Below, piece by piece: positions 1 to 64,000 of a stretch of 64,000 nucleotides of DNA (position 1 is the first letter of the stretch; the number at the start of each line of letters is the position of its first letter). Location: positions 57,513,829-57,577,828 of the forward strand of contig OW028573.1 in assembly GCA_932294295.1 (NCBI GenBank), given 5' to 3'. The stretch is from Alitta virens. Its lineage: Eukaryota > Annelida > Polychaeta > Phyllodocida > Nereididae. The notes under the pieces were generated by a model, which ran no database searches, was not told the origin of the DNA, and worked only from the letters and a program-made list of their open reading frames with translations. A program made the translations under genes and the position numbers.

Positions 1-604
1 GCTTCTAGTAGGGTGGCACAGCCATCCAGGCAAGCTTCGTTACAAATGCATATAATGGGCGAGTGGGCATCCATGACTGCAGAAATTGGCATGGCATAGA
101 AGTCAAATTAATTGTCAGGGATGCATAATATATATTCAGCATTAGCATTTAATTGATCTACAGACTACGAGCACTGATAAATCGGTTGGTTTTAGTTTGT
201 TTTGATAAATCAGTTGGTCAGTCAGCCCGTGAGCTCCAGGGTCAGCCATGCAATCCCTTATTACATTGCATGACATTGAATTGGACTGCATTGTGTTGCA
301 TTGCATTGTATCAGTGCTAGGTCTGAAGCTTAACTTATATTACCACCAACCGTAAGCACACCTAATATAATGATTAGACATCAGTTAACCAGTGCGTCAA
401 TCAGTCATATGTGACAACACTGACTAGAAACTCAGCGTGGTGCCACGATATTGCTTAAAATGCTTCAGTAGAAAGTAATCGTTTTGCAAAAATAAAATAA
501 AACACATGGAAGTATTGGAAATTCGCTAAGAGCATGTTAAATGTTGGACTCGAACAATATTCACAGACAAGCAATGTTGCAAACGAGCTAATTTGTATAA
601 AGTT
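1..604. other. Intergenic DNA, no gene seen
   Basis: No convincing coding exon on either strand. A segment near 320-345 (ggtctgaagcttaacttatat) resembles the body of the SINE-like repeat at 31905-32115 and 60910-61200, so part of this stretch is probably old retroposon sequence. Confidence 0.5.
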
Positions 605-698
605 TGACTGGCCCTGTGGGAATTGAACCCTGGATCCAATGGTTGGAAGGACAGGGCTCTACCACTGAGCTAAGCCCCCACCCCTGACTGGCCCTGTG
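605..698 (-). repeat. tRNA-derived insert flanked by 14-bp direct repeats
   Basis: Read on the minus strand, 619-684 holds a good RNA polymerase III A box (TAGCTCAGTGGTAGAGC) and B box (GGGTTCAATTCCC), about the size of a tRNA. The T-arm pairs poorly and no clean acceptor stem forms, so it is a tRNA-derived retroposon head or tRNA pseudogene rather than a working tRNA. It is bounded by TGACTGGCCCTGTG at 605-618 and again at 685-698, which looks like a target-site duplication. The loop sequence CTTCCAACC is shared with the SINE at 36900-37072. Confidence 0.6.
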
Positions 699-1739
699 AG
701 GCTACAATCCAATGCTATGTTGTTAGTCATATATTTAGGTAAAAAACCTGTCACCTTACATGGTATAGACTAAAGGCTGACAAATCTGTATGTCAAATAA
801 AAATATTTGAGGACAGCAACCAGTGACTAACTCCGCACTTTACTGACCCTCTAATATTATGCCAGAGTGGCTGAAGTTCAACACACTTTGGTGCCTGCTT
901 AATTGCTGGCCCGTGTTTCGCTTAACTGTCTGTATTTATTGATTGACCAGTGTTGTTTGAATTAATCAATGAGACTGTTTTCACGAACTAAACCTCTTGA
1001 ATATTTTATGGATAGATGGCAGGCTATGATGGTTATGAATCATCTCTTGCAGCATTATCAGCCATGGGGCAACATCGTTCACTGATAGCTTGATAAATCT
1101 GTCAATACTCACCAAAGCTAATGAGTGGACAAGCAAGAGCGTTAAGTTGATCAAATAACTGCCCACATTCATTTAGTGCCCTTGTAAACTATTGCCATGC
1201 AGTTAACTGCCCTCGTTGTCGTCCCATGGTAATAATTGACCTGATGGGTCTGCACTGGACTTTTATGCTAAGTTAATAATCGAATATTTTACCTGGATCG
1301 ATATTATGTCCCACATAATTCTCCCATTTCAGGGTGTGTGGATAAAAAGCCTTAATCTTTTTTTCTAATTGAGTGTGAATTTTAAATCAATGTAGTAATT
1401 GCCATGTGCACACAGAATGCGCTCATCCCTGCTGAAGCACCATCATGCTGGACAAACACGGACTTTGCCCAAATTGATTTTAACAATGATATATTCCAAT
1501 TACTGCAGAGGAAACTGTTTTTCCACATAAAACAAGTAGAAAATTACTTTAGAAAGAATAAAAGTTGTACTGTCAATTGCTAACAGATTAATTATTATTT
1601 TTGTGCAAATGCCTTTTTCTTAATCAATGCAATTTGAGATATCATATCTGCTGTTACAGCACCACATCTACCAAATTAAAACTCTAACTTCAACCAAATG
1701 TTTGCCGATTTGTGCATTATTTTGCTTTCTCTATTCCAG
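699..1739. other. Non-coding DNA, no gene seen
   Basis: Nothing recognisable. Short open frames on both strands lack splice context or any familiar motif. Confidence 0.5.
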
Positions 1740-2214
1740 AGGATGTTGTTCGACTCAGGATGACACCGGAAGCGTCGTTCTCCTTGAGACCAAAAAAATA
1801 TAAACAAGATGGAGCAATGACAGGGGCTGTGGTGCACCGATTGTATTGCTTGTATTTCAAGTAAGTATGAAAAAAAAGTGAACAAAAATATATAAGTCCT
1901 GTAAGAGTGAAAATATGAGTAATTTTTAACACCTGTGCATGGTGGAATGGAATTTAGGTGAGACAGGCCTACGAACTGGCCTGGTTTTTAAAGTAATTTT
2001 TCAAGCCTCCAATTACAACGGGACACTGCTATATTTCTAATATGACTCCATCTAACAATTTGAAACGTTTTCATTACAAGCCCTAATTCTTTGCACGTTT
2101 CGACTTTACAGACATGTTATCCCAACCTGTGAATTGTGTGACTTTGAGAGGATCCCCACACACAGACAATATCCATCTCTGCATACTAGGCTTGGATTTG
2201 CCCTGTGTGTCTGA
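1740..2214 (+). CDS. Two possible terminal exons of an unidentified gene
   Basis: Exon 1740-1860 is preceded by a pyrimidine tract ending ctattccag and followed by a perfect donor, gtaagtatg. Only one frame is open: it begins D-V-V-R-L-R-M-T-P and ends C-L-Y-F. Joining it to an acceptor at 2110-2111 (ctttacag) keeps the frame and gives 33 more codons, starting H-V-I-P-T-C and ending in TGA at 2212-2214. An AATAAA lies at about 2424. The predicted 73-residue tail has Cys, His and basic residues but matches no family I know. The exon pair could be real, with upstream exons beyond the left edge, or a chance open frame. The first exon is better supported than the second. Confidence 0.3.
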
Positions 2215-4142
2215 TTAAATGTGGGTCACACCCACCCCTTAGGACCTGCATCAATCGGACTAATGGATTGAATAGGCATCAGTCTGCATGTCATTCCACT
2301 ATTAACAAACAGCATCACAACAGCATCACAATTGCACAGGTATGTGCCATTCTATGGCGGCCACATCTAACTGTATTTAGGAACTAGATGACTCATGTTT
2401 GGTGTTGTTCGTGTTGTTCATATGAATAAATTCACCTGTGTTATCTATCTTCAGCTTTGTTGTGTATTTTGATATATTGTTCTAAGCATGGGTGTTGTGT
2501 ACAATGGTATTCAGAATTGATGTCTCTGGTCTGACTGTTACCTAAAAGTGATTGTGTTGTACTATTCTGTTAATTCCATCATTTAGAAGACAATCATAAT
2601 TGCAAAATGTATTGGTCGTAATGATTATGTCAGAATTATGAGGTAAATCACTATGGTAAATAATAAAATTAGATGTATATTCCAATTCCAGGGTTCTTAC
2701 TTTTTGGGTGGCCTTAATCGAGAAGCGGTTTTTAAACAGTATTCCTATATTATTGTATTTTAACTCTAATAGACATCTACTCTCGACGCGTTCTAACTCT
2801 GGCAGCTTTCCTGGGGCATTTCATTGCTAATCGAACCAGCAGTGGCATGTCTAATAAAATATGAATGAATGAGCTGCATCAGTGAGCATCATGTAGTCCA
2901 CAGCTTCCAATAACTACTTCACCATGGCAACCCGGAAGTCAATGATGATATCAGGGGCGTATTCGATCTGCAAAATTCGGCGTCAGAAATTGTAAAGAAA
3001 TATAGGAACTAAATCCTTAAACATATTTAGTTTTGTTGAATATGATCTTTTGTTTTTTTCTTCTTTTTTTTTGGGGGGGGGGGACTCATCAATGTATTCC
3101 ATAGTTTCTGGCTACGCTCCTGGGCGGTTATTTAGTAAAATATATTTAGCTGTAATTCAGCATTATTGATGTCTGTGGATTGAGTTGAGCTGTCTGTCTA
3201 GACATAATAGTAACTCACTGGTTGACACCAATAGATAATTGGAAGGAATTTTGAAACCTGATTTAAACATTATTAGCCTTTGGTAGTAAATATCCGTCAT
3301 ACAAGTATCCATAGTTCTTCTGTGTTTTTTGAGTGCTCATAATTGCATGTTATTGCTCACCTCAATCTTCAATATACCCTCAGCTAACATTGTTGATGTT
3401 ATACCTCCCAATGGCCATTAAGGAAGACTTCAAGAGTTTGCATGAAACAGGTCTTTGGCACCAGTGGAATAGTCACTTTAAATTTAATGTGAAATTCCAT
3501 CGGTGACATATGCCTGGTCATGGCTATTCTACTAACTGCTCCATGTTTGGAAATGCAAGACTAACAACCAACAACCATAAGAAGATATATGTGCAGATAT
3601 TTCTCTCACCTTTAGCTCATTTGTCACATTCATTTTTTTTTTGATTTATCTCATCATTTAACTAATTTATCACATTTGTTGTTATTTGTGTAACACCCAC
3701 AAACCATTTATCCCTTTATAGTGACAGCATGTTTACAAGCTTTTCAACAGAATTAATTAACACAATTTTTTTTTTCATTCAATGTGTAAAACTAAAAGCC
3801 AAAGTATTATTATTATTATTTTTTAGTAACTAAACATTGTAACTGTCTGACATTAAAATGTATGTGCTTGGTAAAACAACCTTGTACCAATGAAACGTCA
3901 CAATTAATGCAATGTATGGATGTACCAAGTTTTAAATTATCATTTTCCCTAAATTTTCAGATGACAAATCCCTCAATACCAACTTGGAGATGGTTGAGCA
4001 ATGTTCAAAGAAGATGTAGTATTTAAATGCAATGATGCAGTGTTACATTAATTGATGACTTGAAATTAAAATATACAAAATATATTGACATTGTCTGTTG
4101 GTTTTTTAACGTTTGAAATAGATGACATCGTGTAACTTATTG
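2215..4142. other. Non-coding DNA with possible LINE tail
   Basis: No gene seen. 2750-2880 looks like the 3' end of a retroposon (ends in AATAAAATATGAATGAATGAG). A poly-G/T tract lies at 3045-3083. The rest is unremarkable AT-rich sequence. Confidence 0.45.
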
Positions 4143-6365
4143 TCACACATAATCTAGGAGTAGAGCTTGCTTCATGTCTACACACCCTTTGAGATGGTAA
4201 TGCCGGCTCTCCCATGTGGCCGTCGTGGTGAACAATCTGAATGGAAAATAATTTTTGGCATTACACACAAAGAATGCCTAGTGAAACATTGATAATTAGA
4301 AAATATCCCGCTTAGCATAGTAGTGAAACATATTCTTAAACAGTTAGAAAAAGCCAGGGGGCTCAACAACCTCAGAGGTTTGTGTTGGAGGCCTCTTTGA
4401 GTTTGAGGTAAATCAGGAAATAGGAAATATGTATGGAAGACAGTAGTGACAGATTTAATTGATGGTTCATTCGGAATCATCCCGATATTCTTTTTCTATA
4501 TAATAACAGACTTGTCTGTTTGAAAACTTCGTCCGGAGAGTGTTGGCTTTGAAATGTAATGTTAACAGCAGGTGGAACCACCGTACAGTCGATTGATAAC
4601 CCTTACGTTAATCAGTCATGATCCTTGTCATGCACAACCTAAATGACAGAAACGGCTAGTTTTGTCAGAATTTGAACCCAGGATCGGCGTAGGAGCTGAC
4701 CAATATCTTAACCAGTAAACCACCGAACTGCTTAGGAAATTCAGTAGTATGTGCCTTATTACAAGTGCAGTTTTCGCCAAAACTATAGCATAAAAATAAC
4801 CCCCCCCCCCCCCCAAAAAAAAAAAAAACCTGGACCTGCACTGAAACTAATTTTAAACCTTACTAAAAAGTTGTTCTTGTCCCCTTTTTCTAGTTTAACT
4901 CAAACGTTGTCTATTATTCGAAGAAGACCAACTCATGGGAAGAATAGGACCTATTTCAGATTTCTGATGCATAAACCAATGAGAATATGGAACTTCACAA
5001 AATTAGTGTTCTGCTTCAGTCCTGAAAATAATATTTGTACACGTATATTTATATTATAAAATGACTGGTCAACTTTCTTGAATGTATCAAATTCTCTCAT
5101 AAACAAATACATGCACGTCATAGACTTTTTATTTAATCCAGCAGTGCATGTGCAAAGGCTACACTTTTGTAAGTCAAGTTGTTGAAGTACACTCAAAATC
5201 TGTGACTGATCAATGATTGATAATGTCGATATGTATTTGTTTACACCCATAGGAAGTTTACATACCTTTCACACTGTGTATTGCTATGTGTAAGTATTTA
5301 TGGTATAGACCAAAGAGATAAGATCATAATTATGTCACTAGAGCCTGATGCAAATGATTTGTGTTGTCCAGTGATTTTTTTTTAAATACATTTTTCTGAT
5401 CTAGTCTGATGTGGTTCAAGGGCTATATAAAAATTATTATCTTCTTCTATTACATATATTGTTAATTTTTCCTTTGTTTGTTATAATTTAAATCTCATCT
5501 AACACTTTTTACTGACATATCAGTTGTCTTGTTTTCTTTTTTGGTAGGCCTATCCCATTTCAACAACTTTGATGTCACATATTATGCAACCACAAGACAC
5601 AGCCCCAATGCCCCATACATTATAACTGAACACAATAATCAAAATGCAGTTATATTTACAGTTTGGTAAACCTTTAACAAAGTAATTCATTTTGCAAGTG
5701 AGGTCAGACGTGTTTTGCAAGTGAGGTCAGACGTGTTTTTTCCCTTATATATTAATATTAAATCTCAACATTATTTTATGTCGGGATTCAGAATTAAATT
5801 TCATTCCGCCATACAGATTTTCATATCATCCCCTAATCAATATATTAAAAATAGGAATGAAAATACTAGTAAAATTATAACAAAAATTTTAGTCAAATTT
5901 TGGTTGTCAAAAGTTTGAAAACTTCGTCCGGAGATTGTTGGCTTTGAAATGTAATGTTAACAGCAGTTGGAAGCACCTTACAGTCGATTGATAACCCTTA
6001 CGTTAATCAGTCATGCTCCTAGTCATGCACAACCTAAATGACAGAAACGGCTAGTTTTGTCAGAATTTGAACCCAGGATCGGCGTAGGAGCTGACCAATA
6101 TCTTAACCAGTAAACCACCGAACTGCTTAGGAAATTCAGTAGTATGCGCCTTATTACAGTGCAGTTTTCGCCAAAACTATAGCATAAAAATAAACCCCCC
6201 CCCCCCCCCTCCAAAAAAAAAACCTAGACCTGCACTGAAACTAAGTTTAAACCTTACTAAAAAAGTTGTTCTTGTCCCCTTTTTCTAGTTTAACTCAAAC
6301 GTTGTCTATTATTCGAAGTAGACCAACTCATGGGAAGAATAGGACCTATTTCAGATTTCTGATGC
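4143..6365 (-). pseudogene. Decayed fragment of a D-amino-acid oxidase paralogue
   Basis: 4150-4240 on the minus strand matches the last exon of the intact oxidase at 8944-17890, including the I-V-H-.-.-G-H and H-G-.-A-G-I-T-.-.-K-G segments, but these lie in different frames, so there is at least one frameshift. 4866-4970 matches the penultimate exon (IRPMRDAVRVE region) over most of its length and carries a stop; a second copy of that exon is at about 6263-6365 because the region was tandemly duplicated. Exon order and strand agree with the intact gene, so this is a truncated tandem duplicate of it. No earlier exons of the paralogue were found. It cannot encode a working enzyme. Confidence 0.7.
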
Positions 6366-7331
6366 ATAAACCAATGAGAATATGGAACTTCACAAAATTA
6401 GTGTTCTGCTTCAGTCCTGAAAATAATATTTGTACACGTATATATCTATTATAAAATGACTGGTCAACTTTCTTGAATGTATCAAATTCTCTCATAAACA
6501 AATACATGCACATCATAGACTTTTTATTTAATCCAGCAGTGCATGTGCAAAGGCTACACTTTTGTAAGTCAAGTTGTTGAAGTACACTCAAAATCTGTGA
6601 CTGATCAATGATTGATAATGTCGATATGTATTTGTTTACACCCATAGGAAGTTTACATACCTTTCACACTGTGTATTGCTATGTGTAAGTATTTATGGTA
6701 TAGACCAAAGAGATAAGATCATAATTATGTCACTAGAGCCTGATGCAAATGATTTGTGTTGTCCAGTGATTTTTTTTTAAATACATTTTTCTGATTTTTT
6801 TTTAAATACATTTTTCTGGTCTGATGTGGTTCAAGGGCTATATAAAAATTATTATCTTCTTCTATTACATATATTGTTAATTTTTCCTTTGTTTGTTATA
6901 ATTTAAATCTCATCTAACACTTTTTACTGACATATCAGTTGTCTTGTTTTCTTTTTTGGTAGGCCTATCCCATTTCAACAACTTTGATGTCACATATTAT
7001 GCAACCACAAGACACAGCCCCAATGCCCCATACATTATAACTGAACACAATAATCAAAATGCAGTTATATTTACAGTTTGGTAAACCTTTAACAAAGTAA
7101 TTCATTTTGCAAGTGAGGTCAGACGTGTTTTGCAAGTGAGGTCAGACGTGTTTTTTCCCTTATATATTAATATTAAATCTCAACATTATTTTATGTCGGG
7201 ATTCAGAATTAAATTTCATTCCGCCATACAGGTTTTCATATCATCCCCTAATCAATATATTAAAAATAGGAATGAAAATACTGGTACAATTATAACAAAA
7301 ATTTTAGTCAAATTTTGGTTGTCAAAAGTTT
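4519..7331. repeat. 1.4-kb direct tandem duplication
   Basis: 4519-5916 and 5914-7331 are near-identical copies meeting at a shared TTT. Each contains the pseudo-exon of the oxidase paralogue, a tRNA-like segment, a poly-C/poly-A run and a 22-bp direct repeat (tttgcaagtgaggtcagacg). The second copy is longer by about 26 bp because tgatttttttttaaatacat is itself repeated at 6770-6820. The few substitutions suggest a recent event. Confidence 0.9.
4655..4742 (-). repeat. tRNA-like SINE head (copy also at 6050-6137)
   Basis: The minus strand reads GGTGGTTTACTGGTTAAGA, like a Pol III A box, and then CTGGGTTCAAATTC, a B box. It lies inside both copies of the tandem duplication. No full tRNA fold is evident, so it is probably a SINE remnant. 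Confidence 0.45.
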
Positions 7332-8943
7332 AAGTTTTATCATGGAACAGAAATGGAACATCATAGTAATATAATGCGAAATGATAAAGGCCTATTTCCT
7401 TTATTTTTGTTTTACAAGTAAGCAGGTGGTGCTCTTTGCTAGCAAGAAATAACTTCAAAATTTGAACGTAAGCATAGGCTGCGCGGCGATAACGATTATA
7501 TATTGACATATCTGTCCAATATAATATTGCGCAATATGTACATGTTCTCATGTATAGAAGATAGATAGAGAAGATAGATAGATGCATTTAATTGACACTT
7601 TTTTTAGGTCTAATTTGACCTATTTGTCATAGTTCAATATAAAAAATACATAAACATATTAAAAAATACATGAAAGATACAGAAAAAAAAAAAATTATAA
7701 TAGACACATATTGCACATAGACACATCAATATATAGAATAAAGAAGCTAAGCTAACATAGGATTTTGGCTTCAGTACGGCTACTGTCAAAATACTGTTTC
7801 TGAGGTAAATTATTCAACAAATTCATATCTAGCAAAGTTTGATGATTTAGGCATGAGTCTAAATAAGACCCTGCCAGTATTGATAGCCACAATGTCATGT
7901 GGTGTTATGTAAGACAATGGAATTGCTTGCATAATCCCACGTGTCATAAAAAAAATTTAAATCTAGATCTCCTAAATTATATATTTTTTTAGATTAAGAG
8001 TGCGATCTGGCAAATGAATCACTGAAAAATATATAAGTACTATGTAACTTGCAATCTGGAATGCAAAATTTCAAGTCTTGCTGTCTCATTATATTGGTTT
8101 CTTTCCCTAGAAAAAAAACCAATCTATATGCATGTTTTCATACATTAAGCAGCTCCAGGTTGCAAGTTACTTGTATTGTTATACTTATTTATTATTACTA
8201 AATTACCTTTAATAATTATTATTCTTTATCATATCTTTGAAATACTGTGCTATTATGCCATCGACATAACTGAAGTCGCTTAGAAAATTCCCTAGCAAAA
8301 CTAGGTGATATAGAGTCATACTGTATGAAATGTCATTAGGGTAAGGGCAGTAGTACTAGATTTCTGTTCCGGAAATTCATTTTTAACAAAAAAAATTCCA
8401 TTAGTTTGAAAAAAAAAAGAAGGATGTTGTGGATGTCAAGATGCAGTTCATAAAGTGAAAGGAATATAATTTAGATGTTTCATTTGCAAAATTTCACTCA
8501 TGTTAGATTAATAGTGTTCTTGATAAGGATGTTTAAAAAAAAAGTATTTTTCACATTTTCACCTTATTATGCATACTCCATATTATTTCTGGAACATTCT
8601 GGCAAAGTTTTAGGCATGTAGGTGAAGTAGTTCAGCCAGGTTGCTTGTAAAAACAAATGCAGCCTGTACATCATTAACATGTCAATATATATCCTGTTTA
8701 CATGTTACAGGTTGGTTACATGTATTTTTCAGATATTCACAGTGATAAATCTCTAAGTGCCAGTCCAGTAGGACCTGGTCATAGAATGAAGGAAAAATAT
8801 GTTAGCAAAAATGCAACAAAATATATATGTTACATCAATGAAGATATTGCAATAACAAAATATTATGAAAAAAATGGTGATTATGTCTGTTGATTTAAAA
8901 ATCCAAAAACAGTCTGATAACATGAAATAACTGTTTGTCAGGT
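7332..8943. other. Intergenic DNA downstream of the oxidase gene
   Basis: AT-rich sequence with A-tracts and no supported gene. It would contain the 3' untranslated region and polyadenylation site of the oxidase gene, but I cannot place the site with confidence. Confidence 0.45.
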
Positions 8944-11900
8944 TCATAATCTAGAAGTAGGCAACTGACTTAGAGCTTGCTTCACCAAGTTGACTGCATC
9001 CTCTGCACACCCTTTGTGCAATGTAATGCCAGCTCCCCCATGGCCATAGTTGTGAACAATCTGGAAGACAGTGATTATAAGATTATATTATTATATGGTT
9101 AGACATATTGTAAATGAGTACAATCTACAAAACACTTTTACATAATGGGTTAAATAACTCCAGTCCATATAGGCATAAGTTATCTACTTTATCAGACAAA
9201 AAAACTGCACTTGAAACAGAGAAAAAGTGTAGAATGTGAAAAAAAAGGACTAGGAATAGAGACAAGTCACAATATCTGATGCTCCAAAAATTATGTTGTT
9301 AAAATGACTCGGATGCACTGGCCTTTGAAGTGTACTTTGATCATTGACTTCAACCGGTTATAATATACATGTAACACACTGCTTCCAAATGAGTGGCCAA
9401 CAATCTATGGAATATTCACCTTAAACTGACATAAGCATTATATTCCTAAGTTTAGTCAGGATGCGAACTTTATGGGGATTAGAGCAACAGCTTACCCGCC
9501 AGACCACCCACCTGTCTACAATGGACATTAATTCTATGTCTATTCAAGGACATAAGAATAACAAGCATAAACAACTGCAAGAAGTAACAAACTAAAACTT
9601 ACAAATTTAGTTATTCCATTTTGATTTACTTTTTCCAGTTCAACTCGAACTGCGTCTCTCATTGGACGAATCCCAACTCCTTGGAAGAATATTTGAGATT
9701 TCTGAAATGATGATTTAATGATAAATTATTCAATTTTACCATATAATTGACTGGACTGACGTGCTGCAACACATTATTATATCAATATCAAAGGCACTAC
9801 TGGCAAATATTATAGAGTGTTAAGAATAACCTTCAAGCTTGGCATAAGTTTGCAACAACCATCCCATATTGCCTTAGTGTCCTCTAAGCTGATATTTCTG
9901 TTCATGTTATTTTGACCAGTTCCCCCAAGAACAACTCCTCGTGACCTGAAATAATAGTTTTTGAATATAGACAAAGTAATAAATCCAGGTAGGGTTTTTG
10001 TTCAACAGTGCAAAATCAGTGAAAACAAATTATAGAACAGAGACTGCCATATATACATGTTTCATAATATGAGCCATCTTTTATAATACAAGGAGAAATG
10101 GTACCTATTACCATGTATAATGTATTTCACAAAGTTTTTTGTTTTTACCTTGATAACACTCAGTTTACTTACAATGGTAAAATATACTTCTGATCTGGCA
10201 AGGAAACAACAAAGTGTTTGACCCAGGGGGCTTCGACCTGTAAAGACAAATTTGTCATTTCAACACGAATGAAATTCATGATCTGCATGACCACCACGGT
10301 CCACCATATCCATTCCAGGCCTAAATGATCGCCTTCTAAGAGAACCTGCACCAATCCAAATTCCACACATCACCCAATGTGAGAAATGCACACACACTAA
10401 AAATCTTCTTGACGGAGTTCTTAGCCATTTGGACAGTTTTAGAAATGACTGACACATCAGAAATTTCATCTGATATTAGTCAATACTGTTTTTAAGCGAC
10501 ATCTTATCTTATCTTATCTTATGACCCTTGTGACCAAGAACTGAGAGACATTGTGACTAATGCCATACATTATTTATATTCTATTCAAAAGGATTTTTGA
10601 TCTGAGCCAGTGCATTAATCCAGTTACAGCATCTATAGAGTTACATGTATCATTACCTCATTATGTATGATTATAATTATAACACTATACAATGAGGGTC
10701 ATGAGGATTTTCTGGGCAGACCTACCCTCATCATTTGTCCTCTGGCTGGATAAACATCTTCAAATCCCAGGGTTCGAGCCCCTATACCAGAGCAGTTCAC
10801 AACTATGTCAAAATCTTTAACAAGCTGAAAAAAAGACAGTTCAACAAAAAAATATCAGAAAGTATCAGGTAGATGCCACTCAGAAAGCACTAACATCAGC
10901 AAGCTGACGGAAAGCATTATAACTTCATGATATCTTTATAATTACTTTATTTCAAATAGATATATGCTGAGTAGTAGTAGTAGTAGTAGGTTGATATTAA
11001 CGACGTGTTAACCACCAAGGGGTCATTCACGTCAGGACCGCTAAGGGGACAGGATGCTTAGCATGCTTAGAAAATAACCATATAGGGCACACGTAAGGTA
11101 ATTAGCTATAGGCGGATATAGCATTATAGCAAGACATGGACATAACACAAAAGAGAAAAGCAAATGGTCTCTTAAAATACATAATTACAAAATTTCTCAG
11201 AAAACTGTTTGATTTATCCACATGTAAGTACTCCTTTAATGTATAATTGTATGATAACAAAAAAACTGAATAAGAATGTTTGTTTTTATCACACTGTATA
11301 AACCTAATAATATGGTTGCTTAGTTTTATCTCATGTATAAAGCCACTGTCACACGGGCCGGTTGTGCCGTAGTGAAGCCGTAGTATTACGTAATAGTTGC
11401 TGAAATCACTACCCGGCTCCAAGCCGGCGGCCCCAATACGGCCACCCGTGGATACCCGGGGATACCCGGCAGGCACCCGTGGGACCCTTGGCTAAGCCGG
11501 GAAACCCGGCCCCGATAGCCGGTTGTGCTATGCTTGCATGGCACAACCGTGGAATTCTCCCGGGAGTCTCCCGGGTGAAAAATACCCGTGGGAGCCGGCG
11601 GGTTACCCGTGGGAGCCGGCGGGTGAGCCGTGGGAGCCGGCGGGTGAGCCGGCGGGTGAGCCGTGGGAGCCGGCGGTTTATCTGTTACCCGTAATAAAAC
11701 CGGCGGTTTGTTGAGGGGTTCTACGGGTGACCCGGCGGCTTCCACGGGTGACCCGGCGGCTTCCACGGGTGACCCGGCGGCTTCCACGGGTAACCAGCTA
11801 CCAGCGTCAGCGTAGGCAGGGAGGGTTATATACTTTAAAAAATTGCTGCTCCTCTAATATTAGTCCGATTTTCGTCAAATAAAAACTGAATTGTAGTATA

Positions 11901-14900
11901 TTTCATAGTGATTCCCTACATGTTTTCGGATCGAAAATATACCAAATATTAAGCGAGTTATTCGTTTGAGAAGGTAGCTAGGTTGGCGGAGGCAAACAGT
12001 GGTGCTCTCGCAGACGTCCGCGCCCTGACGTTATCAATGCTGAGCGCTTCTTTAAGAGGCTGCTGCTCCCCTAATATTAGTCCGATTTTCGTCAGATAAA
12101 ACTGGATTGTAGTATAATTCATACTGACTCCATAGGTGTTTTCGGATTGAAAATAGACCAAATGTTAAGCGAGATATTCGTCTGAGAAGGCGGTTGTCTG
12201 GTGGCGGCTGCTGCTCCATTAATATTAATCCGATTTGCGTCAAATAAATATTGAATTATAGAGTAGTTCATACTTATTCCACAAAGAATTTCAGATTGAC
12301 AATAGACCAAATATTAAGCGTGATATTTGTCTGAGAAGGCAGCAAGGTGCTCTGTGTATGTTCATGACTTGAATGGTGTGGTCAATATGTTTTACCATTA
12401 TACATACATTGTTTGGATGAGCTTTATTGCAATTAATTTCTACTCATTCTGCCAACTGGCCAATGGGAAGGACTTTTCCTTTGGTTTTGTAAAGTCAATT
12501 AACCTATATATGTAATAGCAATCTGCCTTGACAATTGCTATTAACATTTTGAATAATACAAAGAATGGGGTAAGTCATGCTTTTTCATCATTGATCACAA
12601 GCATTAATTGAAATTCTGAATTTCAACTGATTCCTGTTTATTATGCATATTAAAGAGGGAGATTGTTTTGATCATGGATGGAACATGCAATATCAATTTT
12701 AATTCCAGTTGGATTATTTTCAGAAACAATAACAACGAAATATTGATAATTTATATAAAATGAAATAAATATCTAAAATGATTACTCTAAACTAGAGTAT
12801 ATCTATCTATAGATAGTTGTTATAACTCCATAGACATCTTTATCAAGTCGGAATTTTATTGGCAACAAGCCAACAAACATTGTTTTATTTTCGTTTTTTA
12901 TTGATTACGAATCAATGAATTATTGATAGTAACATATTATTATGTGAAGATCTTATAACCATCTGTCTATCTACATATCTACATATCTATACTCTATGAG
13001 GTATTACTAACTTTATTAACAAGACTATTCTTGTTTGTGCCTAGTATACTCCATTAATTTTCCCCACCTTAACTATTATATAAATTCTACACATTTCCCT
13101 GAATAATTTAGTCTTTATTTGACGAAAATCGGATATGTAGATAGACAGATAGTTTAGAGAGACAGATAGATTTATATGCTTATTATATAATATAGAATAT
13201 CTAGCTTAATATTTGGTCTATATAAGTACATAAAAGATAGCAAATAAAATCACAGATCAAATCACAAATACTAATTACAATATCAATATTAGATTTACAT
13301 TTTACAAAAATATACACAAATACTGATCAAAATATCACAATAAGATTCAAATCAACACCAAAATATAAGAATGTTCACATGTATAAAAAAAATACCAATA
13401 TACAAATATAATCATTGCCTGGTAATTACAATAAAATACATTGTTTTAAATTAATGAAAGCAATAACATCTTTTTGTAATTGTGAATGACAATCAAGACA
13501 ATGTCATATTACTGTGTCATCTTTGAACAAACCATGACAGGTCAAAGAACCCCAATTTAGGCAATTAGGCAATTGACACATGTTGAGCATTTGCTGTATT
13601 CTCTACACCCATTCTTTGTATCATTCAAAATGCTAATAGCAATTGACATAACGGTCATGGCAGTTCAGTTGGCAGAATGAGTAGAAATGAATTGCAATAA
13701 AGCTAATCCAAACATTGTATATAAGATGGTCAAAACTATTTGACAGTACACTTTGAAAAGACCAAAGAGAAAAGCATCAGTCCAGCACCCTTTGTACATC
13801 TTACATCATGGCAGTATATAATAGATAAGGTGAGGAAAATTAATCAGGTATACTGGGCAAAAATGTAGATATTTAGTTTAGAGAGACAGATAGATTTATT
13901 TGCTTATTATATAATATAAAATATCTCGCTTAATATTTGGTCTATTTTCGATCCGAAAACATGTATGGATGCAGTATGAACAATTTCACAATTCAGTCTT
14001 TATTTGACGAAAATCTGACTAATATTAAGGGAGCAGCAGCTTTTTAAACAAGCGCTCAACTCTGCCTGCATTGATACAGTCCAGGCGCGGACGCTTCAGG
14101 GAGCACCAGTTTGCCGCCTACCTGCCTTCTCAGAAGTATATCTCGCTTAATATTTGGTATATTTACGATCCGAAAACAGGTATGGAATCAGTATAAACTA
14201 TACTACAATTTAGTTCTTATTTAACGAAAATCGGACTAATATTAGGGGAGCAGCAGCCTTTTTAAGTATACTCCTGGAAGCTGCAAGTTACTTCTACTAC
14301 TCGCCGGCTTACTCCTACAACTCGGCGAGTAACCCGTAGAACCCGCCGAGTCACCCGTAGAACCCGCCGAGGCACCCGTAGAACCCGCCGAGGCACCCGT
14401 GGAAGCCGGCGGGTAACCCGTGGCAGCCGGCGGGTAACCCGGCGGGTAACCCGTAGCACCCGGCGGGTAACCCGGCGGGTGCTGCCCCGCCCCCTTTTTG
14501 CTGCCAGAACGTGTCGCCAAACCGGCGGAAAGAGCTGTTACATAACTGTTACGTCACTCTACGGGTTCACTACGGCAAAACCGGCTCGTGTGACAGTGGC
14601 TTAAGTATAGAACTAAAAATTGTACATACTTCAGATAAGGAATCAATTCTTTCTTGCTTCAGTTTTCCTCCCATTGCTTTTATTCTACAACACAGTTTAA
14701 AGCACAGTAATTACTACTCGGGTTATATCATCTAAATCATTTGTCATCGAACTTTCTAACCAAAATAACAGAATCTTAGATAATATTAACTGAGGCTAAT
14801 TAACATGTTGGATGGAAACTGATCATTCCAGACGCCTTCAAAATCATTAAGCATTATCCTACAATTGAAGAGGGATTTGGATAGATTCTACGGACACAAT

Positions 14901-17890
14901 CATGAATTTTTTTCATTGCTGAATAATGGTCAATGGTTTAACCTGATAAATGGACAGCAGTGTTTGCCTTACTTTTCTGTGAGCCAAGGAATGTACAAGA
15001 CAGGTTCACAAATATAAGAAGTATACGCGAAGCCCATTTTGTGACTCGGATATTTGGCCATTTCTTCTTGAGTCATTTTCCGGAAGCCGAACACCAAGTC
15101 AGCCCATGAAGGAACCTGCAATTTTAACCGCAGTGTTATTAAGTTCTGGAAGTGGAAGTGCTTTGAAAACATAAAAAAGTACCACCAATCGGAACATGTG
15201 ACCAGCTAAAGTTTACAATTTTGAATCCAAGTGGAGCAGAATTAATGTACAGGATAGTTACAGCATATTAGAATATTCAGGCATCATAGTACAAACGTCT
15301 GGTCTGCTCCAAAAATAACAGGGGAAAATGAAGAGGTTCTGCTGCTGCAGCTGCTATGTTATGCATGTAATTTAGTTAAAGTACATTTTCCAATAATGGT
15401 GCATCAGCAATTTTAGGGATACCAGGATCAATGCTACAGAGTATCAGAGCGGACATGTAGGAAAAAAGCGCTTCTTTGTGTTCCCTAGTGAAAAATATGC
15501 ATTCCAGCAAAACATGGCATTCCCTCAATATCATTGTGTTCGCACCCGATTATCACATTCTCTTGCGATATTTCGTATCCATTGCGATTTCATTGCGTTC
15601 CCTTGCAAAGTTGTGATATCAGTTTAAGAGATGCCACTACCTAGGGGTTATCATTCTTAAGGGAACGCAATGACATCACAAGAGAATGCGATGCTTTTTA
15701 AAATACGACTTACAGGAACTTCTTCACTGTAAATATAACATCCAGAGACAGGGTAAATGCCAGTTTCTGAGGTGTTTTCAGTGTGGCTCAGGAAGTGCAG
15801 ATGATCAAACGTCTTTTTGCCCCATCGTCTAAAAATGTACAAGAACAGTCAGGAGAATGATTTTTATACCCTACATACATTTCACACTGAATATGAAAAG
15901 GTTCCATTTGGATACGTACAATTTGCTTTGCACTGTCTTGTCACTTAATTACCATATCGTGGAAGGCAATGAAATCGGTTCAACAGTGCGGCCAGTGAAT
16001 TATCACTGTGATTATTGTATCTTCGCTATCCAGATTAAATTATCTGTTCTGTTAAGATATGAAAGTGCGTACTGACATTTAAATAAAATAGTACTCTGAA
16101 AAATAAAGGTACAATGAGGATTATCACCCATGGGTGGCCCGGCCCTAAAGAACTGCCTCTGGTTTATTTCCGTTTTGAAAGGTTCTTCAGAGTTGTGAAG
16201 CTCACATTCAGTCTAGAAAATTGAGGATTGAGAATCGAACTCTGGTTACCCAGACAGAAACCAATAAATTAAAGTGATTTGTCTTTCATGCTAACCATTA
16301 TGCCACAGACGCCATGGCTCCTGCTGGTGATTCAAGGATCACAATAAAGCAGCGGTTCAATTTATAGTTTTTGTTAGCTGGCCAGTAATCAATGGGCTTA
16401 GATTCCATTTGAAGCAATCAGCTCTCTGTGGCTAATTGGGTGACACGCCGGCTTGTGAATACCATGGGCACAACCTACATCAGTTCGAATCCACAGTTTG
16501 GCATTTTTTCTTTTCTTGGTGGATTTTCTTTGTAACATTACTTATTTGATTTTTTGAGTAATACATATATAAAAGGTAAATATAGGGGTACCACAGATGT
16601 CCACATTGGGACCATTATTTGTTCCCCTTGTCATTTACTTGCCTATGTTCATTAAGTCAATGTAAACGAATGGTACAATGCCAATAGACTAGTACTAAAT
16701 GTCAAGAAATCAAATACTGTGCTAATCAATGGCACAGTAGACCCAAATCATACATTGAAATTTGATGAACATGTAAATGATCTTGTTAAGAGAATCTCTG
16801 CTAGACTTAGACGAATAGTACCTCAACCTGTTCTTGTATTAACGTATAAATCTTATATGCAACCTATATTTGACCTTGCTTGTAGGATATGGGGTTGTAG
16901 TAATGCTACGCTATACAAAGGCTACAAAACCGAGCTGCTCTAATTATCAGTTCCAACTTCGATATTATAAATGATACAGGTGAAGATCTTGTAAAACAGC
17001 TAAAATGGCAAACTGTGCCACAAAGAATTATTATTTTGCAACTTTGATGTATAGTAGTTTTCAAGTCAATGCACCAGATTATCCATGTAACTCACTCAGC
17101 ATGGTCTGTGAATGTAATGACTTTAGTTAATACGCGAGTAAGTGTACGCCAGCAAGTAATGCTCTTAAGGTTCAAATGCCCAAATGTCGAACAGATGTTA
17201 TGAAGAAGTCTTTCAAATATAGGGGCTCAGAGGTGGAATGACTTACCAGCCAATATTCATAAGAGTGCTTCATGTGATGTTTTTCAAACCTCATGTCAAA
17301 AATGTTTTCTGTTAATTGTTGTTTTTACTATTGTTTTTTTTTGTAAATTTTACCTCAACTGGACCACATGAAAAACTGTTTTACAGATTGCGTAGTCCAG
17401 ATAAAATATGGTTCTTAAATAAAATAAAAATAAAAAAGGAACAAATGAAGCTGTACACGGCCAAACTATATGAGCTTTTAAATCATCTCATCTTTACCGT
17501 ACTTAAATCAAATTTTGGCAAGGATAAAACACGACATGCAGGATGAATTTTATCTATGATTTAACAAGTAAGTAAACAAATATTGGAATTTCTGTAATCA
17601 TATGGCCTTGATCTGCTAACTCACTCATCTCAGAACAAACAATCACTTATATCTTTATATATTTTTTGTAACAACACTGAAGTGACTCACCTTTGTAAAT
17701 GTTCTGGAGTATTGGATAGTGAATAAGGCATCCATAATCCAGCTGCCATGGAACTTGTAATGGCAGGCACAAATTCATCAGCAATTACAGTCAAATCTAA
17801 AAGGTTTTTGAATTTCCCCAGAATTTCATAAGCCGTCGAAATGCCACTTATTCCTGCCCCAAGAACAGCCACCCTTGGTTTCCTGGACAT
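8944..17890 (-). CDS. DAO: Peroxisomal D-amino-acid / D-aspartate oxidase, nine exons
   Basis: FAD flavoenzyme of the DAO/DDO family, which oxidises D-amino acids to 2-oxo acids with release of ammonia and hydrogen peroxide. Exons in coding order: 17890-17691, 15828-15714, 15115-14973, 14684-14630, 10824-10726, 10237-10173, 9945-9831, 9701-9603, 9060-8944. All phases join, giving 335 residues (human DAO 347, DDO 341). The N terminus has the dinucleotide-binding GAGISGISTAYEI. Later motifs are DFDIVVNCSGIGAR, IWDGCCKLMPSLK, IRPMRDAVRVE (substrate-binding Arg) and HNYGHGGAGIT near the C terminus. It ends in SRL, a type 1 peroxisomal targeting signal. The C-terminal motifs look more like DAO than DDO, but substrate preference cannot be decided here. 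Exon 4 is only 55 nt, and the Harbinger-like element at 11341-14601 lies in the following intron. Confidence 0.9.
11400..11800. repeat. Left subterminal GC-rich array of the foldback element
   Basis: Repeats built on GTGGGAGCCGGCGGGTGAGC (11590-11680) and on a 20-bp unit GGTGACCCGGCGGCTTCCAC (11720-11790). The same core, GCCGGCGGGT, occurs in the right array at 14400-14480 in both orientations. The repeats echo the GCCGG and CCGTAG steps of the terminus and are probably transposase-binding sites. Long open frames here are artefacts of the repeat. Confidence 0.8.
11826..14270. repeat. Long inverted repeat inside the foldback element
   Basis: 11826-12345 is mirrored by 13860-14270. Both carry repeated units with the phrases GGGAGCAGCAGC / GCTGCTGCTCC, CTAATATTAGTCCGATTTTCG and TTCGGATCGAAAATA. 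A second mirrored block is 12400-12600 against 13590-13740. The whole element is therefore a large imperfect palindrome with a central spacer at about 12600-13590. Confidence 0.75.
14280..14500. repeat. Right subterminal array of the foldback element
   Basis: About ten units of 17-21 bp based on GAACCCGCCGAGTCACCCGT and GCCGGCGGGTAACCCGT. Units near the centre use CTCGGCGAG, close to the unit of the 22-27 kb Harbinger, while outer units use CCGGCGGG. This hints at shared ancestry of the two arrays. Confidence 0.75.
16205..16335 (-). repeat. tRNA-derived SINE head
   Basis: The minus strand contains GTGGCATAATGGTTAGCATG (A box) and, about 55 nt later, GAGTTCGATTCTC (B box). The spacing is longer than in a simple tRNA, so it is a SINE or tRNA relic. 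Confidence 0.55.
16427..16500 (+). repeat. tRNA-like unit, opposite orientation to its neighbour
   Basis: The plus strand has TGGCTAATTGGGTGACACG followed by CAGTTCGAATCCAC, fair A and B boxes at roughly tRNA spacing. It diverges from the unit at 16205-16335, giving two Pol III-type promoters pointing away from each other within 300 bp. Confidence 0.5.
16640..17310 (+). mobile_element. Non-LTR retrotransposon fragment (reverse transcriptase C-terminal part)
   Basis: Broken frames translate to phrases typical of the region after the reverse transcriptase domain of CR1/Jockey-like LINEs: LKFDEHVNDLVKRISARLRR, then a segment like YKSYMQPIFDLACRIWG, and after a frame change [17 protein letters not shown] and others. 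At least three frameshifts break it. It is 5'-truncated and dead. It lies in the first intron of the oxidase gene, on the opposite strand. Confidence 0.75.
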
Positions 17891-19389
17891 CTTGTTTGTG
17901 CGTTATTCTGCAGTGTTACTATGTACTGAAACGAAAAAGATAAGTAAATAAAATGCGTGCGCAATGACACTATTATTGCTGGTCCACTTTGCTGTGTAAC
18001 AAAGCATATGCACTACATGAACTTGTCTTTTTTTTTAAATTTAATGATAATTTGATAATCATGGAATATATAACATGCTTTAATGCACTGTACTTTTTAG
18101 TCCAGAAAATCCATCCAATATCATCTACACAACAATAAAGCCAAGATGTTGAGGCACACTATGATATCAAATACTTGATGAAACCTTCTTGCTTATACAA
18201 TGTACATGTCAGGTTTATATGCTCATGCCACAGCACAATCGCCTATGTGGAAATCTTGATGTCATGAAAAGCTCTAATCTGAGCGCCGAAGATGGCAACA
18301 ACAAAGATAATAATACAAAGAGGTGAGCGTACCATTTTATGACCTGAGTTCCAGGCAATAATAAACTGGATATCTTTCTTCATATTGTCATTCTTTTGTT
18401 CAGTACCTTGATTATGTAGATGTGTTTTAGTTTAGTTGGCAAGCGGCCAATGATTATGAATATATGAAAAAGATTAAACACTGCATGGATTACTTTTATT
18501 TTCACACAGCTGAATAAAGCAATTCTATGGTTGTGCGAGTTTTACAGCCAATTTCATAGACTTGGAAACAAATCTTTTAGACTTGGAAGCTAAACTCCAG
18601 AGGACATCATGTAAATTCAAGACTCCTATTGGTTTTAGCAGTCCCACAAACAATGTGGGACTTGCATGGCTTCCCCTGGTATTTAGTTTCCAATGTCATG
18701 AGATTGGTTGCCAAGTCTGTTGAAATTGGCTGTAACTAGACAGTTTTGACTCGGTTTCTCAGCTAGATTGGGTACAAAAACAAACTACCCTCGCATTCAG
18801 AATTCTGTGGAAGTCCATGAAAAATCCCAATTGGAAATAATAGCATTCAATTTTAGTCAAAACTTTAGCCTGCACTGAGGACATTTTACATCACACAGTA
18901 GGTATAGTCCACTTTTCAAGTTTGCCCTGAAGTTAATATAATGTTTACAATAACAGTTGCCATGGAATGAGTTTTCAAGAAAACATAATATTTGAGTGCA
19001 TGTACATACATGTAACTAACATATTTTTTGCTTAAAATCCAACGCTTTTGCCATCAGGATATAACCAACAAAAATGTTACACTCCCTCCTCGTCGGTACG
19101 TAAATAACAAAATATCAGGAGCAAAGACAGTTCTCGCAACAAATTATTAAAGAACACCGACGTGCAAACACACAAGTACTTAAGACATTGTGAATTTTTA
19201 ATGTATGCTATTAAGACTGAATAAACACTTAAAAAACGATTGGTTGAATAATCAACCAATCCAGTTGGCTAGTTGGTTGAATGTATTCGACAGTGATCAT
19301 TTGGCAATTGCACAACAAGTTAGTTCCTCTTTTGCATGCGTTAAATGAAACAAGAGTTATTTTTGTTCATCCTTAAGCCTAGATAGAGA
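17891..19389. other. Upstream region of the oxidase gene
   Basis: Presumably contains the promoter and any untranslated first exon of the minus-strand oxidase gene. No TATA box or other promoter element stands out, and no other gene is visible. Confidence 0.4.
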
Positions 19390-19815
19390 TAGGTATATGT
19401 AGTAAGAGCTAGGTGTAGGGAATGCTAGACAGTGGGAATGTGAAATAATTGTGCACTTTCCCTTACAAGCACCAAACTTGGCATAGTTGTAGACCATACC
19501 TAGAGGCTTTATTTCAGGGGTGGAACCATCTTGGTGCTAGTTCCTCTTATGATTGGCGGCCATTTTGAAAATAGACGCCCATATTTTTTTTATAAAACTT
19601 GTTATAATTTAGAACAATAAAATATGGCTCTATACCCTTGTTTTCAGGTATGGGGAATTGTTTGGAACAATTATTGGAAAGCTCAGATGCATGCCCCTAT
19701 TGAAATTGAGGTAGAGCCATAATAGTGCAAGAATTTTGGGCTCCATGACCTAGTATATATATAAAATTGTACATCTCTTCATTGAGGCAATAAAATATTG
19801 TTATTGTTATTATAA
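19390..19815 (+). mobile_element. Probable LINE 3' end with TTATTG tail
   Basis: The stretch ends in AATAAAATATTGTTATTGTT followed by ATTAT, a short tandem tail of the kind left at LINE 3' ends. There is no coding part, so the family is undetermined. Confidence 0.4.
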
Positions 19816-20195
19816 AGTGTTGGACTCCGACTCATACATGCATGTTCATGGGTTCAATCTCAAACATGGCATGTAGGAATTGAGCATATCCTCCCTAAAG
19901 CTTCACTCCACCCAGCTATAGGCAGTATTAACAATTGGAGAGTGCCGAGTCTGATATGCTGACTACCACAGGGAGTTGTATTTATAATACGGTGTTTGGG
20001 TTGAACTTTTAGTACAAATGCTTCTGATATGTCTTTGTGCTATAATTGGTGATTGTGGTACTTTGTAAGAAATAGTTATGCAGGCTTACAATCAGTTAAA
20101 TATACACAAAGCCTTAGCTTGTGGTAATATCAAAACACATGCAATAACATCAGTGTCTTGTAAGCTTAATCATTGAAGTCTCCACCACAATACTA
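19816..20195 (+). repeat. Possible SINE and non-coding DNA
   Basis: Begins with AGTGTTGGACTCCGACTC and has a B-box-like GGGTTCAATCTC at about 19850, suggesting a tRNA-derived SINE directly after the LINE tail. The remainder shows nothing. Confidence 0.35.
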
Positions 20196-20960
20196 GGAAA
20201 GAAGCAGTGCACTCCAGGACTGCATTGAATCAATTGCTATGCCCTCTGCACCCACTCACTCAAGAGAAACAGATGAGTTGTCTGCTTTGCAGGTTTCAGG
20301 CAAGGTAGTCCAGAATGGCATATTGTCATGCTTTTGCCAGCCCCAGTCTGATGTCGAAGGATAGGCTTGAGAGCCTGGCATCAGATGTTACAATCTTGGT
20401 CGATGGCATGGTTCAGGTGTGCAAAAGAACTGCCAGTGTTGGTGGAATGTTCTCAATTGCTCTGCCCCAGACTGCAAACATACTTACTGCATTCATGGAT
20501 GTCAGTACTACAAACTTACAGAACATTCAATGATTGCAAACTGGGTATCAGTCACAGGACCAGGATCACCTACGAGGCTCTGGAAGATAAATTCTATAGG
20601 TCTCCCAAGCTCTTTTCTTCCCAGTATAACAGATGGTAAAGCTGTGTTGCATCCTGTAAAACCATGGAACCGGGCAAGGACCTGAGCTTTTGGAACTGAT
20701 GAATTGCACATGAACTTGGACATATTTGCAATTTTCTTCAGTTCCAAATGCAACCACAATGTTGCTACACCAAGCTTATTGCAGAGTGTGGTTGGAATTA
20801 CCACAAAATCCCAGAACACATCATCGTTGACAGGTGTTTCAAGTTGCTTAGAGCGTCAACTCGAAAAAAACTGTTGCCAGGTAGTTGGTGTCCCAGTATT
20901 CCCTTCAACCCTCATTCTGACACTTTCGCTTGTTGAGGATTGCAAATAAAGGTACCTATA
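20196..20960 (-). pseudogene. Decayed gene of an invertebrate repeat-protein family (AFTGCD type), C-terminal part
   Basis: The minus strand encodes FHGFTGCNTALPSVILGRKE, matching the L-H-A-F-T-G-C-D-T...G-[KR]-K motif of a large uncharacterised protein family repeated in many invertebrate genomes. Further along, in other frames, come a W-G-W-.-K-.-D-N-like segment and F-W-T-.-L-P, which in the family precede a Cys-rich (RCKC) tail. Several frameshifts and stops make it dead. The family is probably mobile or carried by a mobile element, but its mechanism is not known to me. Other parts of the same family lie at 27590-28450 and 32560-33960. Confidence 0.6.
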
Positions 20961-21131
20961 TAATTTCAGGATGTCTCATCGGTAAGTATCCAGCCTTTCC
21001 ACCTTTGTCCATCTGATATTCAATGTAAGGGATAATTACCTTATTAGCATATTCATTGAATGTGCAGTTGTTGGTTGGTTTCAGTATGTGGACAAGAGCT
21101 GCACCATCACTGATCTATATATACCCATTAC

Positions 21132-21797
21132 ATGTACGCCAACAGTATTAAACTAGAAAAACTGCCAGCTAATAATATTCTTAAAAAATGTTTAAATGAG
21201 CAAAAAGATATGCACACTTCTGGTAATAATGTTTGGGTTGGGAAAATTATTCATATGCTTAATGAACACTATCCACAAAGAGACCATTTAAGACTTGTAA
21301 ACAATGAGCTAGAATCCATTGCTAAAACGTTCAAATCTAAAATCTATGAGAAATGTCAGGAAACTTTGCTAGCTGAAATCAATGACTCTACACTACAGCC
21401 AAAACTTAGAACTTATAAACTCATCAAGACAGATTACAGGCTAGAACCCTACCTTCTACTAAACCTTAGCAGAAAAATGTATTATAAAATAGCCAGATTT
21501 AGAGTAAGCTCACATAATTTATGAATTGAAATAGGTAGACATGAAAACCCTATATTGCCAGCAGTTGCGAGATTATGCCTAAAATGCAACATGCATGTAA
21601 TCAAAGATGAAAAACATTGTCTCATAGTATGCCCACATAACACACTTAGTCGTGAGGACCTCTTTAAAATAGCTAATGATCACATAGAAAATTTTGAGTA
21701 ACTAAACAAAGAAGACAAATTTAAGACCATCATGAAATCAAAAGAGCCTGAGTTGTTAAAATCCCTTGGAAAATTTCTTGTAAATATTGATGCCTAA
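21132..21797 (+). mobile_element. LINE fragment, C-terminal tail of the polyprotein
   Basis: Codes for the region after reverse transcriptase: KLRTYKLIKTDYRLEPYL, a segment like YKIARFRVSSHNL, one in-frame TGA, then IEIGRHENP, then L-C-L-K-C-N and a D-E-K-H-C-L-I-V-C-P zinc-knuckle-like motif, ending in TAA at 21795-21797. Only one or two stops interrupt it, so it is a younger copy than the one at 16.6 kb. It ends about 200 bp before the Harbinger. Confidence 0.75.
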
Positions 21798-22149
21798 TGA
21801 ATGGTTGGATCATCATCCATCGTCGAGCATTAACCATCACCCCCCAAACTAGCAGTTTCTGCACTACAAGCATTTTTATATATTGTGATCTATGTGCTTT
21901 TACACTCAAGTAATAACTGTGCATGATGCCTTGTTATATAAACTCCTAATTCAAATGTTGTACTTAAATTAACATTGTGATAATGAACAGTATTAACTGC
22001 AGTAAAGCCCCGTTCCCACATAGCCGAGTTACTCGTAGTCAACTCGTAGTATTACGTAACACGCCTCTCGGGCCCAACTCTTACTAAACTCGGCGATTAC
22101 TCCTCGCACTCGAGAGATGCTCGGCGAGTAACTCCTGAGTCTCGTAGCG

Positions 22150-22480
22150 AACTCGTGAGATTTGGAGCCGAGTTTGCCGAGTCTCCCGAGTATGCCGTGC
22201 TGCACGGCACACTCGGCGAATTATCCAGGAGTCCAAAAACTCGGCCATGACTCGCCGAGTTACTCCTCGAACTCGCCGAGTTACTCCTCGAACTCGCCGA
22301 GTTACTCCTGGAACTCGCCGAGTTACTCGCCGAGTTACTCGGCGCTAATTTCACTCGTATTACACTCGACTGGATGTTCAAGAGTGCGAGGAGTAATTCG
22401 CCGAGTTGTAGGAGTAATTCGCCGAGTTGTAGGAGTAATTCGCCGAGTTGTAGGAGTAATTCGCCGAGTTGTAGGAGTGC
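22150..22480. repeat. Left subterminal array of the Harbinger
   Basis: Two oppositely oriented blocks. 22256-22345 has units of GCCGAGTTACTCCTCGAACT; 22384-22470 has four units of AGGAGTAATTCGCCGAGTTG plus T. Each unit contains the near-palindrome ACTCGCCGAGT. The motif GCCGAGTTACTC also starts at base 18 of the terminus, so the array probably gives extra transposase or DNA-binding-protein sites. Confidence 0.85.
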
Positions 22481-22626
22481 CAGAATTCAGTCGAGGGGGT
22501 TTAAAGTGTCACTCCGTGGGTTTAACCAGTGAATGATGTAGATCCAACGCGCTTGGACTAACTGCAAATGACGCAATGGTATCTGGGTTTGTTATGTCAT
22601 CACAGCGGGGTACGCTCTCTAGGTAG

Positions 22627-22662
22627 TATATAAAGATTGACCAGTGATCAGGGGATCATTCA
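22627..22662 (+). promoter_or_regulatory. TATA box and histone-type cap box of Harbinger gene 1
   Basis: TATATAAA at 22627-22634 is followed by TCATTCA at 22656-22662. The A of TCA is 31 nt from the first T of the TATA box, the usual start-site distance. TCATTCA fits the PyCATTCPu cap box known from sea-urchin histone genes. The start codon is 59 nt further on. Confidence 0.65.
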
Positions 22663-22716
22663 GCATTTTGCTAACACACATAGAAGACCAAAAGACCGCT
22701 TCAGAAATTTTTTATC

Positions 22717-24345
22717 ATGCCGATGAAAAAGACCAGGTTCGCCAAAAGGCCTGCAGTGGACACAGAACTATCTGCTGGATCTTCTGATGACTCTGAAAAC
22801 CCGACAAAGACATCGCAGAAGACTGCTCTTCCTGTGAAGAAAATGAAGAAGTCTGCTCCAAGATCTCCTGCCAAGAGGACTGCTGCTGCAAGATCTCCTG
22901 GCAAGAAGACTGCTGCTGCTGCAAGATCTCCTGCCAAGAGGACTACTGCTGCTGCAAGATCTCCTGCCAAGAGGACTGCTGCTGCAAGATCTCCTGCCAA
23001 GAGGACTGCCAAGACGCGTCTGCCAGTGCCAGTAAGAACGTCATCAGATGCTGGCAGTAGTAATGATGAGCCCCAGGTTGCTACTCCTGCGTCTGCTGCA
23101 GCACCTGCTACTTCTTCGCCTGCACCTGCTCCTTCGCCTGCTCCTTCGCCTGCTCCTTCGCCTGTTCCTTCGCCTGCTCCTTCGCCTGCTTCTTCGCCTG
23201 TTCCTTCGCCTGCTCCCTCGCCTGCTACTTCACCTGCTACGTCCGAAGTGCCTGCTACACTTTCCTATGTTGCCAGGAAAAAACAGGAAAAGTTGTTCCT
23301 GCCAGCCACTGATGAGCAGGATATCGCTGACTGGTTTAGAGACAATCCCATTTTTTATGACCGGACCTTGAAAGCCTACAAAGATTCAGGCAAGAAAATG
23401 GCCCTCATCAATGAGATGGCAAGCAAACTGAGTGTCCCCTGCACTGGATACCAATTGAAAACCTGGATGGAATCCATGCGGACTGTCGCAGGGAAACTAG
23501 TGCGGCAGGGACCATCTGGAACTGCGAAGAGGAACCCCACAGAGAAGGAGTTGTGGATTATATCGAATTTTGGATTCCTTGTGGACCACATTACACGTAT
23601 TCCAAGTCGCCGGGGGAACACTGCCCTCCAGAAGAAAATTGGCAAGGCACGGGAGACACTTAAAAATCTCGAGGAAGAAGAAGGGAGCTCTACTCCAGCT
23701 GATGATTCCGGGCCCCAGGAAATTTCTGATCCGGACATTTCTATGGATATCCCTCCTGTCCGGCAGACGAAGGGTGGTCCATACAAGAAAAGGAAAAGGT
23801 CCACGCCACCGCAATCTGGCATAGAAAATCTTGTTAACATTGCCAGACAGTCTACTGGAGTCATCCAGCAGACTATGCAGCAAATGGCCGTTCCTCCAAA
23901 GGATTTGAAGGAGAGGCGAATCCGGGCGATGGGGGAGTTCATTGTCATGGAATGCCTGTCCATGGATGATGAAGCATTTGAAGACCTGCACAGCAACCTG
24001 ATCCCCACATTCATGCAGCTCAAAGCGAATGCCATTAGAGCCAGGTTCCAGCTGCAGCATCAACCCCAGCATCAACCTCAGCAATTCATGCAGCACCAGC
24101 AGCATCACCAGCAGCAGCACCAGCAGCAGCACCAGCAGCACCAGCAGCAGCACCAGCAGCAGCACCAGTTCTATCCTCCTTCTGGGTCCCAGCATCAGGT
24201 GCACTTCCCACCAATGATAAGTCCAGAAAAGAATTGGCCAGCGGGAACCTCAGCAATGCCTCCTTCCGGACCTCCATCCATGATTTCCGAGATTCCCACC
24301 ACTTCAACTCCTGCTTTGAACATAAGCCAGTTTTTGAATGTTTGA
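22717..24345 (+). CDS. Harbinger MADF/Myb-like DNA-binding protein with SPxK tail
   Basis: 542 residues, intronless. Residues 45-105 contain five S-P-[AG]-K-[RK]-[TK] repeats in an Ala/Arg/Lys-rich stretch, like SPKK minor-groove-binding tails of histone H1 and sea-urchin sperm H2B. Residues 120-180 are Ala/Pro/Ser low complexity. A MADF-like (Myb/SANT-type) domain follows at about 190-290, with DWFRDNPIFYDRTLKAYKD and LKTWMESMRTVAGKL as its helices. A basic patch KKRKR at about 357 may be a nuclear signal. After a helical segment comes a Gln/His-rich run and the end ALNISQFLNV. In Harbingers this partner protein recruits the transposase to DNA and to the nucleus. The start was chosen as the first ATG after the TATA/cap box. 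The SPxK tail is unusual for the family as I know it. Confidence 0.85.
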   Translation: MPMKKTRFAKRPAVDTELSAGSSDDSENPTKTSQKTALPVKKMKKSAPRSPAKRTAAARSPGKKTAAAARSPAKRTTAAARSPAKRTAAARSPAKRTAKTRLPVPVRTSSDAGSSNDEPQVATPASAAAPATSSPAPAPSPAPSPAPSPVPSPAPSPASSPVPSPAPSPATSPATSEVPATLSYVARKKQEKLFLPATDEQDIADWFRDNPIFYDRTLKAYKDSGKKMALINEMASKLSVPCTGYQLKTWMESMRTVAGKLVRQGPSGTAKRNPTEKELWIISNFGFLVDHITRIPSRRGNTALQKKIGKARETLKNLEEEEGSSTPADDSGPQEISDPDISMDIPPVRQTKGGPYKKRKRSTPPQSGIENLVNIARQSTGVIQQTMQQMAVPPKDLKERRIRAMGEFIVMECLSMDDEAFEDLHSNLIPTFMQLKANAIRARFQLQHQPQHQPQQFMQHQQHHQQQHQQQHQQHQQQHQQQHQFYPPSGSQHQVHFPPMISPEKNWPAGTSAMPPSGPPSMISEIPTTSTPALNISQFLNV

Positions 24346-24369
24346 AGACAACAGTTTTAAAACCATCCC

Positions 24370-24406
24370 CGGCCTTTTTCAAGGCCACCAAATCCTCCCA
24401 AAAGAG
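24370..24406 (+). terminator. Histone-type 3' end signal of Harbinger gene 1
   Basis: 24 nt after the stop codon: stem GGCCTT (24370-24375), loop TTTC (24376-24379), stem AAGGCC (24380-24385), then ACCAAA. This fits the replication-dependent histone stem-loop GGYYYY-UHHN-RRRRCC-ACCA bound by SLBP. AAAAGAGC at 24399-24406 starts 13 nt downstream, the right place for a histone downstream element, and could pair with the CUCUUU of U7 snRNA. There is no AATAAA between stop and stem-loop. Whether it is processed this way is inferred, not shown. Confidence 0.75.
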
Positions 24407-24634
24407 CACGCCTTGTACACATATCTGTGTATAAACAATCAATCAAAAAAAAAAGTTCCAAAACCCTCCAAACTTTTCTCTATCTTTGTCCACGAAAGTA
24501 TAATATTTTAGTCCAAAATCAATTTCTTCACATCAAGTAACTTGTTCATATTTCCTTTTCATTACAGCACAGATATTGGTCCATTTTTTTGTAATATTTC
24601 TTTTAATAAGGGTTAATAATTTTGATGAAAGAAG

Positions 24635-24965
24635 ACATACTTTTTTTGGTTCAGAAGTGCCGTAGTTGTTGGTTGTTCAGAAGTGCCGTACTTTTTTTTT
24701 GTTCAGAAGTGCCGTAGTTGTGTCTTGTTCAGAAGTGCCGTATTATTTTTTTTGCTTCAGAACTGCCGTAGTTTTTTCTTGTTCAGAAGTGCCGTATTAT
24801 TTTTTTTGCTTCAGAACTGCCGTAGTTTTTTCTATTATACTGCAATGAAAATAATGAAAGTACGGCACTTCTGAACAAGAAACAACTACGGCAGTTCTGA
24901 AGCAAAAAAAAGGAAGGCACTTCTAAACAACCAACAACTACGGCACTTCTGAACCAATAAAATAT
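24635..24965. repeat. Inverted repeat of GTTCAGAAGTGCCGTAG units between the two genes
   Basis: The left arm (24650-24830) has about six units of TTCAGAAGTGCCGTA separated by T-rich spacers; some read AACTGCCG. The right arm (24858-24957) has four units in the opposite orientation. The arms fold into a long imperfect hairpin located exactly between the two convergent 3' ends. Function unknown; a spacer or insulator role is only a guess. Confidence 0.85.
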
Positions 24966-25021
24966 TTTGTGTGGGTCAGACAGGAACTTTTTTTTTATTA
25001 CACAAGAAGTGTACATGGTCT

Positions 25022-25058
25022 GCTCTTTTGGGAGGATTTGGTGGCCTTGAAAAAGGCC
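25022..25058 (-). terminator. Histone-type 3' end signal of the Harbinger transposase
   Basis: On the minus strand, 20 nt after the transposase stop: stem GGCCTT (25058-25053), loop TTTC, stem AAGGCC (25048-25043), tail ACCAAA, and AAAAGAGC at 25029-25022. Stem, spacing and downstream element are identical to those of gene 1, and about 35 bases around them are shared, so one signal was copied in inverted orientation to serve both genes. Confidence 0.75.
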
Positions 25059-25078
25059 GGGGTTGTTTTGTGGAATCT

Positions 25079-26404
25079 TTATACCATGTCATCTTGCCAT
25101 GGCACTCTTCCTTCTTCTGAATTGACAAAGTCCACCAAGTACTGCCGTTGATTCTTGGCTGCTTCAGTCATAGAATGCCCTCTATTTGTTGGTGGCATTT
25201 CATCGATTTCTCCAGCTGCCCTCCAAGTTCCTGGGATGATACGATGTGTGATTGGATCTTCATGGTCCAGCATGATGTTCTGAGCAGTCGGATAAGTTAT
25301 TCTCATCAGATTGTGGAGGCAGCAACATGCAATGACTATAGATTCCACTGTCTTAGTTCTTTGTGGCATGGTAGTCAGGAGACACCTGAACCTTGCTGCA
25401 AGGATCCCAAATGCGTTTTCCACAATTCTTCTTGCCCGGGAGAGGCGGTAATTGTATATCCTCTGCTCTTTGGTCATGTTTCTGAGAGGCAGTGGCTTCA
25501 TCAGCCAGGTTCTCAAGGGGAAGGCATCATCTCCGACAATGAAGTAGGGAAGAGGTCTGTGACCAGGAAGAATTGGTTCAGGTGGAGGTAATCCAATGGT
25601 CCCTTCTTCAAGTCCTTCTCTCAGGAGTGTATCATTAAAAACTCCTCCATCAGATCCAGCGCCGTTTGCTCCACAGTCTACATAGAGGAACTTGTAATCA
25701 GCATCCACAAGAGCCATGAGTACGATGGAATGGTAGCCCTTGTAATTGAAATACACTGAACCACCTTTTGGAGGACATTTGATGGCCACATGCTTCCCAT
25801 CAATGGCTCCAATACAGTGAGGAAAGTTCCACCTTGAATAGAACAGTTTCGCAACTTCTCTCCACTCTTCTGGAGTTGTGGGGCATGCCAGGACATCTTC
25901 ATTATACTCCGCAATGATGGCTTCACAGACTTCTCGAATTATGTTGCTGATGGTATTGTAAGCCACTCTGAAGCCATACATGAGGGACCTGTAGCTGTTT
26001 CCAGTTGCCAAATAGCGGAGGGTGATGGCAAGTCTGAGTCCTGGCTCCAAAGCTTTCCTCCAGAAGGTGTCTTCTTTGGTAATCCTATGACCTATTTTGC
26101 CAAGGATCCCTTGAAACATGGCTGGTTCCATTCTCAAAAAGTTAGTATAACTAGAAGTGTCCTCTTGCATCAGTTCAGTCAGTAGACGCTCATACTGTCC
26201 CATCTGAGGTCTTCTCAGCAGCCAGGGCCTCACCCAATACCTCCTCCTCCTCTTCCTCCTCATGGCTGCTAATCTTCTTTCTTCTTTCTTCTTACTCTCC
26301 TCATCCTCAAGTAATGCTGCTGCAACAACAGCAAGTTGCAGATTCGCATGAGCAGCTAGTAGTACCAAGACTCTATTCTGATGTTCTGTCTGATGCATGT
26401 CCAT
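25079..26404 (-). CDS. Harbinger (HARBI1-type) DDE transposase
   Basis: 441 residues, intact, intronless. The basic N-terminal region (about 38-70) ends RRYWVRPWLLRRPQMGQYE, followed by a helical segment with FLRMEPAMFQ. The DDE_4-type catalytic core is visible: first Asp in GAIDGKHVAIKCP (D202), second in GAGSDGGVFNDT (D252), Glu in RARRIVENAFGILAARF (E329). Length and order match HARBI1-family transposases, which cut at the inverted repeats and integrate at TWA targets; here the target is TAA. It is transcribed convergently with the DNA-binding partner gene. All catalytic residues are present, so it could be active. Confidence 0.95.
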   Translation of the reverse strand: MDMHQTEHQNRVLVLLAAHANLQLAVVAAALLEDEESKKKEERRLAAMRRKRRRRYWVRPWLLRRPQMGQYERLLTELMQEDTSSYTNFLRMEPAMFQGILGKIGHRITKEDTFWRKALEPGLRLAITLRYLATGNSYRSLMYGFRVAYNTISNIIREVCEAIIAEYNEDVLACPTTPEEWREVAKLFYSRWNFPHCIGAIDGKHVAIKCPPKGGSVYFNYKGYHSIVLMALVDADYKFLYVDCGANGAGSDGGVFNDTLLREGLEEGTIGLPPPEPILPGHRPLPYFIVGDDAFPLRTWLMKPLPLRNMTKEQRIYNYRLSRARRIVENAFGILAARFRCLLTTMPQRTKTVESIVIACCCLHNLMRITYPTAQNIMLDHEDPITHRIIPGTWRAAGEIDEMPPTNRGHSMTEAAKNQRQYLVDFVNSEEGRVPWQDDMV

Positions 26405-26432
26405 GGTCCTCTCTCTTCAGCAGCTACAGACA

Positions 26433-26471
26433 GAATGATCAAGAACAGAAGATGCAGCCCCTATTTATATA
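26433..26471 (-). promoter_or_regulatory. TATA box and TCATTC motif of the transposase gene
   Basis: On the minus strand TATATAAA (26471-26464) is followed by GATCATTCTG, with the A of TCA at 26436, 35 nt from the TATA start. GATCATTC is also the sequence at the gene-1 start site, so the two promoters are matched. The last base of the cap box is T rather than a purine. Confidence 0.6.
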
Positions 26472-26539
26472 TTTTTGTAATTAAACACAGCTATTTGCAT
26501 AATAATTTAAGTAATAACCCTGATGAGTATCATGAGTAT

Positions 26540-26790
26540 AACTCGTCGACTTTACGAGTTACTCCTGGTACCCGGCGAGTTACTCCTGGTACTCGGCGAG
26601 TTACTCCTGGTACTCGGCGAGTTACTCCTCTAACTCGCCGACACTCTCCTCGAGATCGTTCACTAATTGGCTGCAACTCGGCGAGTCACTCTTGGTACTC
26701 GGCGAGTCGCTCGCTGAACCCGCCGAGTAACTCGGCGAGTAATTCGGCGAGTAACTCGGCGAGTCACTCCTGGTCATTTTTTCCGCAAAA
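26540..26790. repeat. Right subterminal array of the Harbinger
   Basis: Four 21-bp units of CGAGTTACTCCTGGTACTCGG (20 of 21 bases are constant across most units) at 26553-26640, then CTCGGCGAGTAACTCGGCGA-type repeats at 26690-26770. It shares the GGCGAGTTACTC core with the left array. Confidence 0.85.
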
Positions 26791-26887
26791 ATTCGTCGCC
26801 AACTCCTCGAATTTTGGGTGTTACGTAATTTTTGTTATTACTACGAGTTGACTACGAGTAACTCGGCTATGTGGGAACGGGGCTTAA

Positions 26888-27589
26888 TATATGTATTTAG
26901 GGTTCCTGTATACATGTGATATATGTCTATATATAAATATATTTTAACAAATGTATGTAAACGAAACTTAATGCTCATATTACCGTGCTATTGTTCAGCA
27001 ACTGGGACCATGGATGTATAGATAATCCATTGATAATGTATACCTTTAACTTTTATACCATGTATATATATATTGAATATAGAAATAGTGAGTAGAAGTA
27101 GACTTAGTACACGTTTTTATCTGTTATTTTTGACAAATGTATCATGTATGATATTACTGTGTCAATAAAAGCATATATATATATACCTGAATATCAGGTT
27201 TTGGCCAACATAATTCTGAGTGATCAGACAGTCCACAAAACTGACTTTGCACAAGCTTGTAGGTTGCCATTTTGAGAGAGAGAAGGAGGATAAGGTTGGT
27301 TCTCATGTTGAAAAAACTCGATATAAATTGCCGTCACGAGTTTGACAAGCAATGAAAAACCAATCAGTGATGCTACTTGTTTCTTGGTCTGAGGAACTGA
27401 AGGTGAAGGACCAGTGAAGATATAAAACTCAATCTTCTTTATGGGATCTGAAACATGCTTTGTTTGATTTTTCAGTAACTTGTTCTTCTTAATGGGTCTA
27501 GAAATTGCTTTGTTAGGTTTTTCAGATGTTTGAAACAAACTCCTGAAATTGCTTGAGACCAGTGTCAACAATCACATCCAGAACTCATT
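26888..27589. other. Non-coding DNA
   Basis: AT-rich with a TATATA run at about 27170. The 115-codon minus frame at 27224-27571 shows no recognisable domain and is not supported. Confidence 0.45.
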
Positions 27590-28450
27590 GCTCTCTTCAG
27601 AGAAAAGATTGCCCATTTTATCTTTGGTGGTGCCCACTGCCCAGAGCCTTCACTTTGATGATAAATGTGGCTATGTGTGTCTGAGCATTTGACCTGTCTT
27701 CTTGGAATTCTCCTATCAGCCTAGCATCTTCCGGGCCTGCCAACAAACATCCAATGCTGCAGTACCATCTCATTTTGCATGAGATCTACAGCCCCTGTCT
27801 CCTTTAACCCAGGAATTGTTCTAATCATGTGCGTGGCCCAATGCAATGAAAAAGAAAATTCCTCATAGTTTTACCATCTGAATTAACCATCAACAAAGGC
27901 CTTGTTTACTTGAGGATGAACATTTCCAAGGTAAAAAAAACCATGTCACAGTATGGATGCTTACCCTGATATCGAGCAAAGTTTAAATGGTCAAGTGCAA
28001 AACACCAACCAGCTATCTTGGCAAGACAATCTTTGTGTAGCTGAAAATCATGTGCTCTGAAAGATTTTGCCTGGCAAAACAGAAATTACTAGCGATTCTG
28101 CAGGTGTGATTCCTTCCTCTGATGAGAATTCCATTCAGCTCAATATGGCACATGGGTCATTTGGTGATGAATCTTTGTATGCAATGCAGGCCAAAACAGT
28201 GGTATATGCAAAGCCCATGAAGTGATCTGATGAGTATAAACCCTTGATAAAAGACTGCTGCACCAGACTGAGCTATTCTTGTTTCGTCAAGAACATCTGT
28301 CAATCCACTACCATATATGGAATCCCTGAATAATTTCAGCATTGCCATTCAATTTGAAGTCCACCAAATAGAAGGGTCACTTTATCCGACTCATATTCTG
28401 TTGGCTATGCCCACTGAATACTTTCTGCCAAGCGCTAAAAATATCATCAC
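27590..28450 (-). pseudogene. Decayed copy of the AFTGCD repeat-protein family, central part
   Basis: Minus-strand frames give GWCFALDHLNFARYQGKHP, matching the F-A-F-D-H-.-N-Y-A-R-W motif of the family. After frameshifts comes K-E-T-G-A-V-D-L-M-Q-N-E and then HWMFVGRPEDARLIGEFQE, which matches the G-A-V-G-L-T-E-N-E...W-M-V-A-G-P-E-.-A-R-L segment. Many stops and frameshifts are present. Confidence 0.55.
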
Positions 28451-30138
28451 GGAGACTATTCATACAAAAAGCTAGTGTACGTCACGACTTGAACACAATT
28501 ATTTTGATTGACAACATCTACTCAATATGCAATATGAAACAATCAATCAAGAAAAATAGCTGTTTTATGCTGACGTTTCACAAGATAGCACCATTTACAA
28601 CAGAAAGTGATGCTAGCAATAACATTGAACTGATTAATTGAATCTTTGCCATACTACGCAAAGGTTGAAACATTAAGGCTAACTCAAATGCACACTTTTT
28701 TTTTCTGAAGTTTCCATGGTGCGAATTCCTGCGAATTAAACATAATTATAACATTATTAGCATACATCTGACCTTCTGGGGTTTGAGGTCTTCACCCAGT
28801 GTTACTACCCTGGCCAGTTATGTTTTCTAGTTTTGCGTTTTTTTTTTCTATCCGCCTTTCTGTCTGTCATCCTATTTTGACACAACTAATTTTTCTTTAC
28901 AGGAATTAATGTAGATACATAAATTGTTCAGAAAAAAGCAGTGTGTGCCTCAAAGGGATTCCATGACAGCCACTTGTCCTGACCATTGGCAAGGAAATCC
29001 TCACTGCGTCACAGTTTTATTTGATCTGAGAACATAGCGTGTACATTCGACTCATTGGTGAAGGCAATTGATGTGTATTTCGGAGCTGCTTTTTTTATAT
29101 TCAAATTGGAATACCCAGCTGCATGTTGTGATGTGTGGAATATCCTGCAGTAGAGTACTTTTTTACATTTCCATGCCTTACGATGTCAACACTGCTCGTG
29201 TACGAGACATGATTAGTTTTTTGTACCAGATCTTAATCTATAGAACATATCTGACTGCTTGAAAGGTACTACTAACATCCAAATAAAAAATGTTGATAAC
29301 ATAGTGTGAAGTTTCATCATCACTTTCTGTGCATGACCAAATTAGGAATGATCAAATAAGGCAGTTTAACCAGCTCTGTTTGGGGAAGTGAGCTCTAGGA
29401 CCATGGTTTCAGCTAGTTTTGGCAAAAAGTCCTTGGTTACCTCATTCAAAATGCATAAATTAATGTTTTAGATCAGTCTTGAGAGGGTCTTGGTGGGGGA
29501 GCAGCCCGCATGTCTGTGTGTATTCAAGATCCCTCAGACCCTCGCCTGCCACTCGGCCTGATTATTGAAAGTATTTCTGAAATATAAATTACTTAATAAT
29601 GCCATGGCAACCATACTCATATGTCAGGATTGTGCCCTACAGTTTTAAAACACGGACTTTAAATAAAATATGCAGTTAACTGTGAGACATATGTTAGTGA
29701 ATTCATTAATTTCAGGTGACTTTTGACCATATTTGGTATGATGATGACTTTTATAGTTTATCATAATATAAAAGAAAAAGACGCAATATTGCACAAAATA
29801 CTAACAAATACAAGGAGGCATCACTGAAAGAGGATGCCAACAAAAGAAATGATGAAGAGAAGCTTCGACAGATTAGCACGGAAGAACTTATCTATAATTA
29901 TTGCCGTAGAAGCAGTGCATCATAATACTTGCATAGCAACTTTGAAACAGCCTTTTGTAAGCTGATATCCGAACTCTTGATGATCTGATGAAACACAGCA
30001 ATCTTCACATTCACTTACCTTGTGAACAAGCTGAAATCAAAGTTTCAACCAAATAGTGAGCTGAAAGACTGCAAGACAAGCATGATGCAGATGAGGTTCA
30101 AATTATTACCAAAAGGGGAAAGTCACAAAGATCTGTGA
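28451..30138. other. Non-coding DNA
   Basis: No gene or clear repeat boundary seen. The sequence could include further eroded pieces of the repeat-protein element on either side. Confidence 0.4.
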
Positions 30139-30690
30139 TGTCAGCTACCTGGTGCAGGCTACTTGGCATTTACTTGAAATCTTGAAGTCAGCGACCTGGC
30201 GCTGGCTACTTGGCATTTACTTGAGAGACCTTGAAGTTGGCTACTTGGTGCTGGCTACTTGGCATTTACGAAATATCTTGAAGTCAGCTACCTGGCGCTG
30301 GTTACTTGGCATTTACTTGAGAGACCTTAAAGTTAGCTACTTGGTGCTGGCTACTTGGCATTTACGAAATATCTTGAAGTCAGCTACCTGGCGCTGGTTA
30401 CTTGGCATTTACTTGAGAGACCTTAAAGTTAGCTACTTGGTGCTGGCTACTTGGCATTTACGAAATATCTTGAAGTCAGCTACCTGGTGCTGGCTACTTG
30501 GCATTTACTTAAGTGAAATATCTTGGAAGTTGGCCACTTGGCACTGGTTACTTGGCATTTACTTGGGAGACCTTGAAGCTACCTGGTGCTACTTACTTGT
30601 CATTTACTTTAAATATCTGGTTACTTGGCATTTACTTGAGAGACCTTGAAGTTAGCTACTTGGCGCTGGCTACTTGGCATTTACTTGACC
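30139..30690 (+). repeat. Minisatellite, about 96-bp composite unit
   Basis: Two related half-units of 45-50 bp alternate, both containing GGCTACTTGGCATTTAC. One carries GAGACCTT(A/G)AAGTT and the other GAAATATCTTGAAGTCAG. Around ten half-units are present. The long open frame through it (R-D-L-.-V-.-Y-L-.-L-A-T-W-H-L) is a product of the repeat. Confidence 0.9.
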
Positions 30691-30774
30691 TTGTCATATG
30701 TAAAAAAATGTATAGAGGATTAAAAATAACTTTAATTTTGCTTCATTATTGCAATTATTGCTTCATTATTGCAA

Positions 30775-31275
30775 GAACTAATTGTTAGGACCCCAGAAAC
30801 AATAATAAAAAATTACAACTAAGCTTCTTTGCTTAATTTTTGCACAGAATCCCATTTACTTGAGAACAATTCTATTTAGTTGGCCGAAAGTTGGTTTTCA
30901 GCCAACAGCTAACCGACAAACCAACCTACCAAAACTAATTCTAAGGATTCCAGACAGAATAATCAAGCATTAAAACTAAGTTTTATTTTTCCATACAGGC
31001 TCATTTACTTGAGAACAATTCTATTTACTTGGTCGAAATTTGGTTTCAACCGACCGCCAACCAACCAAGCAACCAAAACTAATTCTAAGGACCCCACAAA
31101 CAATAATCAAGCATTACAACTAAGTTTCATAGCTTTCTTTGCATACAAGCCCATTTACTTAAGAAAAATTCTGTTTACTAGCCGAAAGGTGGTATTTCGG
31201 CTGACAACCAACCGACCAACCAACCTACCAAAACTAATTCTGTGGACCCCAGAAATAATAAAAAAGCAATCAAGG
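30775..31275 (+). repeat. Tandem repeat, about 150-bp unit, three-plus copies
   Basis: CATTTACTTGAGAACAATTC recurs with small changes at about 30853, 31002 and 31152, a period of 149-150 bp. Each unit also has CCAACCTACCAAAACTAATT-like and GGACCCCAGAAA segments. It starts right after the neighbouring minisatellite and shares its CATTTACTTGAGA phrase, so the two arrays are probably related. Confidence 0.85.
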
Positions 31276-31904
31276 AAAGTTTTTTTTTTATCACTAGCAA
31301 GGTAATGCTGTACCTTTTTGGAAAGAAAACATTTCACCCTTTCAGAATCTGGACTTATCTTTTCTGTAACCTGATTAGGGCCACATTGAGAAGGTTATAG
31401 CTGTAAAAAATTATGCTAAAAGCGAGACACATACGTTCATTTTTGTTTTATTCTGGTGTGGTCTGAACTAGAATGTTTAAAAATTTCAATTTTTGTTGCA
31501 GTAAATGACGCCCAGTATCTTTCACCACCAAAAATGGGAAAGTTCAATTTAACCATTTTTCAGAAATGTGCAATAAGAAAGCTAGCTAGCCATGCAGCAG
31601 CTACCCGATACTACGGCCTGATAACACCAATTAAATGGATAGTTAGAAACAAGGTAAAAATTGTTCACCATTATGGTATACCAACCGGCCAAAATATTAC
31701 AATCAGTAAACACCACACTTAGACAATTTCCATCCAGAACTGTGCCGGCTATTGCCGAATGCCAATTACCAATCGGCAGCTATCCAGGTGTGTATGTTCA
31801 TAACATAGTGGCAATTTGGGTTGTTCTGGACAGCTTGCAACACAGATTGTTTACATTACCAAACATAGTAGAATCATATGTAGCGAATTGTAGAAGAACA
31901 TAGC
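31276..31904. other. Non-coding DNA
   Basis: An 88-codon plus frame at 31456-31722 has no recognisable domain. Nothing else seen. Confidence 0.4.
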
Positions 31905-32115
31905 AGATCGTCAATGTCTCAATGCTACTGGGTCTGAAGCTTAGTCAGCTTATATGACCAGCTGCAAGTGATAGGCATAATGATGACAGGAAGGCTTGGA
32001 GTCCACACCATTTTACACATATACCCCATGGGTGGGGTCTTTTACTTGCCTCAGCATAGTACAAGGCACCTCCAATTTAACGTCTCATGCGATCGACATC
32101 CAGCTGGGATGTAGC
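31905..32115 (+). repeat. SINE-like repeat body (copy of 60910-61100)
   Basis: Shares with 60910-61100 the phrases TGGGTCTGAAGCTTAG, ACCCCATGGGTGGGGT, TTTAACGTCTCATGCGAT and CAGCTGGGATGTAGC over about 200 bp at roughly 75-80 percent identity by eye. The other copy continues into a tRNA-like head; this one does not. Confidence 0.7.
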
Positions 32116-32559
32116 AGCTCATGACGAGTGCCAGGGGCAGGACATATTGGCTTCAGAATTCACTCATGGCTAACGCACTTGTGCATGAATCCTGGCCAAT
32201 TTATCCACTCATGGGGAATATCAAAATATACCACCATTGGATCTTATTATATTACCATACGCCTGAGGAAGCAAAAACAGATGCATCACAGAAGTTTTTA
32301 CCAGAAAAGTTATAACTATTGATTCAGTGGATTATCGAAACAGAATCATATCTCTCAGGTATGCATTATTACCATTAAATTTTAGGTATCACTCATCTTA
32401 CTAAACTTTGTTGTGTATTTTCAGGTAAGACCGATAGCAACCCCAAAGAAAAATACCACATCCTATCAATTTCTTAAATAATCAAGTGCTTTTAAAATAA
32501 ATTGTGGAATAACTGTTGCTTGAAACTCCTCTGTATTTAAAAATAAAATCTGAGTCAGA

Positions 32560-33960
32560 AGATCATTTATTTCCAAACAGAAAAAAATAATATTGCATAT
32601 GAAGTATTAGAAACAGAAATTGTAATTGGTCTGCACAAAATGTATGACAAGCGACATTTAATTGACATTATTCACAGGCCAGGATATTATGTTAGCTATG
32701 ATGAATTTGTCTGATTCAATACAGCTCTTGCAGAGAAACAGGTCAGCACTATCCAGTCTGAAGTGTATATATAGACAGAAGAATACCTTGCAATGAAGGT
32801 GGAGCACTAGTCCAAGTAGCAGATGACAATGTTGATCACCATACTGAGAAAATTGATGGAAAGGACACACTGCATGCCACGGCAAGGATAGTGTAATGGC
32901 TATAGCCTCACCAGATGGGTATGTTTCAAGAACCAAACCAAAGTCCTGAACCACCTCTTAGAGAAAGGGCTATGGAAAGAATTGAGTCACTGGTTATTGG
33001 TGACAGTTAATGATCTGGCTTGGATCTTTCATCGAAATCTCCATCGTTCCATTGTACATCCGTTACCTTTTGAACCACAGCCTTCTGCCAATCAAGTCAT
33101 ACTGACCAAACCAGCTGCAAGAAAGTTACTCGGAGTATGAAACCCTGCAATACGAAAAATGGGCTTTTGAAATCTGGCGGGGTATAACTGCTGTATACCA
33201 TTTGATTTTCTGGGCAACAGCATGTAATTGCTGGTCAAAGGTTTGGATAGCTGAACTCTGTTGAAAAGTTGCACTCATTTGTTGGTTCTGCTTCATTATT
33301 GTAAACACCGTGGTCATGTCTGATGGAGCTGTGCTGCAGTACATTGTCTACTTCAGAATATCAGAGCAGAAAGAGAAAGTGATTTAGTTCTCTCCATTCT
33401 GTCAGTTCCATGCTACCCTACATGTTTTTACAGAGTGCATAATTACTCTCGTTACCTGCCCACCTATCTATTGGATATGACAGAGCTAACTCATGTGTTC
33501 TAAAGTCTTCCAGAGAAGGAACATTTTCCATTACAGAAACCTCTCACAAATTGAATGGCATCTGGTCAGACATGGCTGCTGAAAAGACAGTCATTCGTGA
33601 TACACATGTACCAAAAGTGTAAGTGGGATAATTGGGTTTACTCGGAAAGAAGCTGCTGTTGTACGATGGATCCTAACAAGACATATTCTGGGGCAGTATG
33701 CCTCTTGTCTGGACTAGAGATGTGTGTTTCATGAGGATGTAACTCCTTCTCATGAGCAACTCAAGCCAAGGATGACCACGGATAAGAACAGGATGTATCC
33801 AAGATTATTCAGCATGTGTGCACAAACATGACTGACTCGTTAGACATAAGTGGTCATCCTGACTCAAAATTAATTCATCTTGCAACAGGATTTCATGCTT
33901 CAGAAAACGTTCAAAGATCACCTTTACATATAGAGGCAAAGAGGACTGGATGCCGCCAAG
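32560..33960 (+). pseudogene. Decayed copy of the AFTGCD repeat-protein family, N-terminal and middle parts
   Basis: Plus-strand phrases in several frames: RPGYYVSYDEFV, then VQVADDNVDHHTEKIDGKD, matching the A-D-N-.-D-H-N-.-.-T-.-D-G-.-.-T-F-H motif, and later GIWSDMAAEKTVIRDT, matching the W-T-D-M-.-.-E-Q-.-I segment. Frameshifts and stops occur throughout. The three copies in this window cover different parts of the same protein. Confidence 0.6.
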
Positions 33961-35023
33961 CCAAGAACTTCATTACAACATCTTGCAGACTATAAGAACT
34001 TTTAGCAAACTAATCCCAAGTCGAAGTTAGATACTTTCTCTTCGATGCTATAAAAAAAACCTTAACCTCGAAGGCAAGAAGGGTCTAAGCTACTTGGATG
34101 CAGAACTGGTGTTCAGAAGAGCCTTGACCTTGACAAAGATTAGAGATGGTGTTAACATTGAATCGGTTCTTAGCTTGACATCTGTTCCTACAGGTCTCTT
34201 TACTGTTTTATTCTTGTCCGACTAAATAAAATTTATCTTATCTTAGCTTATCTTGTTCCATGAAGTTGGTTCTGGTATGAGGTCAAACAAAAAGGCAGAT
34301 CTTCTGCACAGCCTGAAGAAAATGTCAATATTTTTTAATATATTTTTTTTACAAAGTGATCACAGTAAGATTAGATCTCATATTAATTATTTTTGTGAGT
34401 TTTTGTTTTAGCTGTGCTGCAGTACATTGTCTACATGCACAGTAGTCAGGCACCAGTCTAGAACTTTTTAGCCAACAGCCAGTTGCAAATAGATTTCAGT
34501 TAGATGGGTAGTGTGGAACAATAAGACACCTTTTTCGTTTTCAATCATAACAAATTATAAAATCAGGAAATTACTGGCATCCGACCTTAGATGTAGGTTA
34601 TATTGTTGTGCATACTTTCCAGCAGTTTCTACCTTGTATAAGATAAGTTATATAACACATGTCAATGCCAATCATTTGTTTCATTGTTCCCCGTTGGTGG
34701 GGTACTGTGAGACAAGCTAAGGGGTAGAGTCAACTTGCTCACAAGGGGGAGTGCAAGTCGGGGTGCACTTCAGTATCCAACTATGATGCCATCATCTTCA
34801 AATACTGAATAAGCTTTGCAAACTCATATGGATAAAAAAAATACTTTACCTGGTGTAAAAACCAAAAGGTGAACTTTCAGACACCTCTTGCAGGCAAAGT
34901 AACATTTTAGTGGTTTTGCAGTGTTGGACCAAATCCCTAAAGGGCATTTTTATAACTTCACCATGTTGAAACTATGGGGCTTGTCTCACTGTTCCCAGTA
35001 ACTCACTGTTCCCCACTCTCCCC
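33961..35023. other. Non-coding DNA with a LINE-like tail
   Basis: 34190-34256 ends in TTTATCTTATCTTAGCTTAT, a short tandem tail; a similar TCTTATCTTATCTTA run is at 10503-10519. Both look like 3' ends of one LINE family. No gene seen. Confidence 0.4.
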
Positions 35024-35607
35024 TAAAGGAGGTTCTCACATAGCCGGTTTTCCTGGTGAAGTCGTATTGCTCTCGTAGAATGATGAAATATTAGGTAAAG
35101 TTGGGCATCCGTACTGCAACCGTAGTTATCAGGAGGTTGTGGTAGAAGACGGTGAACACACTTACTCGATTCCTCGCAGTCGTCCCTGAACCAAGAACTG
35201 CCAAAATCGACGGATGTTTTGCTCATGTTCAAAACTTCCGTAGAAAACTCGCGGGTGATTGTTTATAGTTAGCAACCGTAGTGAAGCCGTCATTGCCATA
35301 GAGGCACTCTTGGCATACACCAAGCCACACGTGAGACACTCGTAGAAGCCAGCGGGTTAACCGTCGCACACGTGGGTGTCAAGAACCTGGTGAGAGAGGT
35401 ACGTGTGCGACGATTAAACCGTCGGCTTCTATGTGTGCACTCACAGTACACGGATAAGTCACTAGTTTCTACGTATAGAAAAATCAATACCTACGTATGC
35501 TACGTGTGACTCACGTGTGCCATGAGTAAGTCACCGGCTGCTAGGTAAACGACGGGTGAAGGACGGTTGCAGGGCCGGTTGGCTCGTAACGTGACCTCGG
35601 CCAGCAG

Positions 35608-35642
35608 TATATAATCATTCGCAGTGAGGCAAACTTCATTCA
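35608..35642 (+). promoter_or_regulatory. TATA and cap box of the second Harbinger's gene 1
   Basis: TATATAA at 35608-35614 and TCATTCA at 35636-35642, with the A of TCA 30 nt from the TATA start. This is the same arrangement as at 22627-22662, conserved while flanking sequence has diverged. Confidence 0.6.
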
Positions 35643-35716
35643 CACCTCTGCCTTTGATAGAAACTGATCGACCTCGTTGCTGTTCCTGTTTGCTGATTCA
35701 ACTTCACCATAGCACC

Positions 35717-35911
35717 ATGGGAACCAAGAAGAGGCGCAATCTTGGAAAGAAAAAAGTCACAGAAGAAGAGCCTTCTGCACTTGACTCTGGGGAAAAATTG
35801 TTTAAGTCTGAAGAATCCAGTGTTCCTGCAGCTCCTGCTAGTCCTGCCAGTTCTACTTATTACGCTCCTGCCAAGTCTCCTGCCAGGTCTCCTGTTAGTG
35901 TTATTGTTTAA
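35717..35911 (+). pseudogene. 5' remnant of the Harbinger DNA-binding protein gene
   Basis: Starts at ATG 35717 with MGTKKRRNLGKKK, keeps an AKSPARSP motif like the SPxK tail of the intact protein and an A-P-A-S-P-A-S-S stretch, then stops at 35911. The MADF domain is missing. The same promoter and tail organisation shows it is orthologous to the gene at 22717. Confidence 0.7.
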
Positions 35912-36239
35912 CGCCTCATCAGCACCTGAGTGGGCTATGTAGAGGCTCTCTATGGTAAGAGTGATTATCTATAGTTGGTAGTAGAAACCAGAAGCCATCT
36001 ATAGTTGGTAGTAGAAACCAGAAGCATGTAAAAAATCAATAATTGTCTGCGTTGGATAGCTGGAGCAGCTTGTGCAATGCGTACTGTCCTGTTTTAGCCA
36101 CTGGGGATAGAGGACTTCACCCCAAGTGTTTCCACCCTCACCGCGTGGAGGCCCAGGAACTTCGAGGGTGCCAGGTCTCCTGCCAGGTTTTTTTTTCTTG
36201 ATTTGTCCCACAAAGATGTGTACATGGTGAGGATTTGGT

Positions 36240-36255
36240 GGCCTTGAAAAAAGCC
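36240..36255 (-). terminator. Relic of the histone-type stem-loop
   Basis: The minus strand reads GGCTTT-TTTC-AAGGCC followed by ACCAAATCCTC. One original C-G pair is now a T-G wobble, so the stem can still form. The AAAAGAGC element is gone: relative to the intact copy about 14 bases containing it are deleted. Confidence 0.65.
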
Positions 36256-36325
36256 ATACATTTTTGTGCAGTTTTCTTGTTTTTTCTACTGGAACATCTA
36301 CTGGAACAGGAACAGGATAAGGTGA

Positions 36326-36545
36326 TTACTTCTTCAGAGACATCGGAGTCATAAGGAAGGACGAGTTCATCAGCTGGCTCATGTTGAGCGGAGTCGAACT
36401 GGCAGGAAGGTTGTCACTGGCAGACAGCAAGGATCCAACTGAAGGAGGGTTCAAGGAAGAAGAACCAGGCACCACTGGAGAAGGTACAGCAGAGAAGACA
36501 CCCAATGAAGATGAAGGCCCCGGTCCAGAAGCTTCTCAAATCATA
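36326..36545 (-). pseudogene. Inverted 3' fragment of the DNA-binding protein gene
   Basis: The minus strand encodes LPASSTPLNMSQLMNSSF and a TAA at 36328-36326, resembling the TSTPALNISQFLNV end of the intact protein. The stem-loop relic lies about 70 nt downstream in the same direction. Because the 5' remnant (35717-35911) is on the plus strand, this block must have been inverted within the element. Confidence 0.5.
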
Positions 36546-36899
36546 TCGTCTTGCCATGGGACACTTCCTTCTTCTGAGTTGACATAGTCCACCAAGTACA
36601 GTCGTGGCACTCAGGGTAGCATAGTTCCCTCCGATCCTATGTGGTGGCATTTCAGCAATTTCTCCAGCTTCCCACCAAGCCTCAGGATTGACCTGATGGA
36701 TGACTGGATCTTCGTGGTCAAGCATGTTGTTCTGGGTTGTTGGATATCTGATTCTCATGAGGTTGTGGAGGCAGCAGCATGCAAGGACTAAAGATTCCAG
36801 TCTTAGTTTTCTGGGGTATAGTGGTTAGCAGACACCTAAACCTTGATGCCAGGATACCAAAGGCATTCTCCACAATCCACAATTCTTCTGGCTCTGGAG

Positions 36900-37072
36900 G
36901 GTGGGTGGGGTGATTAGGGCTTTACGTCCTGTATTTCGGCACCTGATGGGCTAATTAGGACAGGCAGAGACCATGGCAATGAGACGAAGGATGAAACAGC
37001 CATCCAACTTAGGCTCAACCGGGAATTGAACCCGGGACCCAGCGGTTGGAAGCCCAGAGTGCTACCTTTTCA
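36900..37072 (-). mobile_element. tRNA-derived SINE with target duplication
   Basis: Inserted in the broken transposase and flanked by GGCTCTGGAG at 36890-36899 and 37073-37082. The minus strand starts with a tRNA-like head (GGTAGCACTCTGGGCTTCC, then B box CCGGGTTCAATTCCCGG) followed by a body of about 120 bp. There is no obvious poly-A tail. Confidence 0.7.
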
Positions 37073-37387
37073 GGCTCTGGAGAGTCTGTAATTGTAGATC
37101 CTCTGCTGTTTGGTCATGTTGCGCAGAGGCAGCGGTTTTATCAGCCAGGTTCTCAAAGGGAAGGCATCATCCCCATCGATGAAGTATGGTACAGGTCATG
37201 CTTCCCATGGCATCAATACAATGGGGAAAGTTCCATCTTGCCTCACACAGCTGTGCAACTTCTCTCCACTCTTCTGGTGTTGTTGGACATGAAATGACAT
37301 CTTCTGCATACTCGGCTATGATGGCTTCACACACTTCAGGAATGATGTTGCTGATGGTGTTATGGGCCACTCTGAAGCCAAACATCA

Positions 37388-38325
37388 ACTAGAGCACATA
37401 AGATGTGCAACAAAGGTGGCTGGAGGCTGGTTGTATACATGTTCGACGTCCGTACCATTTGACAGCTGACATTATCAAAGCGAACGTTCGCTAACCACGA
37501 CGACCGGAGTGCATAAGTTCGTCAAAAGTTGATCAAATTTCAGAAAGTATAGATTAAATAAAAGCCAGAACGTCACAGAATACCTTTCTGAACAAAAACG
37601 GTATCCACTCCCTCTGGAAACTGCAAAATTCGCCGTTTTGTAGCCGTACCATTTTGACAACTGACATTTTAATGCGCTCCGTTCACTAACTACGACGAAC
37701 GGAGCGCATTAACTTCGTCAAAAGTTGATGAAATTTCTCAAAGTATACATTAAATAAAAGCCAGAACGTCATAGAATACCTTTCTGAACAATAAAGGTAT
37801 GCATGTCCTCTCGAAACCGCAAAATTCGCCGCGTTATGCGGCAATTTCCACGGGCATTTGGTTCTGTTGTAGCAGTGACCTACATAGCGCGAATACATTA
37901 AAGTAAGGAAAGAGGCCCCCGTTAGGTTTTCAAAATTGAACGACCAATCAACGTTTAGACACTGCTGAATTCCCCGCCGGGGCCTCTTGCCCGAACATGC
38001 GTGAAGCCATACAACGAACTTCGGTCATTTTCATTGGAGCTCGCCATCTTGTTAATCGGAGAGGCACAGTGTGAAAAATGCATGTTTTCACCGGCGATTT
38101 GTACCAACTTCGACTGGACGAAATGCTACCAAAAAGTATACAGCTCTGAAGCAAGTCATCGACTGCCTGCTGACAAAACGCGAAGTCTGTAGAGTCATTT
38201 TTGTGGCGTGAATCGCAGCACACAGAGACTTGTTTCATGCCCATTGACATAACATACGTTTTCAAATTTGCCGCCGACCTAGTTGTAAAAGCGGACACAA
38301 TGCCTTGCCAAGCTGGCTTCCGCGG
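37388..38325. other. Unidentified 0.9-kb insert in the broken transposase
   Basis: It splits the transposase between its FGFRVAHNT and RYLATGNS regions, which are adjacent in the intact gene. 37452-37840 is a 194-bp direct tandem repeat starting GTACCATTTTGACA. The rest contains CCCCGCCGGGGCC and unique sequence. I see no inverted termini or clear target duplication, so its nature is open. Confidence 0.55.
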
Positions 38326-39159
38326 AGCGATGCCTTGTGGCTGTTGCCAGTTGCCAAATACCTCAGGGTGATGGCAATCCTGAGTCCTGACTCCAAAGCT
38401 TTCCTCCAGAAGGAGTCTTGCTTGGTAATTCTAGGCCCAACTTTGGCAAGCAGCTCTTGGAACATGGCTGGCTGCATTCTCACAAAGTTCTGTAGTGGGT
38501 TCCATCCTCCATCAATAGTTCATTCATCAAGCATTCGTATTGGCCCATCTGAGGTCTTCGCAATAGCCATGGCCTCACCCAAAATCTCTTCCTTCTCTTG
38601 ATGACTGCTTGTCTTCTTTCTGCAGCTCTTCTGGACTGTTCTTCATTGTGCATAATAGCCTGTGCAATAGTTGCTAGTTGTACATTTAATTCAAAGCTGG
38701 CCTGATCCAATTTTACAATGGCTGTTGGTTGGTCTACTGCATGTGCCATGGTCCTTTCTCTGTGGTAACAAGGAGCAAAATGAGGGCTAAAGGCAAGCAG
38801 CCACTTATATATTTACATCTGCCCCCTCCACCATGACAGCCGGCCTTCAAACGTAGTACACTTGATACGCCCCTCACAATTACAAGCCTGCGGTTCGTAC
38901 GTAGATGCCGTGGAGTCTTCTGTCGTAAACGTGATTTACCCGTGGCTCACCCGGCATCAGACCGGGCATCATCGGGTTTGGTACGTATCCTACGTGTGTA
39001 AGCCGGGTGTCCGTGATTCACACCTCGCTGCCGCCAACTCACCCATCGCCTTAAGCACCTCCAACAACCTTGGTGAAGTCATCAAAATGGAGTATTACAT
39101 AATTCTACGAGAGCAATATGGCTTCTCCGGGAAAACCGGCTATGTGAGAACCCCCCTAA

Positions 39160-41628
39160 CCCTCGAGGGACCGACTAGTTTTTAAAAAGTGACGATGTGA
39201 GGAGACCTGGTGGGCAAGGGACCCACTGGACTAACCAAAATGCAGGGAGGAGCTGAGGAGACCCAGTGGTGGGATACCCATAAGATACTGAAGAATAATC
39301 ATGTTAGCAAATAGGACGGACCAGTTCTGACCCGGAAGTGCTAACAATACATGACATCACCAATGCGCAAGATGACGTCATTAATAACTGGGCTGTAGTG
39401 ACATTATATGTATTGTACGAGTACTTTCGGGTCACATGAGAACTGGCTGCTAAAGTGCATGCAGCACAACAAAAGAATAGCATGCAATGCATGCAAGAGC
39501 CCTCAAGATCAATATAGATACACATGTACTATAGTGTACTAGCTCATCTTGTCTAAATAAAACTCTAACAAAATTAGCTATTACGTGTCTGTACAATAAA
39601 GGATGGCTGAGATATGAGGATTCGTTGTCACACATGATTGGCAGGAGTTGGAGGGGGAGGCTTCAGGTGGAGAGGCAACGACTGGCAACATGGCATCAGA
39701 GTACGAGAATAGCTCTCCCATCGAGTCCCATGACAGGGTCATGCTAAGGGCTGTGAAATTAGCTGCAGAAGCAAAGCACTTCTCTCAGCATTTGCTGCCG
39801 CTGCAAACTTCTTGCTTTATGGAGCTGTGGAGTTTGCAGATGTACGGACTTAGCATTTGCTGCAGCTGTGGACTTTACAGCTGCACAGCAGGAAATTACA
39901 CCCTACTGAAGTCATAGGCCTACAGAAAACCCATGTAAATGTCACACGAGTTGAACACTGAACAAGCTTTGATGAAAATCACATGCTGTCAAATTCGCAG
40001 TTAGCACAGAGGCATATCTGGTACTCTCCCAAATGAGTGACAAGCTTTCAGCAGTTTCATGAGCAGTGTAAAGGAGATACACCTGTATTTTTAGAACGAC
40101 TTTATATTGTTGTGAAATGGTTGATTTTTCTAAAGGAAAGTCACCAAGAATTGCCACATTCCATTTAATTGGATGAAATTCACACCTCGTAAATCTGGAA
40201 GTTTTCATTTGAAAGCTTTCATAAAGGCCTAAGCACAGAGCAACACATTATGTGTTGCAACAGGCAAAACTGGTCTAGAACCAATGGAGGCTGGTCAATT
40301 TTATGAAGAAAAAAGACAAGAAAACACAAAAATTGTGGGTACTTTAATATGTAATAAACATCAGTGTAAAAAAAAACTTAACTTAAACTTCACTTCATAG
40401 CACTCAGTCATTTTTTCTATTTATGTACATCATGCAACAATTATTCAACTTGTCATACATAAATCCTAACACACACAATACTTACAACTATACAAATTAC
40501 AATGTAACTCGAAAGTAACAACCCAGAAAACAAGCATAGTTGGCCCAACATGGGCTCGATGTCAACCTGGTTTTGCCAATGTTGGACCAACGTGACATTT
40601 TTCCACAGAAAGTTTGACAAACACAATGCATATGTATATCACAGTTTGCAGATACATTTTTACAAAGCCAGCAATAGTTGTATTTATATATATATATATA
40701 TATATAGATTCATCCAGACATCAAGCATTTCATGTTTTATTTTATTTTACTTAATTTATCATTTAGCCCATCACTTAAGATAAATGGTACGGAGAAATTT
40801 ACATAAATGTGTAAACACCTCTTTTACAGAATCTGTAACTTTGCAGCCTACTTTTTTTACAATGTGAGTAACAGAAATTAACAAAGAAAATGTCTCGCCC
40901 GTGTTCCAACATACTTGGGACTACCGTAGTGTGTGGTCAAGTGTGTTTCATGGATGAGAATAGGCCTAAATTTTGATTAAGTACAATGACAAAGACAGTA
41001 GCGCCTAGACACAAAAATAGAGATACAATTCTCCTATTTCATGGTTACTTTCATCATAATATTAACATAAAATTGCATAATAAAATACTGCAGCTCTCTA
41101 TTGTAACCGACTATCTGAACAACTCCGATAAATTTCTTGAAAAGAGGTCAGAAGCACTTGTAACCCTTTACAAATCTATTATAAATATCATACATATATA
41201 TTGTTATTAACATTAGAATGGGATATCAGTGACCTGTGATATTTTGCAAATATTTCTAAGATCACAGCACATCCATCTATTCCTATTGAAATGTCACTTC
41301 AAATTGTTTTAAACAGACTTCTATGTTTCTTTTCTTTTTTTTCCTTGTAAGGTCACATACCTGAATTTTTCTAGCATCTTTAAAGGCACAATACTTGATC
41401 AAATATAACTAAATGTACCAGGATTACAATTTTCATAATTACAGGTGGTTATCATGATATTCCGCAATAAACCATAAACATCTGCCAATGTCATACTGCC
41501 AAACATAAGATTTGAAATCCCATAGCATGGTATTAAATACTAAAAATGTCTCTTAAGAGATGCTTCCCAGATGCAAGTGTTCTTGTGTTCAGGTTTTGAA
41601 AACTGTTCTTCTGCTGTTCACACTCAGA
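39160..41628. other. Intergenic DNA
   Basis: No supported gene. 39640-39920 has an open frame without recognisable features. A TATATA run lies at 40684-40705. The 3' untranslated region of the LEPROT-like gene ends somewhere in the right part. Confidence 0.45.
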
Positions 41629-43412
41629 TCACCACATACTGTAGTCAAAGTCATCATTAGCAAACACAAAGAAGTACCCTAAAATTGTCAAGAACACAAC
41701 AGTATTTCCTGCCATCACCAGCCCACAGGCACCCCACTGGATCTGAAACATAATTTGCAATAATAACAAGCTTGGGATTTTTATTTCCTCATAAAGCATA
41801 TACCTTTGATGATGGTATTGATGGGACAATATATTCAACTACAGTACACTGTAATCTATATATGGGGTATTACATAATTACATAATATTGTACTAAAACT
41901 ACAGATCTTTTTTTTTGTTTTTTACAGGTGCACATATTTTTCAACTTAGATGAAAGGCATACCACTGGGCCATCTATTGGTGTGTGAGCTAGAACAACTG
42001 GTAGACCATAAGCTGATATAACTATCCCCGCAGTGATGAATACAGAACACTCTATAAGAGCACTGCTGGCTTCCACACTGTCTGCATATCGTCGGGCAAT
42101 CATGGTAGGTATTGGACTTAGGATATAGAAGAATAGCACAAACATAGGCCACCAATTACTGAAATGAAGAAAAAATTTTAAATGATTTATAACGGTTGCT
42201 GTCATGTTATTTGTGACATATCTGTACATTAAATAACATGGATTCAGTTTTTTTTAAATCCAGCTTACTTGAATTGTGGCAGCGCACATCCTAGCACAAG
42301 CATAGTAATGCCAACTGCAGCAGCAAATGCAAGTGATATAAGGCTGCAACAGAGAGTAAAGAGTTTAACATGTTACAAAGTTAATGACGTATAATGCTAT
42401 TCATCAGGCTCTTGTGTAACTGCTAAACATTACATGTAAAACAGGGTAAATTATGTAACTGATGCTTTTAAAATTCGATAACAAAGTAGAATGAGTGGCA
42501 AATATTCATGATTTTTGACATGTGTTTTAAAAACATCACTTGAAGCACTCTCAATGAATATTGGCTGGTAAGTCATTCCACAAAGCCAAGCCTATTATTT
42601 GCTCGCGTATTAATTAATGTCATTACATTGTGTAATTCACAGGCTACATGTGGTGATTGAGTTACATAGATAATCTAGTGCATTGCCATGAATACTATTA
42701 TACATCAAAGTTGCTAAATAATAATCATTTTTTTTGCAAGCTTTTGTGACACAGTTGAAAATAAAACTAGTATCCACAAAAATAACATGGTGACTGTGTA
42801 GTGTGCACATCTTATCGCTGTCATGAATCATCTCAAGAGAAAAAAAAAGTCATATTACTCACGCTGCATGAGGTCCACACATGAAAGTAAAAACACAATG
42901 ATACAATTAATTAGATATATTCAGTCATTTCAGAAATAGACAAGATACGAAGTGCTGGGTACATACATATATATATATAATATTATAAATATAGTTTCAT
43001 TTGACAAACTGGATATCAGGAATTGATACATGTGTCAAGTGCATACAGTGATTTAATTCCACAGCAACCTTTGTGGAGTTTATGAAAACTGGAATTATCA
43101 TAATTACGAACTTGACAAGAAGAGGAAAATGGGATAACATATTGGTGAAAATGAGTCAGTCGCCAGAGAAGCACCTGATTGTCACTCACAACATTTACAC
43201 TGGTGGCAACAAACAGCATCACTTCCACACAACTGTCAAATCAAGAAAAAAAAGTGGAATTCCGAATTTCTGCCTCATGTACCATTATTTAACCAACGCA
43301 AATATATTTCTGAACCTGTAAGAATGGAAAGCTTAGTATTCTCAGCCCATGACATCTTAATTTTCGTAAATTTGTGTGATTTCTCTAACCACCCACCTTT
43401 TATTCCTGCCAT
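41629..43412 (-). CDS. LEPROT: LEPROT / VPS55-family endosomal membrane protein
   Basis: Homologue of leptin-receptor overlapping transcript proteins (LEPROT/LEPROTL1, yeast Vps55), small four-helix membrane proteins of Golgi and endosomes that affect receptor trafficking. Exons: 43412-43393 (20 nt), 42343-42269, 42158-41963, 41742-41629, giving 134 residues (human 131). The start MAGIK matches the vertebrate proteins. Further matches are [37 protein letters not shown], and [17 protein letters not shown] followed by the acidic aromatic end DDFDYSMW. The first donor must be gtggtt at 43392 to keep frame; the stronger-looking gtgggt 3 nt earlier would shift it. Divergent from VCP across about 300 bp. 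Which of the two vertebrate paralogues it matches cannot be said. Confidence 0.9.
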
Positions 43413-43709
43413 CTTGATGTTGTTTACGTCATCGAAGTTTGTGTACAGCGAAAATATCTTTTTTCAAAAAATGCTATAGTTTCATAGTTTTACTATGCCA
43501 AGTTTAATGGCTCAATATATAAATGTTTCATATTATGATCTTTAAAAAAAATTGTAATATTCTTAAATAGCCAATCATCGATTCCCGCATAACCATGACG
43601 TTGCACCACACGTGTCGAATCGGCCATATTAGAAGCCACAGTGACAGAGCAAAGAAACCGGCGTCTTACACAGCTTACTTTGAAGAGAAAAGTTTACAAG
43701 ATCAAGAGC
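43413..43709. promoter_or_regulatory. Shared divergent promoter region of LEPROT-like and VCP
   Basis: 297 bp separate the two start codons. The interval has a CCAAT box (gccaatcatcg, about 43569) and several TGACG-like steps (about 43425 and 43597), and no clear TATA box. The 5' untranslated regions of both genes lie here. A bidirectional housekeeping promoter is inferred from the arrangement. Confidence 0.55.
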
Positions 43710-50241
<6,532 letters not shown>

Positions 50242-51467
50242 ACGACAGCTAATCAAGATGTTCTGCGTCACCTGCAATGTTCAATGTGTTACTTTTTTAA
50301 ATTGACTTCGGATATTACCATAGCTCCCCTCCGCACTGTGGGGTACATATATTATAAATTGACATTTACAGACTTTGGTTGGATGTGATTTGTGTATAGC
50401 ACTATTTATCATGATGAACTTGTAAAATCTGGAAGAATTTAATATTTATGCCTAGAAAATGCCTATTTTATTACACGGCACCCAAAAGAAGGGGATTGAA
50501 AGTTTATTGTTTTTGAAAATTTATACTGTATCTCAAACATTACATGTTGATTGTGTATGTTATGTGCACGTATAGTCTTTCCATTGTTGTATAACAAGAA
50601 AATGACATGATTAATGTATAAGTTGTATAAGTTATAGCTTGTGAAAATATTTCATTTAAAAAACTTTCTATTACAGTCAAGTAAATATGAATACCATCAC
50701 ATTGTTGTTGAATTTATTGAATTAGTAGTATTGAGGAGAGGCTTTTGTTGCTGTCTACTTGGAGATCTTTTCCGATCAAAATAAGACCAGTTAATGTTGG
50801 TTTTGCTCATGAAGTATGCAGTATAGACGTTCGTGAGTTTACGTCCTGTATGGGCAGGTTATTTTATGGCATTTCAGTGAAGCACACTGAACACAAATTG
50901 ACTTGATAACTTCTCAAAACTACAGTAACATACTGGTTACACTTGTCTTTGCAACCTGTAGTCTTGCATTGCTCTCCTTTGCAGATGGCATGCTATTTGT
51001 GAAAGGATGCTTTCGATAAAATATAATTATTAACCTGGATGTCATTGGCTGTAAGTATATGCTAGCCACTCACTTTTGGGGGCAGAGTTTTGTACCTGGT
51101 TGCCACTACAGGGGCAGAACTAGGATTTTTGGGAAGGAAGAATATGACTTGTACGAGCAGCCTCCCTCTAAATCCGCTCCTGCACTACACTTATGTATAT
51201 ATATATATATATATATATATGACTATTACTAAAAAAAACCCTGAGCAGTCAAATTACATTATGTCGGACCAGTAAACCTAATTTTTGTCTTTAGCCTTTA
51301 GGCAGGCAGCTCCATTGAATATGATTTCCGAAAGATGGCGCCTGTGTATAGTTTGTTTGCTGACGTGGACGCTTGGGGGAGGTTCCCATTTTTGTCTGGT
51401 GTTGTGATAAAAGTAGCTCAGCATATCAAAAAGTAATTTCCATTGACCAGTCAGAAAACCGACAAGC
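50242..51467 (+). other. VCP 3' untranslated region and upstream region of MESD
   Basis: VCP transcript end and MESD promoter share this 1.2 kb. I cannot pin the polyadenylation site. A TA run is at 51197-51220. No other gene. Confidence 0.5.
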
Positions 51468-54400
51468 ATGGAGAGGGGTGTGCTGGTGTGGATTGGTGCT
51501 CTTCTCGTTTTCCAGTTGGTGCTGAGTGACAAAGTGCCTGACAGTGAAAAATGGAAGAAGAAAGATGTGAGAGATTATACGGACGCAGATCTGGAACGCT
51601 TGTATGACCAATGGGAGGTATGAAGAATCCGTGTATGAATGAAACAAATATAAATTGAAAATGACACTTGTAATTGTATTATACCATGGAGGTAGTGCTA
51701 TACCTCCATGATTATACCAATATTGACAATAAATCAATTACTGTATGTATACATAACATACTTATATAGAAAGCATCAGTGCAATATATATGACGCTTCT
51801 CAATAAAAATAATAAAAATAACTTACAGGTTTAGACTTTTTCAACGTACCTTCTGTCTCAACAATTAATATAAATTATTTCACCTGTAAAAGCTTCACTA
51901 CCAGCTATATAATGAATCATTGCAGCAGTAAAAATGAGGGTTAGGGATTAAGATGAATCATTACAGGGAGGAGCTGGGGAATATTTTCTTGAATAGTTTA
52001 TAAATATGACTAAAAATAACAAATTTTTAAATATTAGTACAGTCAACCCTCATTTCTCTGCACACCTTCGTCCCCCAGTTAACTATAACGGATAAATGAG
52101 GGAACCAGATAACTGAATATATATAAATGCACGAAGTAGATTTGTTATATTGTCTTATATAGTGTCTACTGACTTTACAGCAGTACTTGTGCTGTGTATT
52201 AGTAGACAGTATCTTATGCTATGAATAAGTGTAATTAAATATGAGTGAAGTTGTAGACATGGCATAAATATACTCTACAATGTTGACTATTCCACCACAG
52301 GTATTGTCTTAATTTTCATTTTGGCCAAAAAAATCAGGTAGCTTTTGTTATACAGGTACATGTAAATTGTATGTAACTATAAACACTGTACAGAACTACT
52401 GGCACTTTATGTGCAGTACTTTAAAAATTTAAAGTTCCAAATGGTTGAATTTAATTGGGGAATAAATGGGAAACCATGCACCCACCTCGTTTGATTTGTC
52501 AAACAGATCAGATCAACTCGTGTGGTTTTCCTATAATATAGATGCAGACAAACGGAGTAGGGTCAAAACAGCCAACTACTATACCCAGGGGCGTCGATTT
52601 CTCTTGACGGTTGAGGGAGATGCAGGCCTACTTTATCTGTCCCACTGTGACTTTCCCTCGCTCGTACAAGTAGTAGCAGTTAAGTTCCAAAACAAAAATG
52701 TGTGAAAAAGGGTCTTGTGTGAATTTCAGGAGGGGGGGGGGGGGTGATGATTGCATTTATCTCCCCCCTATCTCAGAAAGTGGGGAGTATATATCCCCCA
52801 CATCCCCCCCTGAATCAACGCCCCTGACTATACCCCATGATGGCCAATTGGCCTGCTCTGATCGAGGGGGCAGGACGCTACTGAGTTATTTGAGTTGAGT
52901 TAATTTATTGGATTAAAAATATGTTATTGTAAAAACACAGGATTTCAACCAAATAAACTATAGCCTTCCCAATCAATTGTCCTGGACTAAACTCACTTAT
53001 TGGAGACATGATTCAGAATTACAGCCTCCAAGCATCCCTGAAACATGATTGAATTGTCAGAGATGCACTATGCCATTTTTTTATGTGTGCAACAACCTAA
53101 CTATTCAGGAGCCTGTATTACTAGTATTGGATAGATATGACCCAGTTTGGCAAAGAGATTTTCACTTGGAAGGTTTGCTTCAATTAAAGACAGGAAAGCT
53201 GGCCAATTGCTGGGAAGGTTAGCCCCATCATCAAGAAGATATGGGCCGAGCCGGGGCAGGCCAACCTGTTAACCAAGAAAAGTTTGCTCCCAGTTCAAAA
53301 AGAGTTGGTGGAGGAATACATGTGGTAGTGAAGACTTTTCTTTATTACAATGTCCATGATGACCTAAAATTAGTTATGAGAAGGCTTGATAAAAAATCAA
53401 CTATATGTGTTGCATATGTGATAAATCATAATGGTGACTTGATTGACTCATCAGTAGGTACAGGTGAACTGGTGAAGGTTAACTTTACTGTATCTGATCA
53501 ACACAAGTGAAATGTTTTTCACTGGTGTTCCACAGTTGAGCAATGAGCATGTATTAGACAGCAGTTAAAAGGAAGTTAAAAGCATGGACAAAATTGACGT
53601 TCAGTTTAACTGCCTGGTTTAATAAATAAAGGTTGTTCAAGAAGCTGCAGGGATGTCTGTTCCTTCTATTGATTTAATTAGTTTATGTGAACATGAAATC
53701 TTTTAAAATGGTTTATTTTTGGTGATTTTAAGGAAGGTGATGAAGAACTTGAACCAGATGAACTCCCAGAATGGAAGAAGCCCCAGGAGCCTATAGATCT
53801 CTCAAGAATTGATCCAAACGATCCAGAAGCTGTCATTCAAATGAGTAAGAAGGGGAGAACCTTGATGATGTTTGCTACAGTTTCAGGTTTGAAATCACAT
53901 TAATTCTGAATTGTATGAATTTTAAGTTCTTGTAATTATGAAACAACGCAAGGAAATTTATTTTTCGATTCAGGTGTCAGGCTTATCACTTCTGATTTTT
54001 ATGTCTTATGTAGGTAAGGGGCTAAAAGAGTTTTAAATACAACATTAGACAAGAAAAATTAGATCAATGTTTTTAGGATAACATTCAAGCTTTCATTTGT
54101 CTTAACATGTAATATTCTGTTGAGAATATTATCAAGGAAGTGTAAAAAAAAAAAAAAAAAAAACACTATTAAAACTTTTAATTTAGGTTGGTCAGAAGTT
54201 AGAACAGTTTTTTTTTTCAATCTGCCTTTAATTTTGCACAAATTCTTTTATAGTTTTTCTACTAAAGTTCTTCCATTTTGCAGGTGATCCTACTGAGGAA
54301 GAAACCCAATCAATTACTCAAATTTGGCAACAAAGTTTATTTAATGCTAATGTAGAGACTCAAAGGTTAGTGTAAAGGCTTAAAATGTGCGAAGATTTTT

Positions 54401-54826
54401 GTGGAGTGTGTTTGGCTGTTAGTCATGCCATATTGTCTTATTTTTTTCTTCATCTCATTTCAGGTATGTGGTAGGAAAGGACAGGGTTCTGTTTCTACTG
54501 AAAGATGGCTCAAAAGCCTTTGCGATCAAAAACTTTCTGGTCTCGCAGGAGAGGTGTGAAGTTGTGACAATAGAAGGAAAAGATTACTTTGGAAAAGGAT
54601 CAGATAAGGTTAACCAAAGTTTTTGGCATATTTGATCATGATGATTTTCCTATTTACACTGTACAGGTACTTTCATACTTGTTGAATTTTTTTTTTTCAG
54701 TATGAAGAACCAAAACCTACACAGTCAAAAAAGCCCAAAACTAGAAAAAAGACGACAGATGACAAAAAATCATCAAACCAGAAGGACAAAAAGAAAGAAA
54801 ATCCATCAAAGAAAACTGAATTGTGA
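51468..54826 (+). CDS. MESD: MESD, ER chaperone for LDL-receptor-family proteins
   Basis: Homologue of mammalian MESD and fly Boca, which folds the beta-propeller/EGF modules of LRP5/6 and other LDL-receptor relatives in the ER and so supports Wnt signalling. Exons: 51468-51617, 53733-53886, 54284-54365, 54464-54608, 54701-54826; phases join to 218 residues (mouse about 224). A signal peptide covers about 1-20 (hydrophobic VLVWIGALLVFQLVL). Conserved motifs are KKKDVRDYTDADLERLYDQW, SKKGRTLMMFATVSG, WQQSLFNANV and RVLFLLKDGSKA. The C-terminal part is Lys-rich and ends in KTEL, a KDEL-type ER retention signal (mouse REDL). Intact. Confidence 0.96.
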
Positions 54827-56253
54827 TAAACAGTCTACTTTAATATAATTACCACCTGTTATTATACTTCAGTGAATGTCAGTATTAACTACACCTTAAA
54901 AAAATTGAACATCAAATGTAATGTGTAAGTCTTCCATAATATTGTAAATTGAATTTTATCTGATGCACTGAGACAGTTATGGCATTTTTTGTGTGTACCA
55001 AATGTGATAACTATGTTAATGTTAAGCTGTTACAAAAATTCAAAGTTTTGATAATTTGGTCCAAGCTCCACAGGTAAAAGGCACATGAAACCGATTAAAA
55101 GTTTTTAGCTGGGTTTTTCTAACCTTTATGCAATAATTAAAGACATAATGAAAAAAAGGTAGATCAATGTATTTTTTTAATGTAAAAGCTTATTCCCTAG
55201 AATTCCTGTTTATTAAGCTTTAATTGCCAAGTTGACAGCATACCATGTGAAGCTAAAATTTGGGGTTACAATCCATTTAATGGCTATATATATAAATACA
55301 AATTGGTTAAAACTGGCAGATCTGTGTAATAATGGTCAGGGTTAACTGGAAAATTTAACTGCTTATATTTACAGGTATCTAATTGCCATAATTAAAAGAA
55401 ATGTGATATTAAAGGAGAATGAAGGTTTGATGGCTTTTGTAACTTAGTAATGATGTGATTTTTGCTATTGACCCCAGGTCTGTAAGATCTGATCCGCTGT
55501 ATATAGTACAAATATATTTGACTTATTTTTTCATGAGTGAATAAATGATGATGTATGGCATACAGATATAATGTATGTTGCAAGAAAATTATATTGCCAA
55601 CTATAATGCCTGTGAATTTACTGGTATTTCTGTGTATGTGTGATGGTTGCCTGTATGATTGTGACATATAAGCACTGTTAATGTCTCCAATGTTATTTAT
55701 AAGGTATATACAGTATACTAAAATGACTTGCTTGGTCAAGACTTTTTTCTTACTTGGTAACAATTACACTTATTTATATTTTGTTATTCAAGATTATGGA
55801 TTTTACTTCCAATAAATTTTTGCAAATGGATTTATGTCGGGAATGTACTGAATCTTTATAAGTGTACATAAATATATATGTGTTATAGAACTATGAAGAA
55901 AAAATATATATCTATACATGCAAGTTTACATTTGCATACATTTAAAGAGTTGACATATTCCATGGTCGTAGTAATTTTTTATATTAATGGCCGTAGGCCA
56001 TTATTTTCGAGCGCCAAATTCGATTAGTTTTTATTAACCATAAGTGGATGGCAACCAGAAAAAGCCAAAGCTTATCAGGCTGGTTGCCTTTACAGAATCA
56101 GGTTTGAATTATATATATAATGAAGGTCAATATCCATTTATAACCAGTATGTAACCACTGATGAAGTAGTGTTTGATGCTTTTGTGTAATGCTTTTGATG
56201 ATTTGAAATCATGATTGTTTTGTTGCTGAAAATTATTCCACAGTATTGCGCCT
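54827..56253 (+). other. MESD 3' untranslated region and downstream DNA
   Basis: A likely polyadenylation signal AATAAA is at 55811-55816, giving a 3' UTR of about 1 kb. The 123-codon minus frame at 55392-55763 has no recognisable domain and lies in this UTR. Confidence 0.5.
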
Positions 56254-56990
56254 TCATAACTGCTGGTTCTTTTCTGCTTCCTCTGTCTTTACTCTGCTTA
56301 TCAATAGTTCTTTATTTTGTCCAGCATTAAATTTATAATAGTTTTGAATAATAGTAGGGACAAGATTTTTTATTACTTTGAATAAAAATTCAATCATGCC
56401 AGCCTTGTACATAACCATCATGTTATATTTATGGTATATTTCTTTTGTTTGCATCTGTATATTAAGTCTATATAATTATTTTACTTCATTATTTTGCAGC
56501 TGTACCCATATTTTATTTTTGAGTGAACATATGCAAAATAAAGTTTTTACACGTTTTTCGGAGTCAGGTACAAAGTTAATTATTTTGAAAGAATTTATAA
56601 TTTTTGCTAAGTCTCTTTCTAGTATCATATGTTGTTTCCATTGTAATTTGTCATTTAGTATTTTGCCATGATATTTAACTTTTGGAGATCTTTTGATTGC
56701 GATGTTTACTTTGATACTGTTTAAGTAATTGGGTACAATTAAATTTTTCTTAGAAAAGACACTTAATTGTGTTTTGAAGTGATTCAATAACAATTTGTTG
56801 CTTTTAAACCATTTGTCTAAACTTTCTATGGTAGTTTTAAACTTCAGATGCAGATATTTTGTCTTTTAATGAATATATTTGTGTCGTCTGCAAACAGTCT
56901 AATATCATTGTTTGTTGTCTTGTGGATATCATTGATATTTATAAGGAATAACAGGGGCCCAAAGACAGAGCCTGTGGAATCCCATATTTT
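56254..56990 (-). mobile_element. Non-LTR retrotransposon fragment with FADD motif
   Basis: Reading down the minus strand: SLGPLLFLININDIHK, then LFADDTNIF (the reverse transcriptase active-site FADD), then KSPKVKYHG-like sequence (RSPKVKYHGKILNDKLQW), LAKIINSFKIINFVPDS, and near the end VIKNLVPTIIQNYYKFNA. Frameshifts separate the parts. A 5'-truncated, dead LINE with the catalytic Asp pair still visible. Confidence 0.85.
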
Positions 56991-59913
56991 TAGGTACGAC
57001 TCACCAATGCAATATATTTAACTATGTACACTGCTTGGTTATGTACATGTGGTAAAAATCTTCATGTGCAATCGATTTTTCTTGATGGGTAGGGATGGAG
57101 GGCATTGGAGGCCTATTTTGTCTGTCGCACAGCGCTTTCCATGGAATAAGTGGTTGCAGTCAACTCGTGGACTCTTGTCAAGAGGTAGTTAAAGTGATGG
57201 GGGATCATTGATGCCAACTTTTTTTTGCATATGAACTTGTACTGATATGATATGAAGTGTACAACAAGGCTAAAAAAAAAAATCTGGTAGTGGAGGGTGA
57301 CAAACATTCGCCTTTAGGCCATGGTTTTTTGATCTTATGTTTCTCGGAACTTTCTCAGACCGTTTTTCATGAGACGGTTGGTCGAAAAATAAAAAAAAAT
57401 CCCCAGAAAGTTTTAGGGTTAGTTAGGGTTAGGGTTAGGGTAGGTTTTTTTTTTTTTTCAATTAATAAATCAATGGATATACCATATCCATTGATTTAGA
57501 GCGGCACTGCAAAAGTTTGGCCGGCAGTGTCGAGAAATGAAAGATAAAAAAATCGTCGCCTTAGGGGTCATTGGGGTTGGAACAGATTGGCAGCACCTTA
57601 TTAAGACAGATTGATACAATTAAGATGTTCGCTTTTTCCTCCTGTTAGAGTGAAAAATGTCAAAATCCAGGGAGTGGCAAGTGCCCCCCTCCCCTTTGTG
57701 GATGCCATTCAAATATGGAAATTTATACCAATATATATAGAGTATATCTTATAAAAGAAAGACATTCTGACATGGGTAGTAAAGACAGCGGTAAGAATTT
57801 TAATCCTCTGCCAGTTCTGGGGTCTTGGCCAACATTTTAAAATTACTACTTAAATGAAGGCATACAGTTGTGCATGGCGTTAACCAGGTCTGTAGTGAAA
57901 TTAAAACCTTTCTACTGTGCATATTTTTTTACCATTCATGCCTGGACCCCTAGGACTCAGACTGTTGGAAGTCAATGTCTGACTACCTGACCCTCCCCCC
58001 TTCAGAATGTAGATCCGCAGGGCCCTGAAACCTTGTTTTTGGAAACGAGTTGCTGCTGCTTGCAGAAGGGATTCCCCAAACGCCAGAGAGGATGACGTGG
58101 GCTGTTGGGGTCACCTCGAGGAAAGTAGGCGTGGCTTGGTTATGGCGCAAAAACTATGGCTTTGGTTCTGTGCACTGATTGGTCCAAAACATCCTTGACC
58201 TCATGCGTCACCAGGTCATCGCAACGTCTGTTCAAAGCAACCGCGGTTGTGTGTTTACAGTCGGTCGAAATCATCCCTAATCTGGTTCATCCGTGAACCC
58301 TTGGATCTTTAAAAGGTACGTACGGAAAGTTAATGACGTTAGGAATTTCGTTATTACAAACAGTTGTTTCGATGCGGCCTCTAGATTTTTAGGCAGGTCA
58401 TCTTCGATGGCTGGTTGTTGATGCTGATTCAATGTTGTCGTCTGGTAACACCTGCGTCCCCCATGCCGCCAAATGGTTTAAATCTATATACTCGCTCGTA
58501 AATGTTATTCGCGTGTGTAGAAGCCCTGGTTTTCGGTTCCGTTATGAACTAATTCTGCAATCTCTCAAAGTTGCCTGAATCGTTCATGTAATGTGTCTTT
58601 ATGAAAGAACAGACATCTAGTTTATTTTGCTTGGTCATGGACTCGTCCACTATGGCCGCGCCATAACCTGGCGTTCTCTGCTGGTCTAGTTTGAGCAAAT
58701 TGTGATCGTCTGTGCCGGCTGGTTGAATTGTAGATCTCATCAATTTGTACGTTTTATGGTGCCCTAGGATTTCTAGTCATTGAATGTTGTATGTGGATGC
58801 GAACAGTTGTGTTTGGATCCCAGGGTGGCAAAATAGATGTTTTGTGTGTGTTTGGTCTAGAAATGTCACAGCTGGGTAAGGAATGGGGGACGAGGGTTGT
58901 GCTAACGTCAACTGTTGTTAAGTTTTTGGCACCAGTGCAGAGGTAACTCAGTTGCTGATAGCTGTAGCAGTTCTATAAGATGTCCAAGCAATTGTATCAA
59001 ACATATGGACCAAAATACTTGCTTGATCTCTATAAATGGTTATGTAATCTAGCCTGAGTCTATTATGGACGAGTTCATTATCCCTATGGTTGGCTATGCT
59101 CTTACAGTTGAAATTCAACGAACTGTCTGGGCGGGCAGTTATACTGTTATTGAAGACGTTCGCTGAAACGCCCCGACCTGTTGGCCGTTCAGCATGGCCA
59201 TTTTATGTGTCAGATTGGATCGTGGTGAAGGGATCCAAATTTGTTGGATCCAGATCTACGAAGCCTGCTTAAGAATGTTGTATCCATGATCTTGATGCTG
59301 CATGCTGTCCATTCTGCCTGACACTTGAAAGTTTATGGTGGACAAGTATTTTCTAGAATTTGTATGATGACTTGGTTGTCAGATTTTTTCAATGTATAAT
59401 ATGCCAACAGTTGCTTCAATTCATCAGGAATCAGGACGGAAAGTAAATTCAGTCATGGAATTTTGGTGGTGGTGAGGGAAAAAAGATATATTGGACAAAG
59501 TTATGGTAATTTGTGGGGGGCTTGAGGTCTTAATTCTGTGCGTTCTTGATTCTGTTATTTTAGTTGTAAATAAGCAACAACAAAGACTGATTGTGGTGGT
59601 TGTCAAGTCAAATTTTGACATCTTTACTGGTTAATCCATTTTCATCGATAAATGTATGAATTATTGCTCAAGTGGTATGGAAAATCACACCACAATTTTC
59701 AAATAGCAATATCCATGGATATGTACACTACAGTAGATTTACTGCTGATATCCTTTGTAATATTTAGGAGATTCCGCAGTGGTGCAATAATTACCTGTGG
59801 AAATACTTATAATTTGAATAGATGGCACTGCTTTCCACTCATTTAAACTAGCACCGTGCAGTATGCTTGGCCTTTGAAAATTTCATCAAGAAATGGTCTA
59901 TATTTTATTGCAG
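56991..59913. other. Non-coding DNA, with a possible 5' exon at 58243-58314
   Basis: 58243-58314 ends at a strong donor (AAAAG followed by gtacgtacgg) and is locally GC-richer, so it may be an untranslated first exon of the gene that continues at 59914. 57030-57140 resembles a repeat also present at 52590-52680 (ATTTTTCTTGA, GAGGCCTA, TTGTCTGTC). No other gene. Confidence 0.35.
57413..57445 (+). repeat. Short interstitial telomere-like repeat
   Basis: TTAGGGTTAGTTAGGG followed by TTAGGGTTAGGGTAGG: about four imperfect TTAGGG units. Too short to be a chromosome end; probably left by break repair or by a telomere-repeat-using element. Confidence 0.75.
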
Positions 59914-59973
59914 GTCTTAGTGTGACGACTACCTTGGGCAGTTGAGGTAGTTGGCCACTTCTAATGACTTGAT

Positions 59974-62900
59974 ATGTCAGCAGGAATGCCATTTCCAGTG
60001 CAAGGCTATCCGTAAGTAAATTTCAAGTGTTTCTAAATGGACGCTACTGTAATTTTTCTGCTTTGTGTGACTCGTGGAAGTTTTTACTTAGATATCGATG
60101 ATGAAATCTGTGACAGGCGGACTGACTTATAATTGAGGAAAGTCACAGTTCTGAGAATTAACAATATTAAATGTAGTTTCATTTCCCAATCGTATTTGAC
60201 CATTAGGATTGAGGATTTAGTCAATCAGACCTTGGATACCCACTAAATGAAAAAGGCGCCAGGTTGTAACAGGTCTTAATTCTGCAACCTCAGAGTTTAT
60301 CTGTAAAAGGAATGTATACCCAAGTCCAACATATTGAACAGAACATCTCCAAATTTAATTCATATTCACTCATAAAGTTCTTCATAGGTGAAGCAGTTGG
60401 TGCAATCAGTAATAATTCATATTCACTCATAAAGTTCTTCATAGGTGAAGCAGTTGGTGCAATCAGTAAATTAACTGAGCATTATGAGCACCTATCTCAT
60501 GAATTTGGGGGATTAGACACCTGCCCCAGTAACTATATGTGGAGAGCGCATGCATCAGCAGTTGGCTTTAAATGATTGATAATATGCAGTATGCTCACAG
60601 TGTACTAAAATGCTAACATGGGTAAACGGCAACAAAATTTTCAGGGATTTCCAGGTCGACCATGACCAATTTGCAATATTTTGATGGGCAAAATGGTGAC
60701 CAAAAAGCTAGAGCGGCCAAGTCAACTCAGCAACAAGTCAATGTCAAATATGACCACAATTGTTATTTCACCTGGCCGGCATCTCCATGTTAATTCCTTT
60801 AATAGAGGGCAAAACATCCCTGTTAATTCCTTTAATAGAGGGCAAAACATCCCGACAGTGTCCTACTTCCCTCCATGGTGGCTTTAGTCCCAAAATCATA
60901 AATTTGTTAATGTCCCAATCCTACTGGTTCTGAAGCTTAGCTTATATAACCAGTTGCTAGAGGCAGGCATAATGAGTCTTGTGAGTCCACATCATGTAAC
61001 ACATGTACCCCATGAGTGGGGTTTTTACTTGCCCCACCAAGTACAAAGGACCTCCTATTTAACGTCTCATTCGATTGACGTGCAGCTGGGATGTAGCCAT
61101 GAAGAGTGCCTCAGGCTGGTGATCGAACCTGAGACCTAGAGCGGAGTTGGCCAATATGAATATAATGGATGCCTTAACCATAAGGCCACCAAGCTTTGTA
61201 AAATATTGGGATAACAACGATATAGGCATCCACAGATTCCTCTTAGTAGCGGAAAATGGATCTCCAGGTGCCAACTACAATACTGTATCAGACTGTATCT
61301 ATGATTCATGTGCAGTATTTAGCGAGTAACGGACCAAAGAATGAATTTCATATAAATGGTAATTTAACAATGGAGTACTTGTAATTTTTACATGCTTTTA
61401 CTATTTATAGAACTGGACTTAAGAGAATAGTAGGAACAATGAAACAAATGTTTCAAATGACTAACTTCAATTGTTTATATTCTGGTTTATGGCCTGAGAA
61501 AGCCATGTTACCGCTCAGGCACCCTCCAGCATGAATTAGCATGTAGATCCAGAATAAATAAAGGAAGAGAACTAGAAATTTTTCGCGAGATTTTTGGTCA
61601 ACAGAGTCTAGGTCACTACTGTTGCCTTTTATGTACAGGCTGCTCTTTCTCAAGTCTGCAAGAGTTCACAGCCAATCGGAAGCTTTTCTGAACCTCTGGG
61701 TGCCTCTGTATAACCTAAATGCTGTTGGCATGAATGCTGTACTCAAATTCATGTCCAGAAAATACATTTTATTCCCCAATTGCAGAATTATCATGTTAAA
61801 TAGCGGGTGATACGACTGGTAGTTGCTTTTCATATCACACACAATGAAATTTGTACATTGCCCATAAAAGAAAGCTTAGGGCGTTGACACGTCCAAATAA
61901 GGACGAAATGCGCATGGCTGAAGTAGTGCCGGCGTGACTATAATTAATGTCACAGATTATTTCAACTTCATATGATAATAGTAAATAAATTTATGTACGT
62001 AATTCACTTTAAATTTTGAAAATCTGAAAAAACTCAGAGCTATGCATAAAATATACGCGAAGCGTTGACGTTCATGAAGCTGTTGATGCTGCATTATTGG
62101 TTTAGGTTGAACTGGGACTCGCTTCAGTGTATATTTTATTTAGTAACTTTATCAATTTTCATCCGATTTTATGTTACGCACCCTGGGATCGAACCTGAGA
62201 CCTAGAGCGGAGTTGGATAATATGAATATAATGGATGCCTTAACCATAAGGCCACCAAGCTTTGTAAAATATTGGGATAACAACGATATAGGCATCCACA
62301 GATTCCTCTTAGTAGCGGAAAATGGATCTCTAGGTGCCAACTACAATACTGTATCAGACTGTATCTATGATTCATGTGCAGTATTTAGCGAGTAAAGGAC
62401 CAAAGAATGAATTTCATATGAACGTGGTAATTAGCTCTGCCCCCGGAGGGGCAGAGGTTTTATTATTACATCGATCTCGCGAGAGGACGTCGCCTTTGGG
62501 GAAAACTGTATGATCTGTGATAACACAACTTACATGGCGTCTTCTGCTACATCCCGTGGTTTAACGCTACATATTCCCCTTTTACAGGTTCCTTTATCTG
62601 TTCAGCGTGTTTCGTGGCTCCATTATTCTACGCACAGCCACTTTCTACGGCCATTTTGCCCTCCACTTTGTCCCAGCTCTCGCCATTGCCCAAGACGTCC
62701 GTATGACGTCATCAAGGGAATCCCCGTAACGGGGGAAGCCCAGTCCACAAGCTGCCTCAATGCAGCCTCATTGACCACTTCAAGGCTCCCACCTCTCCAG
62801 ATAAGTCATTCAAACGCTACATTTCTGTGTTATTGACTCATTCATACTTAGTTTTGTCCGATACAACTTGTTTCCTCACTTGCTCGTCCATTTTAGTTCC

Positions 62901-63788
62901 CATTTGGGTAACCCGCGCGAATCAAGGACGTAGCCCACAATGCAGCCCGCTGGTGGAGTGATTGCAGCGCCCCTGGTGGGCGTTGACAGAATTACCCGGC
63001 GAAAGTGGCTGGAAATGTCGCGGTTTCGATCCCATTCGGGATCTAAATCTTCTGCAGCTATGGGCAGAGCTCCGCACATCCCATGTGCATTCTAGTTTAG
63101 CAATGGAGTACTCAAAACAGATCAGGGACTCGTGTGGTTTTCCTATAATATCAGACGAAAGTTACGCTATAACCACTATGTTATCTATCAGCGACAATTT
63201 CTGGCCAACCCGACGCTTTCTCCCTGGCAATTGAGTATTCCCAGGCAGCTACATCGAGTGTTACTTTCATATTAGGGTATTCTGCATTGTTCAAGTGTTT
63301 AAATAACCTGTTGGCGCCTGTGTTACGAGTAAATGGAAGCAGAAGTATGAAATCTCTGAGTAATACCAACAGTGGAAAACTTAGAGCCTGCTTGGAAGCA
63401 AATCAATAATGTTAGTAAAATTCTGGAGACACGAACCTGGTGTCCTTCATATTTCTTCATTGCAAGCCGCTTTTGAGAAAAAGCTGATTCCTGTAGAAGT
63501 ATCATTGCAGATCAGAGGAACTGCAAAATGCAATCCATTTCTATTTTACTTCCCTGTAGTCCAGAAATGCTATCAAATTATAATGTCATTATTGCAAAAG
63601 CATATGAGAGAGCATCTTCCACTTTATAAATTGATAGACATTGTTCTTCTGTCTTCAGGATGAATCAAGCGGGAGGTGGACATGGGGGTGCAATGCATGC
63701 AGCTCCAACGACACCACACCATCCCGGAGGAATGCAACCTCAAACACCCCACACTCCTACTGTGCACCAGGCGACACCTCTTGCCCAG
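59974..63788 (+). CDS. First coding exons of an unidentified Pro/Gln/His/Thr-rich protein (cut by window edge)
   Basis: Exon 59914-60011 follows tattttattgcag, has an ATG at 59974 and ends at the donor gtaagtaa. It codes M-S-A-G-M-P-F-P-V-Q-G-Y-P in part. The next exon, 63659-63788, follows gtcttcag and ends at gttagt. Phases agree across the 3.6-kb intron, giving about 55 residues: MSAGMPFPVQGYP, then a Gly/His/Met stretch, then PQTPHTPTVHQATPLAQ. This low-complexity start is seen in many transcription and chromatin factors, but I do not recognise the gene. The rest lies beyond the right edge. Confidence 0.5.
60357..60470 (+). repeat. 57-bp direct tandem duplication
   Basis: 60357-60413 and 60414-60470 are identical or nearly so (unit begins AATTCATATTCACTC). 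Confidence 0.9.
60788..60853 (+). repeat. 33-bp direct tandem duplication
   Basis: TGTTAATTCCTTTAATAGAG plus 13 more bases repeated at 60788-60820 and 60821-60853. Confidence 0.9.
60910..61200 (-). mobile_element. tRNA-derived SINE
   Basis: Minus strand: GTGGCCTTATGGTTAAGGCA (A box) at about 61190-61170, then CAGGTTCGATCACC (B box) at about 61130, then a body shared with 31905-32115 containing GAGACGTTAAATAGGAGG and ACCCCACTCATGGGG. The best-preserved SINE of this family in the window. Confidence 0.7.
61121..61353. repeat. 233-bp direct repeat, partner at 62188-62419
   Basis: Both copies run from GATCGAACCTGAGACC through the SINE head and another 150 bp of flanking sequence (ATAGGCATCCACAGATTCC, TTAGCGAGTAA) to GAATTTCATAT. 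Identity is about 97 percent by eye. Because non-SINE flank is included, the second copy arose by DNA duplication, not by a second retroposition. Confidence 0.9.
61354..62187. other. Non-coding DNA between the duplicated SINE segments
   Basis: No gene or further repeat recognised; lies within the intron of the right-edge gene. Confidence 0.45.
62188..62419. repeat. Second copy of the 233-bp direct repeat
   Basis: Partner of 61121-61353, including a second tRNA-like SINE head. The left junction joins GATCGAACC to unrelated sequence (TACGCACCCTG). Confidence 0.9.
62420..63658. other. Intron of the right-edge gene, no other gene seen
   Basis: Contains a perfect short hairpin at about 62436-62456 (CTCTGCCCC, CGG-type loop, GGGGCAGAG) and a GC-richer stretch to 63110. 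63125-63150 shares ACTCGTGTGGTTTTCCTATA with 52515-52540, a dispersed repeat. Confidence 0.45.
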
Positions 63789-63952
63789 GTTAGTTATTCT
63801 TGAAAGCTTGAATGCCAGTATGCTCCACTTGCCCCAGTTACTAATGTAGCCTAGGCTTCCTCTAAATTAATCAAGCCTTAGCAACTGGCAGTCCACATTT
63901 TTTTAGCCGCAACAAAGACAGTTTTTAAAGCAGCTTTCATAAGTTTCTATGC

Positions 63953-64000
63953 AGGAACAACGTAAATTTGCTGTATGGAATGGGGTGTGACTAGGATGTT
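63953..64000 (+). repeat. Dispersed repeat, cut by the window edge
   Basis: Matches 45485-45531 in VCP intron 1 (GGAACAA, AATTTGC, GTATGGAAT, GGGTGTGAC). Extends beyond the right edge. Confidence 0.7.

Follow-up and report, generated by a model that had tools for sequence, protein, structure and literature searches.

Which type of 3' end do the transcripts of a DNA transposon receive if both of its genes terminate like a histone gene? The question is raised by a PIF/Harbinger element in the window, i.e. the whole stretch of 64,000 nucleotides of Alitta virens DNA analysed here, both genes of which end in GGCCTT-TTTC-AAGGCC-ACCAAATCCTCCC-AAAAGAGC (24371-24407 on the plus strand and 25058-25022 on the minus strand). 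In its accessible part, PMC6303110 regards the stem-loop/U7 pathway as one used by replication-dependent histones exclusively, and a literature search revealed, in those parts of the sources that it reached, no published precedent for Harbingers with histone-type gene ends.

Structure and gene content of the element

PIF/Harbinger transposons are characterised by terminal inverted repeats and a 3-bp TWA duplication, and their second gene encodes a Myb/SANT-like protein. The element of the window (Table 1) shares all of these features: the DDE_Tnp_4 transposase, several homologues of which bear the name HARBI1, the separate gene for a Myb/SANT-like protein matching the MADF family PF10545 (26.7 bits, cut-off 22), identical terminal inverted repeats of 45 bp beginning with AGCCCCGTTCCCACATAGCCGAGTTACTCG, and a 3-bp TAA duplication on both sides (22003-22005 and 26885-26887). 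Unlike PIF/Harbinger transposons as known so far, the Alitta virens elements carry histone-type signals at both gene ends.

Each of the two convergent genes consists of a single ORF. They are separated by a long AT-rich inverted repeat, which is also reflected in matches of this intergenic stretch to miRNA and other RNA families, all of them below the cut-off. Within one element the approximately 60 nt around the two stems are inverted repeats of each other.

Table 1. Features of the Harbinger element and of a related stem in the window
Feature	Position	Strand	Basis
Complete PIF/Harbinger element	22006..26884	.	terminal repeat alignment, flanks read, DDE_Tnp_4
Gene 1, 542 aa, MADF/Myb-SANT-like DNA-binding protein	22717..24345	+	ORF; Pfam PF10545 E 7e-6
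Gene-1 stem-loop GGCCUU-UUUC-AAGGCC, 25 nt past the stop	24371..24386	+	sequence; RF00032 28.8 bits; fold
ACCA after the gene-1 stem	24387-24390	+	
Histone downstream element of gene 1 (purine box AAAAGAGC), 13 nt past the stem	24400..24407	+	sequence
Gene-1 tail past the box, resembling the corresponding part of host H4 (TGTACACATAT-TGTGT)	24408..24440	+	alignment
Transposase tail past the box, AGACCATGTACACTTCTTGTGT, resembling AGACCATGTACACATATTGTGT of host H4; contains AATAAA (24999-24994)	24990..25021	-	
Transposase purine box AAAAGAGC, 13 nt past the stem	25022..25029	-	sequence
ACCA after the transposase stem	25042-25039	-	
Transposase stem-loop, histone-type, 20 nt past the stop	25043..25058	-	sequence; RF00032 30.7 bits; fold
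Transposase, 441 aa, DDE_Tnp_4	25079..26404	-	Pfam PF13359 E 2.2e-30
Third stem, GGCTTTTTTCAAGGCC-ACCAAATCCTC, which has lost its box and belongs to a decayed and interrupted Harbinger copy	36240..36255	-	

Histone-type ends in the window

The original prediction had described a stem-loop, ACCA and a purine box after both genes, and all of these were confirmed. The distance of 20 nt between stop codon and stem was correct for the transposase, whereas the 24 nt given for gene 1 are actually 25 nt; an AATAAA motif between stop and stem is, as predicted, absent from both genes. The two ends conform to the consensus GGYYYY-UHHN-RRRRCC followed by ACCA that had been put forward there. They resemble the 3' end of replication-dependent histone mRNAs (RF00032) in the 6-bp GGCCUU/AAGGCC stem, the 4-nt loop, the ACCA and the AAAGAG purine box 13 nt further on, and differ from it in being located on transposon genes.

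The Rfam family Histone3 (RF00032) matches the transposase stem with an E-value of 1.1e-6 (30.7 bits) and the gene-1 stem with 6.1e-6 (28.8 bits). Neither stem of the window reaches the curated cut-off of 34 bits and, thus, a default Rfam scan listed neither of them. Genome-wide, two of the 67 matches listed pass this cut-off, 75 of 130344 candidates having been scored; the H4 genes are not among the matches listed.

The 19-mer GGCCTTTTTCAAGGCCACC occurs twice exactly in the window and once with one mismatch (36237-36255, minus strand), compared with a shuffle mean of 0.00 (n=100), and the looser pattern GGYYYTTHHHARRRCCA, with one mismatch allowed, was found four times versus a mean of 0.72. 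The decayed Harbinger copy carrying the third stem is recognisable by transposase fragments at 36539-38686 with 40-88% identity to the query.

Distribution of the signal among copies and families

The exact stem string was detected 910 times in the 671-Mb genome, while its reversed control was not detected at all. Transposase copies were identified by a protein search independently of the stem (95 scored of 2551 candidates). Eighteen of them are located on one contig (C1), two of which were excluded as they lie beyond the range of the listed stem places. All 16 copies judged possess the stem on the same strand, 24 or 27 nt past the coding sequence; since the scored transposases are close relatives, these do not represent 16 independent events. 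A gene-1 partner with the stem accompanies 14 of the 16 copies; of the remaining two, one lies at the end of the listing, where it is not judgeable, and one lacks the exact string. Furthermore, 26 elements picked by their stems have a stem at 52 of 52 gene ends, the first one 8-55 nt past the stop and in sense orientation, and the box follows 13 nt on at 51 of them. The original prediction had named the absence of the stem-loop from most intact copies as an observation that would speak against it; the opposite is seen in both samples. In families B and C additional tandem stems follow gene 1 at a spacing of 26-31 nt.

Between families A and C the gene-1 proteins share 35% amino acid identity and 20 of 73 fourfold sites, which look random, and the transposases share 62% identity and 55 of 114 fourfold sites. 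An alignment of five elements nevertheless contains 33 contiguous invariant columns at the transposase end and 34 at the gene-1 end. Twelve stems selected from 10 loci show pairing in all 72 cells, with a change from U-A to C-G on both sides in two of them. This covariation is weak: 139 of 500 shuffles attain one pair changed on both sides, and a stem slid by +1 obtains the identical covariation score.

Searches of viral contigs gave no match for either the stem string or relatives of the transposase. Among prokaryote genome contigs there was one transposase relative, an uninformative hit on a stray, eukaryotic-looking contig ending just past the gene.

Comparison with host histone H4 and processing factors

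The host genome contains 15 full-length H4 genes in one tandem array. The 3' end read for one of them is GGCCTT-TTTA-AAGGCC-ACCAAATCCTCC-AAAGAGAGC-AGACCATGTACAC. The comparison with host histone signals suggested by the original prediction, carried out for H4 only, thus revealed nearly the same sequence, comprising stem, spacer, box and approximately 20 nt beyond; the differences are a loop of UUUA versus UUUC in the elements and a box of AAAGAGAGC versus CAAAAGAGC. Behind 14 of the 15 H4 genes, and behind a split sixteenth copy, the 28-nt host stem string is located at a constant distance; one H4 gene lacks the exact string.

Beyond the box, nine of 14 element tails resemble this one H4 3' end more closely than 491 or more of 500 letter shuffles do, and five show no clear excess over shuffles. 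The tail-only score was matched by two of 500 shuffles for gene 1 of the window and by nine of 500 for its transposase; that of the gene-1 tail of family C was reached by none of 500.

With regard to the processing machinery, the host encodes SLBP, the RNA-binding domain of which (PF15247) was found in two pieces on contig C8 (43.2 and 33.9 bits, cut-off 27). The purine core AAAGAG corresponds to one pairing with the CUCUUU of mouse U7, as given in the accessible part of PMC7026596. No convincing host U7 snRNA gene was obtained by a genome search with RF00066 and a pattern search. The former yielded five matches, the best with 30.8 of the 34 bits required, and the same search also gives matches in 12 of 14 control genomes. 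The top match (L034) resembles coding DNA by eye, and another one (L037) shows no clear 3' hairpin by eye. The pattern search gave 31 matches versus nine for the control; the one taken as best (L071) has GCTCTTTCTAAATTTGTCTAG and no 3' hairpin and scored 15.2 bits, and the other 30 were rejected, as judged from the matched letters only.

Proposed function and alternative explanations

The reading of the ends as histone-type 3' processing signals is supported by these sequence comparisons. The Harbingers very probably carry a near-copy of the host H4 3' processing signal after both genes and, consequently, their mRNAs are predicted to lack poly-A. The tail appears to have been captured from a histone gene, rather than in the reverse direction or by convergence, and is presumably in use. 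SLBP would bind the element mRNA and the U7 snRNP would cut it just after the ACCA, so that it would carry no poly-A and its occurrence would likely be restricted to S phase; expression, and hence transposition, would then follow DNA replication. A cut-and-paste element timed in this way might gain copies by jumping out of DNA that has been replicated into DNA that has not, or through sister-chromatid repair. If so, the transposons would provide a naturally occurring, multicopy group of SLBP clients other than histones, in which transposition is linked to S phase by a mechanism at the mRNA level. Their transcripts would be easily overlooked in poly-A RNA-seq, and the replication timing of cut-and-paste elements would become a directly testable question.

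One may ask whether the stem-loop is the relic of a single capture that is carried along passively while the elements are polyadenylated farther downstream. The original prediction made no mention of an AATAAA located 43 nt behind the transposase stem of the window; the motif occupies this place in families A and B and follows a gene-1 stem in two family-C copies (L013 and L042); judging from the motif, poly-A mRNA could be formed there. Many copies are also near-identical and therefore young. Even so, this scenario seems very unlikely since the 33-34 nt are invariant between families in which the fourfold sites of gene 1 are saturated, 51 of 52 boxes lie at exactly 13 nt and every stem cell pairs across the 10 loci; moreover, the 134 nt downstream of the gene-1 stem of the window contain no AATAAA, and neither does the transposase side of L016. 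It is less probable still, and indeed hardly to be expected, that the repeat acts as a DNA-level site, either bound by the transposase or the Myb-like protein or homogenised by gene conversion between the inverted copies, instead of as an RNA signal. The inverted repeats over approximately 60 nt within one element and the regularly spaced tandem copies would suit such a site, but not the sense orientation of the stems shortly past the stops, the match to H4 3' ends outside any transposon and the presence of the signal after the ORFs of other multicopy elements, and gene conversion inside an element leaves the identity between families, or to histones, unexplained.

A further explanation shares its machinery with the histone-type processing preferred here and rivals it only with respect to purpose. 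The ends might mainly serve as compact, poly-A-free terminators between convergent genes, which block read-through and thereby the formation of dsRNA and silencing of the element, the S-phase timing being a by-product. The stems of the window element are only 656 nt apart, a long inverted repeat makes up the intergenic region, the signal is present at both gene ends of the 26 elements inspected, and families B and C have accumulated tandem stems behind gene 1, all of which would fit this role. Ordinary poly-A signals would, however, serve termination equally well, and one multicopy element (L057, L067) carries the signal on two divergently arranged genes. We regard termination as a possible but rather unlikely main purpose.

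Histone-type ends in other multicopy elements

Histone-type ends are more widespread than stated in the original prediction, as two additional multicopy elements carry the same kind of end. It seems fairly probable that histone mRNA ends represent a strategy which mobile elements of the genome analysed have adopted repeatedly. In this view a histone-only 3' processing has been taken over by several Harbinger families and by two or more additional multicopy elements, the expression and hence the mobility of which would be subject to the replication clock and would escape control based on poly-A. A search for homologous proteins gave no identity for the non-Harbinger elements. Both lack Harbinger proteins and bear the signal after their ORFs; one of them contains a RING-like gene, and the other a 161-aa ORF with an altered but still paired stem.

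3' ends of the two Harbinger genes

Both convergent genes of the intact PIF/Harbinger element in the window, which was assigned to family A, were predicted to end in a histone-type stem followed by a purine box. Identical GGCCTTTTTCAAGGCC-ACCAAATCCTCCC-AAAAGAGC units were indeed read past both stop codons. The distance from stop to stem agreed with the original prediction for the transposase (20 nt) but was read as 25 nt instead of 24 nt for gene 1. As RNA, the 16-mer is predicted to form a UUUC loop closed by a 6-bp stem. The folding energy is -9.8 kcal/mol for 48 nt, and 0/200 and 6/200 shuffles of the element's stem regions folded at least as well.

The named relatives of the transposase are scattered, including a bacterial MAG (62%), the oyster Saccostrea cucullata (58%) and the sea cucumber Holothuria leucospilota (55%). 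The beginning of gene 1 encodes a basic tail of AAARSPAKRT repeats, presumably reminiscent of the S/TPxK tails of histone H1; gene 1 of the Harbinger families B and C carries other low-complexity tails instead. A long inverted repeat of TTCAGAAGTGCCGTA units between the convergent genes could form a large hairpin.

Features detected in the window and in selected loci of the host genome
Feature	Position	Strand	Basis or remark
Complete Harbinger element	window 22006-26884		45-bp identical terminal inverted repeats; TAA flanks on both sides
Gene 1, 542-aa MADF/Myb-like protein	window 22717-24345	+	ORF and Pfam
DDE_Tnp_4 transposase, 441 aa	window 26404-25079	-	ORF and Pfam
AAARSPAKRT repeats	window 22830-23020		gene 1 start
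ACACA-n-TGTGT	window 24417-24430		possible short hairpin
Inverted repeat of TTCAGAAGTGCCGTA units	window 24660-24945		between the genes
Third stem copy, without box	window 36240-36255		in a decayed, interrupted Harbinger
VCP/p97-like AAA ATPase gene pieces	window 47300-49300		by eye, from ORFs
161-aa ORF and histone-type end	L047:1501-2099	-	example of the L046-L055 repeat
Stem after 131-aa ORF	L056:1079-1560
RING-like ORF	L057, end 2753	+	example of the L057-L068 repeat
105-aa ORF	L057, end near 1575	-	same locus

Occurrence and conservation of the signal

The pattern GGCYTTTTTCAAGGCCACC occurs 910 times in the 671-Mb genome of 23 contigs (422 + / 488 -), in which its reversed control pattern has 0 occurrences. 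The first 100 of these 910 places, all on contig C1, were listed, and 25 C1 regions picked by convergent stem pairs gave, together with the window element, 26 elements. In this stem-chosen set a stem is located within 450 nt of the stop codon at 52/52 gene ends, the first stem lying 8-55 nt past the stop, and the purine box follows a stem after exactly 13 nt at 51/52 ends, the exception being the transposase side of locus L023.

Since these elements had been chosen by their stems, an additional search was conducted with the transposase protein. Of its 2551 candidates 95 were scored, all 95 being matches, and 86 of these contain no in-frame stop. Eighteen of the 95 are located on C1; two were dropped as lying beyond the listed stem places and 16, window copy included, were judged. 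The stem, which the original prediction proposed to look for in other family copies, was found in exact form in 16/16 of those judged, 24 or 27 nt beyond the end of the coding sequence. The gene-1 partner stem was detected in 14/16, one copy lacking the exact string and one, at the end of the listed places, not being judgeable. In families B and C the 3' UTR of gene 1 contains 2-5 tandem stem-loops (L012, L024, L025, L013, L016), spaced mostly by 26 or 28 nt, of which solely the last keeps the ACCAAATCCTCC spacer and the purine box.

Between families A and C, gene 1 shares 35% protein identity with 20/73 fourfold sites alike, which is chance level, and the transposase shares 62% identity with 55/114 fourfold sites alike. 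Among five aligned elements of families A, B and C the stem-spacer unit comprises 33 (transposase) and 34 (gene 1) invariant contiguous columns, the box being AAAAGAGC in A and B and AAGAAAGC or AAGAGAGC in C. All stem cells (72/72) pair in 12 chosen stems from 10 loci; in two of these loci (L046 and L056) a U-A pair is replaced by C-G, both stem sides being altered. One pair with such a two-sided change was also reached by 139/500 shuffles, and the stem slid by +1 scored equally for covariation, though just 67% of its cells paired; taken alone, stem covariation is weak evidence.

Comparison with host histone H4 and processing factors

A search for histone H4 placed the host genes in a tandem array on contig C12, with 15 full-length copies among 18 matches and a unit of mostly 5.8-5.9 kb. 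In the one H4 gene read, the stop is followed by 37 nt and then by GGCCTTTTTAAAGGCCACCAAATCCTCCAAAGAGAGCAGACCATGTACACATATTGTGTTGAC. The comparison with host histone signals proposed by the original prediction bore out the likeness for this H4 end, as the transposase end GGCCTTTTTCAAGGCCACCAAATCCTCCCAAAAGAGCAGACCATGTACACTTCTTGTGTAAT resembles it across stem, spacer, box and about 20 nt more. The likeness of the tail past the box by itself was matched by at most 9/500 letter shuffles in 9/14 element tails, gene 1 of family C included. In the remaining five (L041m, L041p, L046, L056 and the RING element) between 18 and 481 of the 500 shuffles matched it. The H4-type 28-nt string GGCCTTTTTAAAGGCCACCAAANCCTCC has 23 genome matches (control 0), of which 14 follow full-length H4 genes (14/15), one follows a split copy and eight are located elsewhere.

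Because the likeness to H4 continues through stem, spacer, box and beyond, we interpret the element tail as a histone tail, either descended from one or reached by very close convergence; that it was captured from the host would be the simpler reading. A possible short hairpin of the type ACACA-n-TGTGT past the purine box is common to the host H4 locus (L070) and several element tails; such a hairpin is not known to act in histone processing.

A profile search detected the SLBP RNA-binding domain in two pieces on contig C8, and Rfam profile and pattern searches of the host genome did not find the U7 snRNA. In mouse, CUCUUU of U7 pairs with the purine core AAAGAG (PMC7026596), which is also present in the element box.

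By analogy with the histone pathway, host SLBP would bind the element stem, the U7 snRNP would pair with the purine box and CPSF73 would cleave after ACCA, so that element mRNA would be produced and retained mainly in S phase. Given the histone-type signal on both genes, the transposase and its partner would be co-produced at replication. The region between stop and stem is free of AATAAA, as had been claimed. In families A and B, however, AATAAA is located 43 nt beyond the transposase stem, and the family-C copies L013 and L042 have one behind a gene-1 stem; these leave room for polyadenylation as a fallback. No report of histone-type ends on transposons was found in the literature searched, which was mostly open-access and without preprints.

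Other repeats with histone-type ends

The genome search with the Rfam model Histone3 (RF00032) returned 67 matches among 75 scored of 130344 candidates. Thirty loci were fetched, and 22 of them belong to two other dispersed repeats, in neither of which the Harbinger proteins had a tblastn match and for neither of which the homologous-protein search gave a name.

The ten loci of the first repeat (L046-L055) are 94.8-99.9% identical to L047 over 2.4-3.05 kb, except L046, which aligns in pieces. In eight, a 161-aa ORF is followed 49 nt past its stop by GGCCCTTTTAAGGGCC and then ACCAAATGTTCCAAAAAGGGC; the ORF had no significant Pfam match in L047. In the end GGCCCTTTTAAGGGCC-ACCAAATGTTCC-AAAAAGGGC (8/10 loci) the stem is changed yet paired and the box is different.

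The second repeat comprises 12 loci (L057-L068), which are 94-96% identical to L058 across 2.1 kb, and is possibly virus-like. It encodes a weakly RING-like ORF in 11/12 loci, with the stem 18-19 nt after the stop in ten, and on the opposite strand a 105-aa ORF in 3/12, with the stem at 34 nt in 3/3; its boxes are AAAGAGAGC. A PC4-like ORF (PF02229, E 1.3e-9) may be foreign to this repeat, since it was detected in L058 alone and outside the stretch common to the other loci. At a further locus, L056, a stem GGCCCTTCTAAGGGCC-ACCAAATCCTCCCAAAAGGGC was observed about 30 nt past a 131-aa ORF.
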